Below are positions 1 to 64,000 of a stretch of DNA of 64,000 nucleotides, in pieces. The notes below the pieces were generated by a model that was not told where the DNA came from, searched no databases, and worked only from the letters and a program-made list of their open reading frames with translations. The stretch spans positions 62,001 through 126,000 of the forward strand of contig VXNY01000029.1 in the NCBI GenBank assembly GCA_009840305.1, read 5' to 3'. Both the position numbers and the translations under genes were made by a program. Origin of the DNA: Gammaproteobacteria bacterium (GTDB taxonomy: Bacteria > Pseudomonadota > Gammaproteobacteria > Pseudomonadales > Azotimanducaceae). How positions within the stretch are numbered: the first letter of the stretch is position 1; every line of letters begins with the position of its first letter.

Positions 1-390
1 TACAGTGAAAGTGAGAACCCTAAGAGCATTGCGTTTCAAACGGACTTGCCCAATGCCGGGATGTGGTTGTTAGAGTTTCATCTTCCCGATTTTCGAGGAC
101 AATTTGGTGACTTTCCTCGTGGTTTTTTGCCACGTGGGCGAATAGGATCGGGTAATTTAAGTACTTTTTTCTGGCAGAGCATAGCCGGCGAGTACAAGTT
201 CACTGTTGAAGCTGGCGAAGTTACTAAGGTGATTGACGTGAGCGTGAGCGAGAGTGACTTTGGTTGGATTTACATCACAGAAAATCAATTGGATCAAGGA
301 ACTGCTGTGGTCAACATTGAGCCAAGCAATATTGATGGGAAACTCTTTGGCGATGCTATTCGCTGGATTCAAGTTGATGCTGGAGAGTAA
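1..390 (+). CDS. 3' end of an unidentified protein (partial)
   Basis: The frame is open from the first base of the window to a TAA at 388-390, so the gene begins upstream and only about 129 residues are seen. The segment has alternating hydrophobic and polar residues typical of a beta-sandwich and no membrane helix. It ends in a stretch containing GDAIRWIQV. That ending loosely resembles the last strand of golvesin/Xly-like sandwich domains (ADAVRF-type endings), but this is only a resemblance. It lies 41 bases before the exbB gene on the same strand and may be the preceding gene of that operon. I do not recognise the family and assign no function. In related bacteria comEC often sits here, but nothing in the visible part resembles ComEC. 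Confidence 0.55.
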   Translation, partial: YSESENPKSIAFQTDLPNAGMWLLEFHLPDFRGQFGDFPRGFLPRGRIGSGNLSTFFWQSIAGEYKFTVEAGEVTKVIDVSVSESDFGWIYITENQLDQGTAVVNIEPSNIDGKLFGDAIRWIQVDAGE

Positions 391-431
391 CGCTCCCCCG
401 TCGAAACTTCAAAGTAAGACTCGCAAAGATT

Positions 432-1055
432 GTGTTTGACTTGATTCACGCTGGGGGTTGGCTGATGGTACCCATACTCGCCTGCAGCCTGATTGCGCTG
501 ATGGTGTGCATTGAACGCGCATGGGTGTTACGGAGAACGACAATTGCTCCGTCTTGGTTATTACCACACATTGAAGCGAGAATAAAGGAAGAGGGCTACA
601 TCGATAACGAGTTTCTTGAGCAACTCGAACAATCACCCTCCGGCAAAATTTTGGCCGCTGGTTTACGCAAGACAGAATTTGGTATCGATGCAGTCAAAAA
701 CGTTATGGAAGAGACGGCAAACACGGTCATATTTGATCTACAGCGATTTCTCACCGTGTTAGGTACGATTGCATCTATTTCGCCGTTACTTGGATTGTTG
801 GGAACGGTCATCGGCATGATTCAAGTATTTACTGAACTGGTATCGACTGGCGGTGGTGATCCGTCCCAGCTCTCGGGTGGAATTTCACAGGCTTTGATTA
901 CTACGGCATTTGGTTTGGGAGTAGCTATTCTGGCGCTCATTGGTTACCGGTACTTTCTTCGTCGAGTAGACCATCTGATCGTGCACTTGGAATGGCAGGC
1001 TAGCCGACTAGTAGACGTACTGGTGGTGGGTTTCGAAGTCGAGTCTAAAGAATGA
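432..1055 (+). CDS. exbB: MotA/TolQ/ExbB-family proton channel protein
   Basis: This is a 207-residue inner-membrane protein of the ExbB/TolQ family. ExbB pairs with ExbD to use the proton gradient to energise TonB- or Tol-like envelope partners. Three membrane segments are visible: near residues 10-30, 100-125 and 150-175. The family hallmark LLGLLGTVIGMI is in the second, followed by a GGISQALITTAFGLGVAI stretch in the third. The start is GTG at 432; no in-frame ATG lies upstream. The stop overlaps the exbD start by four bases (ATGA at 1052-1055), which indicates translational coupling. Placement ahead of msbA-lpxK-kdsB matches the lipid A operons of other gammaproteobacteria, so the symbol reflects family rather than a proven TonB role. 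Confidence 0.9.
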   Translation: MFDLIHAGGWLMVPILACSLIALMVCIERAWVLRRTTIAPSWLLPHIEARIKEEGYIDNEFLEQLEQSPSGKILAAGLRKTEFGIDAVKNVMEETANTVIFDLQRFLTVLGTIASISPLLGLLGTVIGMIQVFTELVSTGGGDPSQLSGGISQALITTAFGLGVAILALIGYRYFLRRVDHLIVHLEWQASRLVDVLVVGFEVESKE

Positions 1056-1471
1056 AATTTCACCGACCGCAAAAAAGAGACGTATCGATTGAAATCACAC
1101 CGTTAATCGATGTCGTCTTTCTTTTGCTGATCTTTTTCATGGTCACGTCGACGACGGTTCGAGAGAACATTCTTTCAATCATACTCCCTGAAGCACAAGG
1201 TGAAATCGCCACGCAAGATAACGATGACATTCAGGTACTAGTTTCCAATGAAGGCGTCGTTATGGTTAACGATGTGCAACTGAATACTCTCTCGCGAGAC
1301 GCGGTGATGAAACATATCTCCGCTACGTTCCCAAACTATCCAGATGCTAGGGTAGTACTTGGAGGTGACGCCGATGTTAGACACGCAACCATTGTGCTAG
1401 TATTAGATGCTCTAGCAGAGCTAGGAGTCAAGAATGTTTCTATTTTGGTTCGCGAATCAGCTAGCGACTAG
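1052..1471 (+). CDS. exbD: Biopolymer transport protein ExbD/TolR family
   Basis: This 139-residue protein has the ExbD/TolR layout. A short cytoplasmic head is followed by one transmembrane helix (about residues 20-40), with the conserved ITPLIDVVFLLLIFFMVTS motif carrying the proton-accepting aspartate. A periplasmic domain of about 95 residues follows. It overlaps exbB by four bases and is followed 66 bases later by msbA. ExbB-ExbD assemblies convert proton motive force into conformational work on a periplasm-spanning partner. No tonB or tolA lies next to this pair, so the partner is unknown. A second and divergent ExbB/ExbD set is present at 37-40 kb. Confidence 0.9.
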   Translation: MKFHRPQKRDVSIEITPLIDVVFLLLIFFMVTSTTVRENILSIILPEAQGEIATQDNDDIQVLVSNEGVVMVNDVQLNTLSRDAVMKHISATFPNYPDARVVLGGDADVRHATIVLVLDALAELGVKNVSILVRESASD

Positions 1472-1537
1472 ATTTGCTCTTTTTTGATGCGCGATATCTG
1501 CAATATTCTTTGGCAGAAATAGATTCGAGAATTTTCA

Positions 1538-3376
1538 GTGGTCGCAAAATCTGAAAGATCTGACTGGCGTACTTACAGCCGGTTGACTTCCTATGTGAGG
1601 AGTCGAGCTTGGTACTTCGTGATCGCGCTACTGGCGTTTTTTCTAGCAGCTATTGCGGAAGTGTTTTTTGCTCAGATTCTGGGTTCAGTCGTAAGCTCAT
1701 TTGAAGCTAATTCTGACGCGCCGGCCAGCGACATTGCAACGAATACCGCGTCGACAAAGTCTTGGTTTTGGATACCCAATTATTTTCTGGATTACGTTCC
1801 ATGGCCGATACCAATATTGTTTGCATGTATGATCGGGGTTGCTGCTCTGGTACGCGCCCTATCCAACGTCGTGGGCGAGTTTCTGCTATCGCGAGTGTCG
1901 TTCTATGTGGTGCATGCAATTCGTTGCGAGTTGCATGATCGATTGCTCCTGTTACCGTGTTCGTACTTCGACGAGAGCAGACAAGGCGACATTTCTAACC
2001 GACTGACGGATACGACTTCCAAACTGAGAGATACAGCCACTGAAGTATTGCGAATATTGATGCAGGACGGAGGCAAGCTTGTGTTCATGTTGGGCGCGAT
2101 GTTGCTTATCAATCTGTGGTTGACGCTACTGTTTTTTGCACTTGCACCTATTGTTGCGGTTATCGTCCATTATGCTTCTCGCAGGTTTCGAGACTTAAGT
2201 ATCAGAATTCAATCTTCCATGGGGGAGGTAACTCACTTTGGGCAGGAAACAGTACTATTGCATAAAACGATTCGAGCCTATGGCGCGCAGGATCAACAGT
2301 CTCAAGCCTTCCAGGACGCGAGCACAAAGAATCGTCAACAGCACTTAAAAATGGTAGCTACGAAGGCAACCAGCGCGCAGTTTATTCAATTGCTAGTTGC
2401 GTTTGCGATAGCTGCTCTTGTTGGAGTACTTTTCGTTGATCAAATCAAGGGTGGGATGGATGCGGCTGGCATCATCACTTACATTGGCTTAGCTGGCGCG
2501 TTGGCCAGTCCTATCAAACGTCTGTCCGATTTGAATGCTCGACTCCAAATTGGATTAGCTGCTGCCACTGAAATATTTGATCATATTGACCGCGATACCG
2601 AACTGGATAGTGGTCGCGACGAATTTAGTGCAAAGCAAGCTGCTATTCAATTCGATCATGTAGATTTTTCCTACCACAACTCCGACAAACAGACTTTGAC
2701 AGACATTTCAGTGGACGTAGCTCCTGGTCAAACATTGGCTATCGTTGGCGCCACGGGGGCTGGAAAGACAACGCTAATTCAACTGTTACTACGTTTTTAC
2801 GAACCTAATACGGGACAAATACTTCTTAATGGGGTGCCTATCTCGAAGTACACAAAAGATTCACTAAGGAACCACATCGCCTTTGTGAGTCAGGAAGTAG
2901 TTCTTTTCAATGACAGCATCCGCAACAACATAGCTTATGGGAGACTGCAAAACTCAACTGTTGCAGAGATTGAAAGTGCGGTTCAACGGGCTCGAGTGGA
3001 TGTGTTCACAAATAGGATGCAGAAAGGTTTGGATAGTAGCGTCGGTGATCGTGGTACCAATTTATCGCAAGGAGAAAGACAACGCATACTCATTGCTCGC
3101 GCGATATTGAAGGACGCACCCATTTTGATCCTTGACGAAGCAACTTCGTCGCTCGATGCGGAATCCGAAAGGTTAATTCAAGCTGCTCTTGATGAAATGA
3201 TGTTAGGACGGACTACTCTGGTTGTAGCCCATCGTCTATCCACCGTTGTAAACGCTGATATCATCGCTGTTCTCGAGCAAGGACGTATTGTCGAACTAGG
3301 ATCTCATCAGGAATTATTGGCGAAGCAAGGTCGATATGCGAATTTACACGCATCGCAATTTCGCAACGCCGGTTAA
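1538..3376 (+). CDS. msbA: Lipid A export ABC transporter (MsbA)
   Basis: This is a 612-residue half-transporter with an N-terminal six-helix export domain (about residues 20-340) and a C-terminal ATPase domain. Walker A is GATGAGKT at about 404-411, the signature is LSQGERQR at about 509-516, and Walker B is ILILDE at about 529-534 followed by ATSSLD and the switch histidine in VAHRLS. MsbA flips lipid A core from the inner to the outer leaflet of the inner membrane. The neighbouring lpxK and kdsB support the lipid A assignment over a general multidrug exporter. A 60-residue stretch between the first two helices (about 50-95) is longer than usual for MsbA. The start is GTG at 1538. Confidence 0.9.
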   Translation: MVAKSERSDWRTYSRLTSYVRSRAWYFVIALLAFFLAAIAEVFFAQILGSVVSSFEANSDAPASDIATNTASTKSWFWIPNYFLDYVPWPIPILFACMIGVAALVRALSNVVGEFLLSRVSFYVVHAIRCELHDRLLLLPCSYFDESRQGDISNRLTDTTSKLRDTATEVLRILMQDGGKLVFMLGAMLLINLWLTLLFFALAPIVAVIVHYASRRFRDLSIRIQSSMGEVTHFGQETVLLHKTIRAYGAQDQQSQAFQDASTKNRQQHLKMVATKATSAQFIQLLVAFAIAALVGVLFVDQIKGGMDAAGIITYIGLAGALASPIKRLSDLNARLQIGLAAATEIFDHIDRDTELDSGRDEFSAKQAAIQFDHVDFSYHNSDKQTLTDISVDVAPGQTLAIVGATGAGKTTLIQLLLRFYEPNTGQILLNGVPISKYTKDSLRNHIAFVSQEVVLFNDSIRNNIAYGRLQNSTVAEIESAVQRARVDVFTNRMQKGLDSSVGDRGTNLSQGERQRILIARAILKDAPILILDEATSSLDAESERLIQAALDEMMLGRTTLVVAHRLSTVVNADIIAVLEQGRIVELGSHQELLAKQGRYANLHASQFRNAG

Positions 3377-3420
3377 GTCTAAAAGCTTAGTGCGGTACCG
3401 ACGAAATCGAGGCAACTAGT

Positions 3421-4419
3421 TTGTGGTACTCCAATAGTAGCTGGCTAAAAGCTTTTACTCCCTTTTCTTGGATACTGCGACGTTTAGTCGAGTATCGTCG
3501 AACGCGGTATAAAAGCGAAACGCATCGGGTTTGGAAAGCCCCAGTACCAGTGTGTGTTGTCGGCAATGTTACTGTTGGTGGAACCGGTAAAACTCCGCTG
3601 GTCATTTGGTTGTGCGAATGGCTTACTCGACGAGGAGTCAAAGTAGGGTTAATCAGTCGTGGATACGGTGGTAAAGCGTCAAAATACCCATTGTTGGTCA
3701 GCGAGCGAGCTCGGTGTCGCGAAGTTGGGGAAGAGAATGTCATGTTGCACCGAAGAACAGGCGTACCAATCGCAGTAGATCCAAACAGGGTACGCGCGAC
3801 CCAGTTCCTTCTAGACAATCATTCAATCGACCTCGTTATTGCCGACGACGGTCTGCAACACTATAGATTAGGTCGGGACATTGAAATCGCGGTAATAGAC
3901 GGCGCACGTGGAATCGGTAACGGCTTACAGTTGCCTTTTGGACCTCTACGTGAACCGAAGTCTAGATTGCTAGAAGTACAGTGGATTGTCGTGAAAGGAG
4001 ATAACATTCGCTTAGACCTACCAAAGTCATTTTTGCAACTCGAACCCGTTGAATTTGTGAACGTATCAGACAATTCAGTACGACCAATTCACGAGTTTCG
4101 GACTCAGTACGCTGGAAATCTTCGAGCAATCGCGGCCATTGGTAATCCGAATAGTTTTCAGGACACATTGAATCAAATCCAAATTCAGGCTAAGGTAACC
4201 CCTTTTCGCGATCATCACCATTTTCGTGCCGATGAACTCAATGAAAACGGTACAGTTATCATCGTAACTGAGAAAGATGCACAGAAGATTCGTGAGTTAC
4301 CGATGGATACAAGTCATATTTGGTATCTGAAGGTTAACGTGAAATTTAAAGATGAAGTGGATGAATTCCTCATGTCATTGCTCTACAAGCACGGAATCGA
4401 CGTAATGGGTACAAATTGA
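3421..4419 (+). CDS. lpxK: Tetraacyldisaccharide 4'-kinase (LpxK)
   Basis: At 332 residues this is normal LpxK length. It phosphorylates the 4' position of the lipid A disaccharide at the inner face of the inner membrane. The P-loop is in VGNVTVGGTGKTP near residues 43-55. A conserved RGYGGK segment follows, then an ADDGLQHYRL segment with the catalytic aspartates, and later a TEKDAQKI motif. An in-frame stop sits immediately before the TTG at 3421, so this is the only available N-terminal start. It overlaps kdsB by four bases (TTGA). Many relatives have a small trm112-like gene between lpxK and kdsB, and here there is no room for one. Confidence 0.92.
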   Translation: MWYSNSSWLKAFTPFSWILRRLVEYRRTRYKSETHRVWKAPVPVCVVGNVTVGGTGKTPLVIWLCEWLTRRGVKVGLISRGYGGKASKYPLLVSERARCREVGEENVMLHRRTGVPIAVDPNRVRATQFLLDNHSIDLVIADDGLQHYRLGRDIEIAVIDGARGIGNGLQLPFGPLREPKSRLLEVQWIVVKGDNIRLDLPKSFLQLEPVEFVNVSDNSVRPIHEFRTQYAGNLRAIAAIGNPNSFQDTLNQIQIQAKVTPFRDHHHFRADELNENGTVIIVTEKDAQKIRELPMDTSHIWYLKVNVKFKDEVDEFLMSLLYKHGIDVMGTN

Positions 4420-5186
4420 CCGATTCCTTTTCCGTAGTCATTCCTGCCCGCCTAAATTCCACGAGACTACCTGGCAAGTTACTGTTGCCGATCGCGGGGA
4501 AGCCAATGCTAAGACACGTTGTCGAAAGAACTCTCTTGTCCGATGCGAAGCATGTTTACGTCGCAGCCGACGACCATCAACTCATTGATACTTTGGTTGG
4601 TACTGATGCAATCTCGGTCATAACTTCCGTAGATCATGTGTCTGGCACGGATCGCATTGTAGAAGCAATCCATGACTTAGGATTTGAATCCGACGACGTA
4701 ATCGTCAACGTGCAAGGCGACGAACCATTGATTCCACCAAACGTTGTAAATCAGGTAGCGCAGCTCTTACTAGATCAACCCTCAAGTGGTGTAGCAAGCT
4801 TGTATTCGACGATCTCCGATGCCAAAGAGATCTTTGATCCGAACGCAGTGAAGGTGGTATTAGACTCAGATTCGAACGCTCTATATTTTTCGCGTGCTCC
4901 GCTACCTTGGGATCGCAGTACCTTTGCAGACGGGGAACCTACAGAAGTCAAACCCCATTGGTATCGTCATCTAGGAATCTATGCGTACCGAGTTTGGGCG
5001 CTACAGGAGTTCGTGTCTTGGAGTCCATCGCGTTTGGAACAAGTAGAGAGCTTGGAGCAACTTCGATTTCTTGAGAATGGAACTTCGATTGTGTTGGATC
5101 ATGTGAGCGAACCGGTGGCGGCAGGTGTTGACACACCCGATGACTTGGCAAGAGTCCGAAAGATGTTCGCGACACGAATCGAATAG
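4416..5186 (+). CDS. kdsB: 3-deoxy-manno-octulosonate cytidylyltransferase (KdsB)
   Basis: This 256-residue cytoplasmic enzyme activates Kdo with CTP to CMP-Kdo for addition to lipid A. The N-terminal nucleotide-binding sequence IPARLNSTRLPGK is typical of the family. It is followed by DRIVEAI, VNVQGDEPLIP and, later, YFSRAPLPW and RHLGIYAYR, all KdsB signatures. The start is TTG at 4416 overlapping the lpxK stop. The last 20 residues (PVAAGVDTPDDLARVRKM) match the usual C-terminal ending, so the gene looks complete. It is co-transcribed with lpxK by overlap, and murB begins 9 bases downstream. Confidence 0.95.
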   Translation: MTDSFSVVIPARLNSTRLPGKLLLPIAGKPMLRHVVERTLLSDAKHVYVAADDHQLIDTLVGTDAISVITSVDHVSGTDRIVEAIHDLGFESDDVIVNVQGDEPLIPPNVVNQVAQLLLDQPSSGVASLYSTISDAKEIFDPNAVKVVLDSDSNALYFSRAPLPWDRSTFADGEPTEVKPHWYRHLGIYAYRVWALQEFVSWSPSRLEQVESLEQLRFLENGTSIVLDHVSEPVAAGVDTPDDLARVRKMFATRIE

Positions 5187-5195
5187 ATTGATCGG

Positions 5196-6227
5196 GTGGC
5201 TACCACTCTGACACTTCCGTTTTCCGTTTTACAAAACTTTTCGCTATTCAATTTCAATAGCCTCAAGTTAGAGAGTCGCGTCGATGAATATGTGCGTGTT
5301 ACTTCGTTCGAGCAACTTGTGGAGGCGTCGGACTTTTCCGGACCGTTAAACTTCTTTGGAGGCGGTTCAAATCTCCTATTGAAATCTAAAGTCGAAGGAC
5401 GTTTGCTCCACATTGGTATCGAAGGGATTACTGTTACGCCCGAAGAGAAAGGTAGATACTTGGTTCGCGTCGGAGCTGGAGAGAATTGGCACAAGTTCGT
5501 GATGCACATGCTCAGTAAGGGAATCGGCGGGTTGGAGAATTTAGCTCTGATTCCAGGTAACGTAGGCGGTGCACCTTACCAAAACATTGGTGCTTACGGA
5601 AGAGAACTTACGGAATTGGTGCACAGTGTCGAAGTGTTTGACTTAACAACGAAAGAGACGCGTGTCTTGACCAACGAAGAATGTCAGTTTTCTTACCGCG
5701 ATAGTGTGTTCCGATCTAATGTCGTACCACACGTCATCATTACCTATGTAAATTTTTTACTCGGAAGACTACCGTTGATGACAGAATATCGAGATGTTCG
5801 CGAGACACTGCGTGGACATTCACCGCAGGAAATTGATCACGATCTTGTCGCGAAAACCGTGATAAAAATTCGACAAAGTAAACTCCCCGATCTGAACAAG
5901 TTTCCGAATGTAGGGAGCTTTTTCAAGAATCCTACTCTCACGAAGCGAGAATATGATCGTTTACACGGCAAAATTGATATTGTTGGATTTTCGCAAGGAG
6001 AAATGATTCGTATCCCTGCAGCAAAGCTCATTGATGCGCAAAAGTGGAAAGGAAGACAAGTTGGTAATGTTCTTGTTTGGTATAGACAACCCCTGGTCTT
6101 GGTCAACTGTGGGGGAGCGAGCGCTAAAGAGTTCTTGGATGTTGCCGCGCGCGTGGCGGACGATGTCGAGCAACACTACGGTGTTCGTCTATTGCTCGAA
6201 CCAGTGATTATGGGAGTCAACAGTTGA
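5196..6227 (+). CDS. murB: UDP-N-acetylenolpyruvoylglucosamine reductase (MurB)
   Basis: This 343-residue FAD enzyme reduces UDP-GlcNAc-enolpyruvate to UDP-MurNAc in peptidoglycan precursor synthesis. The FAD-binding segment has GGGSNLLL and IPGNVGGAPYQNIGAYG. The catalytic serine lies in NVGSFFKNP and the acidic residue near the C-terminus in LLLEPVIM. Its length and the domain after about residue 220 fit the E. coli-like type I enzyme. The start is GTG at 5196, 9 bases after kdsB, so it is probably the last gene of the envelope operon. It converges on rne with only 24 bases between the two stops. Confidence 0.94.
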   Translation: MATTLTLPFSVLQNFSLFNFNSLKLESRVDEYVRVTSFEQLVEASDFSGPLNFFGGGSNLLLKSKVEGRLLHIGIEGITVTPEEKGRYLVRVGAGENWHKFVMHMLSKGIGGLENLALIPGNVGGAPYQNIGAYGRELTELVHSVEVFDLTTKETRVLTNEECQFSYRDSVFRSNVVPHVIITYVNFLLGRLPLMTEYRDVRETLRGHSPQEIDHDLVAKTVIKIRQSKLPDLNKFPNVGSFFKNPTLTKREYDRLHGKIDIVGFSQGEMIRIPAAKLIDAQKWKGRQVGNVLVWYRQPLVLVNCGGASAKEFLDVAARVADDVEQHYGVRLLLEPVIMGVNS

Positions 6228-6251
6228 GATAGTGTGCTGACCCACCGCATA

Positions 6252-8942
6252 CTATTGAGACACTACCGGTCTCGGTCGGTTCTCCTTTGGTCGAATTCGA
6301 GGATCATTTGTAGCTCGAGCTTTACCGTCGGTAGAGTCGTTGTCCTTGTTACTATCGTCGACATCAGTAGTCGCTCCATCGTTTGATCCATCGAGATCGT
6401 GGTTTCCGCTCGTCTGATCAGACTCTGCAGTAGCCGACTCTAACGGTTCTTTCATCGAAGTTTCCATATCAGATGTGGCGGCAATCTCTTCTGTCGACTC
6501 AATAGTTGTTCGTGTATCTTGTTTCATGTCCTCATTGGCGACGCCTTCAGTAAGAGCGATACTCTCGCTCTCAACTTCCTGACTCTCAGGGCTACTTTGA
6601 CTCTTAGTCTGCAACCGCGGTTGAGATTCGGAAGGTGAATCTCCTTCTGGTGAAGCGTGAGCTCTTTGATTTGTCCGCTTTTCTTCCAAAGAATCTGTTT
6701 TAGCGACTAAATGCTCTTCGAGCGCTCCCGTTTGAACTGTCTCTTGTTTCGAATCCGTTGATGTTTGTCTTCTTGGCGTGTGTTTTTTGTTTTTAGTCCT
6801 TTCTTTTGATGCTGGTTTATCAGCAGCATTCGTTTCAACTGACTTTTTCAGAGCTTTTTTCTTTACCTCGCCAACTTGTGGTGTGTCTGATTTGCCATCT
6901 CTCTTAACAGAGTCTCTTTTAGCATTACTCTTTACACGGTCTTTGTGAGCAGTGCCGCTCTTTGTCGTGGGTACAGCTGATGGAAGTGTGCGTTCTTTGA
7001 TACGTTTCGATTGCGAACTACTCGCGGTAGTCTTGTTTGGAGAGTGTCGCGTGATCTTCTGTTTCATGCGTTGCGTAGCTTTCGCGCCGCTTTGGCTACG
7101 TCCCTCGTGAGGCCGTTTTCTTCGGTCTTTCGCTGTTCTTTGATTACTCTTAGACGAGCGCTCGGGTTCTTTTTCTACTACGAACAGTCGTTGGTAGAGA
7201 TAGGATGGAACCGCGGGGACGAAACGGAAGAATCGAGTCGCGCCTTCAAGGACATTAGAGAAACCGGCTTTGTCTTTGTTGGGTTTTGCTTCAGACTTCT
7301 TCGGAGGTTTGCGCTCAATTTCTGGACGTTTCACGGCTGCAGTTTGAATCGACTCAGCTTGGGTTTCCCGGTTTACCTTTCCTTTTTTACCTTTTCCGTT
7401 TTCTGGAATTCCGTGCTCGAAATTCTTCGTCTTCACGGGTGTCTTGCTATAGGTCGTAGAGAACGATTCGACAACGAAGGACGCATCTTCTCCGTCTTGG
7501 TCTGGAACAATTTCTAATTTCGCGCTGGATCGCATCTCAACCATACTTAGATGAGGCCGGAGATCGTTAGTTAAGTACTGGGCTACAGCAGGAGTTACCC
7601 TAGCGCGGATTCGTGCGATGCGTTTGCTATGACTGCGTGCTTCAATTTCGCGAAAGATTCGATGCCCAACCGAGTCAACGGTTTGTCTATAACCGTGTCC
7701 TCCGCATCCGTCGCACCGCTGAAAGTCCGTGTCGTATATTGAGGAGCGGGGGCGTCGACGCTGCAATTCCATTAGACCAAACGAAGAAATCGGCTCCCAT
7801 TTTGTCCGACCACGATCTAAATCACATAAGCGGGCGACGCGATCTTCAAGTTTCCTTATGTCTTGAACTTCGTACAGGTCAATGAAATCTACAACGATCA
7901 GCCCGCCGATGTCCCGAAGTCGCAATTGATTGAAAATTTCCTCCGCGGCTTCAATATTAGTGTTTAATACCATATCGCGAAAGTTGTCGTTGAATCGGAA
8001 TTGTGCCGAGTTCACGTCAATCGTTAGTAGTGCTTCAGTGGGATCGAGCACGATTTGACCACCTGAGGGAAGCTCAATGGTGCGGTCAAATACCTTGCTG
8101 ACCTGTGCTTCTATACGATATTTCGTATACAACGGGATTTCGTCTTCATAAAGCTGAATGTCACCAGAAAAGTCTGCCATATAGGACTTCACAAAACTGC
8201 GAATGTCGTCGTAGATACTTTTATCATCCACGATGACACGTTCAATGTTGCTGTGAAGATTGTCTCGTAATACTGAATTGACCAAGTTGTTAGCCTCGTA
8301 CAACAGACGAGGTGCTTGCGAATCGGAATATGCTTGTTGAATTAGATTCAACAAGTCAGCACATTCTCGTACATCAGTTTGAAGTTCTTTTTGGGTTCGG
8401 CCTCTTGCTGAGGTCCGGATTACGAGGCCGCACTCTTTCGGAACCTTGAACTTCGGCAGCATTGCTTCAATCTCGGCACGCTGTTCTCGATTGATTTGCC
8501 GGGATATCCGAGTGATAGGACGGTTTGTATTCAGTACTACATGCTGTCCATGTAGCTGAATTTGACCGGTTAACGCTGCACCTTTTTCTACACGCGCATC
8601 GCGTTCAACCTGTACCAATACGTCGTCATTGACACTCAATACGTCCGCGATCCGTCCAGTCGCGCTACTTTCTTCACTACTTCCTCGACGACCGTACTTG
8701 TAATGAATCTTATCGAGGGTCAATAGCCCATGTTTAAGATCCCCAAAGTCGACAAAAGCTGCTTGCAGTTGGTCATTGATGGAAACAACCTTGGCCTTGT
8801 AGATATTGCCTTGAGAACTTCGATTTGCGAATTTCTCAATATGTAGGTCATGTAGAACTGGTGCACTTTGGGCACCGTTAGAATTGACAATTGCCACGCG
8901 TACTTCTCGTGATTTGAGTACGCTAATCAGCATTATTTTCAT
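6252..8942 (-). CDS. rne: Ribonuclease E
   Basis: This 896-residue endoribonuclease handles mRNA turnover and rRNA/tRNA processing. Residues 1-125 hold the S1 RNA-binding domain. The DNase I-like catalytic part has aspartates at about 309 (LTIDVNSAQ) and 352 (VDFIDL), and the zinc-link CDGC is at about 410-413. After about residue 500 the chain is low-complexity and disordered. Its one hydrophobic stretch, about 561-589 (GATRFFRFVPAVPSYLYQRL within it), sits where the E. coli enzyme has its amphipathic membrane-targeting helix. A Lys/Arg-rich zone follows and then a very acidic Ser/Asp/Glu-rich tail. I cannot recognise the E. coli degradosome docking sites. A long divergent leader lies upstream, consistent with the autoregulated 5' UTR known in E. 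coli. Confidence 0.95.
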   Translation of the reverse strand: MKIMLISVLKSREVRVAIVNSNGAQSAPVLHDLHIEKFANRSSQGNIYKAKVVSINDQLQAAFVDFGDLKHGLLTLDKIHYKYGRRGSSEESSATGRIADVLSVNDDVLVQVERDARVEKGAALTGQIQLHGQHVVLNTNRPITRISRQINREQRAEIEAMLPKFKVPKECGLVIRTSARGRTQKELQTDVRECADLLNLIQQAYSDSQAPRLLYEANNLVNSVLRDNLHSNIERVIVDDKSIYDDIRSFVKSYMADFSGDIQLYEDEIPLYTKYRIEAQVSKVFDRTIELPSGGQIVLDPTEALLTIDVNSAQFRFNDNFRDMVLNTNIEAAEEIFNQLRLRDIGGLIVVDFIDLYEVQDIRKLEDRVARLCDLDRGRTKWEPISSFGLMELQRRRPRSSIYDTDFQRCDGCGGHGYRQTVDSVGHRIFREIEARSHSKRIARIRARVTPAVAQYLTNDLRPHLSMVEMRSSAKLEIVPDQDGEDASFVVESFSTTYSKTPVKTKNFEHGIPENGKGKKGKVNRETQAESIQTAAVKRPEIERKPPKKSEAKPNKDKAGFSNVLEGATRFFRFVPAVPSYLYQRLFVVEKEPERSSKSNQRTAKDRRKRPHEGRSQSGAKATQRMKQKITRHSPNKTTASSSQSKRIKERTLPSAVPTTKSGTAHKDRVKSNAKRDSVKRDGKSDTPQVGEVKKKALKKSVETNAADKPASKERTKNKKHTPRRQTSTDSKQETVQTGALEEHLVAKTDSLEEKRTNQRAHASPEGDSPSESQPRLQTKSQSSPESQEVESESIALTEGVANEDMKQDTRTTIESTEEIAATSDMETSMKEPLESATAESDQTSGNHDLDGSNDGATTDVDDSNKDNDSTDGKARATNDPRIRPKENRPRPVVSQ

Positions 8943-9490
8943 GATATCGAAACTTCCTGTTAGTCGAGTTTCGAATCCGATATGTCAAAAAGTCAGCTAC
9001 ATTGTTTGTCGTCCGAAGACTCTATATGGTCCTGCCTGCAAACTTGTTCACGGAGTGTTGTGCTCCATTGACCGATACAACGGGATGCTAATGATATAGT
9101 AGCTCTCGTGGGTGTCATGGAAAATTGCTATAGTTCGATTGATTCAATCAGCGTCGTGGTTATGAAACCTCGGCTTGATTTAATTGGCACGTTAAAGTCT
9201 TCAGTTATTTGGGTTTAATGTAGATGTTCTGATTGACTTCGGGATCGAAATCTTGATTGTTACTGCAGTAAATACATCACATCACTCGGGTTTCTGAAAT
9301 TTTTGTGAAACCGAAAATGTTATCTTTTCACCTATGAAAATTTGTTCTCCATCAAAGGTCTGATCGGAGCTTCTGAGTAAGTATCTTGAAGCGATTGCGC
9401 GACCAGCTAGATTCACATTCGAGTGTCCTTAACAACATATGATACACACGTTTGCGCCATCTGTAAAGTAACCAATGCGCTAAGAACTGT
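8943..9490. other. Divergent 548-base region between rne and rluC
   Basis: No credible gene is visible here. The only open frames are antisense extensions of the rne 5' end. The rne start is preceded, on the minus strand, by a long untranslated stretch that includes TTGACA-like sequence about 45 bases before the start codon. A long 5' UTR is known to autoregulate rne in enterobacteria, so this region probably holds the rne leader and promoter plus the rluC promoter. I could not define the promoters or a conserved RNA structure with confidence. Confidence 0.5.
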
Positions 9491-10387
9491 ATGACTCCTG
9501 TACAACATTTCACTATTAGTAGGCACTCTGGTCAGCGCTTGGACAACTTTCTTTTACGGGAGTTGAAATCGGTTCCACGAAGTCGGATCATGCGGATGAT
9601 TCGTAGTGGTGAGGTGCGAGTCAACGGTAAACGAGCCAAAGTTCACCTAAAGCTTAATGAAGGTGATCGTGTGCGAGTTCCACCTCTCATGCTTGAAGAA
9701 GAGCGCTCCGCAGAAGTTCCCTGTTGGCTCATTGACGTTGTGAGCAAAAATGTGATTTACGACGACGATCGCTTGATCGCGGTGAACAAGCCTAGTGGCG
9801 TGTCGGTTCATGGGGGAACTTCAGTACCTATAGGATTAATTGACGCGGTTCGAAAGCACTTTGAAGACGACGAAATTCAATTGGGACACCGCATTGACCG
9901 CGACACCTCTGGATGCGTGCTATTTGCAAAGACGAGAGTTGCTTTGTTGGAAATTCACCACGCGTTGCAACAACAACAGCTGGTGAAGCAGTACGAAAGT
10001 ATCGTCTCTGGGTGCTGGCCTAAGGACGTTAGCGAGGTAACGGTACCACTTAGAAAATACCGACTTCCTAACAACGAACGTCGCGTAGAAGTACATGAAA
10101 CCGGCAAAGCCGCGATGACGAAATTTAAGATCCTACGTGCTACGGATTCTTTGAGTTGGCTTCACATTGAGCCCACAACTGGTCGAACACATCAGATTCG
10201 CGTACATTGCCAGTATCAAGGACATCCCATCGTAGGTGACCGCAAATACGCGACACCACAGAACTCCAAGCCACCAAATATGATGCTACACGCTCTGAGT
10301 GTTCAGTTCACCGGTGGGCATCCTATTCAGGCACCGGTCCCTCCGTACTTTGAAGAGTATTGGCGGAAACATGCTCCAGCGGATTGA
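9491..10387 (+). CDS. rluC: 23S rRNA pseudouridine synthase (RluC family)
   Basis: This 298-residue enzyme isomerises specific uridines of 23S rRNA; RluC of E. coli modifies positions 955, 2504 and 2580. An N-terminal S4 RNA-binding domain spans residues 10-60 (RSRIMRMIRSGEVRVNGKR). The catalytic domain follows, with the active aspartate in HRIDRDTSGCVLFAKT and the C-terminal GRTHQIRVH motif. Its position divergent from rne and ahead of maf-yceD-rpmF is the same as in E. coli, which supports RluC over RluD. Its last 65 bases lie antisense to the last 65 bases of the maf gene. Confidence 0.92.
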   Translation: MTPVQHFTISRHSGQRLDNFLLRELKSVPRSRIMRMIRSGEVRVNGKRAKVHLKLNEGDRVRVPPLMLEEERSAEVPCWLIDVVSKNVIYDDDRLIAVNKPSGVSVHGGTSVPIGLIDAVRKHFEDDEIQLGHRIDRDTSGCVLFAKTRVALLEIHHALQQQQLVKQYESIVSGCWPKDVSEVTVPLRKYRLPNNERRVEVHETGKAAMTKFKILRATDSLSWLHIEPTTGRTHQIRVHCQYQGHPIVGDRKYATPQNSKPPNMMLHALSVQFTGGHPIQAPVPPYFEEYWRKHAPAD

Positions 10388-10949
10388 TACCACATTCTCG
10401 AAGAAATTCTGCGGTTCGTATTAGCGGTAGCCCAACGATAGCAGTGGGATCTTCAGAACGGACCGACTCGAAAAGGAGAGGTCCATGTGCTTCTGACTTT
10501 ATCGCTCCTGCGCAATCCAACGGTTGGTCCAAGGTTAAGTAAGCATTCGCTTCACTCTCGGTAAAGTCGCGGAACTGAACTTCAGTTTCTACAACGTCAG
10601 ACAAGGTTTTACCTTCAGGATCGAGCACCGAAACCGCAGAGAAAAAACAGACTGCTCGACCTCTGAAACTAAGCAGCATCTCTTGAGCTCTTTCAAAAAC
10701 GCCGGGCTTGACTAATAGTAATTCATTACACACCCCCGTTTGATCGCTACCAATCACGACACAATTTGGAAAGCTTTCTGCGACTGCTCTCGCTTTCATA
10801 GTAGCTACGCGTAGAGCTATAGCACTGGGAGACTCTGAAGGACGGGGATGTTCGTCAATATCTGGTGACACTGAGCGAAATTGATAACCTAATGAAGCGA
10901 GTTGTTGTTGGCGATACGCTGACGAAGATGCTAATATTAGGTTACGCAT
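10323..10949 (-). CDS. yceF: Maf-family nucleotide pyrophosphatase (YceF-like)
   Basis: This 208-residue Maf protein hydrolyses nucleoside triphosphates to monophosphates; YceF of E. coli prefers m7GTP. The N-terminal LILASSSAYRQQQL matches the Maf signature. It also has the SDQTGV motif in VVIGSDQTGVCNE, the acidic DCAGAIKSE segment and a C-terminal GLPLI motif. In E. coli yceF is also transcribed opposite to the yceD-rpmF-plsX run, as here. The gene converges on rluC and overlaps it tail to tail by 65 bases, a longer overlap than usual. The C-terminal 25 residues (after the GINPLEHV segment) are therefore encoded antisense to rluC. Confidence 0.9.
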   Translation of the reverse strand: MRNLILASSSAYRQQQLASLGYQFRSVSPDIDEHPRPSESPSAIALRVATMKARAVAESFPNCVVIGSDQTGVCNELLLVKPGVFERAQEMLLSFRGRAVCFFSAVSVLDPEGKTLSDVVETEVQFRDFTESEANAYLTLDQPLDCAGAIKSEAHGPLLFESVRSEDPTAIVGLPLIRTAEFLRECGINPLEHVSANTLQSTEGPVPE

Positions 10950-11052
10950 AGTTTAACAACTCGATTGCGTCAAGTCATGAGTAAATTGCGACCATTGACA
11001 GTATCTTGCATTGTCTCTATCATCTTGAATAGCGAAAGCGCATTGGATATTC

Positions 11053-11550
11053 ATGATTGTATTTTGTCCGAGCGACTGCGCCCGTGCAAACCGCAAGTGG
11101 CAACGCCGTCTCTCGATGCCTACGTTTCCACGGTTATATGAAGCGGTAGGAAAGCTTAACGAAGCTGTAAGTGTACAACTAGAGTTTTCGCTTGACGAAA
11201 ACGACCGAGTTCGTGTGTTTGGTCAAATAGAAACCAAAGCTAAGCTTCGGTGTCATGCGTGTTCGCTGGAAAAAGAAGTTCCATTTACTGTAGATCTTGA
11301 CATACGGTTGGTTCGATCAGAGCGGGAAGCTCGTGAAATTTTTGGCGAATTTGATGCAATCGTCGTCAGCGATGATAAAATTACCCTACAAGAACTCATT
11401 GAAGACGATGTTCTAATGAGCATACCTTCTCGAGTTTGCGACGACCAACAAGCCTGTCCGCGCCGACACACGGACACCGAGGCAATCCCTCCGAAAACAC
11501 ATCGGCCTTTCGCCAACATTGGGCGGTTGATGAAAGCAAGTCGGTCGTAA
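11053..11550 (+). CDS. yceD: YceD family protein (DUF177), rpmF partner
   Basis: This 165-residue YceD/DUF177 protein is found almost always just upstream of rpmF. Its role is linked to 23S rRNA accumulation, and the mechanism is not settled. Visible features are the CHACSLEK segment corresponding to the conserved CxxC-like turn, a central acidic block (IELLEDDVLMSIPS-like, residues about 115-130) and a C-terminal RPFANIGRLMK ending that matches the NPFAVLASLK ending of E. coli YceD. The start could be ATG 11053 or ATG 11116. The longer form is nearer the usual length. It is followed 29 bases later by rpmF. Confidence 0.85.
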   Translation: MIVFCPSDCARANRKWQRRLSMPTFPRLYEAVGKLNEAVSVQLEFSLDENDRVRVFGQIETKAKLRCHACSLEKEVPFTVDLDIRLVRSEREAREIFGEFDAIVVSDDKITLQELIEDDVLMSIPSRVCDDQQACPRRHTDTEAIPPKTHRPFANIGRLMKASRS

Positions 11551-11579
11551 ATAGTTTCACTCAATTCGGTATTTAGTTT

Positions 11580-11780
11580 ATGGCAGTCCAACAGAATAAG
11601 AAGACGCGTTCAAAGAGAGATCATCGGCGAGCACATGATCGAGTAATCACGCCAACGCTCACTGAAGATCAAAACACCGGTGAGATTCATCGTCGCCATC
11701 ATGTCGCTGCAGACGGTCAATATCGAGGTAGACAAGTGCGAGAACTTAAAGTACCAGAGGAAGACCTACTAGAAGAGTAG
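11580..11780 (+). CDS. rpmF: 50S ribosomal protein L32 with acidic C-terminal extension
   Basis: The first residues [20 protein letters not shown] and the later [18 protein letters not shown] are clear L32 sequence. It lacks the CxxC pairs, so it is the zinc-free form. It is 66 residues long, about nine more than the E. coli protein. The extra residues form an acidic tail ([11 protein letters not shown]), which is unexpected for a basic ribosomal protein. It lies between yceD and plsX, as in most proteobacteria. Confidence 0.95.
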
Positions 11781-11811
11781 AGTTTCATAGCTATCGCTAT
11801 GGAATGCTTTC

Positions 11812-12780
11812 ATGGTTGCCGCTCGACTTCAGATCGCGGTCGATACTCTCGGCTCCGAATCACCCACAGATCACATCGTTGCTGGCGCGCGGGAGTTTAT
11901 TGACGCCAATTCTGATTGCGATTTAACTCTCATTGGACGACGCCGGGACCTTTCTGACTTTCCCGCAAATCGTTGTCGAATCGTAGATTGTCCAACGGCT
12001 GTGCCACAACATGCGACACTCCTTGACGTACTCCGAAAGAAAAGTGACTCCTCGTTGCGAACTGGTTTGAGTTTGCTGTCCGATCGGAGTGTGCATGCTC
12101 TAGTTTCGACTGGGAACAGCGGCGCGCTTATGGTGCTTGGAAGACAGATCATTTCAACGCTACCTGGAATTACTCGTCCGGCGATGATAAAACAGTTCAC
12201 TCGAGCGACTGGGTCCTTTTGGATGCTCGACTTAGGGGCTAACCTCGCGCGTCGTCCTGGTCTCCTCAGTGAATTCGCGCGTATCGGGAGTGCCTATGCG
12301 AGTTCCATAGGTGGTATGAAAGAAGCCAAGGTCGCGTTGTTAAACATCGGAATGGAAGCGTACAAAGGACCGCAATACTTGCGCGACACAGCTGTGGAGC
12401 TCGCTCGAGATCCAAAGGTGAACTTTGTCGGATACATTGAAGCGCACGCGCTATTCGACGGTATCGCTGATGTTGTCGTAACTGACGGCTTCACGGGAAA
12501 CGTTGTATTGAAGTCCATTGAAGGGGCATTGGGGATTGCACGACAACATGTTCAAGATGCTTTGAATAGTTCAGACGACGCTAAGAATGAATCTGTTTCC
12601 AAACGGGTTAATTCAAGGTTAAATGCTCAGACTTACAATGGCGCAAGTCTCGTTGGATTGCGGGGCGTCATAGTAAAATGTCATGGGAACACGAACCACA
12701 TCGGAATTCGATCGGCCTTAGCGTTGGCTAAGCACGAAATAATCGCGCAAGTACCGCAACGCTTAGAAACTCACTTCTAA
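11812..12780 (+). CDS. plsX: Phosphate acyltransferase (PlsX)
   Basis: This 322-residue enzyme makes acyl-phosphate from acyl-ACP for phospholipid synthesis at the membrane. Family motifs are visible: the IAVDTLGSE opening (usual form DxMGGD, here altered), VSTGNSGALM, MLDLGANL and the C-terminal GLRGVIVKCHGN. It is shorter than the E. coli enzyme by about 30 residues, and the DAMGGD motif reads DTLGSE, so the N-terminal glycine loop is atypical. It is followed directly by fabD. In E. coli fabH sits between them. Confidence 0.9.
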   Translation: MVAARLQIAVDTLGSESPTDHIVAGAREFIDANSDCDLTLIGRRRDLSDFPANRCRIVDCPTAVPQHATLLDVLRKKSDSSLRTGLSLLSDRSVHALVSTGNSGALMVLGRQIISTLPGITRPAMIKQFTRATGSFWMLDLGANLARRPGLLSEFARIGSAYASSIGGMKEAKVALLNIGMEAYKGPQYLRDTAVELARDPKVNFVGYIEAHALFDGIADVVVTDGFTGNVVLKSIEGALGIARQHVQDALNSSDDAKNESVSKRVNSRLNAQTYNGASLVGLRGVIVKCHGNTNHIGIRSALALAKHEIIAQVPQRLETHF

Positions 12781-12800
12781 CAATCACAGAAACTGAATTG

Positions 12801-13724
12801 ATGTCGAGAGTCGCGTATCTATTTCCAGGGCAAGGTTCACAGTCGGTGGGTATGCTTGCAGATCTCTCCGAATTGGGTACTGACATTCAGGAACACTTAG
12901 CGCGTGCGTCTGACGTAATAAAAGTAGATTTAACGACGATTGTCGCGAACGGCCCTGAGGACAAGTTAAACAAGACTGAAGTTACACAACCTGCAATTCT
13001 GGCGACATCGATTGGCTTATTCTCGATGACTCGTCGGCTTGGTTTAGAGACGCCCTGTGCCGTGGCTGGACATAGTCTCGGCGAATATAGTGCCTTAGTA
13101 GCCAGCGGAGTGCTTAATTTCGAATCTGCAGTGCGGTTAGTGTATGAACGTGGAAAGATCATGCAAGCCGCGGTACCGGAAGGCTCGGGTGCGATAGTGG
13201 TAGTACTTGGACTGAACGATGAAACCGTCCGAGAAGTTTGTGATTCAGTTGACGAAACAGTAGAGATAGCCAATTACAACTGCCCAGAGCAAGTAGTTAT
13301 CGCGGGTTTGACTTCAGCCGTCGAACGAGCTTCGGTGGCGTGTATGGACGCTGGCGCTTGGCGACTTGTTCCGATCCCAATGAGCGTGCCTAGTCATTGC
13401 TATCTTCTTCACGGTGCCAGAAAACATCTTGAAGGGGTACTGTCACATTTAGAATTTCAGCACTCAAACTTTAAGGTCTATCAGAATATCAATGCGAAAG
13501 TCACAGACGATCCTGAGGAAATTAAACAAAATCTCGTCGGACAGATCAGCTCCAGCGTATTGTGGCATCAAACCATCAGAGCGATGATAGATCACGGTAT
13601 AAACACGTTCGTTGAATGTGGTCCGGGTAGAGTGCTCACCGGACTAATGCGACGTATTGATCGTGAGGTTACCGCAACAGCTTTGAGTAACCGAGAAACA
13701 ATTGAAGAATTAATCAGAGAGTGA
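12801..13724 (+). CDS. fabD: Malonyl-CoA:ACP transacylase (FabD)
   Basis: This 308-residue cytoplasmic enzyme loads malonyl groups onto acyl carrier protein. The FPGQGSQ opening, the nucleophile serine in GHSLGEYSA (residue 92) and the histidine in VPSHC (near residue 199) are all present. A TTG lies one codon upstream of the ATG at 12801; the ATG is preferred. It follows plsX after 20 bases and reaches the fabG start region, so it is part of the fatty acid operon. Confidence 0.95.
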   Translation: MSRVAYLFPGQGSQSVGMLADLSELGTDIQEHLARASDVIKVDLTTIVANGPEDKLNKTEVTQPAILATSIGLFSMTRRLGLETPCAVAGHSLGEYSALVASGVLNFESAVRLVYERGKIMQAAVPEGSGAIVVVLGLNDETVREVCDSVDETVEIANYNCPEQVVIAGLTSAVERASVACMDAGAWRLVPIPMSVPSHCYLLHGARKHLEGVLSHLEFQHSNFKVYQNINAKVTDDPEEIKQNLVGQISSSVLWHQTIRAMIDHGINTFVECGPGRVLTGLMRRIDREVTATALSNRETIEELIRE

Positions 13725-14455
13725 ACATGACACAAAAATCCGCATTAGTAACAGGTGCAAGTCGCGGAATTGGACAAGCGATCGCTAGTCGCTTAGCCGC
13801 CGATGGCTTCTACGTGTTTGGCACTGCGACAAGCCAAGCTGGAGCAGATCGCATATCGGAGAGTCTTGATTCAAACGGTAGCGGAGTCCAATTGCAACTA
13901 ACCAATGCATCATCGATCGAAAACGTTTTACAAACCATTGCTGATTCTGAAAGAACGATTTCGGTATTGGTAAATAATGCTGGAGTCACGAAAGACAAGT
14001 TGTTGCTTCGAATGTCAGAACCTTTGTGGGATGAAGTGCTCGACACAAACCTTACTGGATTTTTCCGCGTTACCAAGCCCGTGTTACGCGGCATGTTTAA
14101 GCAGCGCTGGGGGCGCATTGTGAATCTTGGGTCAGTCGTTGCACGAACGGGAAATCGTGGACAAGCGCACTACTGCGCTACGAAAGCAGGAATCGAAGGA
14201 TTTACCCGAGCGCTCGCAATGGAAGTCGCATCTCGCGGTATCACTGTGAACTGTGTTGCACCAGGTTTAATTTCGACCGACATGACCACAGATATTTCCG
14301 AGCGCGGTGAGGAGGCTTTGTTAACCGTTGTGCCCTTAGGTCGAGCTGGAACCCCAGAAGATGTTGCTAACACAGTCGCGTTTCTAGTGAGCACCGAAGC
14401 GAGTTACATCACTGGTCAAACTATCCACGTTAATGGTGGTATGTACGCGCCTTGA
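13721..14455 (+). CDS. fabG: 3-oxoacyl-ACP reductase (FabG)
   Basis: This short-chain dehydrogenase of about 244 residues reduces 3-oxoacyl-ACP with NADPH in fatty acid elongation. The cofactor loop is VTGASRGIGQAIA, NNAG lies in LVNNAGVTKD, and the catalytic Ser-Tyr-Lys are in LGSVVAR and YCATKAG. Translation may start at GTG 13721, overlapping fabD by four bases, or at ATG 13727, which has a purine-rich AGAGAG just upstream. A separate promoter region of 185 bases lies between it and acpP. Confidence 0.95.
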   Translation: MNMTQKSALVTGASRGIGQAIASRLAADGFYVFGTATSQAGADRISESLDSNGSGVQLQLTNASSIENVLQTIADSERTISVLVNNAGVTKDKLLLRMSEPLWDEVLDTNLTGFFRVTKPVLRGMFKQRWGRIVNLGSVVARTGNRGQAHYCATKAGIEGFTRALAMEVASRGITVNCVAPGLISTDMTTDISERGEEALLTVVPLGRAGTPEDVANTVAFLVSTEASYITGQTIHVNGGMYAP

Positions 14456-14640
14456 GAGGCGTGAGGACTACGAGTCAGGGACACTGTGAGTTGGGATAGG
14501 AAAATACCTCGATAGTGCTCGAAGTGTTTTCTGAGTTCCGCCTTTCATCCTACGAGTTACCTAGACCACAAAAGTAAAATACGTTGTCCCGATAGGGATG
14601 TTTGTTTAAATAACACCGAGATACGGAGACCCATACACGA

Positions 14641-14901
14641 ATGAGTTCTATTGAAGAGCGCGTAAAAAGACTGATAGCCGAACAACTGAAGAGCGAGCTG
14701 AAAGATGTAACTGACGAAGCTTCTCTTATGGACGATCTCGGTGCCGATTCACTTGACACGGTCGAGTTAGTTATGGCATTAGAGGAAGAGTTTGAAACTG
14801 AGATTCCCGATGAAGATGCCGAGAGTATTGCAACGGTGAAACAGGTAATCGATTACATCAAGGACCAGATAGCAAACACTTCAGAGTCCGACAAGGACTA
14901 G
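14641..14901 (+). CDS. acpP: Acyl carrier protein
   Basis: This 86-residue acidic four-helix carrier protein holds growing acyl chains on a phosphopantetheine arm. The attachment serine is residue 37 in [18 protein letters not shown]. It is a few residues longer than E. coli AcpP at the C-terminus (ANTSESDKD). It is preceded by 185 non-coding bases with a GGAG-like ribosome site (acggagaccc), which fits the usual separate high-level promoter of acpP. fabF follows after 73 bases. Confidence 0.97.
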
Positions 14902-14974
14902 AACTCTCGCTGTTGTTGCACTATCGCGTACCCTTTTCACGCATTGAGTCGAACTACCACCGAAAACGACCGTA

Positions 14975-16207
14975 ATGTCTAAGTCACGAGTCGTAGTGAC
15001 CGGTATGGGAGCTTTGACTCCCATCGGGAACACGGTGGAGGAGACTTGGAACAATGCACTTGCAGGTGTTAGTGGCGTAGCTCAAATCGATGCGTTTGAT
15101 ACCACAGATCATCGAGTTACGATCGGCGCGCGGATTCGAGACTTTAACGTTGAGGATCACTTTACTTCGAAAAACGCCACGCGATACGACGAATTCATAC
15201 AGCTCGGATATGCTTCAACTGTTCAAGCCATAGAGCAATCTGGGATTCATCTTAGTCCCGACGTGTCCAATATCGGCGTTGCTTTTGGATCCGGTATCGG
15301 CGGGATCCGGATGATTTGCTCGCAACACCAAGTTTTACTTGAGCGCGGGCCGCGACGAGTATCACCATTTTTCGTACCGTCCAGCATCGTCAACATGATC
15401 TCAGGACAAGTTTCGATCGACTATGGATTCGGTGGTCCTAATATCTCTATTGTTACGGCGTGCACGACAGGCTGTCATAACATTGGAGTTGGGGTCCGAA
15501 TGATTCAATGCGGGGATGCGACAGGGATGGTAGTCGGCGGTGCGGAATGGTCGACGTGTCCGTTGGCGGTCGCAGGATTCGCTTCCATGAAAGCTCTTTC
15601 GACCCGGAACGACGAACCGGAACGAGCGAGCCGCCCTTGGGATAAAGCTCGGGACGGATTTGTTTTAGGGGATGGAGCTGGTTGTTTGGTGATCGAGTCT
15701 TACGAACACGCGGTCGCGCGCGATGCTGAAATCCTTGCAGAAATTGTTGGTTTCGGTATGAGCGCGGACGCGCACCATATTACCGGTCCACCAGAAGACG
15801 GCAAGGGCGCGATCGCCTCGATGCAAAGAGCACTAGACGACGCGGGCGTAAATCCAGAAGAAATTCACTACATTAACGCTCACGGCACGTCGACACCGTT
15901 AGGCGACATCGCTGAGACAAAGGCTATTAAGGCGGTGTTTGGCGAAGATTGTTCTATTCCAATCAGTTCGTCTAAATCGATGTTTGGTCACTTGTTAGGT
16001 GCTGCGGGTGCCGTTGAAGCTATTGTTTCGATTCAAACTCTCCGAGAACAACGGGCACATCCAACCATAAATCTAGAAGATCCTGACGACGAATGTGATT
16101 TGGACTTCATTCCAAAGCAATCGCGAGACATTTCGGCTGAGTACACACTCAGTAATTCGTTTGGTTTTGGCGGCACCAACGGCACGCTGATTTTTCGCAA
16201 AGTGTAA
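14975..16207 (+). CDS. fabF: 3-oxoacyl-ACP synthase II (FabF)
   Basis: This 410-residue condensing enzyme elongates acyl-ACP with malonyl-ACP. The active cysteine is residue 163 (TACTTGCHN), with the two histidines in NAHGTSTPLGD and KSMFGHLLGAAG, and the C-terminal FGFGGTNG glycine loop is complete. Most FabF proteins read ACTSG at the active site; this one reads ACTTG. In E. coli fabF is followed by pabC; here it is followed by mltG after two bases. As the fab cluster lacks fabH, another enzyme, encoded elsewhere, must start synthesis. Confidence 0.95.
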   Translation: MSKSRVVVTGMGALTPIGNTVEETWNNALAGVSGVAQIDAFDTTDHRVTIGARIRDFNVEDHFTSKNATRYDEFIQLGYASTVQAIEQSGIHLSPDVSNIGVAFGSGIGGIRMICSQHQVLLERGPRRVSPFFVPSSIVNMISGQVSIDYGFGGPNISIVTACTTGCHNIGVGVRMIQCGDATGMVVGGAEWSTCPLAVAGFASMKALSTRNDEPERASRPWDKARDGFVLGDGAGCLVIESYEHAVARDAEILAEIVGFGMSADAHHITGPPEDGKGAIASMQRALDDAGVNPEEIHYINAHGTSTPLGDIAETKAIKAVFGEDCSIPISSSKSMFGHLLGAAGAVEAIVSIQTLREQRAHPTINLEDPDDECDLDFIPKQSRDISAEYTLSNSFGFGGTNGTLIFRKV

Positions 16208-16209
16208 TC

Positions 16210-17244
16210 GTGGGACCACTGAATCGTTCTCGAACGATAGCGACAGTAGTGGTCTTAATATGTGCGTTGGGTGTCGTAGTGTTCTGCCACTATGAAATGT
16301 GGAAACACCATGAGATTGAGATTGAGGAGGCGCAGTCTCTTGAAATTCAACCAGGCGACCATTTTGCTGACATTGCCTCCAAGCTACAGTCCCAAGGCAT
16401 AATTCAAAACATTGGATACTTTGAATTGCTCGCACGAGTATCAAATTCCACGGGTTCGATCCAAGCTGGAGAATATTCGTTTTCCGGTTCGTACACACCA
16501 GTAACTGTGCTGCAGAATCTAGTTCAAGGGAACGTGGTAACGCGCACACTCACTCTACCCGAAGGTGGTTCGTTCGATGAGTTTTTGCATGTTTTGGAGT
16601 CGACCCCGAAGATTGATTTCAATCTGACAAACCGAAATGTTGAAACCGCTTTAGCGGAGTTGAAAATCACAGGAACTTGGGATCAGATCCCTTCAAACCA
16701 CGGCGAAGGCTGGTTCTTTCCGGACACCTATCAATATACAACCTCGACTCCAGCATCTGAAGTACTGAGTATCGCGCACAGTAAGATGATTGATGAATTA
16801 AGAGAAGCGTGGACTCAGCGCGATCCAACCACACCATTGAACACACCCTACGAATTGTTAATATTGGCGTCAATTATTGAAAAAGAATCGGGAGTTATAG
16901 AAGATCAGAGACAAATCAGTGGCGTGTTCTCCCGACGTTTAACGAAAGGTATGCGCTTACAGGCAGACCCTACGGTAATCTATGGTCTCGGGGACTCATT
17001 CGACGGCAATCTCACACGTGCACATCTCAACATGGAGCACCCTTACAACACGTACCGGAATTACGGGCTACCACCGACTCCGATTGCCGCACCTAGCCGC
17101 GCAGCTCTCCATGCCGCGGCTAATCCAGCACTAGGCGACGCCCTATATTTCGTTTCACGCGGAGACGGTACAAGTGAATTTTCAGCAACACTTGAAGAGC
17201 ACAATCGTGCAGTGCGCAAGTACCAACTAAACCAGAAAGACTGA
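16210..17244 (+). CDS. mltG: Endolytic murein transglycosylase (MltG)
   Basis: This 344-residue inner-membrane enzyme cuts nascent glycan strands in peptidoglycan. One N-terminal membrane helix spans residues about 8-28. A LysM-like segment precedes the YceG catalytic domain, which has the glutamate in ASIIEKESG and the downstream LQADPTVIYG and GLPPTPIAAPS motifs. The start is GTG at 16210, immediately after fabF, and tmk begins on the next base after its stop. The fabF-(pabC)-mltG-tmk-holB order is conserved in gammaproteobacteria; here pabC is missing. Confidence 0.93.
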   Translation: MGPLNRSRTIATVVVLICALGVVVFCHYEMWKHHEIEIEEAQSLEIQPGDHFADIASKLQSQGIIQNIGYFELLARVSNSTGSIQAGEYSFSGSYTPVTVLQNLVQGNVVTRTLTLPEGGSFDEFLHVLESTPKIDFNLTNRNVETALAELKITGTWDQIPSNHGEGWFFPDTYQYTTSTPASEVLSIAHSKMIDELREAWTQRDPTTPLNTPYELLILASIIEKESGVIEDQRQISGVFSRRLTKGMRLQADPTVIYGLGDSFDGNLTRAHLNMEHPYNTYRNYGLPPTPIAAPSRAALHAAANPALGDALYFVSRGDGTSEFSATLEEHNRAVRKYQLNQKD

Positions 17245-17874
17245 ATGCAAAAGAAAGGTCAGTTTATAACATTGGAAGGAGTCGATGGGGTCGGAAAGAG
17301 TACTGTCGTACCATATATTGAACACGTACTGCAATCCCACTCAATCCCGTACTTTATCACTCGAGAACCGGGCGGTACGCCGCTCGCCGAAGGAATCCGA
17401 AAATTGCTGTTGTCAGATTGGGATGAATCCGTAACTGCTGAAGCGGAGTTGTTTCTTATATTTGCTGCTCGGGCACAACATGTTGCTGAAGTAATCAAAC
17501 CGCGAATTGAAGTCGGTACTTGGGTGATCTGCGAACGTTTTACAGATGCTTCGTTCGCATACCAAGGTGGTGGCAGACACCTACCTCTCAGTCTTGTCGA
17601 AAGTCTTGCCGAAGCAGTACACTCAGAGTACTGGCCAGATCTCACAGTATATCTTGATATTGATGTTGAAACCGCGCTTCAACGACGGGCACATCGCGTC
17701 CAAGACCGCATCGAAAAAGAGACCGTCGATTTCTTTGAGATCGCACGAACCACATACTTAAAACTCGCGGAGACTGAGTCTAGGATTGTCAAGATTGACG
17801 CGAGCGTCCCATTGACAGAACTGACTCGCTCTGTTTCGAACGTGGTGCAGAACTTTGTAGCTCAACAGCAATGA
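17245..17874 (+). CDS. tmk: Thymidylate kinase
   Basis: This 209-residue kinase converts dTMP to dTDP. The P-loop is EGVDGVGKST (residues about 9-18), followed by TREPGGTPLAE, ERFTDASFAYQGGGR and a lid segment with arginines ending in QDRIEKETVDFF. The basic residues in the lid rather than the P-loop match the E. coli-like type. Its last four bases overlap the holB start, so the two are translationally coupled. Confidence 0.95.
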   Translation: MQKKGQFITLEGVDGVGKSTVVPYIEHVLQSHSIPYFITREPGGTPLAEGIRKLLLSDWDESVTAEAELFLIFAARAQHVAEVIKPRIEVGTWVICERFTDASFAYQGGGRHLPLSLVESLAEAVHSEYWPDLTVYLDIDVETALQRRAHRVQDRIEKETVDFFEIARTTYLKLAETESRIVKIDASVPLTELTRSVSNVVQNFVAQQQ

Positions 17875-18767
17875 ATCCAACGTATCCCTGGATCGAGAAT
17901 AAATTGGAAGAGGTCTCGGGTGAGGCGTTTTTTGATCGATTACCACATGCTGTTCTGATCGACGCATACCCCAGGTGGGGTGTCGAAGAGCTGGCGTGTC
18001 GTTTAACGCAGAAGATCGTCGGTATGGATGGAGATCCTCGAGAAATTCCTCATCCCGATGTATTGTGGATTCGTCCGGAAGATACTAAACTCAAGATTGA
18101 GCGCGTGCGGGACGCCATAGACTTTGTCCATTTATCCTCTCAGGTGGCAGCAAGGAAAGTTGCAATATTGGAGTCCATTGAGCTAGCTAGTATTCCAGCT
18201 TCAAATGCCTTGCTCAAGTCTCTTGAAGAGCCTCCCGCCAATGTACATTGGATTCTTACGACTACTGCGTATGCCTTGCTACTACCCACCATTCGAAGTC
18301 GTTGCACTCGATTACACTTACACAACGCCGATCGCGATGATACAGTGCAATGGTTGCTTGAAAACAAGGTTCCTCAGAACGAGTTGGAAAACCTTATGAT
18401 CGAATTTGGAGACGCGCCTTTCGCAATCAAAGAGGCGTTTGAGTTGAAACTGCAATCCCTCCGTACGTATCTGTTGCAAGGTTGGCGCGACAAGTCCGTA
18501 GATCTAAGCATCGCCACGTTACTGAAAGAGCAAGATTTTTATGAATTACTTGCGCGGTGGCTGCGCATTACGGCACGGATCGTTAACAGCGAGAAAGCTC
18601 CAGAAGCTATGCGATTTTGGGACGAACTCATTGCGACGCGCCGAGCCGCTCACGAACAGAGCAACCTCAATCGACAAATTCAGATCGAGCGATTATTGAT
18701 TCAATGGTTTCGTATGAAACAGAAAATTCGCCGACGTAAAGCGGCATCAAAAATCATGCAGCACTAA
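17871..18767 (+). CDS. holB: DNA polymerase III delta' subunit, zinc module missing
   Basis: This 298-residue clamp-loader subunit has an AAA+ fold. It retains the HPDVLWIRPED segment, KVAILESIELASIPASNALL, LEEPPANVHWIL and the SRC of sensor I (TIRSRCTRLHLH). The Walker A site is degenerate (YPRWGVEEL), as is normal for delta'. The zinc-binding insertion with four cysteines, present in E. coli between the first helix and HPD, is absent: only about ten residues (GMDGDPREIP) fill the place. Identity rests on these motifs and on the tmk neighbour. The gene overlaps the opposite pepQ by 14 bases. Confidence 0.88.
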   Translation: MNPTYPWIENKLEEVSGEAFFDRLPHAVLIDAYPRWGVEELACRLTQKIVGMDGDPREIPHPDVLWIRPEDTKLKIERVRDAIDFVHLSSQVAARKVAILESIELASIPASNALLKSLEEPPANVHWILTTTAYALLLPTIRSRCTRLHLHNADRDDTVQWLLENKVPQNELENLMIEFGDAPFAIKEAFELKLQSLRTYLLQGWRDKSVDLSIATLLKEQDFYELLARWLRITARIVNSEKAPEAMRFWDELIATRRAAHEQSNLNRQIQIERLLIQWFRMKQKIRRRKAASKIMQH

Positions 18768-20079
18768 ACGCGGCACGAGTGATGTTTCGGATACCATTCG
18801 ATTCGACTAGCACGTTGTCCTCGATACGTACCCCACCAAAGGGTACGAAATTTTCAACTAGAGACCAGTTAATGTCCTGATGACCGCGTACTCGATCCAA
18901 TAAAACCGGGATAAAGTAAATTCCCGGCTCTACAGTGAATACCAAATCCTCTTCTATGAGGCGAACCAGTCGAAGAGACGGGAACCGAGTAGGTGGTGTG
19001 CCTTCCGTACCATCAACTTCAACTATATGCCCTCCGACATCGTGAGTCTGCAAACCTAAGAGATGTCCAGTTCCGTGAGGATAGAAGATGTCGGTCAGTT
19101 GCTGTTCAAACGCTCCGACCGCACTGCAAGTGACAATCCCCTGAGCTACCAATACTTCTGCCATACCAAGATGCGCATGTTCGTGAAACTCGACAAAGTC
19201 TGATAGACTTGGTAGGTGGGTGATCAATGACTGTTGCGCTTCGTCGACGGCTGATACTAGGTCGGCAAACTCATCTTTGGGATTCGCACTATATGATCGA
19301 GTGATGTCAGAGTGGTAACATCGGTTTTTGGCCCCCGCGTCAATTAAAAAGCTGCGTCGTGTAGCCGGCGGGTCTCTATCGTAGTGTTGATAGTGCAATG
19401 TACTGCTGTGTTCATTCAACGCTACGATGTTGGGATAGGGCAGGTCATGATGGACGTGCTTGGTCCGTTCCTGGTATGCAAGGTGTATTGCAAACTCACT
19501 ACCCCCAGCCTCAAAACAATCGTAAGCAGCTAAATGACCCTGAACTGCGATATCGGTTGCTTTTGAGATTTGTGCTACTTCAAACGGAGTCTTGTAACCA
19601 CGAGCATACGCTAGTTGATTTTGAAGGACTTTTGGTGGAAGTTCAACATTGTCAAGGTCAACGTATCTCGTGGGTGTAGTCCCAAAATATGCGACCCTCG
19701 ACAACTCTGTTAAGTGTTTTACGCACGCTTGTTCTAAATCTGAACGTGTCGAATAGTTTTCACAATCAAAGTGATCCAACAACCAGTCAGGAGTGGATGA
19801 GGGAAGATACCAATAGTCAGCCGGACAATACCACAAGAGCTTTGGTTGTGCATTGCCATTCAGCAAGAGTAAACAATGTTCGCTGTTCTCTGCGACGGTC
19901 CAACGAAGAAAATGAGGATTCGCATGAAACGGAGGTGATTGATCATCATCGTAATAAAACGTGTTCGTGCCTGCCGCGATTAAAGCACCATCGAACTGAT
20001 GTTGACTTAGTTTGTCTGACCACAAAGAGGAAATCGTCGTTAGATGGTCTCTAAATTGAGCTTGTGTGTTCGCGTCCAT
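18754..20079 (-). CDS. pepQ: Xaa-Pro dipeptidase (PepQ)
   Basis: This 441-residue M24 metallopeptidase matches E. coli PepQ in length. PepQ releases the C-terminal proline of dipeptides using two metal ions. Metal ligands are visible in IDAGAKNRCYHSDITRSY (the two aspartates), HGTGHLLGLQTHDVGG, the glutamate in FTVEPGIYF and the one in VRIEDNVLV. The N-terminal domain has the family FYYDDDQSPPFHANPHF segment. It converges on holB with a 14-base overlap and is divergent from the molybdenum hydroxylase operon. Confidence 0.92.
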   Translation of the reverse strand: MDANTQAQFRDHLTTISSLWSDKLSQHQFDGALIAAGTNTFYYDDDQSPPFHANPHFLRWTVAENSEHCLLLLNGNAQPKLLWYCPADYWYLPSSTPDWLLDHFDCENYSTRSDLEQACVKHLTELSRVAYFGTTPTRYVDLDNVELPPKVLQNQLAYARGYKTPFEVAQISKATDIAVQGHLAAYDCFEAGGSEFAIHLAYQERTKHVHHDLPYPNIVALNEHSSTLHYQHYDRDPPATRRSFLIDAGAKNRCYHSDITRSYSANPKDEFADLVSAVDEAQQSLITHLPSLSDFVEFHEHAHLGMAEVLVAQGIVTCSAVGAFEQQLTDIFYPHGTGHLLGLQTHDVGGHIVEVDGTEGTPPTRFPSLRLVRLIEEDLVFTVEPGIYFIPVLLDRVRGHQDINWSLVENFVPFGGVRIEDNVLVESNGIRNITRAAFSAA

Positions 20080-20339
20080 GGGTGTGGAATGCTGGCTAGT
20101 TCGACTTGAATTTCAGAGAGCATTTTAGCATTCCCACGCATTGTGTTCTCTCCATACAGAATTGAGCTAAAGACATTTTTCGTAGAGTCTTTCCAAAAGC
20201 ACCAGTTCGATTTCCAAAGGGAAGATTGACGTTGAAGAGCACGAAAAATCAAGTGCATCAATGACCGATCTAGACAAATGGCGTTCAATAAAATTTGCAT
20301 CTAAACCCACCCTTGCTATATCCAGTTTCAGGAGATTCC

Positions 20340-21224
20340 ATGTCCAATTTTGGTTACGTAGCCCCAGCCACTGTTGAGGAAACTCTCGCGGTGCTTCAGC
20401 AGGCAACGGATCAAGGTCAACGAACTCAGATACTAGCAGGTGGAACAGATGTCATCGTGCAATTTCGATCACTTGATAATTCACACCGATTGTTCGTTGA
20501 CATCAAATCGTTAAAAGAAACGAATGATGTTCGGATCGAAAACGAACACATTTTTGTCGGAGCCGCCATACCATCGGGCGTACTCAACGAGAATGCCGAA
20601 TTGAAGGCTCTATTTCCAGGACTGCTCGAAGCAGCTGATCTAATTGGATCAACTCAAATCCAAGGACGCGCTTCCATCGGAGGAAATCTGTGCAACTCAT
20701 CTCCGGCTGGAGATACCATCCCTGCATTGATTGTGAATTCCGCTCTTTGTGTGCTCGCGACGAACGAGGGTACACGAACTGTGCCCACTGAAAATTTCGT
20801 TACAGGCGTTGGACGCAACTGCTTAGCGGCGCATGAATTTCTACTCGGGTTTCAAATACCAAGACCTTCTGCAGGTACTGGAGATGCGTATTTGCGTTTT
20901 ATACCACGCACCGAAATGGATATCGCTGTCGCTGGAGCCGCAGTGTCGCTTACGATAAATCATGACGGAATTTGTGAACGCGCACGCGTATCAATTGGTG
21001 CAGTTGCTCCTACACCCTTATTGGTTTCCTCAGCTGCCGAAGCACTTGTCGGTACTACAGCTGATGAAGATGCATTACAGCAAGCCGCCCAGGCTTGTAG
21101 TGACGCAGCACAACCGATTACTGACAAACGGGGTACGGTGGAGTATCGTCGCAAGGTCGTCGGCGTACTGTGTCGGCGCGCCGGTACGATCGCAAGAGAT
21201 CGTGCCTTGTCAAATCGGAATTGA
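20340..21224 (+). CDS. Molybdenum hydroxylase FAD-binding subunit (CoxM-like)
   Basis: This 295-residue protein is the FAD-binding medium subunit of the xanthine dehydrogenase / CO dehydrogenase family. It passes electrons from the 2Fe-2S subunit to an acceptor. The FAD-contact motifs AGGTD (residues about 34-38) and TQIQGRASIGGNLCNSSPAGD are clear. A C-terminal CO_deh_flav_C-like domain runs to the end. The ATG at 20340 has AGGAGA just upstream and is preferred over longer in-frame starts. The next operon genes, the 2Fe-2S and molybdenum subunits, are separated from it by an inserted TnpB element. The substrate cannot be told from the sequence. Confidence 0.9.
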   Translation: MSNFGYVAPATVEETLAVLQQATDQGQRTQILAGGTDVIVQFRSLDNSHRLFVDIKSLKETNDVRIENEHIFVGAAIPSGVLNENAELKALFPGLLEAADLIGSTQIQGRASIGGNLCNSSPAGDTIPALIVNSALCVLATNEGTRTVPTENFVTGVGRNCLAAHEFLLGFQIPRPSAGTGDAYLRFIPRTEMDIAVAGAAVSLTINHDGICERARVSIGAVAPTPLLVSSAAEALVGTTADEDALQQAAQACSDAAQPITDKRGTVEYRRKVVGVLCRRAGTIARDRALSNRN

Positions 21225-21236
21225 GAGTGAAACGAA

Positions 21237-21255
21237 GGTAGTGGCTCAGTTTGAA
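21237..21255 (+). repeat. Left terminal inverted repeat of the TnpB element
   Basis: The sequence is GGTAGTGGCTCAGTTTGAA. It is the exact reverse complement of 22524-22542. Thirteen to eighteen bases separate it from the stop of the FAD subunit gene, so the element landed just after that gene without breaking it. Confidence 0.85.
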
Positions 21256-21260
21256 TTTAT

Positions 21261-21275
21261 TACTATAATATAGTA
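21261..21275. repeat. Subterminal palindrome before tnpB
   Basis: TACTATA-A-TATAGTA is a perfect 15-base palindrome just inside the left end. It lies directly before the tnpB start codon at 21277. It could be a transposition signal, an operator or an AT-rich promoter element; the sequence alone does not decide. Confidence 0.6.
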
Positions 21276-21276
21276 T

Positions 21277-22533
21277 ATGTTATTTGCGTATTGCTATCGA
21301 GTTTACCCTACGAATGTCCAGCAACGATCCTTGCGCCGGCAGTTTGGTTCAGTGCGGTTTGTGTACAACTATTTCTTAGCACTCCAACAACAGCGATATG
21401 AGGACAAAAAGAAGCACCTTTCGTTCTTCGACATGTGTCGCGAACTAGTGGAACTGAAACGCAATGGTGACTATTCGTGGTTGTATCTGACGAATGCTCA
21501 GTCGTTGTACGAAGGACTCAAAAACTTAGATGCCGCCTATCAAAATTTCTTTCAAAAACGGGCCGGACATCCCCGATTTAAGTCGCGGCGCAACGGACAC
21601 CAGTCGATGGCGTATACGCAGGGTTCGTTCATGGACGGAAGTCACATTCACATTCCGAAACTGGGTCGCGTCAAAATTCGACTCAGTCGATCGTTCCGCG
21701 GGAAGATCAAAACGGTCACGTTAAAGAAGACGCCAACCCACAAGTACTTCGTCTCGATTCTGGTCGATGATGGGAAGCCGGTACCCAAACCGATTCAAGA
21801 GCTTACCTCCGTCAGTGGCGTGGATCTGGGACTCAAGGATTTTGCGACGGTGGCAAATGAGACGGAGACCACGAAACACGAGAATCCCAGGTTCTATACT
21901 ATGCACCTACCCAAACTCCGACGCGCGCAACGATCGTTGTCGAGAAAGGTGAAGGGCTCCCATCGTTATCGTCAGCAACGCAAGAAAGTCGCACGACTGC
22001 ACGAGAAGGTCGCGCATGCGCGTAAGGATTACCTGCACAAGTTATCGACGAAGCTCGTCCGCGAAAACCAAGCGGTGATCGTCGAGAACTTGCACGTGCA
22101 CGGTTTAGTGAAGAATCGTCGATTGGCGAAGCACATCTCGGATGTCGCGTGGGGTGAGTTTGTTCGACAGTTGGCATACAAGTGCCAGTGGACGGGCAAG
22201 CATTTAGTGAAGGTGGATCGTTTTTACCCTTCTTCGAAGACTTGTTCTGAGTGTAGTGTGAAGAACGAGGAGTTGACCTTGAACGACCGCATTTGGACGT
22301 GTGCGAGTTGCGAGGTTGAACTGGACCGAGATCAGAACGCGGCACAGAACCTTCGTGCTGAGGGAATCTACCAACTTACGGAGATGAGGTACATCTTCGA
22401 TAATCGTCGAGAGGACGTTAGACTGGGTGCTCGGAGCTTTCTTGCATTGCTCTGGAGTATGCAGCAGTCTTCGATGAAGCGAGCGGGCTCGGCGTTTATG
22501 CCTAGCTCCGAAATGGCTCAAATTTCAAACTGA
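21277..22533 (+). CDS. tnpB: RNA-guided endonuclease TnpB (IS200/IS605 OrfB family)
   Basis: This 418-residue protein has the TnpB layout: an N-terminal helix-turn-helix/REC-like half, a split RuvC nuclease and a zinc ribbon. The catalytic residues all appear intact: D183 in SGVDLGLKDFA, E270 in VIVENLHV and D352 in LDRDQNAAQN. The zinc ribbon cysteines are C323, C326, C342 and C345. TnpB proteins are programmable nucleases guided by a reRNA whose scaffold overlaps the 3' end of the gene and whose guide lies just past the element end. Here that would place the guide from about 22543. About 50 residues follow the last RuvC motif. No ribosome site is obvious before the ATG, which abuts a palindrome. 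Confidence 0.93.
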   Translation: MLFAYCYRVYPTNVQQRSLRRQFGSVRFVYNYFLALQQQRYEDKKKHLSFFDMCRELVELKRNGDYSWLYLTNAQSLYEGLKNLDAAYQNFFQKRAGHPRFKSRRNGHQSMAYTQGSFMDGSHIHIPKLGRVKIRLSRSFRGKIKTVTLKKTPTHKYFVSILVDDGKPVPKPIQELTSVSGVDLGLKDFATVANETETTKHENPRFYTMHLPKLRRAQRSLSRKVKGSHRYRQQRKKVARLHEKVAHARKDYLHKLSTKLVRENQAVIVENLHVHGLVKNRRLAKHISDVAWGEFVRQLAYKCQWTGKHLVKVDRFYPSSKTCSECSVKNEELTLNDRIWTCASCEVELDRDQNAAQNLRAEGIYQLTEMRYIFDNRREDVRLGARSFLALLWSMQQSSMKRAGSAFMPSSEMAQISN

Positions 22534-22542
22534 GCCACTACC
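22524..22542 (-). repeat. Right terminal inverted repeat of the TnpB element
   Basis: This is the exact reverse complement of 21237-21255. It includes the tnpB stop codon (22531-22533), so coding sequence and element end overlap. The next gene starts 25 bases downstream. Confidence 0.85.
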
Positions 22543-22566
22543 GAAACCAACTATCAGTAGAGAAAT

Positions 22567-23049
22567 ATGAGCAAGATTTACGTTTCCACCACCGTCAATG
22601 GTAGGCCCGAGGATGTCCTATGTGAAGCTCATCAAACCCTATTAGATCTACTGCGCGACGAAATCGGACTTACAGGCACTAAAGAAGGGTGCGGTACCGG
22701 CGACTGTGGAGCTTGTACGGTTCTTTTGGACGACCGGTTGGTTTGTTCGTGTTTAGTCTTAGCGCCGGAAGCAGATGGAAAAGAAATTACGACGGTTGAA
22801 GGTATCGCGGATTCGCAAGACGGTTTGCACGTCGTTCAACAAAAATTACTAGAACATGCCGCATTACAGTGTGGAGTCTGTACTCCTGGATTTGTTGTCG
22901 CCGCTAAAGCATTACTCGACAGAGACCCAAATCCAGACGAGAAAACTATTCGTTATTGGTTAGCAGGAAACCTATGCCGATGTACCGGCTACGACAAAAT
23001 TATTCGTGCGGTTCAGGACGCCGCACAAGAACTCACACCGACTAAGTAA
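22567..23049 (+). CDS. Molybdenum hydroxylase 2Fe-2S subunit (CoxS-like)
   Basis: This 160-residue small subunit carries two 2Fe-2S clusters. The plant-ferredoxin-like cluster has CGTGDCGACTVLL plus a later C (LVCSC), and the second cluster has CGVCTPGF and CRCTGYDKI. It relays electrons from the molybdenum site to the FAD subunit. The gene should normally directly follow the FAD subunit gene at 20340, and the TnpB element now separates them. The large subunit begins 15 bases downstream. Confidence 0.94.
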   Translation: MSKIYVSTTVNGRPEDVLCEAHQTLLDLLRDEIGLTGTKEGCGTGDCGACTVLLDDRLVCSCLVLAPEADGKEITTVEGIADSQDGLHVVQQKLLEHAALQCGVCTPGFVVAAKALLDRDPNPDEKTIRYWLAGNLCRCTGYDKIIRAVQDAAQELTPTK

Positions 23050-23064
23050 GGAACAAAAACACAA

Positions 23065-25287
23065 ATGGCAGAAGCAGCAAACTTTAAGGCAATCGGTACT
23101 AGGCCAATACGCCCTGATGGCATCGACAAAGTTACTGGTCGAGCAAATTTTGGTGCGGACTTAAACCTACCAGATATGTTGCACGGAAAGGTACTTCGAA
23201 GCCCACATGCACATGCTCGAATCAAACGAATTGATTTAACCAAGGCTCAAGCAATGGAAGGGGTCTACGCGGTTATTTCAAGCGCTGACTTTCCTCAAGA
23301 AGTCACCTCGAGTTTGAGCAAAAACATTCTAGCACGCGACAAAGCACTTTACCATGGGCATGCACTAGCCGCAGTCGCAGCTCGAACGCCTCGCATTGCC
23401 GAAGAAGCATTGGAAAGGATCGAGGTTGAATACGAAGTTCTACCGCCGGTGCTATCCTTAGACGACGCTATGCGGGAGAGGGCAATTCTCGTTTGTGAAG
23501 ACTTGCGTACCAACGACGATGAGAGTAGCCCACCGAGCAATGTAGCGGCTACACAAAGATTTGAACGTGGTGATGTAACTAAAGGTTTCGCAAAAGCAGA
23601 TGTGATAGTTCAAGAAGAATTTAGAGTCCCGTCTGCGCATCAGGGATACATAGAACCTCATGCTTGTGTCGCGACGAGTAATCCTGGAGGACGAGTTACC
23701 ATTTGGTGTACAACTCAGGGACCCTTTGAAGTACGTAGCGCTACTGCTGGCGTGCTAAATAAGACAGTTTCAGACATTAAGGTTATACCATCGGAAATTG
23801 GTGGAGGTTTTGGTGGTAAGACAGTGGTATATCTTGAACCAGTTGCAGTGCGACTATCTGAGTTGACAGGGAAACCAGTGAAAATGGTGATGAATCGAGA
23901 GGAAGTCTTTCGCGCTACTGGTCCCGCGTCGGCGACACTTTGCAAGATTAAAGTTGGAGCTAAAAAAGACGGTCGCATAACCGCAGCGACTGCTTGGTTG
24001 GCTTACGAGGCGGGGGCTTTTCCGGGTTCCCCTGTAGGACCTGGCTGTATGTCCGTATTTGCTCCATATGACATCGATAATTTCCTAGTTGAAGGCTACG
24101 ATGTGTTGGTAAATAAGCCCAAGGTAGCGGCCTATCGTGCTCCTGGTGCACCTCAATCGATGCACGCGATGGAATGTGCAATCGATGAACTTGCACAAGA
24201 GCTTGAAATAGACCCAATCGATCTGCGTTTGAAAAATGCAGCTAAAGAAGGCACTATCGCTCCATACGGTCCGAAGTTTCCTCCGATCGGACTTGTGGAA
24301 TGCTTGGAAGCTGCCAAGCGACACCCGAACTACGTAAACAAGCCGAGTGAAGAAGTAGGGAGAGGAGTAGCAGTCGGTTTCTGGTTTAATATAGGCATGC
24401 AATCTAGTGCCGAAGTTAACATCGCAGAAGACGGCGCAGTGTCAATTATGGAAGGAAGTCCAGATATCGGCGGTTCGCGCGCATCAATGTGTTTGATGGC
24501 AGCTGAAACGTTGGGTGTTCCCTATGAAACAATAAACGCTCACGTGGGCGACACTGAATCAACGGGCTTTTGTAATCTCACTGGTGGGAGCAGAACGACC
24601 TTTGCCACAGGCTTAGCTGTCGTAAAAGCGTGCGAGGATGTCATAGCTCAATGTAAAGCGCGTGCTGCAATGACTTGGGAGCTCGATGTTGAACAAGTAG
24701 ATTGGCGAGACGGTCAAGCCGTTCCAAGACCCGGTGTGAACATAGATGTCGAACCATTGTCCTTGGCGGACATTGCGAAGACCATGAGTCGTACAGGTGG
24801 TCCGTTGCTCGGTCGAGCCAGTCTCAACGCGCAAGGTGCCGGTGCTTGCTTCTCGGTAAATTGGACTGATGTCACCATCGACCGAGAGACGGGCAAAGTG
24901 GATGTTAAAGCATTTACTGCGATACAAGATGCTGGGCGCGCGATTCATCCCTCTTATGTTGAAGGTCAGATGCAGGGAGGCGCTGTACAAGGCTTAGGAT
25001 GGGCACTGAACGAAGAGTACATATACGATGATAACGGCGTCGTTGAAAACGCTAGCTTTTTAGATTATCGAGTACCGGTTGCCTCAGACATGCCCATGAT
25101 TGATTGCGAAATTGTTGAAGTTCCGAACCCCTCACATCCATACGGAGTTCGTGGGGTAGGGGAGACACCTATCGTCGCTCCGCTGGCAGCGACTTCCAAT
25201 GCAGTAAGGGACTTGCTCGGATTTCGAATCAACGATTTACCCTTGTCTCCGCCAAATGTACTCGCGGCTATTGACTCAACAGACTAA
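23065..25287 (+). CDS. Molybdenum hydroxylase molybdopterin-binding subunit (CoxL/XdhB-like)
   Basis: This 740-residue catalytic subunit belongs to the xanthine dehydrogenase family. Molybdenum-cofactor contacts are visible in EIGGGFGGKT, in AYRAPGAPQSMHAMEC and in GGSRTTFATG. The general-base glutamate is in GVGETPIVAP near residue 700. The AYRAPGAPQ form differs from the AYRCSFR loop of true CO dehydrogenase, so this is not an aerobic CO dehydrogenase of form I. The substrate (a purine, aldehyde or N-heterocycle) cannot be named. No maturation gene of the XdhC/CoxF type is present in the window. Confidence 0.93.
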   Translation: MAEAANFKAIGTRPIRPDGIDKVTGRANFGADLNLPDMLHGKVLRSPHAHARIKRIDLTKAQAMEGVYAVISSADFPQEVTSSLSKNILARDKALYHGHALAAVAARTPRIAEEALERIEVEYEVLPPVLSLDDAMRERAILVCEDLRTNDDESSPPSNVAATQRFERGDVTKGFAKADVIVQEEFRVPSAHQGYIEPHACVATSNPGGRVTIWCTTQGPFEVRSATAGVLNKTVSDIKVIPSEIGGGFGGKTVVYLEPVAVRLSELTGKPVKMVMNREEVFRATGPASATLCKIKVGAKKDGRITAATAWLAYEAGAFPGSPVGPGCMSVFAPYDIDNFLVEGYDVLVNKPKVAAYRAPGAPQSMHAMECAIDELAQELEIDPIDLRLKNAAKEGTIAPYGPKFPPIGLVECLEAAKRHPNYVNKPSEEVGRGVAVGFWFNIGMQSSAEVNIAEDGAVSIMEGSPDIGGSRASMCLMAAETLGVPYETINAHVGDTESTGFCNLTGGSRTTFATGLAVVKACEDVIAQCKARAAMTWELDVEQVDWRDGQAVPRPGVNIDVEPLSLADIAKTMSRTGGPLLGRASLNAQGAGACFSVNWTDVTIDRETGKVDVKAFTAIQDAGRAIHPSYVEGQMQGGAVQGLGWALNEEYIYDDNGVVENASFLDYRVPVASDMPMIDCEIVEVPNPSHPYGVRGVGETPIVAPLAATSNAVRDLLGFRINDLPLSPPNVLAAIDSTD

Positions 25288-25320
25288 CACACACTAGCGT
25301 TGCTTTAAGTCCTGCGAAGT

Positions 25321-25563
25321 ATGGCGCGAGTAGTTTTTCCCGATCACTTACATCGGTTCACTGACGGGACCCACGAGCTAGAGGTAGACTGTAGTTCGTT
25401 TCGCCAGCTTGTCCAAATACTAGAAGAAAGGTGGCCCGGGATTGAATCTGTTATAACTTCGACGACGGTCGCGATAGACGGTCAGTTATTCCAAGACGCG
25501 TGGTTCGAGAAAATCGAACCTGATAGCGAAGTGTTTTTCTTACAACGCATCGAAGGTGGTTGA
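25321..25563 (+). CDS. MoaD/ThiS-like small sulfur-carrier protein
   Basis: This 80-residue ubiquitin-like protein ends in the Gly-Gly needed for thiocarboxylate formation (QRIEGG). Its position 33 bases after the molybdenum subunit suggests it serves molybdopterin assembly for this enzyme, as MoaD does. Whether it replaces or adds to the housekeeping MoaD, which is not seen here, is unknown. It is the last gene of the operon and meets the opposite-strand receptor gene 16 bases later. Confidence 0.85.
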   Translation: MARVVFPDHLHRFTDGTHELEVDCSSFRQLVQILEERWPGIESVITSTTVAIDGQLFQDAWFEKIEPDSEVFFLQRIEGG

Positions 25564-25579
25564 AAGAGCAAGTTCACCA

Positions 25580-27301
25580 CTATCGATTGCCTAAAAGTAG
25601 CGAAACTCCTAAGGAAAACTGTCGACCAGGGGTGTTATACCTGTGGACTTGGTAGTAGGTCTCGTCAAGTAAATTGAAGACCTCGAACGATGTCTCTATT
25701 ACATCGTTCCAACGGTAGTTGATCGCGCTGTCAACGACCAAGTAAGCGTCCAAGGTAACGCAGCCACGCCAACAAGCATCAATAGCTTCATCGACCCATC
25801 GAGCCGCCAAGTTTGAATTCAACCTAACGGTCGCGTAAGAAACTGTACCAGCTAATATGTTTGTAGGTCTCCGTTCCGTTTGTCGATATGGTTGGCCCGC
25901 TCCTGCTCGTGCTTCGGAATTTATTCGAGAAAATGCAAAGTTGGTCGACACTTTGCGGTTCCAAGATTGTTGCCAGAGTAGCTCAAAGCCGCGGTTTCGT
26001 CCGTAATCAACGTTCTCGCTCACATTGCTTCCAAATGAAATTTTGTCGCGCAATCGCATAGTAAAGCGTGTAGCTTGAATAGTGGAAGTAGCAGTTGAGT
26101 ATTTAGTTCCAACACTGATGCCAGAACCACGTTCAGGTTTGACGTCAGGATTAGGCAACCACTTTTTTCCCCATCCGTAGCGGTCAATCATCGAAGGAAA
26201 AGCAATAGTTTGATGATCGAATTCAACATAAATAGCTAGTTGTGACTCTTCCGTCCGAATGTCTTCCCTCAGCCAGGAAATTTTTGCAGATTTTGACAGA
26301 ATCGGTTCATCTTGGGTGGAATCTGTACGTGTGAGCGAAGCATACCAAGATAGACTTTGGTATGTTTGTTCGTACTTCGCACGCACGTAATTCACTCCAA
26401 TTGGTTTGCGTGTGGGTTCTCCACGAACTACGGACTTGTTGATGTCGTAGACTTGATCCAGTTCCCATGAAAACCATTTCCAAAGAGGTGTTGACACAGA
26501 AAGTTTCGTGCGCGTCCCGGTGGTATTGTTGTTGAATGACTCAAACCACGTAGCACGGTTCAATGAGGTTGATAGACGTATGCCTATCCGATCCCATAGT
26601 GTTCCATTGACTCCAACTAAGCCTTGGTCGATTTCCGCGCGACCTCGGTCGTATGCTTGAGTGATCGTCGCGTATCGAATTGTGGATTGCCACTTTGAAG
26701 CCGCAAAGTGATAGTGTCCGACAATATGCTTAATCCCGTCCAAATCACCATCGCCTAATATGTCAATTCCTTCCCAGTCCTTGCGTGAGATTGAAAGGTT
26801 GTGTCGGTCGTAGCCATACACGAATTGTGCTTGATCACCTGCAGTACCGTACGCTAGATTGATACTCCGGCGAGCATCTGAAGATGATTCAAAATTGAGT
26901 ACTCCACCGATCGAGCCAGAACCGGGTGTGGCTGAGAAATGCAACAAGTCGATTCCGGTACATGAGATCGTCGCGAAATTGAAATCTGAAACTGGATCGG
27001 CAATGTCGTATCCGTCTATCTGAATTCCGAGGTGGTTTGCTTCTGAGCCACGGCTTCTGATTTGTCCAATACTATTGTCAAACGCCAAACTTGTAATTGG
27101 TTTTAGCACGTCGATCGGTGAAGCAAACATGGTCACCGAACTTACCGTGTGTGTGTAGTTCATATAGGACTGTTCCGTTTTGACAACGATCTCTTCAATT
27201 TCACTCTCGTCAATATCTTCATCTGCGAACATCGTACTTAGTGAGCAGTATGAAACGAGGGCGAGTGTCGCAGGTAACGCTAAAGTGCTGTTGAATTTCA
27301 A
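25580..27301 (-). CDS. Small TonB-dependent outer-membrane receptor
   Basis: This 573-residue protein has a signal peptide (MKFNSTLALPATLALVSYC, ending near ADEDI) followed by EIEEIVVKTE, which looks like a TonB box. A plug domain has the pattern IRSRGSEANHLGIQIDGYDI and ends in the GSGSIGGVLNFES segment. The rest is beta-barrel-like, with aromatic strand ends. It is short for the family (600-800 residues is usual), and the final residue is Arg rather than the usual Phe. The ligand is not evident. The neighbouring operon makes a cytoplasmic enzyme, so a shared pathway is only a guess. The TonB proteins at 40-43 kb could energise it. Confidence 0.82.
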   Translation of the reverse strand: MKFNSTLALPATLALVSYCSLSTMFADEDIDESEIEEIVVKTEQSYMNYTHTVSSVTMFASPIDVLKPITSLAFDNSIGQIRSRGSEANHLGIQIDGYDIADPVSDFNFATISCTGIDLLHFSATPGSGSIGGVLNFESSSDARRSINLAYGTAGDQAQFVYGYDRHNLSISRKDWEGIDILGDGDLDGIKHIVGHYHFAASKWQSTIRYATITQAYDRGRAEIDQGLVGVNGTLWDRIGIRLSTSLNRATWFESFNNNTTGTRTKLSVSTPLWKWFSWELDQVYDINKSVVRGEPTRKPIGVNYVRAKYEQTYQSLSWYASLTRTDSTQDEPILSKSAKISWLREDIRTEESQLAIYVEFDHQTIAFPSMIDRYGWGKKWLPNPDVKPERGSGISVGTKYSTATSTIQATRFTMRLRDKISFGSNVSENVDYGRNRGFELLWQQSWNRKVSTNFAFSRINSEARAGAGQPYRQTERRPTNILAGTVSYATVRLNSNLAARWVDEAIDACWRGCVTLDAYLVVDSAINYRWNDVIETSFEVFNLLDETYYQVHRYNTPGRQFSLGVSLLLGNR

Positions 27302-27336
27302 TTTTGTGTCCTAGGTCTGAGTTTGAAGGATTGCAA

Positions 27337-27376
27337 GGTGGATCCGAACCACCAAGACCAAACTATATAGTCTTGG
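27337..27376 (-). promoter_or_regulatory. Twin hairpins in the receptor gene leader
   Basis: Read in the direction of the receptor gene, CCAAGAC pairs with GTCTTGG (7 bp, 27352-27376) and GGTGG pairs with CCACC (27337-27353) around a TTCGGAT loop. The two stems share two bases, so they may exclude one another. The start codon is 36 bases downstream. The second stem-loop resembles a tRNA T-arm, but no tRNA body is present. Function unknown. Confidence 0.4.
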
Positions 27377-27538
27377 ACGATTCAGACTCTTCTAAACCCT
27401 TGCTGTCTCTTTACGCTGAGTTTTGAGTCAGTCGAACCGTACGAAAATTTTATGGAATGTTACCCAGCTAGTCTGTGACGCTTGCAGCAACCCTTGGGTA
27501 CTAGGTTTGCGAGTGCGCAGGAAGAAGAAATGTCCGAT

Positions 27539-28213
27539 TTATTCGAACAAGTTATGAATGATCATTTGACCATGCACCAGGTACACGACCGTTTGGCAAA
27601 TATTCTTCGCGTGATCGCTAATTCTTTCCAAGGATCGTGCGACCCAGATGATCGCTAGAGAGTTTGTGACGCGTTTGGGAACTTTCTTCATTTCTTTAGT
27701 GGCATGTTTAACGACGGCATCGTAAAGCGAGTCAATTTCTCGGTCTCCTGCGATAGTCTGCAATGCTTGCTCAACATCAAGTCGGGCGAAGCAATCCAAT
27801 GACTCTCTCAGCGCTATCGAAGTACCATTGCTTAGCTCCTGTAAGTAGTCGTGGTATGGTCGATCCGCATCGTAGACGCTCAAGCGATCAGCTAACTTGG
27901 CAATACGTTCCGCTTCATCACCGACACGTTCAAGGTCGGTACTGCTTTTCAAAATACTCACTAGTAAGCGTAAGTCTGTAGCTGCTGGTTGCCGTCTCGC
28001 GATTACGAATTCGGCGTGTTTATCGAGTTCTAATGCATGTCGGTTAATCTGCAATTCAGTGTTTTTTACCGATGTTGCTAATTCTGAATCATTGGTAAAA
28101 AATGCTGTCATCGCGTCAGCAACTTGTCGTTCGGCTAATCCGCCAAGCTCGGTGAAGGTTGTTTTTAGTTCTTCTAGTTCGGTGTCAAATGCGCCCGATA
28201 TGTGTTTTTGCAT
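27539..28213 (-). CDS. phoU: Phosphate transport regulator PhoU
   Basis: This 224-residue, all-helical cytoplasmic protein links the Pst transporter to PhoR, keeping the Pho regulon off when phosphate is plentiful. Two PhoU repeats are visible, with metal-binding ERxxD-type motifs in DLERVGDEAERIAK and SLERISDHAKNIC. It is the last gene of the phoBR-pst run, 29 bases after pstB. A clear run of 237 non-coding bases separates it from the receptor gene. Confidence 0.95.
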   Translation of the reverse strand: MQKHISGAFDTELEELKTTFTELGGLAERQVADAMTAFFTNDSELATSVKNTELQINRHALELDKHAEFVIARRQPAATDLRLLVSILKSSTDLERVGDEAERIAKLADRLSVYDADRPYHDYLQELSNGTSIALRESLDCFARLDVEQALQTIAGDREIDSLYDAVVKHATKEMKKVPKRVTNSLAIIWVARSLERISDHAKNICQTVVYLVHGQMIIHNLFE

Positions 28214-28242
28214 AGCTTAAAGTTTCATTGCGCACAAAATTA

Positions 28243-29115
28243 TTATCCGTATCGTCCAGTCACGTAGTCTTCGGTTTTACTCTCGGACGGATTCGTAAAG
28301 ATTTTAAGAGTGCTGTCGTATTCGATTAGTTCCCCCAAATACAGGAATGCTGTAAAGTCAGATACTCGAGCGGCTTGCTGCATGTTATGTGTAACTATCA
28401 CTATGGTATAACGAGTCTTTAAATCCGCGATAAGCTCTTCAATCTTGAGAGTGGAGATTGGATCCAACGCGGAAGCAGGTTCGTCCAGTAGCAATACGCT
28501 CGGTTCTACCGCGATCGCTCTCGCGATGACAAGACGTTGTTGCTGGCCTCCAGACAGACCAAGTGCCGATTCATTCAAACGGTCATGCACTTCGTCCCAA
28601 AGTGCGGCGTTCGTTAACCCCCATTCAACTCGATCATCAAGCTCAGATTTGGGCACTTTACCGGCAAGCCTTAAACCGTATGCGACGTTTTCATAAATCG
28701 ACTTAGGAAATGGATTTGGGCGTTGAAACACCATTCCGACTTGTCTTCGAAGTTGCGCGACGTCAACGTCTTGGTCGTGAATCTCCAAGCCATTGAGTTC
28801 AATGCGTCCAGTGATACTGACACCGTCGATGAGGTCATTCATGCGATTGAAACATCTAATCAAAGTAGACTTTCCACATCCGGAGGGGCCGATCACTGCT
28901 GTGACTCGTTGCCGAGGAATCCGCATGTTGATTTCGTTCAGGGACTGTTTAGAACCGTAAAAAAGAGCGAGATCCGATACTTTTAAGCAAACATCGTCAG
29001 CTGGGAGTTCGCTGGGGCTTCGCGTGTCTGTGGAACCCACCAATTTTGCGGCGAGTTTCACACCGCTCGGCGACGCGATTACGGATTCTGAGGGAAGCGG
29101 ATTTTCGGTCATCAA
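28243..29115 (-). CDS. pstB: Phosphate ABC transporter ATPase (PstB)
   Basis: This 290-residue ATPase is the energy subunit of the high-affinity phosphate importer. Walker A is GPSGCGKST, the Q-loop is in VFQRPNPFP (a PstB-specific motif), the signature is LSGGQQQR and Walker B is [12 protein letters not shown]. An N-terminal extension of about 45 residues precedes the ATPase fold. The start overlaps the pstA stop by four bases. Confidence 0.96.
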
Positions 29116-30812
29116 TTCATCGCCTCGCGATATCGGGCTTCTAGTCGATTTCTCAACGTAATAGCAGTTAAATTAAGGACGATGATGATTATCACCAATA
29201 GCAGCGCCGTAGCGAACACGAGCGGTCGTGCAGCGTCAACATTCGGACTCTGAAAACCCACGTCGTAGATGTGAAAACCAAGGTGCATGAACTTTCGTTC
29301 TAAGTGGAGGAACGGAAAGTTTCCATCAATCGGTAGTGTCGGTGCAAGTTTAACAACACCCACCAACATCAATGGAGCTACTTCTCCAGCGGCGCGAGCG
29401 ATAGCAAGTATGATGCCAGTCAAAATTGAAGGACTTGCCATGGGTAGGACGACTTTGAACAACGTTTCCGCTTTCGTTGCACCCAGTGCGAGACTACCTT
29501 CTCGCAACGACTTTGGTATCCTAGTCAAACCCTCTTCCGTCGATACGATCACCACTGGTACGGTAAGAAGCGCTAGTGTGAGAGACGCCCAGATGAGACC
29601 AGGCGTACCGAACGTTGGGGCTGGTTTCGCAGCTTGGAAGAACACGCTGTCGATTGTCCCGCCGACAAGGTACACAAAGAATCCTAAGCCAAATACTCCA
29701 TACACAATTGACGGCACGCCCGCGAGATTGTTGACCGCGATGCGAATCAAACGTACGAACGCACCCTGCCGAGCGTATTCACGCAAATACAGGGCTGCAA
29801 TAACGCCGAATGGTGTTACTAATACCGACATTAGCATGACCATGAGGACGGTTCCAAATAATGCAGGGAATACTCCGCCTTCAGTATTGGCCTCCCGAGA
29901 ACCTTCTGACAGAAATGCCCAAATGCTGGCACAATAATGGCCAAACTTGGTAAAGACGTTCATCGCATTGGGCTGCCACGCCCGAACTATATTCTTTAAT
30001 GGAATCACAGATTCACTATTGCCGGAAATAGCAATCACCACTTCATCCCTTTCGAGTTCGGCATTAATTTCGTTAAGTTCGCGTTCCTTTATTGCGTACT
30101 CTTGGTTCAATTGCTCGCGCTGCTGGTCAAGATCCGCAGTATTGAAGTTCCCTTGTAATTCGCGTTTTCTTTGCTTTAAACGTAGCTGTTCCAGTTTGTA
30201 GTTGATTCGGTCTATTGATCGATTTTGAACGACTCTTGCTTGGTGCCGTAAGTCAACGACACGACCTATGCGTGTTTTCAGTTCTCGCCATGGATTCTCT
30301 GCGTTCACTGTATTGCCGCTCTGCCTTAGTTCGACAATCGTCCCATATGCATTTCCCCATTCCAAACGCTCGAAAGTAATCAGCTCTTTTTGTTTGTCTT
30401 GCTTCGTGATGTCGTGCATGTAGATCCATCGAAAGTCTGGAGGGTTAACTCTTCGATTTCCAGACTTGATCATCAGACGTATGGGATCCCCTGAAATGTC
30501 TAGTGTTCGACCGGCACCCGACTCTTCAAATTGTTCACGAGGTACGCGTTCGCGCTGTACTACTTTGCCTGCAATTTTCTGTGCGCCTAGCTCATTTTCA
30601 TAATCGAACGTGATGACGTCAGCCGGCCAAAAGTGAGCTAAGCCTTTGACTGCAATAATGCCGATCAAACCCAAGACCGCAATGATTGAAGTACCGACCG
30701 CTGTTGCTGTCAACCAGACCCAAGGTTCACCGGATTTAAACCAGACTCCAAGGCTCATTCGTTCGCGAAAGAGCTTGCGATGTTCTTGCGGTAGCCGTTC
30801 AGAGGTTTCCAT
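29112..30812 (-). CDS. pstA: Phosphate ABC transporter permease PstA, long form
   Basis: This 566-residue inner-membrane permease is almost twice the E. coli length. One helix near residues 30-55 precedes a long extracytoplasmic domain (about 65-290) that includes a coiled-coil stretch rich in Gln, Glu and Arg. The usual six-helix permease core follows, with the ABC-interaction loop around [16 protein letters not shown]. Long PstA is typical of Pseudomonas- and Vibrio-like gammaproteobacteria. It overlaps pstC by 14 bases and pstB by four, so the three are tightly coupled. Confidence 0.93.
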
Positions 30813-33000
30813 AACGTGCTCTCAGGCGTTGGCGAACGATTTCAGCGATCGTATTAAATAGGAAAGTGATTACGAATAAGACCAGCGCGGTCAAGAACAG
30901 AATTCGGAAGTGCGTAGAACCAACTTCAGATTCAGGCATCTCTACGGCGATATTTGCCGCAAACGTACGCATGCCCTGGAACAAATTTATGTCCATGATT
31001 GGAGTGTTTCCTGTGGCCATCAATACGATCATGGTTTCACCGACGGCGCGACCCATACCGATCATCACCGCAGAAAAGATCCCTGGACTTGCAGTAAGTA
31101 GAACCACGCGCACTAAAGTTTGCCATCGTGTCGCACCCAATGCAAGGGAACCATGCACTAAGTGTCTCGGGACACCGTAGATGGCGTCTTCGGAGATGGA
31201 GAAGATCGTGGGAATAACCGCAAAGCCCATAGCGATACCAATGATGAGAGCATTCCGCTGGTCGTATTCAACGCCTTGGTTTTCCAGCCACATGCGCATA
31301 TTTGTTCCAAAGATCAGCTGCCATAAAGACTCACCGTAAGCTAGAGTTAGCCAAGACAGCAGTAAGATCACGGGAACGGTTAGGGCACCAAACCAACCTT
31401 CAAAACGCGCGGTGACACGACTTGGTAAAAAGGTCGTGAGGTACGCACAGATAAGAACGCCTATCGGCGGTATGACGAGTAAGAGCATAATTGCCGTTAG
31501 ATTCTTTTCGACGATTGGCGCGAGCCACAGTCCAGCGAGAAAACCGAGAATCACAGTTGGCAAAGCTGCCATAATTTCGATGCCAGGTTTTACGATCTTA
31601 CGCATACCTTCGGACATGAATACGGCGGTGTAGATAGCACCCATAATGGCGAGAGGCGTTGCAACCAACATCGCATAGAACGCAGCTTTGATGGAACCGA
31701 AAAGCAGTGGCGCAAGTGAAAATTTAGGTTCAAAGTCCGTGTCAGCAGAAGAACTTTGCCAACTGTAAACCGGTTTTTCATAGCCCTCGTACGCGACTCT
31801 TCCCCATAGCGTGCCCCAAGCCGCTTCGGGATGTTTGTTGGACACTTTGAAAACATCAACCACATCGTCTTGGAGGGTGATTAGACGATCTGCTCGAGGG
31901 GAGAAATTCACCGACTTTGGAACCGCATTCATCGGCTGTTCTGCGAGTTTTCGTTCCGAAGTGGTGTAGCCAAGATGCGCGGTTCCCAATATATCAATTG
32001 CCAAAAAGCCTTTGCGACGGTGTTCGGCGACAATTTGAACAATCGGTTCTTGATATACGAATGATCGAATCTTGCGCATACCTTGACCATCCGCTACCGG
32101 ACCTAAAGTCCAGTGATCCAAGATGCCTTGGTCATTGGCGACCAAAAACGAGTAACGACCTAGAACTGGTTCAACCACTACAAAGTCTCCGGTGGTGTCG
32201 TCGAACGTACCAGTATCTTCGACGCTGAACCGGCGGATCGAAGCAACGTTAGTAAGACGATAGTCTCCCGAAGATTCGTCGAATTCGTACAGCCACCTTC
32301 CCCCGGGACCGAGCATCACGGAGAGTTCTTCTGGGTTACGATTCCAAGATTCAATAGTGAGTGTGCGTGGATCTTCCAGTTCGAAATAGTCATCGACGTC
32401 TTGATATTCCTCCAACAACAAATCTCCGTCTTGCTGAAGGGTAACAACCCGCAATTTAGTTTCACTTCGATAAACGTCAAAGTCAACAGCACCTGCTACG
32501 TCGATCGCAGTCTCATCGAACAAGAGTTCTACCGTATTCTCAATACGACGTTCGTCTCTATCAAATCTCACGTTATGCGTAATCTTGAGAAACAGTAATT
32601 CATCTGAGGTCGTACGGATTGCAAATGAATCCGCGAGCGGATAGAGGGGTTTGAGTTGCTTAATCGACTCCGATAACACCTGCGGACTTGACACGGTCTT
32701 GTAGTCCGTGGTGTCTAGAAATTCGACCGAACCATCATTTTTGATCAAGGTCAATATTTCAAACCGGTCGTCCGATGTAGCAAATATCACGTCGTCTGTT
32801 GGTAGTTCGACACTATTCAGAAGTTTGATCGACGCGGGCGCAAACATTGGAATGATCACCCACACGAAGTAGCTCATGATGAGTACGATCGCAGCAATAA
32901 CTGCAATACCACCGATCCCCACAGCTACTTTAGTTAATCGATCGACTAGCGCACGACCAAACGCCAGACCCGGTAATTGCTGAGGGGAGGTCGAAGCCAC
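30799..33000 (-). CDS. pstC: Phosphate ABC transporter permease PstC, long form
   Basis: This is a 733-residue permease. After a first membrane helix (about residues 28-55), a periplasmic domain of some 380 residues with beta-propeller-like repeats is inserted before the permease core (from about 440). The core ends with the ABC-contact loop in [14 protein letters not shown] and a last helix in ILFLTALVLFVITFLF. Long PstC of this kind occurs in many gammaproteobacteria; E. coli PstC is about 319 residues. The gene follows pstS after 60 bases. Confidence 0.93.
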   Translation of the reverse strand: MASTSPQQLPGLAFGRALVDRLTKVAVGIGGIAVIAAIVLIMSYFVWVIIPMFAPASIKLLNSVELPTDDVIFATSDDRFEILTLIKNDGSVEFLDTTDYKTVSSPQVLSESIKQLKPLYPLADSFAIRTTSDELLFLKITHNVRFDRDERRIENTVELLFDETAIDVAGAVDFDVYRSETKLRVVTLQQDGDLLLEEYQDVDDYFELEDPRTLTIESWNRNPEELSVMLGPGGRWLYEFDESSGDYRLTNVASIRRFSVEDTGTFDDTTGDFVVVEPVLGRYSFLVANDQGILDHWTLGPVADGQGMRKIRSFVYQEPIVQIVAEHRRKGFLAIDILGTAHLGYTTSERKLAEQPMNAVPKSVNFSPRADRLITLQDDVVDVFKVSNKHPEAAWGTLWGRVAYEGYEKPVYSWQSSSADTDFEPKFSLAPLLFGSIKAAFYAMLVATPLAIMGAIYTAVFMSEGMRKIVKPGIEIMAALPTVILGFLAGLWLAPIVEKNLTAIMLLLVIPPIGVLICAYLTTFLPSRVTARFEGWFGALTVPVILLLSWLTLAYGESLWQLIFGTNMRMWLENQGVEYDQRNALIIGIAMGFAVIPTIFSISEDAIYGVPRHLVHGSLALGATRWQTLVRVVLLTASPGIFSAVMIGMGRAVGETMIVLMATGNTPIMDINLFQGMRTFAANIAVEMPESEVGSTHFRILFLTALVLFVITFLFNTIAEIVRQRLRARYGNL

Positions 33001-33060
33001 TAGCCTAAGGTATAGTTACGCGAGAATAAATTGTGTTAAGTTGCCTATCGGCGAAATTCA

Positions 33061-34023
33061 TCATTCAATCCGCCGAAGCTCTCGCTCGACAGTTTTCAAC
33101 GGTAGAGGCACGTATCCGTCCTTTTCCACTATCTCCTGTCCTGCTCGAGAAAGAACCAGTTTGAAAAACTCCCTTTCAAGCGGAGCTAAGGGAGTGTCGG
33201 GTTTTTTATTCACGTAAACGTATAGATATCGAGTCAACGGGTAGGAACCGTCTGTCGCGGTCTCAAAAGAAACTTCCACGGCTTCATCTTCCGGAATTTC
33301 GGCAACCGGTACTGCACGTACGCTGGAAGTCTTATAGCCGACACCAGAATAACCGATACCATTCAACGAAGCAGTTACCGATTGCACTACTGAAGCGGAA
33401 CCTGGCTGTTCATTGACGGTATTTTTGAAGTCTCCGGAACACATCCCGACTTGTTTGAAATAACCATACGTTCCGGAAACCGAGTTGCGACCATATAGTT
33501 GAATCGGTCGAGTTTTCCACGACCCTTCTAAGCCCAAGTCCCCCCAAGTTCGAATATCCTTTGGGTATCCACAACGTCGAGTTGATGAGAAGATTGCGTC
33601 GATTTGCGGAATGGTTAGGGATTCAATTGGATTGTCTTTGTGTACGTAAATAGCGAGGGCATCGATAGCAACCCGCACACCGACCGGTTTATAGCCGAAT
33701 CGAGACTCAAAGGCTTCAATTTCTTTGTCCTTCATTTTGCGACTCATGGGACCGAAGTTGGCAACGCCCTCAGTCAGCGCTGGCGGCGCGGTCGATGATC
33801 CGGCCCCCTGAACTTGGATTTTCACATTGGGATACTCTTTTTCAAAAGCTTCAGTCCACAATGTCATTAGGTTCGCTAACGTGTCAGAGCCGACGCTCGA
33901 CAAATTCCCTGAGACTCCACTTACTCGTTCGTATTCGGGTAGGTCTTCAACCATCCATACGTTCATCGCAAGCATGGAACAAAAACACATTCCCATCCGT
34001 GACAAAAATTTACGAAATCTCAT
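33061..34023 (-). CDS. pstS: Phosphate-binding periplasmic protein (PstS family)
   Basis: This substrate-binding protein delivers phosphate to PstC/PstA. A signal peptide with two internal Met starts opens the protein. The ATG at 34023 has a strong GAGGAGG upstream and is preferred over the longer start. The phosphate-contact loops are recognisable: [20 protein letters not shown] and [13 protein letters not shown]. The gene overlaps phoR by about 14 bases, so transport and sensing genes are translated together. Its fold fits the PstS/SphX type rather than E. coli PstS itself. Confidence 0.92.
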
Positions 34024-35323
34024 TTTCTTTGTGTTCCTCCTCAACACGATTGATCGGTAGATCGCAATAAAACGTGCTACCTTGTCCTAACTTACTGTAA
34101 ACCTGAAGCGAAGCTTGATGACGTTTTAACACATGCTTAACAATAGCAAGGCCGAGTCCTGTGCCACCAGTAACTCGTAAACTCGTCGGATCGACTCGGT
34201 AGAATCGTTCGGTGATTCGGGGGATATGTTGCGGTGCTAAACCGACGCCTTCATCTCGGACAGAAAACCTTGCCATGCCGTCGTGTTCATACCATTTGAT
34301 GGTAACTTCGCCTCCTTCGGGGCTGTAGCGTAGTGCATTCGTCACTAAATTGAGAAACGCACTATGCAACTCCACATGGATTCCACGCACAGCGAGACTA
34401 GGCGAAGCATTGACAGTAATACGATGTTTTTGGGTTGCCAAAGCTTGCGCTTCTTCGACAATTGTAGAAATCAAGCTCTCGCCATCAATTTCTGACAACG
34501 AACTCAATTCAGGAGCAGGCGCAGACTCTAATCGGGCGAGAGTGAGTAAGTCTTCGACGAGAGATTTCATCCGTTGTGCAGGGGCGTCCAACCGCTGAAC
34601 GACATCCAACAGAGTGTCGCGGTCGAGTTCGCCGCTACGGATACTTTCAATGTAACCGATCAATACCGTTAGTGGGGAGCGAAGTTCGTGAGAGACATTT
34701 GCGATAAAGTCCTGACGTACAGCGAGCAAGCGACTCGTGTCGGACACGTCTCTCGCTATGAGCATCGTCTCTTGATCGCTGACTCGAAAGAGACGAAGTT
34801 CCAAACGGGTATCACTATTGACTGGTGATGGAATGTCAGCACACTCCAAATTTTCCGTCGCAGATTTGAACAGTACCTGGGCGTCGGGGTGTCGAATAAG
34901 AGACGCGACTGGTTTGTCGCAGTCTGCCGAAGTCAATCCAAGCAATTTTGTAGCACTATGGTTGACCGTTTTGATCATCATGCGGTCGTCGAGAATCACT
35001 AACCCGTCAGGAAGATTGTTTGCAATATTCTTATATTTTTGTGCCGCGTTCACTAAAGTGTGTGATCGTTTGCGACGCTCGAGAGCGGTAGTGTGAATGC
35101 TTTTGGCTGGTTGGTAATACTTGCCAAGAGTGCTCGCTGGGGGAACCAATGGTCGTGATACCCACGTCCAAAACTTGTTTCTCCTGCGCGCTTCTATAGC
35201 CATGATTGCGACGCACCATAGAACAGCAAGAATTCCACCAATAAGAACTTGATTGAGCACTGTACCGACTAGTATTAACAAACCTGCGATAACAATGTCA
35301 CGGACTACAGTCGATAAGTTCAC
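34010..35323 (-). CDS. phoR: Phosphate regulon sensor kinase (PhoR)
   Basis: This 437-residue membrane kinase has two N-terminal hydrophobic segments (about residues 8-45) and a PAS domain (about 95-185). A HisKA domain carries the phosphorylated histidine in [13 protein letters not shown], and the ATPase domain has [10 protein letters not shown] (N box), DEGVGL and [11 protein letters not shown]. It responds to Pst/PhoU state and phosphorylates PhoB. The start overlaps the phoB stop by four bases. Confidence 0.94.
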
Positions 35324-36018
35324 GCGTTTTCAGGTTGATCGTCCAATCTGTATCCAATGCCACGAACTGTTTTGATGACATGGTGTTTACCGTAAGGCTT
35401 CAAAGCATTGCGTATTCTCATCATGTGTACGTCGACAGTGCGTTCGTCAATGTACACTTTTCGCCCCCAGACTTGATCTAAGAGCTGACCGCGTTGAAAT
35501 GCTCGATTGGGGTGTCGCATCATGATTTCCAGCACGCGATATTCGGTCGGACGTAGATGCACCGAATTGCCTTCGACGGATACCGCATGCGCGAAAGTGT
35601 CTAAGTGTATTCCGTTCAAATTGATTGATCCATCTTGCAGGCTACCTGAACGACGCAGTAGGGCACGCACTCGCGCAATAAGTTCCTGTGGAGAAAACGG
35701 TTTCGTGATGTAGTCATCTATCCCAAAGTTGAATCCTTGTAGTTTATCCTCTTCGGCACTTCTCGCGGTTAGAAGAATGATTGGTAATTCGCTGGTTACG
35801 TGGTCTGATCTTATTCGTTTCGCGAGTTCGATCCCGCTCATCCCGGGTAACATCCAGTCGATAATCGCGACCGAAGGGAGGGGGCCTTCAAGCAACCGGA
35901 TAGCTTCTTCAGAATCTACAGCAGGAAGCACTTTAAATTGTGCTCGGTGGAGATTAAAACGTAACATTTCCAATATGTCTGGTTCGTCTTCGACGACCAG
36001 AATGGAATTAATAGCCAT
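35320..36018 (-). CDS. phoB: Phosphate regulon response regulator (PhoB)
   Basis: This protein of about 232 residues has a receiver domain with the phosphorylated aspartate at residue 54 (IIDWMLPGMSG) and the conserved TARSAEEDK and KPFSPQEL sites. An OmpR-type winged-helix DNA-binding domain follows, ending in VRGIGYRLD. The ATG at 36018 is preferred over the start 24 bases further up because it aligns with PhoB of other bacteria. phoB leads a single-direction run through phoR and pst. I did not find a convincing Pho box in the 444 bases upstream. Confidence 0.94.
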   Translation of the reverse strand: MAINSILVVEDEPDILEMLRFNLHRAQFKVLPAVDSEEAIRLLEGPLPSVAIIDWMLPGMSGIELAKRIRSDHVTSELPIILLTARSAEEDKLQGFNFGIDDYITKPFSPQELIARVRALLRRSGSLQDGSINLNGIHLDTFAHAVSVEGNSVHLRPTEYRVLEIMMRHPNRAFQRGQLLDQVWGRKVYIDERTVDVHMMRIRNALKPYGKHHVIKTVRGIGYRLDDQPENA

Positions 36019-36154
36019 GGCGTTGATACCAGAGTGGTGCAACTGTAGACAAATTAAGCATACGAACTATGAACGTTTCGTTAAATTTTGGTTTTAATGC
36101 ACAAAAAGGGTGGAAATTCGCATATCATTGACACATACACTCGGCATTTGAAGA

Positions 36155-36170
36155 GTGCTTGTGAAAGCAC
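36155..36170. promoter_or_regulatory. GNRA-type hairpin in the phoB/TonB divergent region
   Basis: A six-base stem GTGCTT/AAGCAC closes a GTGA loop. As RNA on the plus strand this is a GNRA tetraloop, a stable structure. It may be part of a leader RNA of the TonB operon; nothing ties it to a known element. Confidence 0.35.
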
Positions 36171-36356
36171 ATCTCAAAGCAAGTTTATTGAAATCTATCA
36201 GTACGCTAATAAAATCTTGTGCCTGTGTATTATTATGTACCGATACTTGGCGGCACCGTTCCGTCATTTTGGTATTGATACGTTACATTCACGAACGTTT
36301 ACGGCAAACCTTGGGAGGGTCTTCGTTTAGGTTGCGTTGAAAGGGCATTCTTCTCG

Positions 36357-36378
36357 CTTTGTCTTTTAGTAGACAAAG
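36357..36378 (+). promoter_or_regulatory. Leader hairpin upstream of the TonB operon
   Basis: An eight-base perfect stem CTTTGTCT/AGACAAAG with a six-base loop is followed 12 bases later by six T residues (36391-36396). The T run is too far away for a standard intrinsic terminator, but attenuation is possible. It lies 85 bases before the first gene. Confidence 0.4.
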
Positions 36379-36462
36379 TGCTTGAGTGTCTTTTTTATTT
36401 GGTTAGCAGAAACGAGTGCTGAAAATGTTTGAGCAATTTAGAGTAATTGAGTAGGAGTCTGT

Positions 36463-37266
36463 ATGACCCACGATCTAGGAAAGCTATTACGCCGCAATCT
36501 TCGGTACGTAGTTGTCATTGTTGCCACTTTGGTTTGTGTCGGCTTCGCTGCACAAACTACTCTTGAAGATGTATTTGAGGAAATCAAGTCTTTGAACGAA
36601 CTTGCGAAAACGACTCAGTCAAAGATAAATGGTTTAGAAAAGGATCATTTGGATCTAAAACATGAGTACCGCAACAAGCTGAAGACAATCGATGGCCTAA
36701 AAGTTCACAACCGAAACTTACGCTTGAAGATTAGAAAACAGGAAGACGCGATAGAAGTGTTGCGCGAGTCCATTGCCGAGGTAGATTTGATCGAGTCCGC
36801 AATTACTCCTTTAATGTGGCGAATGATCGAGGGTTTGGAACAGTTAATCGCGCTTGACAAACCATTTTTGTTAGACGAACGGACAAAACGAGTAACGGAT
36901 TTACGCGAATTGATGGGACGTTTTGACGTTGAAGATTCGGAAAAATTTGCACAGGTCCTGCGTGCGTATCAAATTGAGAGCGATTACGGACGTACTATGG
37001 ACGTAAATCAGAAAAAACTAGAACTTCCAGATGGCGAAGTACACAATGTAAATATACTGCGGGTCGGTAGGATTGCGTTGGTGTACCAAAAGCTGCAAGG
37101 CGATGAGACAGGTTGGTGGAACCCAGACACCAAAGAGTGGGAGCGTCTTCCGAACAGTTATAACACGCCAATCAAGAATGGTATAAAGATGGCAAATAAG
37201 CAGCTCACAAGTGGGTTGTTCGAGGTACCTATACTACCTCCGAAAGCCACGGAAGGGGAGAGTTAG
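36463..37266 (+). CDS. DUF3450 protein of the TonB2-type cluster
   Basis: This 267-residue protein has an N-terminal membrane or signal segment (about residues 15-33) and a strongly predicted coiled coil (about 35-115). A globular C-terminal half follows, with the GWWNPDTKEWERL motif typical of DUF3450. These proteins are found at the head of ExbB-ExbD-TonB clusters of the TonB2 (TtpC) type. They are thought to sit in the periplasm with the energy-transducing complex; the exact role is not established. A good ribosome site (TAGGAG) precedes the ATG. The next gene begins two bases after its stop. Confidence 0.85.
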   Translation: MTHDLGKLLRRNLRYVVVIVATLVCVGFAAQTTLEDVFEEIKSLNELAKTTQSKINGLEKDHLDLKHEYRNKLKTIDGLKVHNRNLRLKIRKQEDAIEVLRESIAEVDLIESAITPLMWRMIEGLEQLIALDKPFLLDERTKRVTDLRELMGRFDVEDSEKFAQVLRAYQIESDYGRTMDVNQKKLELPDGEVHNVNILRVGRIALVYQKLQGDETGWWNPDTKEWERLPNSYNTPIKNGIKMANKQLTSGLFEVPILPPKATEGES

Positions 37267-37268
37267 TC

Positions 37269-38807
37269 GTGTTGAACATTTTTACATCAAATAAATTTTC
37301 GACCATGAAATGGTTGTTCGCGCTAGGGATGGTCTTCATGACCACTTTGGGTTTTGCACAAGAAGATGAAGACGATGAGTTTTCCGGTAGTATTTTGGTT
37401 GATGAAGGGCTTACGATACACGAAGCACGAACTTTGGACGATCTGTTAGAGAGCATCAGAGAACGTCGTGATGTCGAAAATCTAGCCCATCAACAACGCA
37501 TAGACGCGTTTGAAAGAGAAGTAGCAAATCAGGCAAGCCTTCTCGGCGAAGCCGAAGAGGAACATGAGAGTGAACAAGCAACGACTAAAACTCTCGAAGA
37601 ACAGATTAGTGAAAATGATGCCACAATTGCAGACCGAAACCAAGAACTTGATGAAAAAATGGGATCTTTACGTGAACTTTTTGGTGTGATTCAACAAGTG
37701 GCTGGAGAAACTCGAGGTACTTTCTTAGGGTCGGTGGTGAGTGCAGAGATTCCCGATCGCGACCTTTTTCTTAACGAACTAGCTAAGAAAATGGGTACTG
37801 CCATGGAGCTTGCATCGGTTGACGAAATGAACGAGATGTGGAGTTTGATGCTGGAACACATCATCGCGACAGGAGAGGTGACAAGGTTTCCAGGTATAGT
37901 CTCGACTAATGAAGGTGGAGACAAGGAAACAGACCTTGTGCGAGTCGGAGCGTTCAACCTTATATCAGACAAAGGATACGTTAACTACAACTTTGATACT
38001 TACGAGGTAGTAGACTTATCGAGGCAACCATCAGGAGAATTTACTAGTTCAGCTAAAAAACTCCACCGTGCAAAGCCAGGTAGTAAGCCCGTACCCTTCG
38101 CTATAGATCCAACGCGAGGATCAATATTGAGCTTAGAGACTGAACGCGCGACCTTTGGAGAAATGGTCGGGTCTCCTTTTGGCGGCATAGCAAGTGGTAA
38201 GTGTTGGCTGCCGTTTTGTGATGGACAGGGCGGTATGGTCGGCTCAATCATCATTATGGTCGGTATAGTTGGTGTCGTCCTTGCCGTCTGGCGTATGGTT
38301 GTGTTGTTCTTTGTCCGTCAGAAAGTGAATGCGCAAAGAGAAGATTTCGACAACCCACGCGACGATAACCCACTTGGAAAATTACTACAGGTATACACTG
38401 AAAATAAAGACGTCGATAGTGAGACTCTGCAGCTAAAGATAGGTGAGGCTATTCTTCATGAGATGCCTGCGTTAACGAGAAACATTTCTCTCGTTCAGGT
38501 GATCTCTGTGGTCGCTCCGCTTATGGGATTGCTTGGGACGGTAATCGGTATGATTCAAACATTCCAAGCGATCACGCTATTCGGTACGGGCGACCCGAAA
38601 ATTATGGCAGGGGGCATTTCTACCGCTCTTATGACTACGGTACTAGGGCTATGTGTGGCGATTCCAACGGTTCTACTGCACGCGCTAACGTCTCAGTTTA
38701 GTCGTTCAGTAATTCACGTGTTGGATGAACAATCTGAAGGGCTGATTGCAGAACACGCGGAATCGAAAGGAACACCCGTGCGTGAAGTCGCAAGGCGAAG
38801 TGATTAG
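37269..38807 (+). CDS. ttpC: TtpC-like MotA/TolQ/ExbB fusion protein
   Basis: This 512-residue protein has a signal/membrane segment and then a long coiled-coil periplasmic part (about residues 55-130). A folded middle domain follows, and then an ExbB-like channel domain from about residue 315, with LLGTVIGMIQTF and STALMTTVLGL. TtpC is required for TonB2-dependent uptake in Vibrio, and this architecture, next to ExbB2-ExbD2-TonB2, is its hallmark. The start is GTG 37269, with an ATG at 37305 possible. It follows the DUF3450 gene with a two-base gap and precedes exbB. Confidence 0.85.
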   Translation: MLNIFTSNKFSTMKWLFALGMVFMTTLGFAQEDEDDEFSGSILVDEGLTIHEARTLDDLLESIRERRDVENLAHQQRIDAFEREVANQASLLGEAEEEHESEQATTKTLEEQISENDATIADRNQELDEKMGSLRELFGVIQQVAGETRGTFLGSVVSAEIPDRDLFLNELAKKMGTAMELASVDEMNEMWSLMLEHIIATGEVTRFPGIVSTNEGGDKETDLVRVGAFNLISDKGYVNYNFDTYEVVDLSRQPSGEFTSSAKKLHRAKPGSKPVPFAIDPTRGSILSLETERATFGEMVGSPFGGIASGKCWLPFCDGQGGMVGSIIIMVGIVGVVLAVWRMVVLFFVRQKVNAQREDFDNPRDDNPLGKLLQVYTENKDVDSETLQLKIGEAILHEMPALTRNISLVQVISVVAPLMGLLGTVIGMIQTFQAITLFGTGDPKIMAGGISTALMTTVLGLCVAIPTVLLHALTSQFSRSVIHVLDEQSEGLIAEHAESKGTPVREVARRSD

Positions 38808-38818
38808 AGGATAGAAGC

Positions 38819-39331
38819 ATGGACATATACCTGCTCATTTCCCGTTTTTTTGATCAGGGGGGCGATGTCCTCTACCTAATCGCTGCAACCATGTTCTTAA
38901 TGTGGGTACTAATTTTTGAACGCGCTTTTTACTTTTTCTTCGAACATAAGAAAGTTGTAAGCGATGTTGTTCACAAATGGGAATCTCGCGAGGAACGTAC
39001 AAGCTGGACGGCACATGCGATACGTGCCACCATGCTTTCACAAGCAAACTCCAAGATTCGAGGTAGTATGGCCATCATCTTGACTTGTATAACACTGTGT
39101 CCTTTGTTAGGCTTATTGGGTACAGTGACTGGAATGATTCAGGTCTTTGATGCTATGGCTACTCAGGGCGGCAATGCACGCTCGATGGCCGCCGGGGTGT
39201 CGGCGGCCACCATACCGACGATGTCGGGGATGATTGCGTCATTGTCAGGAATTTTGGGAGCTACTTGGTTGAAGCGAAGAATTGCTCACCACACAGAATT
39301 GCTCAATGATGTCCTCACAATGGAACACTAG
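38819..39331 (+). CDS. exbB2: ExbB2-like MotA/TolQ/ExbB proton channel
   Basis: This 170-residue channel protein has three membrane segments (about residues 10-35, 82-105 and 125-150). The LLGLLGTVTGMIQVFD signature is in the second and PTMSGMIASLSGIL in the third. It is the second ExbB-family domain in this operon, after the TtpC-like fusion. It would form the channel with the following ExbD and with TonB. Spacing to the genes on both sides is 11-12 bases, consistent with one operon. Confidence 0.92.
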   Translation: MDIYLLISRFFDQGGDVLYLIAATMFLMWVLIFERAFYFFFEHKKVVSDVVHKWESREERTSWTAHAIRATMLSQANSKIRGSMAIILTCITLCPLLGLLGTVTGMIQVFDAMATQGGNARSMAAGVSAATIPTMSGMIASLSGILGATWLKRRIAHHTELLNDVLTMEH

Positions 39332-39343
39332 ATTGGAATTGAT

Positions 39344-39748
39344 ATGGCACTAGGAAAACAACGCAGTAGTACTGAAGACGACAGCGACATTAACTTGACT
39401 CCAATGTTAGACGTGGTGTTTATCATGTTGATTTTCTTCATTGTTACCGCGACTTTTATTAAACAACCGGGCTTAGATGTACTTCGTCCCGAGGCTCGAT
39501 CCGCGCAACCAAAACCTCTAGTGAGCGTTTTAATTGCAGTGGGTGAAGCAGGCGACGTGTGGATTGATAAGAAACAAGTGGAACTTGATAAAGTCCGATC
39601 TCACATTGAGCGGTTGCACGCAGAGAATCCTAAGGGGGGCATTGTCATACAAGTTGATCGTGAAGCCAAGATAAAAGCCGTGAGAGCAGTTCTTGAAGCT
39701 GCAAGGGATGCAAAAGTCTTAGATGTTGCATTGGCGACGGAAGACTGA
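39344..39748 (+). CDS. exbD2: ExbD2-like biopolymer transport protein
   Basis: This 134-residue protein has a single N-terminal membrane helix with the ExbD motif LTPMLDVVFIMLIFFIVTATF, including the conserved aspartate. A periplasmic domain follows with a GGIVIQVDREAKIKAVRAVLEAARDA segment. It partners ExbB2. It ends the tight part of the operon: a 555-base gap separates it from the first tonB gene. The split suggests tonB copies are transcribed at least partly on their own. Confidence 0.92.
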   Translation: MALGKQRSSTEDDSDINLTPMLDVVFIMLIFFIVTATFIKQPGLDVLRPEARSAQPKPLVSVLIAVGEAGDVWIDKKQVELDKVRSHIERLHAENPKGGIVIQVDREAKIKAVRAVLEAARDAKVLDVALATED

Positions 39749-40303
39749 CACCGGTTGGGAAGTTTGTAGCTTACCAAATTCGACCTCTTTCATAGAATAA
39801 GTTTAAACTCGATTAGTTAGATCTAATTAGGTCAATTTAAACCTAAATGCGTCGCGACCCATCGCGATGCATCGTGGTACGGCGCTCTGCGAGCAGACTG
39901 GTCGTAAATATCCAGTCGCTGTACCTGACGGTGTCACACGCAACCACCGTATCCAAAAGGTCTTAGAACAGAGTCCAACATCAGGGTTGTTGCACCGCAA
40001 CATCTACCGAATATTCAAAGAAACTAAATGGCACTGGGGACAAGTTTTTAGAAAACGGTGAACCGGCTTCTTGAAATGACAACTCAAGCTGTAGAGTGAC
40101 TTTCTGGTGAAGTTAAGGTAGTTGTGCTTGCAGAAGTTTTCTGCTAGCGCGAACAAAACACTTGAAACGATGTCTAATAAGTTTGAGGAATCGTTTGGCT
40201 GAGGTATATCGACTTCAGCTTCGAGTGCCCTCGAATATTTCTGCGACTCGCAGATGTCTTCGTAACGCAGAAAGTTCTCTAACTATAACCTAGGAGAGTA
40301 ACA
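39749..40303. other. 555-base spacer before the first tonB, related to the later spacers
   Basis: No recognisable gene is present; a 64-residue open frame at 39867-40061 has no family features. The 5' part holds AT-rich inverted sequences around TTAGATCTAA (39816-39825 area). From about 40058 onward the sequence aligns with the spacers after tonB copies 1 and 2 (for example AACCGGCTTCTTGAAATG at 40061-40078 against AAACCGAGCTTTTGAAATG at 41001-41019). It then continues as the leader shared by all three tonB genes. It looks like a spacer repeat with an internal deletion. Confidence 0.5.
40198..40219 (+). promoter_or_regulatory. Leader hairpin 85 bases before tonB copy 1
   Basis: GCTGAGGT and ACTTCAGC form an 8-bp stem with one G-U pair around the loop ATATCG. 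The same stem position and loop length occur before copies 2 and 3. A shared block ending GGAGAGTAACA, with the ribosome site, follows it. Confidence 0.5.
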
Positions 40304-40912
40304 ATGTTCACTAGATATGGTATTGGCTTAGTAGCAGGCACAGTCGTAACCGTTGTATTGCTTTACATCATGCAATCTGTGATAGCATTTGACGAGAATG
40401 TTCTCAATGAAGCGCCGAGAGTTGAGATTAGGGATTTTGTCCAACTGATTGAAGACAAGCCTGTTGAGCCCAGAATTCCCGAGATGGACCCTCCTCCTCC
40501 GGTCGAATTACCACCTATAGATCCACCGCAGGTGGTTCCTGATTCTCCTTTTGGTCAACCCTTGACTGATGACTGGGATATTAAACCTCATGGTCCTGGT
40601 CTCGACGATTTACGTGGTAGTTCTTGGTCTCAAGATGGAGAGTACATGCCATGGTTTAAACCGGAACCTGAATATCCAACAATCGCGTTGCAACGGGGAA
40701 TCGAGGGCTATGTGATCGTACAGTTTGACGTTACAGAAGAAGGAACTGTTGAGAATCCGGTAGTCTTAGAAGCACAACCACCGAGCGTATTCGACCGATC
40801 AGCAAAGCGTGCCGCTTTGAAGTTTAAATACAAACCAAAGATTCTCAACGGTCAACCGGTTCGAGTCAACGGCGTAAAAAATAAAATCACCTACGAGTTA
40901 GAGGAGCAGTAG
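40304..40912 (+). CDS. tonB2a: TonB energy transducer, tandem copy 1
   Basis: This 202-residue TonB has one N-terminal membrane helix (about residues 5-27). A short proline-rich linker follows (PPPPVELPPIDPPQVVP, about 65-82). The TonB C-terminal domain contains PEYPTIALQRGIEGYVIVQF, whose YP/RG/EG pattern is diagnostic. Short TonB proteins of about 200 residues are typical of TonB2 systems. TonB spans the periplasm and transmits ExbB/ExbD energy to outer-membrane receptors. Its C-terminal domain is almost identical to that of copy 3 and less like copy 2. Confidence 0.94.
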   Translation: MFTRYGIGLVAGTVVTVVLLYIMQSVIAFDENVLNEAPRVEIRDFVQLIEDKPVEPRIPEMDPPPPVELPPIDPPQVVPDSPFGQPLTDDWDIKPHGPGLDDLRGSSWSQDGEYMPWFKPEPEYPTIALQRGIEGYVIVQFDVTEEGTVENPVVLEAQPPSVFDRSAKRAALKFKYKPKILNGQPVRVNGVKNKITYELEEQ

Positions 40913-41389
40913 AACCCTCCCCTGAGGGGTGTGGGATTACAAGTTTTTTTACAGGGGTCTATGGAATTGTGGCTCTTTAAGAATTCCTGTATTCCTGTTG
41001 AAACCGAGCTTTTGAAATGCAACTTTCGCTGAGGTTCGTTTTCATGCCTCAACCTTGGGTTGGACTCATTACAGGGACTCTCTAAACTGGATGAACACCG
41101 ACCGAATATCAGCCAAAAACTGGGATGAATAGACAGCAAACGACCTCCTGAAATCCTCTAAAGTCTTCTGTCCCTAAAGAGCGTTAGAGTTGGCGTTAAA
41201 TCTCTACCGACGAGACCACGAACGGTCTCAATAAATTCTGCGAACCCAAAGTTGTCATCAACTAGTAACTTACATCTACAAAAGACTAAACCTGCGCAGC
41301 CTGGAAAGTCGTACTACGCTCTGAAGTGAGAATTAATGTTGGAGAGTAATTTTCTAAACAAAAGTACGGCGATTGTGCCAGCAGAAATA

Positions 41390-41419
41390 TTGTGCCGCCA
41401 AGATTAAAAGGGGTAGAAT
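41390..41419 (+). promoter_or_regulatory. Putative promoter of tonB copy 2
   Basis: TTGTGC (41390-41395) and TAGAAT (41414-41419) are separated by 18 bases. The corresponding pair before copy 3 has the same gap, and in both the -10-like box ends 138 bases before the start codon. Found by eye only. Confidence 0.3.
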
Positions 41420-41451
41420 AAAGTCTAGTACGTTGGAGTTGGAACACTTGG

Positions 41452-41471
41452 CTGATGTGTCTGGATTTCAG
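41452..41471 (+). promoter_or_regulatory. Leader hairpin 86 bases before tonB copy 2
   Basis: CTGATGT and ATTTCAG are in the same position, with the same six-base loop length as the other copies. Here the stem has a T-T mismatch and a G-U pair, so it is weaker than in copies 1 and 3. Confidence 0.35.
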
Positions 41472-41556
41472 TTTTGATTCAGCTCAGGTAGGTCAACGAT
41501 TCCGACATGATTTAGTTACGTAGAAAGTTCTCTGACTTTAGATTGGGAGAGCAACA

Positions 41557-42201
41557 ATGCTCACTAGACAAGGCGTAGGCTTAGTGATAGGCATAGGCTT
41601 AGTATTCGGTACGGTTCTAACCGTTGGATTGCTTTACATCATCCAGTCTGTCAGAACGTCTGACAAAGTCACTTTAAATGACGCTCCAAAAGTCCATGTC
41701 GATTTTGAGCGACTGGTTGAAGACAAACCGTTCGAACCCGAGAGATTCGAGATGGATCCACCTCCTCCGGTTGAATTACCTCCTCTAGATCCACTGCAGT
41801 TGGTTCTTGATTCTCCTGTTGGTCCACCAGTGCCTGATGGCTGGGATATTGAGTCTCAAAGTTTAGGTCTTGATGATTTGAGCGCGGGGACCTGGACACA
41901 ACATGGAGAGTATTGGCCATACAAGATACCAGATGCTGAATGGCCGACTATTGCGTTGCAACGTGGACTCGAGGGAGTGGTGATCTTACAGTTTGATGTC
42001 AGTGAGGAGGGTACGGTAGAGAATGCTGAAGTCATAGAAGCAAAACCTCCTGACATTTTTGACGATTCTGCACTAAGTACCATAGCGAAGTTCAAATACA
42101 AACCAAGGATTCTCAACGGTCAACCCGTTCGTGTCACCGGCGTAAAAAATAAGTTCATTTACGAGAGGTGGCGGAGTAGCAGTAACTCCTCCGAGGAGTA
42201 A
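41557..42201 (+). CDS. tonB2b: TonB energy transducer, tandem copy 2 (divergent)
   Basis: This 214-residue TonB has the same layout as copies 1 and 3 with a slightly longer N-terminal membrane segment (about residues 8-32). The proline-rich linker PPPPVELPPLDPLQLVLD and the C-terminal domain are present. The usual EYP motif reads EWP (DAEWPTIALQRGLEGVVILQF), and the C-terminus has extra Ser/Arg-rich residues (ERWRSSSNSSEE). Divergence is greatest in the linker and the C-terminal end, which contact the peptidoglycan and the receptor respectively, so receptor preference may differ. Confidence 0.9.
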   Translation: MLTRQGVGLVIGIGLVFGTVLTVGLLYIIQSVRTSDKVTLNDAPKVHVDFERLVEDKPFEPERFEMDPPPPVELPPLDPLQLVLDSPVGPPVPDGWDIESQSLGLDDLSAGTWTQHGEYWPYKIPDAEWPTIALQRGLEGVVILQFDVSEEGTVENAEVIEAKPPDIFDDSALSTIAKFKYKPRILNGQPVRVTGVKNKFIYERWRSSSNSSEE

Positions 42202-42661
42202 CAGATTCCAACCCTAGTTTTGCAGGTTTTTGGGGATTCTAGCTCGTTGCGGTTTTCAGTACTCTTGCTGAGACCGAGCATTCTTCGACGCAGCGTTGGC
42301 CGAGGATCGTAGTATTGTTTCAACAGTTGGTTGGGTGGATGATTAGGACTCCCCAATTCAGTTGAACAACCGACCGAAGCTCGGCGAAAAACCACATCAA
42401 TAGACCCTAACGTACTCGCTACGATTCTTTAAAGTCTCTTGCCCCTAACAAGGTGTTTTGGTTCGCGTTATTCCGCTACTAACGACGACCACAGATGGTC
42501 ATAGCCAATTCTGCGAATCGAATGTTGTGATCGACTAGTATCTTACAGATGCAAAGGAACAAATTTGCCGAGTCAGGAAGGTCATCCGACGAAGTGCAAT
42601 GAGAATTAATCGGAACGAGGAAACTTTTAAGAAACTCCACGGGATTAAGCTAACAGAAGTT

Positions 42662-42691
42662 TTCTACACGGACGAAAAAACTGAGTAAAAT
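42662..42691 (+). promoter_or_regulatory. Putative promoter of tonB copy 3
   Basis: TTCTAC (42662-42667) and TAAAAT (42686-42691) have an 18-base gap, and the -10-like box ends 138 bases before the start codon. This is identical spacing to the copy 2 candidate. The shared geometry is the main support. Confidence 0.3.
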
Positions 42692-42724
42692 AGAGTTCAA
42701 ATACGTTTGAGTTGAATAGTTTGG

Positions 42725-42744
42725 CTGAAGTGTTTTGACTTCAG
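42725..42744 (+). promoter_or_regulatory. Leader hairpin 85 bases before tonB copy 3
   Basis: CTGAAGT-GTTTTG-ACTTCAG is a perfect 7-bp stem with a six-base loop. It is the cleanest of the three copies. Confidence 0.5.
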
Positions 42745-42828
42745 TATTGGTTCACCTCAAGTATGTCAGCGATACGGGGATAAGTCGTAACGCAGAGAGT
42801 TCTCTGACTGTAAATTAGGAGAGTAATA

Positions 42829-43434
42829 ATGTTCACGAGATATGGAATCGGCTTAGCAGCTGGTGCAGTTGTCACAGTCATACTACTGTACATCATGCAA
42901 GCAGTGATAGCGATTGACAAGAACCCTCTAAATGAAGCTCCAAAAATTCGGATCATGGACTTTGTCCGCTTGATAGAAGATGTTCCGATTGAAACTAAGC
43001 AACGCGAGATGGAACCTCCCCCGCCCGTAGAAGATCTTCCTCCAGACCCACCGAAGGTGGTATCTGATTCGACCATGGGTGCGGAAGTAGTGGACTGGGA
43101 TTTTGAAGCTCCCGATTTAGGTCTCAATGATTTGGGTGGTGGCACCTGGTCTCAAGATGGAGAGTACATGCCATGGTTTAAACCCGAACCTGAATATCCG
43201 ACAATCGCGTTGCAACGTGGAATTGAGGGGTATGTGATTGTACAGTTTGATGTCACAGAGGAAGGTACAGTTGAGAATCCAGTGGTCTTAGAAGCAAAAC
43301 CCCCTAGCATGTTTGACCGCTCCGCAATACGCGCTGCGTTGAAGTTTAAGTACAAACCAAAGATTCTAAACGGCCAACCCGTTCGAGTTAGCGGCGTAAA
43401 AAACATTATTTATTACGAATTAGAGGAACAATAA
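42829..43434 (+). CDS. tonB2c: TonB energy transducer, tandem copy 3
   Basis: This 201-residue TonB has an N-terminal helix (about residues 5-28), the linker PPPPVEDLPPDPPKVV and a C-terminal domain. The segment from WSQDGEYMPWF to about VVLEA is identical in protein sequence to that of copy 1, although the linker regions differ. A run of about 38 identical bases around the GEYMPWF codons supports recent gene conversion between copies 1 and 3. The gene ends the triplet; the TPR genes follow after 208 bases. Confidence 0.94.
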   Translation: MFTRYGIGLAAGAVVTVILLYIMQAVIAIDKNPLNEAPKIRIMDFVRLIEDVPIETKQREMEPPPPVEDLPPDPPKVVSDSTMGAEVVDWDFEAPDLGLNDLGGGTWSQDGEYMPWFKPEPEYPTIALQRGIEGYVIVQFDVTEEGTVENPVVLEAKPPSMFDRSAIRAALKFKYKPKILNGQPVRVSGVKNIIYYELEEQ

Positions 43435-43642
43435 CAACCACGAGGCTGAGAGACTCCAGTACTCAGTCTTAAATTCAGCGAGCGACATGAAAGGGAATAC
43501 AACTACCGTATGTATTCTCATGCTTGAGTTCCCTACTTATAGATGGAAGAGGAGCGGGACCGTACGCATACAGCAAACTTTAGAGTCCCAAACGTACGCG
43601 ATCAGTGCGTGATCACGAGTTAGAAGTTAATACTCGGACGTC

Positions 43643-44380
43643 GTGAGCAGATCCGCTTCCGCTCAACCACGTCCTCCGTGTCGTTCATTTTCGTTCTTCT
43701 TCAAAGGCGCATGCCTTTCGATTCTCTGTTTGGTTGGCGTTGCCGGAGAATCGGCTGTCCTCACAGAGCCAGAAACTGAAAATGAAAAGACTTCAGTGCT
43801 GGTGCCCACTGAATCAGAAGAACCGCGGAGTCGCCCTCCGAAGAACATCACAACTTTTGACCTAGACACGATCGATTCCTTGGGGAAAGTAGAGGAACAC
43901 ATACGGCAAGAAGACCTTGACCAAGCCGAACAAAAGCTAAAAGAAATGTGGATAAACGAAGCCGAATTGACTTTGTCGGAAAAAGCTGAGATAACTTACC
44001 TGTCCAGTCGGATCGCATTCATTCAGCAAGACGTCGAATCGACTATTGGTCACCTAGAAAGTGTTCTTGAATACAGGGACAATATTACGTACGTACGAGA
44101 GGAAGAAGTTCTATTGCGATTGGCGGAGCTTTATCTATCCGAAAAAGAACACGGCAAGGCACATCGTAGGTTGCAAGAATGGTTGGAGATTGTAGAAGAG
44201 CCTAAGGCGAGTGAGTTGGCATTTGCTGGCAGTTTGTTTGTGAAGATCAAAAGCTATACTCGAGCAAAAGAGTATTTGACGCGCGCGATAGAACAACAAA
44301 AGGAAGATGGCTTAGAAGTCGATGAACGTTGGTCTGAGTTGCTTGACCATGTCGAAAGACAACTCGATACCGAGAACTAA
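43643..44380 (+). CDS. TPR-repeat periplasmic protein, short form
   Basis: This 245-residue protein has a hydrophobic N-terminal segment (about residues 18-36) and an acidic linker. It then has three or four helical repeats of TPR type (for example DQAEQKLKEMW, EKAEITYLSSRIAF and YTRAKEYLTRAIEQQ). TPR proteins accompany TonB2-type ExbB/ExbD/TonB clusters; their task there is not settled. Its repeats are related to those in the next gene, suggesting a duplication. The start is GTG 43643. Confidence 0.75.
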   Translation: MSRSASAQPRPPCRSFSFFFKGACLSILCLVGVAGESAVLTEPETENEKTSVLVPTESEEPRSRPPKNITTFDLDTIDSLGKVEEHIRQEDLDQAEQKLKEMWINEAELTLSEKAEITYLSSRIAFIQQDVESTIGHLESVLEYRDNITYVREEEVLLRLAELYLSEKEHGKAHRRLQEWLEIVEEPKASELAFAGSLFVKIKSYTRAKEYLTRAIEQQKEDGLEVDERWSELLDHVERQLDTEN

Positions 44381-44398
44381 CTGTGTATCATTATTGGT

Positions 44399-45922
44399 AT
44401 GGATTTTGAGTTAAAAAGACGGTCTTTTATGAAACGATCAATTACTACCTGCTTGATTGCCTGTGGGGCTTTGTTCATCGTAGAGTTCGGTGTGGAGTTA
44501 GCTGTCCCACACAACAGTTCTCTGTCGTCCCTTTTTGGCGTGATGAGTGCGCAGAGCGATGACGAAGATAAACCAGAAGACCCTCGACCTGAAAGAAAAC
44601 TACCGACCGTTTCTCAAGAGTGGTACATGCAAGTTTCAAAAGTTGCCGAAGCTGTTGAGGAAGAAGACTACGAGAAAGCAAAAGAGCTGTTAGCTCGACA
44701 TGTGGAACGAACACGACGTTGGAACGAACGCGAACTCGCGATTTTTCACGAGAGGTTCATGCAATTAGCGTTAACCCTCGAAGATCACGATTTAGCGTTA
44801 GAAAACGCGAAGAAAATCCTAGAGTATTCGGAATCTGTCACCTATTTTTTGGAAGAAACAGCCCTTTGGTTGATTGCTCGGATTTACGGGAGTGATCAAT
44901 ATAGGGATTATGAGAAATCTCTCGAATACATTCAGAGATGGTTGGATCTGAAAAACGATTGGGAGGAAGGTTCTAACAACTATGCATTCATCGCTAGCAT
45001 CTACACCAATATAGAAGATTATTACAAGGTTGAAGAGTGGATGACGCGGGCAATAGACAAGGCAAAAGAAGAAGAAAATAAAGTACAGGAACACTGGTGG
45101 GTACAGCTATGGCAGGCATACGTTCAACTATCTGAGGAACTTGAAGATAGTCCCAAAGAACGGGATAGTTACCTTCAAAAAGCTCTTGATTTGTCTCAAT
45201 TTTTGGTTTACGAATACATAGAGAAGAAAGAATATTGGACAAGGTTGAGCTCGGTGTACGCAAAAATTGAATCCCTTTCTGAAACTACCGACGAAGAGTC
45301 TAGAGGAAAGTGGGGATACACTATGGAAGGAGCTTATCATTTTGGTCTATTGGAAAGTGAAAGCGATCTCAAGCGAGTAATTTCTGGTATACGAAGTAAA
45401 GAAGCCCACAGTCGGGCTGCACGCGTTTTCGAAGAGGGCTTTAATCTAGAGATTATCGAACGAAATTTCGACAATTTGAATCGATACGGTCAAACGTTGT
45501 ACTTGACCACTAACATGGAAAAAGCTGCTGCAGCATATGAAGAAGCGGTGAGTTTCAAAGATGATCCTACAGTGTTGCATTCTTTAGCGAGCCTCCATCA
45601 ATTAATGGACAACTTTGACAAATGTATTTCTTTTGCGGAACGAGCGTTAAACGCGACCGAGGGCGAGCTTAGACAACCAGAACAAGTTAAGTTTCTCAAA
45701 GGTGTGTGTCAGTTTTACGATGACGATTTAGATGGAAGCGAAGCTACCATGGAGGAACTCCGCGAGGAGATTGGTAAGGATTCGGATAACACCAGACTTA
45801 AGAATTTGCGAGAATCTGCGGGTCAATACATCGACTTGATTGAAAGTGAGCGGAGTCGTATTGAGTGGAAAAACTACGTCGAAGAACAGTGGCGGTTATA
45901 CAATGAGTCAAAACGTAGTTAG
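44399..45922 (+). CDS. TPR-repeat periplasmic protein, long form
   Basis: This 507-residue protein has an N-terminal hydrophobic segment (about residues 11-32) and an acidic linker. Many TPR-like helical pairs follow over the rest of the chain, for example YEKAKELLARHV, KAAAAYEEAVSF and FDKCISFAERALNATE. It is rich in Trp and Tyr, and rich in Glu and Lys overall. The start could be ATG 44399 or ATG 44429. It directly follows its shorter paralogue and probably forms the last gene of the TonB2-type cluster. No catalytic motif is visible. Confidence 0.75.
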   Translation: MDFELKRRSFMKRSITTCLIACGALFIVEFGVELAVPHNSSLSSLFGVMSAQSDDEDKPEDPRPERKLPTVSQEWYMQVSKVAEAVEEEDYEKAKELLARHVERTRRWNERELAIFHERFMQLALTLEDHDLALENAKKILEYSESVTYFLEETALWLIARIYGSDQYRDYEKSLEYIQRWLDLKNDWEEGSNNYAFIASIYTNIEDYYKVEEWMTRAIDKAKEEENKVQEHWWVQLWQAYVQLSEELEDSPKERDSYLQKALDLSQFLVYEYIEKKEYWTRLSSVYAKIESLSETTDEESRGKWGYTMEGAYHFGLLESESDLKRVISGIRSKEAHSRAARVFEEGFNLEIIERNFDNLNRYGQTLYLTTNMEKAAAAYEEAVSFKDDPTVLHSLASLHQLMDNFDKCISFAERALNATEGELRQPEQVKFLKGVCQFYDDDLDGSEATMEELREEIGKDSDNTRLKNLRESAGQYIDLIESERSRIEWKNYVEEQWRLYNESKRS

Positions 45923-46280
45923 ACCGGTGTAAAAGGATTGATTGAACTCACACATACTAAGCGCCGACCGTTTATTGTGTGGGATCGTCCTCTGGCATAA
46001 TCGTACTTGGATGGGAATACAGGTTCGGGGAACCTAGACACTAAAAGAGAGGGCTAGAGGTGTCATCCAATCGCCCTACCAACAGAAAGACATCTACACC
46101 GAGTATACGTTTAAAGCGTAGGAATGGTCTTCTTAATCTCAAATCCAATACAGAAAGCTGATACTCGATGTCGAAATCGCGTTTCCTCTTTTAGCAGAAT
46201 TCGTTCGTTCACTGCTAGCGGACATCGGTAAACGTTGTTTACACATCGCAAGTTGCGTTGGTTGGACGGCCTAACTGAAC
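45923..46280. other. Non-coding 358 bases before ribE
   Basis: No gene is present. An FMN riboswitch was considered because ribE follows; the conserved RFN sequence blocks are not seen. The 3' part holds the palindrome at 46229-46243. A terminator for the TPR genes should be here, but I see no clear stem followed by T residues. Confidence 0.5.
46229..46243. promoter_or_regulatory. Palindromic operator candidate upstream of ribE
   Basis: GTAAAC-GTT-GTTTAC is a perfect inverted repeat 37 bases before the ribE start. It resembles sites bound by LacI-family dimers such as PurR, but only partly. If functional it would control ribE and pyrF together. Confidence 0.35.
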
Positions 46281-46928
46281 ATGTTTAGCGGAATTGTTGC
46301 TGCTTCTTGTCAAGTTCTTTCGATAGACCAAAAGAACGGGATACATCGACTAACACTAGATTTAACTGGGTTAACGCAACACCTGGAGGTAGGTGCTTCA
46401 GTCGCGATTAACGGCGTGTGTTTGACAGTGGTAGCCATCGACGATGTTTCTGTAAGTTTTGAAATCGTACAGGCGACATATAACCAAACTAATCTACGAA
46501 TCTTGTCTCCCGCTACCTTGGTAAACGTTGAACGATCTATTCGACTGGGGGACGAAATCGGCGGACATTTGCTCGCAGGGCACATTGCAGGTGTGGTTAC
46601 AGTTTTGCACGTACATATCTCTTCCAATGAACATAGTGTTGAGTTCGTTGTACCGGAACCGTGGCGGAAGTACTGTCACACTAAGGGGTACATTGCGCTC
46701 GACGGTGTCAGCCTTACTCTTGCTTCCTTCGATTACGAAACGGGTACTGGAATTGTAAATTTAATACCAGAAACCCTACGAAGGACTACACTCAGGACCG
46801 TCGCAAAGGGTAAGTTGTTGAATTTCGAGGTAGATCCGACAACTCTCACTATTGTTGACACTGTTGAAAGAATACTACAATCAATGCCCAAAACAATAGA
46901 TGAACCAAAACACAAGGCTAGTTCGTAG
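46281..46928 (+). CDS. ribE: Riboflavin synthase alpha subunit (RibE/RibC)
   Basis: This 215-residue enzyme joins two lumazine molecules to form riboflavin. It shows the two-fold repeat of the family: MFSGIVA opens the first barrel, GASVAINGVCLTVV is its signature, and GYIALDGVSLTLA is the matching part of the second barrel. GGHLLAGHIAGV lies between them. It is isolated from other riboflavin genes and is followed three bases later by pyrF. Confidence 0.94.
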   Translation: MFSGIVAASCQVLSIDQKNGIHRLTLDLTGLTQHLEVGASVAINGVCLTVVAIDDVSVSFEIVQATYNQTNLRILSPATLVNVERSIRLGDEIGGHLLAGHIAGVVTVLHVHISSNEHSVEFVVPEPWRKYCHTKGYIALDGVSLTLASFDYETGTGIVNLIPETLRRTTLRTVAKGKLLNFEVDPTTLTIVDTVERILQSMPKTIDEPKHKASS

Positions 46929-46931
46929 TAC

Positions 46932-47726
46932 ATGTTTCTCGACACTTTAGAAGCGAGTGCTCGCCGTGTAAATTCATGCTTATGTGTTGGCTTAGATATC
47001 AATTGGCTCGAGATGTCAGCCTATGACACAGATTCGTCAAGTCTTTTAGATTTTGCTAAGTCACTCGTACAGTCAACTAGTCAACACGCTTGTGTTTTCA
47101 AATTCAATCATGCGTTTTTTGCTGCACAAGGATTAGAAGAACAACTTGCTCGAATAATTGCGTACGTGAAGGAGTCTTATCCTGATACTCCCGTTATATT
47201 GGACGCAAAACGTGGAGATATTGGAAATACCGCGGAACGCTACGCAGAAGAAGCCTTTATACGATACAACGCAGACGCGGTCACTGTCAATCCTTATTTA
47301 GGGTGGGACTCAGTCGAACCCTTTCTTCGATATCGCGACAAAGGAGTAATTCTGCTCTGTCGTACCAGTAACGAAGACTCGGGGTGGATTCAAGAAGCGG
47401 GTAAAGATCACCCAGTGTATTTAATGGTTGCGGAACGAGTCCATCAAGAAGAAAATCCTAACCTTCTCTTGGTCGTTGGCGCAACCCAACTTGAAGCGCT
47501 CTCTCAAGTGCGACAAATTGCTCCTTCTACGACGCTTCTGGTACCGGGGATCGGTGCTCAAGGTGGAGATCTAACAGCCGTATTGCAGCGAGCTCGGCGT
47601 AGCGACGGGTTAGGAGTAATCATAAATTGCTCTCGAAGTATCATTGCTCACCCAGACACCGATGATTACTTTTTTCAAGTAGCCGAGTCAGCAGCGGAGT
47701 ACGCGCAACTGATGTCCATTCAATAG
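46932..47726 (+). CDS. pyrF: Orotidine 5'-phosphate decarboxylase, type 2
   Basis: This 264-residue decarboxylase makes UMP from OMP in pyrimidine synthesis. The catalytic lysine-aspartate cluster is in LDAKRGDIGNTAERYA, the form found in type 2 enzymes (as in mycobacteria and myxobacteria), not the type 1 DLKFHDIPNT form of E. coli. Also present are KFNHAFF, VTVNPYLGWDS and VPGIGAQGGD. Three bases separate it from ribE. Confidence 0.94.
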   Translation: MFLDTLEASARRVNSCLCVGLDINWLEMSAYDTDSSSLLDFAKSLVQSTSQHACVFKFNHAFFAAQGLEEQLARIIAYVKESYPDTPVILDAKRGDIGNTAERYAEEAFIRYNADAVTVNPYLGWDSVEPFLRYRDKGVILLCRTSNEDSGWIQEAGKDHPVYLMVAERVHQEENPNLLLVVGATQLEALSQVRQIAPSTTLLVPGIGAQGGDLTAVLQRARRSDGLGVIINCSRSIIAHPDTDDYFFQVAESAAEYAQLMSIQ

Positions 47727-47798
47727 TATTGATTGAGTTATCTGTTGTCCCTATATGTAGATTTCGACACATTGAACGAACCATTATGAGAGAACTTT

Positions 47799-48974
47799 TT
47801 GCCGACTTACCCGTTTGATTGGCAGGATCCATTCCGTTTACATGAACAACTCTCCGAAGAAGAGAGGCTTGTTCAACAATCTGCTGCAGAATTTGCGTCG
47901 TCGTGCTTGACACCACGTGTGGTCGAAGCTAATAGAAACGAAGTTTTTGATCCAGAGATATACTTGGAAATGGGAAAGCGTAGTCTACTAGGAGCTACAC
48001 TGCCGAATGAGTATGGTTGCGCCCAAACGAACTATGTTAGCTACGGTTTAATCGCAAGGGAAATCGAAAGGATAGACTCGGGGTACCGTTCTGCATTGAG
48101 CGTTCAATCGTCTCTTGTAATGTATCCAATTTTTCTTTACGGAACAGAAGAACTGCGCACTAGGTACTTACCGAAATTAGCGAGTGGCGAACTGATTGGT
48201 TGTTTCGGATTGACGGAACCGAATCACGGGTCCGATCCAGGAAACATGGAGAGTAAAGCGATATCGGTAGAGGATGGGTATGTTTTGAATGGAACGAAAA
48301 CATGGATAACTAATGCACCGATTGCAGATATTTCGATTGTTTGGGCAAAACTGGACGACATCATTCGAGGCTTCATCGTCGAACGGGATAGTGCTGGATT
48401 TACCACTCCGTCAATTAAAGGAAAACTAAGTCTGCGTGCTTCAGATACGGGGGAGCTTGTGTTGCGTGATGTATTTGTTCCTTCGAGTCACCTGTTACCC
48501 GATGCCACTGGTCTTAGCGGTCCATTTAGATGTCTGAATCAAGCAAGGTACGGTATTACTTGGGGAGCAATGGGTGCTGCTGAATTTTGTTGGCACGCGG
48601 CACGTCAGTATACCGTCGAACGTGAGCAATTCGGCGAGCCGCTCGCGGCGCGACAATTGGTGCAAAAGAAATTAGTGGATATGCAGACCGAAATAACTCT
48701 CGGCCTGCAAGGATGTCTTCGACTGGGACGCATGTTAGACGAGGATCGATTACCGGTGGAGAATATTTCCTTACTCAAGCGAAATAACAGCCAAAAAGCA
48801 CTCGAGATCGCCAGAATGGCACGAGATTTGCACGGAGCTAATGGGATATCTGACGAGTATCACGTCATGCGTCATCTGGTGAACTTAGAAACGGTGAATA
48901 CCTACGAGGGTACTCACGACATTCATGCGTTGATACTCGGCCGAGCTCAAACTGGTTTTCAAGCATTTTCCTGA
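47799..48974 (+). CDS. gcdH: Acyl-CoA dehydrogenase, glutaryl-CoA dehydrogenase-like
   Basis: This 391-residue FAD enzyme has the active-site glutamate at about residue 370 in [19 protein letters not shown], a glutaryl-CoA dehydrogenase-type ending. FAD/substrate-contact motifs are [11 protein letters not shown] and [10 protein letters not shown]. Glutaryl-CoA dehydrogenase oxidises and decarboxylates glutaryl-CoA in lysine and tryptophan breakdown. The start is TTG at 47799; the ATG at 47786 is in another frame. uvrC starts two bases after its stop. Confidence 0.88.
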
Positions 48975-48976
48975 GT

Positions 48977-50827
48977 GTGTCCATGGGACCGATGACCGAC
49001 ATCGCAACAGAGAAGGAATCAGATCCTACGACACTGCTCAGTTCTTTACCGGCGAGATGTGGTGTTTATCGGTTTTTGGATGAACAGAGTAGCGTTTTGT
49101 ATGTAGGTAAAGCTAATAACATCAAATCTCGCGTGTTAAGTTACTTTCGACCAACAGGATTAGCGACGAAGACTATGCGTCTGGTGGATCGAACTAGAGA
49201 TATTCAGTTTACGGTTACCGAGAGTGAGACTGAAGCTTTATTACTCGAGCAATCTTTCATAAAACGGGAGAAGCCGCCGTTCAACGTTCTTCTCAGAGAT
49301 GATAAGAGCTACCCATACATTCACATCACCGACCACGAGTACCCGCAAATTAAGCGACACCGCGGCCGCACTCACGATCGCGGTACATTTTTCGGTCCGT
49401 ATCCAAGTACAGTCGCGGTGAGAAATTCGTTGTCCATATTGCAACGCGTCTTTCAACTACGTCCATGCGAAGACTCTATGTTTAAGAATAGATCACGCCC
49501 GTGTTTGCAGTATCAAATCAAAAGGTGTAGTGGCCCGTGCGTGGGCTTGATTGACCCAGCCCAATATAATCAAGAATTACGCTTAGCCAAGCTGTTCTTA
49601 GAAGGCAAGAGCCAGTCGTTGTTAGATGAGCTCAAGTCTAGAATGCGGGCACTGGCAGACTCGAAGCAGTACGAGGAAGCCGCGCGATTGCGTGATCAAA
49701 TTCAAGATTTACGCCAAGTACAAGAAGAGCAACATGTGCATAAGTCTTCTGGTGACGTAGACGCGTTCGCTATAGCTACAGCAGAAAATCACGTGTGCAT
49801 TCAAGGTATGTTCATACGAAATGGAATTTTGATGGGTCATCGAAATTGGTATCCAAAGAACGAACTTCAAGCACATTCTGCGAGTGTATTGAGTTCTTTT
49901 GTGTCCCAATACTACTTCGGTACGGTTGAACGAAACATTCCTCGAACTGTCCTGACGATGCAATCTCTCGAAGATAGCAACGTTCTTGCTGAAGCACTGA
50001 CAAAAAAAGCCGGTCATTTCGTTGAAGTAACTTCACAGGTTCGAGCATCGCGCGCAAAGTGGCAAGAAATGGTGGAACAGAATACGAACCTAGCGCTAGC
50101 GGCGTATGTTCGAGCTCGTCAGAATGAATCAGAACGTCTGTTTGATTTACAGCAACTCTTGGAGTTAGACCAATTGCCGCAAAGACTTGAGTGTTTCGAC
50201 GTAAGTCACACACATGGCGAAGCGACTATGGCGGCTTGCGTTGTCTTCGATGCGAATGGTCCGGTTACCTCCGACTATAGACGTTATAAAATTAAAGATA
50301 TTGAACCAGGAGACGACTACGCCGCCTTGTATCAAGCCGTAGAGCGTCGCTTTAAGCGCATTCAGAACGAAGAAGGACCAGTACCGGACATATTGATAAT
50401 CGACGGTGGCCGCGGACAATTAAACAAAGTAGAGGAACTGTTGCTTTCGTACACAGACAAAGAAGTAGTGCTACTAGGGATCTCTAAAGGCGAAGGACGT
50501 AATCCAGAACATGACACCTTGTGGCGAGCCGGCGAAGGAGCCGTATCATTAGACCCGACAAACGGGTCGATGCACCTTCTACAACACATTCGCGACGAAG
50601 CTCATCGCTTTGCCATAACCGGACATCGTGCGGCGCGCCGCCGAACACGAAAGCAATCAGAATTAGATGAGATCGTGGGAATCGGTCCGAAACGCAAACG
50701 TCAATTGTTGACGCACTTCGGGTCAACAGCGTCGATTCGAACTGCGAGTGTTGCTGAAATCGCTAAGGTACCTGGTATCAGTCGTAAGTTAGCTTATGAA
50801 ATTCATGAGGTTTTCCATGCTCCGTAG
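48977..50827 (+). CDS. uvrC: UvrABC system protein C
   Basis: This 616-residue nuclease cuts both sides of damaged DNA in nucleotide excision repair. The GIY-YIG domain is at residues about 22-100 (CGVYRFLDEQSSVLYVGK), and a UVR segment is near 205-240. The RNase H-like domain has DVSHTHGEATMAACVVF and LIIDGGRGQLNK. A helix-hairpin-helix tail contains VGIGPKRKRQLL and VPGISRKLAYEI. The start is GTG 48977 or ATG 48983. It overlaps pgsA, matching the uvrC-pgsA-tRNA order of many gammaproteobacteria. Confidence 0.95.
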   Translation: MSMGPMTDIATEKESDPTTLLSSLPARCGVYRFLDEQSSVLYVGKANNIKSRVLSYFRPTGLATKTMRLVDRTRDIQFTVTESETEALLLEQSFIKREKPPFNVLLRDDKSYPYIHITDHEYPQIKRHRGRTHDRGTFFGPYPSTVAVRNSLSILQRVFQLRPCEDSMFKNRSRPCLQYQIKRCSGPCVGLIDPAQYNQELRLAKLFLEGKSQSLLDELKSRMRALADSKQYEEAARLRDQIQDLRQVQEEQHVHKSSGDVDAFAIATAENHVCIQGMFIRNGILMGHRNWYPKNELQAHSASVLSSFVSQYYFGTVERNIPRTVLTMQSLEDSNVLAEALTKKAGHFVEVTSQVRASRAKWQEMVEQNTNLALAAYVRARQNESERLFDLQQLLELDQLPQRLECFDVSHTHGEATMAACVVFDANGPVTSDYRRYKIKDIEPGDDYAALYQAVERRFKRIQNEEGPVPDILIIDGGRGQLNKVEELLLSYTDKEVVLLGISKGEGRNPEHDTLWRAGEGAVSLDPTNGSMHLLQHIRDEAHRFAITGHRAARRRTRKQSELDEIVGIGPKRKRQLLTHFGSTASIRTASVAEIAKVPGISRKLAYEIHEVFHAP

Positions 50828-51395
50828 CCTAAAGGCTATTTTTTCGCCGAACACATTGTCGTTGTTGAGAATATTGTTAATTCCAATATTCGTGTTGATC
50901 TATATCTTTTCCGATACCCATCAATGGATCGCGGGGTTGTTGTTTGCTATTGCTTCGATCACGGATTTGCTTGATGGATATCTCGCGAGACGTACGGGTA
51001 AGACTTCTAGATTTGGCACGTTTCTAGATCCGACCGCAGATAAATTGACTGTCATCTCGGCGCTAGTACTCCTAGTCGGCATGCACGGAGAGCTGTGGCT
51101 AACGCTTCCAGGATTAGTAATCGTGTGTCGTGAACTACTTGTATCGTCCTTACGTGAGTGGATGGCTGAGCGACAAGTACGTTCACAGGTTGCGGTAACC
51201 GAGATTTCAAAGGCGAAGACCGTGGTTCAGATGGTGGCGATCGTGATATTGTTGTCCAATGAGCCAGCACTTAGCTTTTGGACCGTCTTAGGCTACGTGA
51301 TGATCTACGTCGCGACAGCGTTAACGCTGTGGTCGATGTTTATGCATTTGCGGTCCGCGTGGCCGGTGTTGCGGTCGGATTTTATCGACAAGTGA
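50817..51395 (+). CDS. pgsA: CDP-diacylglycerol-glycerol-3-phosphate phosphatidyltransferase (PgsA)
   Basis: This inner-membrane enzyme of about 192 residues makes phosphatidylglycerol phosphate. The CDP-alcohol signature (D-x2-DG-x2-AR-x8-G-x3-D-x3-D) is complete in DLLDGYLARRTGKTSRFG and the following TFLDPTAD. Several membrane helices surround it. ATG 50817 is preferred because GAGG lies six bases upstream; ATG 50796 is possible. It overlaps the end of uvrC. Confidence 0.93.
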   Translation: MLRSLKAIFSPNTLSLLRILLIPIFVLIYIFSDTHQWIAGLLFAIASITDLLDGYLARRTGKTSRFGTFLDPTADKLTVISALVLLVGMHGELWLTLPGLVIVCRELLVSSLREWMAERQVRSQVAVTEISKAKTVVQMVAIVILLSNEPALSFWTVLGYVMIYVATALTLWSMFMHLRSAWPVLRSDFIDK

Positions 51396-51443
51396 CGAGA
51401 AGTTGTTGCACCTGACCGTGTACAATTAGTTTGCGATCCAATA

Positions 51444-51517
51444 GGCTGGGTGGCAGAGTGGTTATGCTGCGGACTGCAACTCCGTCTACGCCGGTTCGAT
51501 TCCGACCCCAGCCTCCA
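51444..51517 (+). tRNA. tRNA-Cys (GCA)
   Basis: This 74-base cloverleaf has a 7-bp acceptor stem GGCTGGG/CCCAGCC with T as discriminator and encoded CCA (51515-51517). The anticodon loop reads CTGCAAC, giving GCA for cysteine, and the T arm has GGTTCGATTCC. It follows pgsA, as in related genomes. Confidence 0.96.
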
Positions 51518-51533
51518 AACTCTATCGAATGTC

Positions 51534-51560
51534 TAGACAGCCGCTTTTGGGCTATCTACG
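51534..51560. terminator. Stem-loop between tRNA-Cys and prs
   Basis: AGACAGCC and GGCTATCT around GCTTTTG form an eight-base stem with one mismatch. It lies between two convergent genes. It has no T tract, so its role as a terminator is only probable. Confidence 0.35.
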
Positions 51561-51568
51561 GAAGTCCC

Positions 51569-52513
51569 TTATTTAAACAGAGTTGAAACGCTATAGCCCG
51601 AGTGGATTGCTTTTATAGCTTCTGCAAATAGCGGTGCGACCGTTATAGTCTCTATTTTGTCACTTGGTTCATCAGTGTCCATAGGTATCGAGTCGGTTAC
51701 CACTAGACGTTCGATCGGTGAGTCGGTAATTCTCTCGTGGGCTCGCCCCGAAAGCACTGGATGAACGGCAGCGGCTTCAATGCGTTGTACACCGCGAAGT
51801 TGTAGGAATCGAGCTGCTTCGAGCATCGTACCGCCGCTCGCAATCTCGTCATCTACAAGAAGCGCGTTCTTGCCGTCGACGTCACCAATCAATCCCACGG
51901 CTTGTGCCCGTTCATCATCGCCTACGCGACGTTTGTCAACGATCGCGATAGGTAGATCAAGTCGATTCGCATACTCGCGTAAATCCTTAGCCTCGCTTAC
52001 ATCACTGGCGACCAGAACAGAATTAGAAAGACTGGTCGTAGTTCGTAAGTGATCACACACTAATGGAGTTGCGTTCAACTGGTCTACTGGGATTCGAAAG
52101 AATCCACCGACTTGCGGTGAGTGAAGATTCATCGTCAACACTCGATCCGCCCCGGCTGTTTCCAACAAGTCAGCCATGAGACGTGCGGTGATCGAAATTC
52201 TCGGACGGTCTTTTTTGTCTGAGCGCGCGTAGAAAAAGTAGGGGAGTACTGCAGTAATCCGACGCGCTGAAGCGTGTTTCAACGCGTCGATAATAACCAG
52301 CAGTTCTACAATATAGTCCGACAACGGCGAGCGCGAAGTCTGGACCACAAAGACATCGGACTCTCGCACGTTTTCTTTGCACTGAAACATGATGTTGTCG
52401 TTCCCAAAACGAATGATCTCTGTTTTAGTGAGTGGAAGGCTAAGATGTTCGCCTATATCACGTGAAAATTGTTCGTGAGAGGTGCCAGAAATAAGCTTTA
52501 TGTCGTTAGGCAT
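51569..52513 (-). CDS. prs: Ribose-phosphate pyrophosphokinase
   Basis: This 314-residue enzyme makes PRPP from ribose 5-phosphate and ATP. It has FFYARSDKKDRPRISITARL, NLHSPQVGGFFRIPVD, the flexible-loop AIVDKRRVGD and the PRPP-binding LLVDDEIASGGTML. The KKDRPRISITAR form differs from the RQDRRVRSARVPITAK of E. coli Prs. It also lacks the usual ispE/pth neighbours, so it may be a second paralogue. It is convergent with tRNA-Cys and divergent from the hydantoinase operon. Confidence 0.9.
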   Translation of the reverse strand: MPNDIKLISGTSHEQFSRDIGEHLSLPLTKTEIIRFGNDNIMFQCKENVRESDVFVVQTSRSPLSDYIVELLVIIDALKHASARRITAVLPYFFYARSDKKDRPRISITARLMADLLETAGADRVLTMNLHSPQVGGFFRIPVDQLNATPLVCDHLRTTTSLSNSVLVASDVSEAKDLREYANRLDLPIAIVDKRRVGDDERAQAVGLIGDVDGKNALLVDDEIASGGTMLEAARFLQLRGVQRIEAAAVHPVLSGRAHERITDSPIERLVVTDSIPMDTDEPSDKIETITVAPLFAEAIKAIHSGYSVSTLFK

Positions 52514-52750
52514 AACTTAAAACAAATGTGCACACTGTTTAGTTGGAGACGTCAGGCTATCCCTTCTGCTGGTCTTATTTGCCAGATTCTTTACGGTTTC
52601 GCTAAGATAATCAGGCAGTACCAACAGACGACCATTGCCATTTGAGCAACGATTATATTGGAAAGCCCTAGTACTTGTTATGGACGATAGGTGATCGCAG
52701 TCCCTCTAGTAGAGAGAGGCCTGTTCTCGACAAGGAGAAATTGAGATTTT

Positions 52751-54826
52751 GTGAACGCAAAAAACGCCCTAGCTGTAGACATTGGTGGCACGTTTACTGA
52801 CGTGGTATTACAACTGGATCAACAGTTGCATGCAACAAAAGTACTCACTACGCGAGACGATCCGAGCGAAGCAGTCATCGCGGGAATTCAGCAGCTCTTT
52901 GTTGAGAGTGGAGCGAGTGCGGAGCACATCTCTCTTGTGTTGCATGGTACGACACTCGCGACAAATGCCATCATCGAAAGGCGCGGCGCAAAAACTGCTT
53001 TGCTGACTACATCAGGACATCGAGACATTCTTGAAATGGCGTTCGAGAATCGCTTTGAACAGTACGATGTGAATATCGAACGGCCGACTCCTTTGGTACC
53101 ACGCAAGCTACGAATTCCAATCACCGAACGGGTAACCGCAAATGGAGACGTATTGGTGCCACTTGATGAATCCTCTGTGCAACAAGCCATTGATCTTCTG
53201 CTTGAGGAGGAAATTGAAAGTGTAGCAATTGGTTTTTTGCATGCGTATCGAAATGGAGACCACGAAGCGCGAGTTGCGGAACTAGTACGCAATCGAATGA
53301 ATTCAATTCCACTAAGCTTGTCCAGCGACGTTTGTCCAGAGATCAGAGAGTACGAACGTTTGTCGACAACTTGCGCAAATGCGTATGTGTTGCCCTTGAT
53401 GAGCAAGTATCTGTTATCCTTACAAGAAAAGTTGAATGCACTACACTTTCGGTGTCCGTACTTGATGATGACCTCCGGTGGTGGATTAACGAGTCTCGAA
53501 ACTGCGGCCAAATATCCGATCCGTTTGGTTGAATCCGGTCCAGCCGGTGGGGCGATTCTAGCGGGTGTAATTTCACAGGAATTAGCATTGGATAAGGTAT
53601 TGTCATTCGATATGGGGGGTACTACCGCGAAACTCTGCCTCCTCGATCAGGGGAAGACGATTCTGTCTCGAGCATTCGAAGTCGATCGAACATACCGGTT
53701 TAAGAAAGGCAGTGGGCTACCTGTGAGAATTCCTGTAATTGAGATGGTGGAAATTGGTGCTGGTGGTGGATCCATCGCGCAGGTTGATAAATTGGGTCGA
53801 ATTCAGATTGGACCAGAGAGTGCTGGTTCTGAACCGGGTCCCGCGTGCTATGGTTCAGGAGGTAGCGAACCGACTGTAACCGACGCGGACTGTGTCTTAG
53901 GTCGACTCGATCCAAGTAATTTTGCAGGTGGGTATCTGCAGTTAGACACACCGGCGGCTACTCAAGCTATATCTACAAAGGTCGGGGCTCCCCTAGCTCT
54001 ATCGTTAGAAGACACTGCTTTGGGAATTTCTGAGATCGTCGATGAAAACATGACTGCTGCAGCTCAAAGTCACGCTACGGAATGGGGAAAGTCGGTTCAT
54101 GATCGAACGTTGATCGCCTTTGGTGGGGCCGCCCCCCTACATGCCGCGCGAATGCTCGAAAAGATGAACTTGGCACGAGTGATCATTCCCGAAGGAGCAG
54201 GGGTTGGTTCTGCTATTGGTTTTATCTTCGCACCTATTTCATACGAAGTCGTTCGAAGTCGGCATTTGTTATTGTCTGAATTCGATGAAAACCTCGTGAG
54301 CGAAATCATTCGGGACATGCGCGAGGAAGCGAAATCGGTAGTTACATCTGCTCTTCACGGTTCTGAGGAGGTCACAGAAACAGCTACTGCATTTATGCGT
54401 TACGTCGGACAAGGTCATGAGGTGACTGTGTCTTTTGGGTCGGAATCTATCAACAGGCAACTGTTACTGCAAAATTTTGAGAAAACATACACGGAGTTGT
54501 ACGGTAAGGTGATACCAGATGCCGAGATTGAAGTGATGAGTTGGACATTAAACGTTTCTACCAAAACTCAAGGAATCGAGAATGTGGAGGACAACGGACA
54601 CGACTCTGCGTCCATCAATGAGTCTCTCAAGACACATGAACTAGTTGACATTCGCGGTACGCATGAAGCAACAGTCATCGGACGCGAGTACTTAAGTCCT
54701 AACACGACGGTAGAGGGACCTGCGCTAATAACTGAAAGACATACGACTACGGTGGTTCCACCGGGCTACCAAATCCGAAAGTTGTCACCATCGAACCACT
54801 TATCGCTTGAACGGGTATCCACGTGA
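52751..54826 (+). CDS. hyuA: Hydantoinase/oxoprolinase family subunit A (HyuA-like)
   Basis: This 691-residue protein has an actin-like ATPase fold. An N-terminal AVDIGGTFTDVV segment is followed by HGTTLATNAIIERRGAKTALLTT. The hydantoinase A core has SFDMGGTTAKLC and GAGGGSIAQVD, and a C-terminal tail follows. Family members hydrolyse ATP-dependently N-methylhydantoin, 5-oxoproline or related cyclic amides; acetone carboxylases are a further branch. The substrate is not evident. The start is GTG 52751 with AGGAGA upstream. The stop overlaps the B subunit start by four bases. Confidence 0.9.
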   Translation: MNAKNALAVDIGGTFTDVVLQLDQQLHATKVLTTRDDPSEAVIAGIQQLFVESGASAEHISLVLHGTTLATNAIIERRGAKTALLTTSGHRDILEMAFENRFEQYDVNIERPTPLVPRKLRIPITERVTANGDVLVPLDESSVQQAIDLLLEEEIESVAIGFLHAYRNGDHEARVAELVRNRMNSIPLSLSSDVCPEIREYERLSTTCANAYVLPLMSKYLLSLQEKLNALHFRCPYLMMTSGGGLTSLETAAKYPIRLVESGPAGGAILAGVISQELALDKVLSFDMGGTTAKLCLLDQGKTILSRAFEVDRTYRFKKGSGLPVRIPVIEMVEIGAGGGSIAQVDKLGRIQIGPESAGSEPGPACYGSGGSEPTVTDADCVLGRLDPSNFAGGYLQLDTPAATQAISTKVGAPLALSLEDTALGISEIVDENMTAAAQSHATEWGKSVHDRTLIAFGGAAPLHAARMLEKMNLARVIIPEGAGVGSAIGFIFAPISYEVVRSRHLLLSEFDENLVSEIIRDMREEAKSVVTSALHGSEEVTETATAFMRYVGQGHEVTVSFGSESINRQLLLQNFEKTYTELYGKVIPDAEIEVMSWTLNVSTKTQGIENVEDNGHDSASINESLKTHELVDIRGTHEATVIGREYLSPNTTVEGPALITERHTTTVVPPGYQIRKLSPSNHLSLERVST

Positions 54827-56478
54827 GCTTAGTAGGAAACATTGAAAAACAATTGGTCTGGGATCGCTTACTTGCGATCGTTGAAGATCAGGCACAAACG
54901 CTGATGCGTACCGCGTTCTCACCTGTAGTGCGAGAAGCTGGTGACCTGTCCGCTGGAGTGTTTAACACTGACGGTGAAATGCTCGCACAAGCGATTACAG
55001 GTACTCCCGGTCATGTGAACGCGATGGCAAGATCGGTACCAAACTTTCTCGCTGAAGTGCCGATTTCACAGATGCGGGAAGGTGATGTTCTACTCACCAA
55101 TGACCCGTGGCTTGCCACCGGTCACCTCAATGATTTCACGTTGGTGACTCCGACATTTCTGAACGGTAGGGTTGTAGCGTTGTTTGCATCCACGAGTCAC
55201 ATTGCCGATGTTGGAGGTCGTGGTTTTGGACCCGATGCGAATGAAGTGTATGAAGAAGGTATTCAGATTCCAATAACTTATCTATTCAAACAAGGCCAAG
55301 TTCAGGCAGAGTTATTACGATTGATTCGTGCAAACGTGCGCGATCCCGTTGTCGCTGAGGGAGACTTGTATTCATTGACTGCTTGCAACAACGTAGGTGC
55401 TGAGAAGTTAATTGACACAATGAATGAATTTCAAATTGATGACCTATCTGACATCAGCGACATGATCCTGAATGCGTCTAGAGACGCGATGCATCAAGAG
55501 ATTCAGAAGTTAAATGACGGGACCTATCGATATGACATGACTGTGGACGGGTACGATCAACCTGTTCATGTAGTCTGTGCACTCACAATATCTGGTGATC
55601 GAATTGCGATCGACTTTACCGGTACTACCGGGGTGTCTAGGTACGGTATTAACGTTCCTCTGCCATATTGCGAGGCGTATGCTTCTTTTGGAGTCCGATG
55701 CTTGGTCGGAAACGACATTCCGAACAACGCCGGGTCGTTAGCACCGATAGAGGTTGTGGCACCTGCTGGGTGCATTCTAAATGCAGAGCCACCCTGTGCA
55801 GTGTCCGCACGCCATGCCCTCGGACAAATGCTACCCGACGTGGTGATAGGGTGCCTCAGCCAGGTTTTACCGGAAGAGGTTCCTTGCGAGGGGGCTTCGT
55901 GTATTTGGAATCCAGTACTCATGAGTGATTCGACAGCAAGCATGAACTTCAACGCGCCAGAATTTGTGATCAATCCAATTTTTAATGGAGGAACAGGTGC
56001 TAGAGTTCACAAAGATGGACTGTCAACTACTGCGTTTCCTTCTGGCGTGAGAACGACTTCAACAGAAGTAAATGAGATCACATCACCGTTGGTATTTTTG
56101 CGCCGTGAATACTTGAGAGACTCTGGTGGACCAGGTAAATACCGTGGTGGGTTGGGTCAAATAATTGAAATAACGCATACACATAAAGCGCCGTTTGTAC
56201 TCTCGAAGATGTTTGAAAGAGTGCAGCACCCTGCGCGAGGTCGTAGCGGTGGGCTGAATGGTGCCGTTGGTCGAGTGTATTTAAAAGAGGGCGAGGAATA
56301 CAGTGGAAAAGGCAAAGAGTGGATTCCAGCAGGAGCTACGCTAGTATTTGAAACTCCTGGAGGGGGCGGGTGGGGCGAACCGATCTCACGGAATGCCTCT
56401 ATGTTGCGAGCAGACATTGATAGTGGATTGGTTTCCCACGGACAAATGTCACGAGTTTATGTCGTAACCGAAGAGTAG
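54823..56478 (+). CDS. hyuB: Hydantoinase/oxoprolinase family subunit B (HyuB-like)
   Basis: This 551-residue B subunit completes the pair. Conserved parts are FSPVVREAGDLSAGVFN near the N-terminus, GHVNAMARSVPNF, the metal-contacting ending of NDPWLATGHLNDFT, and HIADVGGRGFG. It also has RHALGQMLPDVV and the C-terminal GGGGWGEP ending. It is translationally coupled to the A subunit (ATG-free overlap GTGA). Confidence 0.9.
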   Translation: MSLVGNIEKQLVWDRLLAIVEDQAQTLMRTAFSPVVREAGDLSAGVFNTDGEMLAQAITGTPGHVNAMARSVPNFLAEVPISQMREGDVLLTNDPWLATGHLNDFTLVTPTFLNGRVVALFASTSHIADVGGRGFGPDANEVYEEGIQIPITYLFKQGQVQAELLRLIRANVRDPVVAEGDLYSLTACNNVGAEKLIDTMNEFQIDDLSDISDMILNASRDAMHQEIQKLNDGTYRYDMTVDGYDQPVHVVCALTISGDRIAIDFTGTTGVSRYGINVPLPYCEAYASFGVRCLVGNDIPNNAGSLAPIEVVAPAGCILNAEPPCAVSARHALGQMLPDVVIGCLSQVLPEEVPCEGASCIWNPVLMSDSTASMNFNAPEFVINPIFNGGTGARVHKDGLSTTAFPSGVRTTSTEVNEITSPLVFLRREYLRDSGGPGKYRGGLGQIIEITHTHKAPFVLSKMFERVQHPARGRSGGLNGAVGRVYLKEGEEYSGKGKEWIPAGATLVFETPGGGGWGEPISRNASMLRADIDSGLVSHGQMSRVYVVTEE

Positions 56479-56532
56479 TCTAATCGTACGGCTGTCGTGT
56501 GAAACGTAGCACTGCAAGTAAGGGAAGCTTGC

Positions 56533-56925
56533 TTGCTGAAATTTGACATGAAGTCTAAAGACCAAGAGTCTAGCCAACCGTTGGAAGCCTACTATGCCGC
56601 TCCGAAAACCAGCTTTGAGGAGTTGCTCGACATCTCTGAATGGGGGACTTTTGACAAGATTGTTTTGTTCTGTTCAATTCCACTGGTTTTAGTATTTATC
56701 ACATTTGTAGTGCTCGACATGATTGGAATTGAATTCAACAGGTTTATCGATGGTGCTTTCGTGGTCTGCGTGTGGTTAATTGTTGTAGTGAATGTTTGGA
56801 TGTCCCAAAAGAAAACCGAACCAGATGGGAAGCCAACACCAAAACGTTGGTACTTTGTGATGACAGTTTGTTATAGTATTATTGGTCTGATTAGAACAAT
56901 CTCTTGGTTGGTAGAACATTTTTAG
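56533..56925 (+). CDS. Small three-helix membrane protein, unidentified
   Basis: About 125-130 residues. The start is TTG 56533 or, better, ATG 56548. There are three hydrophobic segments (about residues 44-66, 72-92 and 107-127) and a soluble acidic N-terminus. No motif I recognise. It lies 54 bases after hyuB, which could be chance or mean a role in transporting the pair's substrate; there is no evidence for either. Confidence 0.5.
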   Translation: MLKFDMKSKDQESSQPLEAYYAAPKTSFEELLDISEWGTFDKIVLFCSIPLVLVFITFVVLDMIGIEFNRFIDGAFVVCVWLIVVVNVWMSQKKTEPDGKPTPKRWYFVMTVCYSIIGLIRTISWLVEHF

Positions 56926-57222
56926 CCCTAATGATCACGAGTTCCATTTTGTGTTTCACGAAAGTATTGAGTACTACTCATAATGTTCGACATCTCCATC
57001 CAATAAAAGACTCGGACTGTTGGTTTCGACCCAATCGTCTGCGAAAACAGTGATGAATGGCTCAGAACACTTCCGCTGACGCTCGGACACCGTCATTCGA
57101 TGATTGTTGACCGTAGGGAGATTACTTTCCTATCACCTGTTGACCTCTCCTTACAACGGTCTGACGAGTTCTTGCGAGAGAGATCCAAGCTTGCTCTTAC
57201 TGTGTCTTCAGTGACGCTTTAA

Positions 57223-59112
57223 TTACTGTTGAGTACTACGCGACTCTAGCTTGAGACCGGTTCGTTCTGTATCCGTCAGAAACGATTCAATGTGCTCGAT
57301 CTGTTCGTCGGTGAAGGGGTTATAGGACTCTGCTATTCGCTGCAGGAGTTTAAAAGCTACCCTTCCTTGAGCTTTTGGCGTGGGAAATTTCTCAAGTTGT
57401 TCATACGCCTCTTGTGGGCGTAGTCTCATTGCAAATTCACCGTAGAACTCTACATGTTGGTCTTCCGGAATCTCTTCAGTGAACTCGGTGACTGAATCCA
57501 CATTGTTACTCTGATTGAACAACGCTTGTCCGATCCCTGCGTACGCGGTCATGCGCCCGGGTCCATCCCGTACTTGCGGCAACAATTCCTTGGCTTTCGA
57601 GATATCCTCGCGGGCTATCGCACCGACGATACTTCCTTCCCAACCAGAACCGGACTCGTCGACAGGATACTCTAAAGCAAGTTTAAACAAGGATGGGCCC
57701 GTCTCGGGGGTAACACGGAATAAGAGATACTGAAGGAACTCAGCGCGAGAATACCCCTTTGGAATTTCCAAATCCGGGTTGTCTAAAAACCAAGTGAACG
57801 CATCCTCGATGTTGTTCGATGCCCAGTTTTGGAGCATGATATACATGACAGGCCATCGGGTATCTGGATCGGAAATCTCATCTAGGTACTCGGGGGTTTC
57901 GTGGGGAAACTGCCGAGTCAAAGACCAAATACCCTCAATAAGGGCATCCTCTCTATATTCGGTTGGAAGCGACTCCAACTCGCGTAACACTTCCCGAGGA
58001 CTATTGCCGATCCAAGTCGAAATCACTGTTTCTTCCAAGCGTTCCTGTAGCGGAAACAACGGGACTTCAGAAACAGCGCTTAGTGCCGTGTGTGGGTCGC
58101 GGTATGACCATCGCCTTACCAAGTCGAAGACCACCGGTCGAGCTGTTTCCCGAAACAGTTCTACCGCTTGTGCAAAGACTGTTCCGAAATCTTCTGTTTC
58201 TACTCGACTCGACAGTGTATCGCTGATTAAGACAGTTCTGATCTGACGATCTTGGATAGCATTAGCCAGTTCCGCAAACTTCTCGTATCCGTCCTTCTCA
58301 ATGATTGCTATCGCGATCTGATGAAGTTGGTTACTCTCGTCTTCCCCAAAATTGTTGCTGCTGAGCACTTCCTCCCATGCTGCTGTAGGATTATCAAGCG
58401 GCTTATCTTTCTCAATCGAAACCAATAGGTCTCTAGCTGTAGAGGAACTGATGGTTAACTGCTCCGCTATCAGCAACTTCACGTCGTCAGTGCTATCCCA
58501 GTTTGCCCGAACGATTTGCTCGAAGATCGCTGTCTTTCCCTCGTCACTGAGGGTGGGAACATGTTGTTCAGCATGAGCCAGTGCTGAATCTAGGTCGATC
58601 AACGACCAATCGCGATAGATCACCGAAGCGAAATATTCATTCAGCTTCGTGGGAAACGATTCGGCATTCATGAGAGCCCGGATCGGATCAAGAGTCGCAA
58701 ATCTGCGAAAAATCTGAACTTGCGCTGCACGTTGCTTTTCAGTGTTTTTAAGATTGTGTGACTGTTCGAGTAATTCGACTATCGTCGAAACATTTGCGTT
58801 CTGCAACATGTTGTCGAGCGCGACTAAACCATCCCGGTAACTTGTTGGTTCCTCGAAAATTGATGTCAGCTCTGAAGATTGCACCAGTTCAACATTGTTG
58901 TTGTTACTTGCGGTGCGATCAAGTGTTGGGACAACACTGGGAGTTCTGGATTCTCGATCATACATACCGAAGGTCGTCTGAGTATCTTCATTTGAAAACG
59001 GACGGAAGAACACTACAAAGCCAACGCACAGCACTATGGATAGTCCCGTGCCAACTAACAGTGGAACGAGCTTAGCTCGTCGTAAAGAATTATTAATCTC
59101 TCTACCAGACAT
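57223..59112 (-). CDS. Helical-repeat membrane-anchored protein, type A copy
   Basis: About 629 residues. One N-terminal membrane helix (about residues 14-36) is followed by a low-complexity linker and a long alpha-helical repeat region. It contains W-D-P-A-L style segments such as RRWSYRDPHTALSAVS and QNWASNNIEDAFTWF, reminiscent of HEAT/TPR-type solenoids. It ends with FTDEQIEHIESFL and a short polar tail. The gene is the type A member of the near unit and 59206-61002 its type B partner. The A' copy at 61316-63211 aligns along the whole chain. Topology suggests a periplasmic domain. No catalytic motif or named family is recognised. ATG 59112 is preferred over GTG 59127. Confidence 0.8.
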   Translation of the reverse strand: MSGREINNSLRRAKLVPLLVGTGLSIVLCVGFVVFFRPFSNEDTQTTFGMYDRESRTPSVVPTLDRTASNNNNVELVQSSELTSIFEEPTSYRDGLVALDNMLQNANVSTIVELLEQSHNLKNTEKQRAAQVQIFRRFATLDPIRALMNAESFPTKLNEYFASVIYRDWSLIDLDSALAHAEQHVPTLSDEGKTAIFEQIVRANWDSTDDVKLLIAEQLTISSSTARDLLVSIEKDKPLDNPTAAWEEVLSSNNFGEDESNQLHQIAIAIIEKDGYEKFAELANAIQDRQIRTVLISDTLSSRVETEDFGTVFAQAVELFRETARPVVFDLVRRWSYRDPHTALSAVSEVPLFPLQERLEETVISTWIGNSPREVLRELESLPTEYREDALIEGIWSLTRQFPHETPEYLDEISDPDTRWPVMYIMLQNWASNNIEDAFTWFLDNPDLEIPKGYSRAEFLQYLLFRVTPETGPSLFKLALEYPVDESGSGWEGSIVGAIAREDISKAKELLPQVRDGPGRMTAYAGIGQALFNQSNNVDSVTEFTEEIPEDQHVEFYGEFAMRLRPQEAYEQLEKFPTPKAQGRVAFKLLQRIAESYNPFTDEQIEHIESFLTDTERTGLKLESRSTQQ

Positions 59113-59205
59113 AGTGCGACCTAACACATCGTCTGAGGACGAGCATAGATTGACTCGTGGACTGCGTCTCGTTGGGAGCGTAAACTGAGGGTAAGTACAT
59201 CGTAG

Positions 59206-61002
59206 TTATCGGTAAGCTTGAATTTTTTCTATTTGCTCGTCGGTGAAGTACCAATGGGTATCATAAAAATTGTCGAAGCGTGAACGGGGACGGCGAAAGT
59301 AGAATGCCGCTGTTTCTTGGTATTTACGCTGAGGAAGTAGTTCAAGGACTTCATACAAACCTATTTGGTCTTGGTAGAAAAGTTCGTTGATGATCGCTCG
59401 AAAATACTCGTCCTGTAATGTCTCTGGTAATTCTGAGCCTAGTTTGATTGCGGCCAGAGACTCATTTTGGTTCACCATAGCACGACCCAGTTCAGCAGCA
59501 GCTCTCGACTTCGTTTCGCCATCGCGAACTTGAGTAAGCATCGCAGTTGCGCGCTGTACGTCGTTCTGTGCGAGATTCCGAATGACTTCGTACTCCAGTC
59601 CCATCTGACCTTCGGAAATATCTTGACTCAGCGCGGTACTCATCGCAAGATCAGGATCTATTTCGACAAGTGTTGGTAAAAGGTCACGTAATAACATTGG
59701 CCGTAGAGTCTCGTCTTGGGTACCGATCCAATCAAGCGCGGCCGAAGCATCAGCACGAGCCCATTCAGCGGCGAGTGCCCCTCCCAAGTCCTCGACACCG
59801 TGTGTAATTTCGTTCAACATCTTCAGCGCGTCCTGAGGAGAATCCCGCACAATCAATCGCATTGCATATTGCAGTACATACTTCCGTGAGTCGCGCGATA
59901 AGTACTGTGGAAGGAGTTCTATCGTCTCATAGGGAGAGTCTCTAACCATTTTCCATCCAATGTTCCTCAATAAATTGTCCTTCACGTACGTGGGACTAAT
60001 GACGAAATCAGTAACCGCTTTCAATGCTGCAATGGGATCAGTGTCCGCCCACTCGTGAACGACAACGAACGCGGCCGTTCGACGAACTTCTCCGTTAAAC
60101 TCGTCGAGTAGTTTAAAAGCAAGCTGTGGATCCTCTCGAGTGATGGGGGTGAGAATCGGAATGAGAATCTCACGGGGATAATCTATCTGAGGAATCGATT
60201 CCATTGCTTCAAATACAACATCGAATCCTTCTCGTTCCACCCATAGTTCGAGGATCGTCGCGAGCGCATCAATTTGCAAGGTCTCCACGCGACTGTCGTC
60301 TAGGATAGCGTTCCATGCACCTCTGGGATCATCAAATGCACGCATGACTAGACGCTCTTCCAGAATGTCAGCACCAACGGCTTCATGTCCAAACTCAAGC
60401 GCTAGTTCCAAAACGCGATCGGCAGACCAGTCATCTCGCATTCGCAAGATCGCTTTTAAACCGGTACGTTGATCAGCGTTACCCAGAGTTTTTAGGTGGG
60501 TAAGAGCTGCATCGACGTCCGAACTCGCCCATTCAAGAAAGATTGCTTCGACGATTGGTCTGCGACGATTCGATGGGAGCTCAGATGTATGTTGCATCGC
60601 TGCGTCTGGAGCTAATTCAGCAAAACGACGGAATATTTCGATTTGGGTACTTAACCTTTGATCGAAGTTACTTATCGCCTTCGAATCTTCAAGCAACGCG
60701 ATTATCTGATGTTGATCTGTCGAAGATAGTTTGGCGCGAACCGCTACCGACCGTGCGTAATCGTCCGTTGCAACTAGTAGGCTTTCGACGTCATCGCTGG
60801 GGGGAGTCCTACCCTGATTCGAACTAACCGATGTTCGCGATTGACGATCTTCGGGTACAACTTCGTTTGAAGAGATTGGATCACGTTGTTGGTCGTTCGC
60901 CACGAGCGATCCGTAAACCCACAGACCGATTCCGAATAACACCAATGGACCGAGCAATCCCACGCAAAACCATGTAATGAAATGGAGTGGACGACTTACC
61001 AT
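59206..61002 (-). CDS. Helical-repeat membrane-anchored protein, type B copy
   Basis: This 598-residue protein has a membrane helix at about residues 9-32, a Ser/Asp-rich linker and a solenoid with W-D-P-A-L segments (LEWASSDVDAALTHLKTLG, HEWADTDPIAALKAV, EWARADASAALDWIG). It ends in WYFTDEQIEKIQAYR. The helical start QIEIFRRFAEL matches the AQVQIFRRFATL of type A, so A and B are ancient paralogues. It lies directly upstream (in transcription) of the type A gene and is the full-length counterpart of the partial B' copy. Confidence 0.8.
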   Translation of the reverse strand: MVSRPLHFITWFCVGLLGPLVLFGIGLWVYGSLVANDQQRDPISSNEVVPEDRQSRTSVSSNQGRTPPSDDVESLLVATDDYARSVAVRAKLSSTDQHQIIALLEDSKAISNFDQRLSTQIEIFRRFAELAPDAAMQHTSELPSNRRRPIVEAIFLEWASSDVDAALTHLKTLGNADQRTGLKAILRMRDDWSADRVLELALEFGHEAVGADILEERLVMRAFDDPRGAWNAILDDSRVETLQIDALATILELWVEREGFDVVFEAMESIPQIDYPREILIPILTPITREDPQLAFKLLDEFNGEVRRTAAFVVVHEWADTDPIAALKAVTDFVISPTYVKDNLLRNIGWKMVRDSPYETIELLPQYLSRDSRKYVLQYAMRLIVRDSPQDALKMLNEITHGVEDLGGALAAEWARADASAALDWIGTQDETLRPMLLRDLLPTLVEIDPDLAMSTALSQDISEGQMGLEYEVIRNLAQNDVQRATAMLTQVRDGETKSRAAAELGRAMVNQNESLAAIKLGSELPETLQDEYFRAIINELFYQDQIGLYEVLELLPQRKYQETAAFYFRRPRSRFDNFYDTHWYFTDEQIEKIQAYR

Positions 61003-61315
61003 TTGTGAGTTTGAAGTTTTCTTCTACGGATTTATTTTCAATTGTAGCACATCAAACCTTGTAACTGTGTCTCGAACCCCCTAAAACCGCAGGGATCTTC
61101 TTCGCAACGCCGCGATGGCGTAGCATATCCGTCATCGAATAGTGATCGAATGTCATTTGGTTGTGTGCGCTAAATCGTGGAAGTCGTCAGGAGACGCGGA
61201 TGGTAGCGATATTAGTACCCTATCACTTAGCGCGGAAGTCGTGCCAACCGCTATAGTGTATTCGCCAGAGTTTTCCAGCTTAGTTTTTCTATATCTTCTT
61301 TAGCGAGTTAGATTA
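61003..61315. other. Gap between the two B-A units (313 bases)
   Basis: This separates the 3' end of A' from the 5' end of B, so it should hold the B-A unit promoter and the end of the upstream transcript. No gene or clear stem-loop with T tract was found. The other gaps in the array are 78-93 bases. Confidence 0.45.
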
Positions 61316-63211
61316 CTATCGATTGCTGGGAGAGTCTAGTTCGAGTACGGCTCGTTCTTTGTCTGTCAAGAACGACTCAAGGTGATCGATCTGTTCTTCG
61401 TTGTAGGGGTTGTTTGAAGACTTTTCGGCTCGCTGAAGAAGTCCGAGTGCCGCGCTAGCTTGTGCTTCAGGAGTTGGCAGCACGTCTATCTGTTTGTAGG
61501 CGACTTGGGGAGACAATCTCGGTACAAATTGACCGAAGAACTCAACTCGATCTTCTTCGGCAATCTCTTCTGTAAGCTCGATGACCGAATTCATACTCTG
61601 ATCTTGGTTGAAAACCACCTGTCCGATCATCACATAGGCATTTAATTGTCCCGGCCCATCTCGTACTTTTGGGAGCAACTCTTTAGCGTTTGCTAAGTCC
61701 CTGTAGGCTAAAAACCCGACGACATGGCTCTCCCAACCAGACCCTGATTCATCGACAGGATACTTGAGAGCAAGTTCAATTAAGGACCGAGCACTTTCTG
61801 GGGATACATTATTTAAAAGTGGCGCGAGTAACGAAGCACGAGAATGTCCTAATGGGACTTCCAAATCTGGGTTGTCTAAGAACCAAGTGAATGCTTCTTC
61901 AATATCTTGATATGCCCAGTTTTGGAGCATGGTCCACATGACGTTCAATTTAGTTTGTGGATCGGACACCTTATCCAGATGTTTGGTGGTTTCTTTAGGA
62001 TGCCTACCACTCATGGACCATATTCCCTCGGTAACAGCGATCTCTCTGTATTCGACCGGAAGCACATCCAACTGTTCTAGCACTTCCATGGGTCTTCCAC
62101 CGACCCAATATTTAATCACACGTTCTTCCAAACGTTTCCTAAGTCGATCGTCGGGGACGTTCGTCATCGCGTTCAGAGCGGCGAGTGGATCCTTGAAACA
62201 CCATCTTCCAGCGAGTTCGAACAGAACCGTACGTGCAGTTTCGTGAAACAGTTGCAGTGCGTGTTCGAAGACGACACCAATTTCATCAGTATCCAATCGA
62301 TCGGATAGAACTCGGCTAATCAGGCCAGTGCGAGTACGACGATCTTGAATCGAGTTAGCTAGTTCTGCAAACTTGGAGTATCCGTCCTTCTCAATTACTG
62401 CCATCCCGATTTGCTGGAGCTGATATCGTTCGTCGTCGCCAACATTCTCAATGCTCAGCACTTCCTTCCATGCTTCGATCGGGTTATCGAGAGGTTTGTC
62501 ATTCTCAATCTTTTCCAGCACGAAAGTCGAGGTGTAGGGATTCACTTGCAACCGTTCCGCTAATTGCAACTTCGCATCGTCAGAAAGCTCCCACGCGGCT
62601 CGAAATATCTGTTCAATAACCGTTGATGTTCCCTCCCAACTGAGGCTAGGAACGTGTTGTTCACCAAAATTCAGCGCGTCATCAAGGTCAATCGCGGACC
62701 ATTCACGATAAATCAGAGAAACGAAATGTTCATACAGACTTTTGGGAAATGACTCAGCGTAAGTGAGAGCTTGGATTGGATCAAGTGTGGCAAATTTGCG
62801 AAAAATCTGAGTCTGCGTCGACTGCAACCGTTCAACACCTTGAAGATCGTGCGACTGGTCAAGTAAATCTATTAACATCGATACGTTTGCGTTGTTCAAC
62901 AGATCGTCGAGCGCTAGGGAACTTTCAAAGTAAGTTTGCAACTTGAAAATCGATGCTAGATTGGACGACATCCTTGGTCCTTGATCAGATTCCCTGCTCT
63001 CAGTTTCGTCTACGGGTGCGACATGGTGAGGAGTATCTGACCCACTCTCGTCAGCGGTGGAATTCGTTTGCACACCTTCATCATGGAAGGGATTGAAGAG
63101 AATTAGAGCCCCAACGCACAGGACGACGGACAATCCTGTTCCAATCAGATAGGGTACAAGTTGAAAATGCAACCCAGAATTTCTACGGTCTTGATTAGTC
63201 ACAACACGCAC
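61316..63211 (-). CDS. Helical-repeat membrane-anchored protein, type A' copy
   Basis: This 631-residue protein is a close paralogue of the type A gene. It has the same membrane helix (LIGTGLSVVLCVGALILF, about residues 23-40), the same ENDKPLDNPIEAWKEVLS-like region and the same closing block NEEQIDHLESFLTDKERA. The two copies align end to end, so their common ancestor already had this length. The start is GTG 63211 with GTG 63202 possible. It follows B' after 82 bases, as A follows B. Confidence 0.8.
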   Translation of the reverse strand: MRVVTNQDRRNSGLHFQLVPYLIGTGLSVVLCVGALILFNPFHDEGVQTNSTADESGSDTPHHVAPVDETESRESDQGPRMSSNLASIFKLQTYFESSLALDDLLNNANVSMLIDLLDQSHDLQGVERLQSTQTQIFRKFATLDPIQALTYAESFPKSLYEHFVSLIYREWSAIDLDDALNFGEQHVPSLSWEGTSTVIEQIFRAAWELSDDAKLQLAERLQVNPYTSTFVLEKIENDKPLDNPIEAWKEVLSIENVGDDERYQLQQIGMAVIEKDGYSKFAELANSIQDRRTRTGLISRVLSDRLDTDEIGVVFEHALQLFHETARTVLFELAGRWCFKDPLAALNAMTNVPDDRLRKRLEERVIKYWVGGRPMEVLEQLDVLPVEYREIAVTEGIWSMSGRHPKETTKHLDKVSDPQTKLNVMWTMLQNWAYQDIEEAFTWFLDNPDLEVPLGHSRASLLAPLLNNVSPESARSLIELALKYPVDESGSGWESHVVGFLAYRDLANAKELLPKVRDGPGQLNAYVMIGQVVFNQDQSMNSVIELTEEIAEEDRVEFFGQFVPRLSPQVAYKQIDVLPTPEAQASAALGLLQRAEKSSNNPYNEEQIDHLESFLTDKERAVLELDSPSNR

Positions 63212-63293
63212 TCTCTATCATGAAACAGAAACGTATGCGAACACTTAGAGCGCACTTTCTGAGGATCGTAGTGTGAGTTGAATAGCATTGAAC

Positions 63294-64000
63294 TTATTCG
63301 AAAGTTCGAATTTCTTCGAGTTGTTCATCGGTGAAGTATCGATGCGCATCTGCACCGAAGCCTGTGTCCCAAATCAGATATCTGGCAGCTTCTTGTTGAT
63401 ACTTGGGTTTAGGAAGGAGATCTAGAATTTCAGACAGTTCTACTCGATCTGTGTTATAGATTGCGTTGATTATTTCTCGGAAGTAGTCGTCCTGAAACGA
63501 CTCAGGTAATTCTGAGCCTAGTTCGATTGCGGCCGTTGAATCGTACTTATTCGCCAAAGCACGCCCTAGTTCAGAGTATGCTCTTTTCTTCGTGTCTTCG
63601 TGATCTCGGACATGAGGTAACATTTCGGTGGCTCGATGTACATCGGTCCGCGCTAGAATCCGAATGACTTCGTACTCCAATCCCAATTGACCTTCGGCAA
63701 TCGATTGATTCAATGCGGTGCTCAATGCTAAATCGGGATCCTTTTCCACGAGTGCCGGCATGACACTTTGCAATAACGCTGGATGTAGCGATTCTTCTTG
63801 CAAACCTATCCAATTGAGTGCTGCACGAGTATCTGAAGTAGCCCACTCTTCAACGAGAGCCCCACCCAGTTCTTCCACACCGTTCGGGACACTGTTCAGA
63901 AGGTCCACTGCATCTGCAGGGGACTTCCGAACAATTTGTTTCAAAGCGTTGCCCTGTATCCATTGAAGAGTAAAACCGGACAAATATTTGGACAGGTTTG
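63294..64000 (-). CDS. Helical-repeat protein, type B' copy (partial)
   Basis: The frame stays open to the last base of the window, so the gene starts beyond it and only the C-terminal 235 or so residues are seen. These align with the last third of B: EEWATSDTRAALNWIG against EWARADASAALDWIG, and GLEYEVIRILARTDVHRATEML against the corresponding B segment. It ends with RYFTDEQLEEIRTFE. It stands ahead of A' exactly as B stands ahead of A. Confidence 0.85.
   Translation of the reverse strand, partial: NLSKYLSGFTLQWIQGNALKQIVRKSPADAVDLLNSVPNGVEELGGALVEEWATSDTRAALNWIGLQEESLHPALLQSVMPALVEKDPDLALSTALNQSIAEGQLGLEYEVIRILARTDVHRATEMLPHVRDHEDTKKRAYSELGRALANKYDSTAAIELGSELPESFQDDYFREIINAIYNTDRVELSEILDLLPKPKYQQEAARYLIWDTGFGADAHRYFTDEQLEEIRTFE

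Follow-up and report, generated by a model that had tools for sequence, protein, structure and literature searches.

Two-gene units of a large solenoid protein family expanded in one clade of a gammaproteobacterial genus

The source assembly G000 revealed a large family of solenoid proteins whose genes are organized predominantly as pairs and have been duplicated as two-gene units, and the expansion of this family marks one clade of the genus. In total, 74 open reading frames (ORFs) of at least 400 aa were assigned to the family, together accounting for 136,080 bp of 2,621,006 bp (5.2%). The copying of the pairs as units suggests a joint function of the two partners on the outer side of the inner membrane.

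The four-gene array and the predicted fold of its products

The window, i.e., the whole stretch of 64,000 nucleotides analyzed (G000:C34:62001-126000), ends in four genes on the minus strand, organized as follows (window positions):

57223-59127, minus strand: B' (a15_4of4), 634 aa, membrane-anchored (TM) solenoid, second gene of unit 2
59128-59205, minus strand: gap between A' and B', 78 nt
59206-61002, minus strand: A' (a15_3of4), 598 aa, membrane-anchored (TM) solenoid, first gene of unit 2
60898-60987, minus strand: predicted membrane anchor of A', an N-terminal helix spanning residues 6-35
61003-61315, minus strand: spacer between the units, 313 nt
61316-63211, minus strand: B (a15_2of4), 631 aa, solenoid, second gene of unit 1
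63212-63293, minus strand: gap between A and B, 82 nt
63294-64000, minus strand: 3' part of A (a15_1of4), the gene running 1081 bp past the window

The order B', A', B, A on one strand, given in an earlier note on this DNA, was thus confirmed, with transcription running from A via B and A' to B'. As the note had also stated, like genes match each other (56% identity between A and A', 54% between B and B'), and A' and B' share 26% identity over A' residues 54-597 (E 7.4e-36); judging from this alignment, A and B are homologous, yet far apart. The note's expectation that the array might continue past the window applies to A itself (595 aa when complete, C34:125294-127081), since the solenoid tandem ends at four genes on the extended contig. 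Upstream of A, a divergent CarboxypepD_reg gene starts at a distance of 558 bp and a lone solenoid gene lies at 4.6 kb; a solenoid pair occupies C34:140-144 kb. On the other side, genes for the A and B subunits of a hydantoinase/oxoprolinase (window 52751-56478, plus strand) are convergent with the array.

The GC content of the array (0.476) is close to that of window positions 1-57000 (0.471), so that an origin as foreign DNA was rejected. Only two promoter-like sites were found, none of them on the minus strand, the mean for shuffled sequence being higher (10.8), and nine terminator-like sites against 9.1 expected gave no usable signal. The A'-B' gap (59128-59205) is in frame with both A' and B', the sole stop being the TAA that ends A', and a matching stretch in contig L058, which is related, encodes a similar run of residues; this may point to a conserved leader or to B' starting further upstream.

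Based on a hydrophobicity count, 71 of the 74 members carry an N-terminal TM-like stretch, and 72 of 74 have more positive charge before than after it, so that by the charge rule the C-terminal part would be periplasmic. The earlier note had described membrane-anchored proteins that perhaps act at the outer face of the inner membrane; the anchor is borne out by hydrophobicity and charge over the family, and the location agrees with the predicted topology. The mean pI is 4.6. An action of thioredoxin on solenoid disulfides is unlikely, 49 of 74 members having no Cys after the TM stretch. The AlphaFold model of A' (mean pLDDT 90.3) upheld the predicted helical solenoid, with a helix at residues 6-35, a low-confidence stretch (39-68) and then 31 helices within residues 72-570; the model displays the tandem antiparallel helix pairs and the superhelix that define the alpha-solenoid fold class. 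Its structural matches are mostly PPR, HEAT, importin, and adaptin solenoids, at Z values below the level of about 13 under which the tool advises caution for repeats. SusD, LapB, and MgtE_N are absent among the 50 matches listed, which excludes none of the three.

Searches of the members against Pfam and NCBIfam assigned no family, in line with the earlier note, which could name none. Pfam repeat models matched few members at E <=0.01 (TPR_19 2/74, HEAT_2 2/74, PPR 1/74); the best family match of the window solenoids had E 0.019, none lay above a curated cut-off, and membership of the TPR, HEAT, or PPR families was not found by a curated repeat-model match. Besides this paucity of Pfam matches, the family differs from these alpha-solenoids in its consensus repeat signature, W-A-x-x-D-P-x-x-A-L, which to our knowledge is unlike those of TPR, PPR, and HEAT. 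Distant relatives matched no Pfam family either, and one of them, searched against the PDB, revealed no sequence relative. None of the 74 members matched a SusD model at E <=0.01, and a PDB profile search returned one chain of the SusD superfamily (E 0.04). Weak profile matches to LapB/YciM were also obtained (E 6e-4 to 0.04). LapB is likewise an inner-membrane-anchored helical-repeat protein, but it faces the cytoplasm and is single-copy, unlike the solenoids, which are multicopy (74 ORFs) and predicted to be periplasmic (72/74 by charge). The literature search found no title or abstract opening describing this solenoid family.

Pairing, unit duplication, and the split between partners

A' matched 76 and B' 77 places in the assembly, pieces included; the 74 ORFs were kept from 76 hits after two short or nested ones had been set aside. 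Defining an array as same-strand solenoid genes with gaps <600 bp, we obtained 27 arrays, namely 14 two-gene arrays, four four-gene arrays, a ten-gene and a thirteen-gene array, and seven lone genes, so that 19 of the 20 multi-gene arrays hold an even number of genes. One of the lone genes, a25, is a second gene with 90% identity to a19_2 over 1996 bp; the copied stretch (G000:C34:418421-420415 / 261432-263424) includes the 3' end of the missing upstream first gene and, read from this match, a25 is an orphan from partial unit copying.

In the tree of all 74 members, mirror clades separate the odd-numbered from the even-numbered genes in many arrays, with the partners of a01, a07, a08, a12, and a13 remaining close kin. 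Over 33 pairs, taken from all even arrays plus genes one to twelve of the thirteen-gene array, the distances between first genes were strongly correlated with those between second genes (Mantel r 0.94); in 5000 permutations, r never exceeded 0.24. In 30 of the 33 pairs, the nearest other first gene is closer than the partner. The proposal of the earlier note that a B-A pair was duplicated as a unit with its pairing kept is supported. A reading of A and B as types shared by the whole family, in turn, was not supported: a single global split into A and B was rejected in AU tests (p-AU 2.9e-7 in a quick and 1.1e-8 in a careful analysis), in which 24 of the 74 rows, picked after the 74-member tree had been seen, were used and 12 first genes were constrained together. 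Holding these 12 together cost 181 log units in the careful mixture-model tree. It follows that several lineages have an A/B split of their own; in the 24-row mixture-model tree, these are a01 (100/100), a13 (99/99), a11/a17 (100/99), and a fourth group of a18, a20, and a26 (100/100). Pairing thus seems, from these trees, to have evolved repeatedly, though part of this pattern could also be produced by lineage-internal gene conversion.

Adjacent sister copies were also seen in the distant relative G156 and in G010, a genus mate of G000. Among 218 genes (>=560 aa) from six genomes, with the copies of G003, G008, G013, and G014 sampled in part, mirror pairs recur, including the window lineage in G008, G007, and G014. 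The earlier note had named a wide occurrence of A genes without B as speaking against its reading. This applies in part: 7 of the 74 in G000 stand alone, lone genes are numerous in G007 and G014 (fragments included, G014 sampled in part), and relatives harbor homotypic arrays in which neighbors are closest kin (G003:C4, G007:C5:480 kb, G008:C1:99 kb). In G000, most genes stand in pairs. G007 additionally carries broken solenoid remnants.

For evolutionary rates, G000 was compared with G008, pairs below 40% identity being dropped. The 29 reciprocal best-hit solenoids revealed a median identity of 75% and a median dN/dS of 0.25, against 85% and 0.11 for 19 flanking genes; the solenoid genes are constrained, yet evolve faster than their surroundings. 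Partners have matching dS (r 0.96, 12 pairs), in contrast to adjoining genes of different units (r -0.12, seven pairs), which suggests that replacement or conversion affects entire units. Partner dN (r 0.88) and dN/dS (r 0.84) also covary over the 12 pairs. The mirror trees and the matched dS are explicable by linked inheritance alone; the dN/dS correlation exceeds what linked inheritance gives, but comes from 12 pairs of one species pair.

Distribution and neighboring genes

Solenoid matches were detected in 16 of 18 genomes of the genus, ten of which have at least 40 to 78 matches (a lower bound, with up to 72 candidates scored) and eight 0-7; G007, searched alone, gave 85, fragments included. 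In a UvrC tree of 14 genomes, which lacks G014 and also G012 (no UvrC match), its nine solenoid-rich genomes lie on one side of a 100/100 branch, and G001 and G004 grouped with solenoid-poor genomes in a separate 13-row tree. The expansion thus marks one clade of the genus. In wider samples, with the own genome counted, 9 of 293 genomes of the order (up to four candidates scored per genome) and 8 of 369 of the class (up to three) had a match. A Halalkalibacterium match (one of five loci; 54 residues, E 3e-4) was taken as chance. Close relatives include the MAGs Pseudomonadales bacterium CO36404bin_7 and Gammaproteobacteria bacterium SB0661_bin_12 and SB0666_bin_18, which we take to be sponge MAGs; a literature search by MAG name gave no confirmation of this origin for the SB06xx MAGs. 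A' had no match in phage and plasmid collections at E 1e-5, and carriage as plasmid or phage cargo was rejected.

The commonest recurrent neighbor is a secreted or lipoprotein-like protein with a C-terminal thioredoxin/AhpC-TSA domain, presumably TlpA-like. Among five such neighbors scanned, DUF4369 was above the cut-off in one, weaker in three, and unseen in one. Thioredoxin-fold matches, in counts that include generic thioredoxin matches, number 21-65 in the ten solenoid-rich genomes versus 2-7 in the other eight; the co-expansion with the solenoids is, however, one clade-level event. Proximity was assessed with 4000 random placements of places with E <1e-30 only, tandem copies being placed independently. 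Within 600 bp of a solenoid, G000 has 4 of 21 thioredoxin-fold places (expected 0.29, p 0.001) and G007 4 of 14 (expected 0.20, p 0.0002); at 2 kb, the numbers are four (expected 0.91, p 0.010) and five (expected 0.60, p 0.0005), respectively. Most places, 17/21 in G000 and 10/14 in G007, lie beyond 600 bp of any solenoid. A cluster of 21 thioredoxin-fold members within 3.5 kb of solenoids, 12 of them within 600 bp, carries CxxC in the second half of 16, though single linkage may have included a few unrelated proteins. The protein beside a26 has no CxxC. Thioredoxin-fold genes also occur in tandem runs, e.g., at G000:C33:138-145 kb.

A CarboxypepD_reg-type protein adjoins the window solenoid lineage in G000, G007, and G014, and ten such genes surround the window-lineage array at G014:C18:113858-163031. 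Co-expansion of this type is weak, with 0-11 matches per genome; G002, although solenoid-rich, has none, and G005 a single marginal one. Likewise, an Oar-like receptor lies beside solenoids in G000, G007, and G003, but no expansion was seen for the one receptor searched (0-4 matches per genome, pieces included). Overall, neighbors are not enriched in exported proteins (28/155 near versus 32/234 far, p 0.25). Further neighbors are a bacterial alpha-2-macroglobulin-like (A2M-family) protein (G000:C34:440782-444981) 165 bp from solenoid a27 and several ATPases (G000:C11:255922 and 259874; C34:328046 and 363017; others in G007 and G014). These ATPases, presumably DUF4143-like by their look and perhaps mobile, are located up to 3.5 kb from solenoid genes, seven of the eight no farther than 600 bp.

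Possible roles of the paired solenoids

We tentatively prefer a reading, quite possible if short of probable, in which inner-membrane-anchored periplasmic two-subunit solenoids passed repeatedly from like to unlike pairs and were multiplied into a repertoire. The proteins would be periplasm-facing alpha/alpha superhelices with repeats of about 31-36 residues, acting as two-subunit units. An ancestral solenoid may have been a dimer of like chains; after tandem duplication, the copies would have diverged, in several lineages independently, into obligate partners (paralogous heteromerization). Subsequent copying of the two-gene unit around the genome would have built up a repertoire that numbers dozens of genes. 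Each unit may offer a groove or scaffold to its own cognate protein or peptide outside the cytoplasm. Among possible partners or clients, the thioredoxin-fold proteins, and in the window lineage also the CarboxypepD_reg proteins, would be the likeliest; the former appear to be the best lead to a solenoid ligand. A hetero-complex of A and B is plausible, and the function may be that of a two-subunit envelope scaffold or receptor repertoire. A bolder version, namely a combinatorial envelope repertoire in which like dimers became obligate heterodimers several times and each unit is matched to its own thioredoxin-fold/beta-sandwich ligand, is rather doubtful.

Host interaction, with the solenoids as lineage-specific eukaryotic-like repeat proteins (ELRs) of sponge symbionts and their pairing incidental, we regard as unlikely. 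They would be displayed at, or released from, the cell surface and would bind host molecules or resist phagocytosis. The repeat fold in the A' model, the clade-specific expansion, and the fast yet constrained evolution would fit; moreover, one study (PMC8163846) reports an enrichment of TPR- and HEAT-type ELRs in sponge MAGs, and the solenoids resemble such repeat proteins of host-associated lineages. The N-terminal anchors, however, would place nearly all of them at the inner membrane, and the pairing would need a separate reason. Unlike sponge-symbiont ELRs, the solenoids are also nearly invisible to Pfam repeat models, predicted to be membrane-anchored, and paired.

The even array sizes might also be a by-product of mostly non-adaptive birth-and-death, in which similar adjacent two-gene blocks recombine, and the remnants in G007, unit-wise replacement, and the partial-unit copy a25 are what such turnover would leave behind. 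Three observations make this quite unlikely as the main cause, namely the constraint seen in 29 orthologue pairs (median dN/dS 0.25), the apparent arrival at pairing in separate lineages, and the correlated dN/dS of partners.

Capture of nutrients or peptides at the envelope, with the solenoids as periplasmic acceptors for TonB-dependent uptake, would resemble SusCD in function. The SusCD systems of Bacteroidota form dozens of two-gene pairs per genome, with a helical partner and with CarboxypepD_reg and thioredoxin/DUF4369 companions. The solenoids likewise form a repertoire of dozens of pairs, with thioredoxin-fold/DUF4369 and CarboxypepD_reg neighbors and, in three genomes, the adjoining Oar-like receptor. 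They differ in that both partners are homologous solenoids. No SusD model is among the families matched at E <=0.01, the one receptor counted is not co-expanded, and the anchor is predicted to lie at the inner membrane; such a role is improbable. A defence repertoire against phages or competitors is barely credible despite the diversified arrays and the presumably DUF4143-like ATPases beside some of them, since PADLOC gave stray matches only (the OloA model in up to 3/74 members, best E 1.8e-4) and A' had no match at E 1e-5 in the phage and plasmid collections.

About one base in twenty of this 2.6 Mb genome thus belongs to a family without a Pfam or NCBIfam name, which would probably escape repeat-protein surveys based on such models. 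Provided that pairing arose more than once in this family, the solenoids would offer a natural series of replicates for the transition from homodimer to heterodimer. Solenoid units and thioredoxin-fold proteins together separate one clade from its sister genomes and may bear on its way of life. Should the bolder version, with its combinatorial repertoire of matched pairs, be true, the solenoids would form a multigene recognition system, SusCD-like in scale, built on homologous alpha-solenoids.
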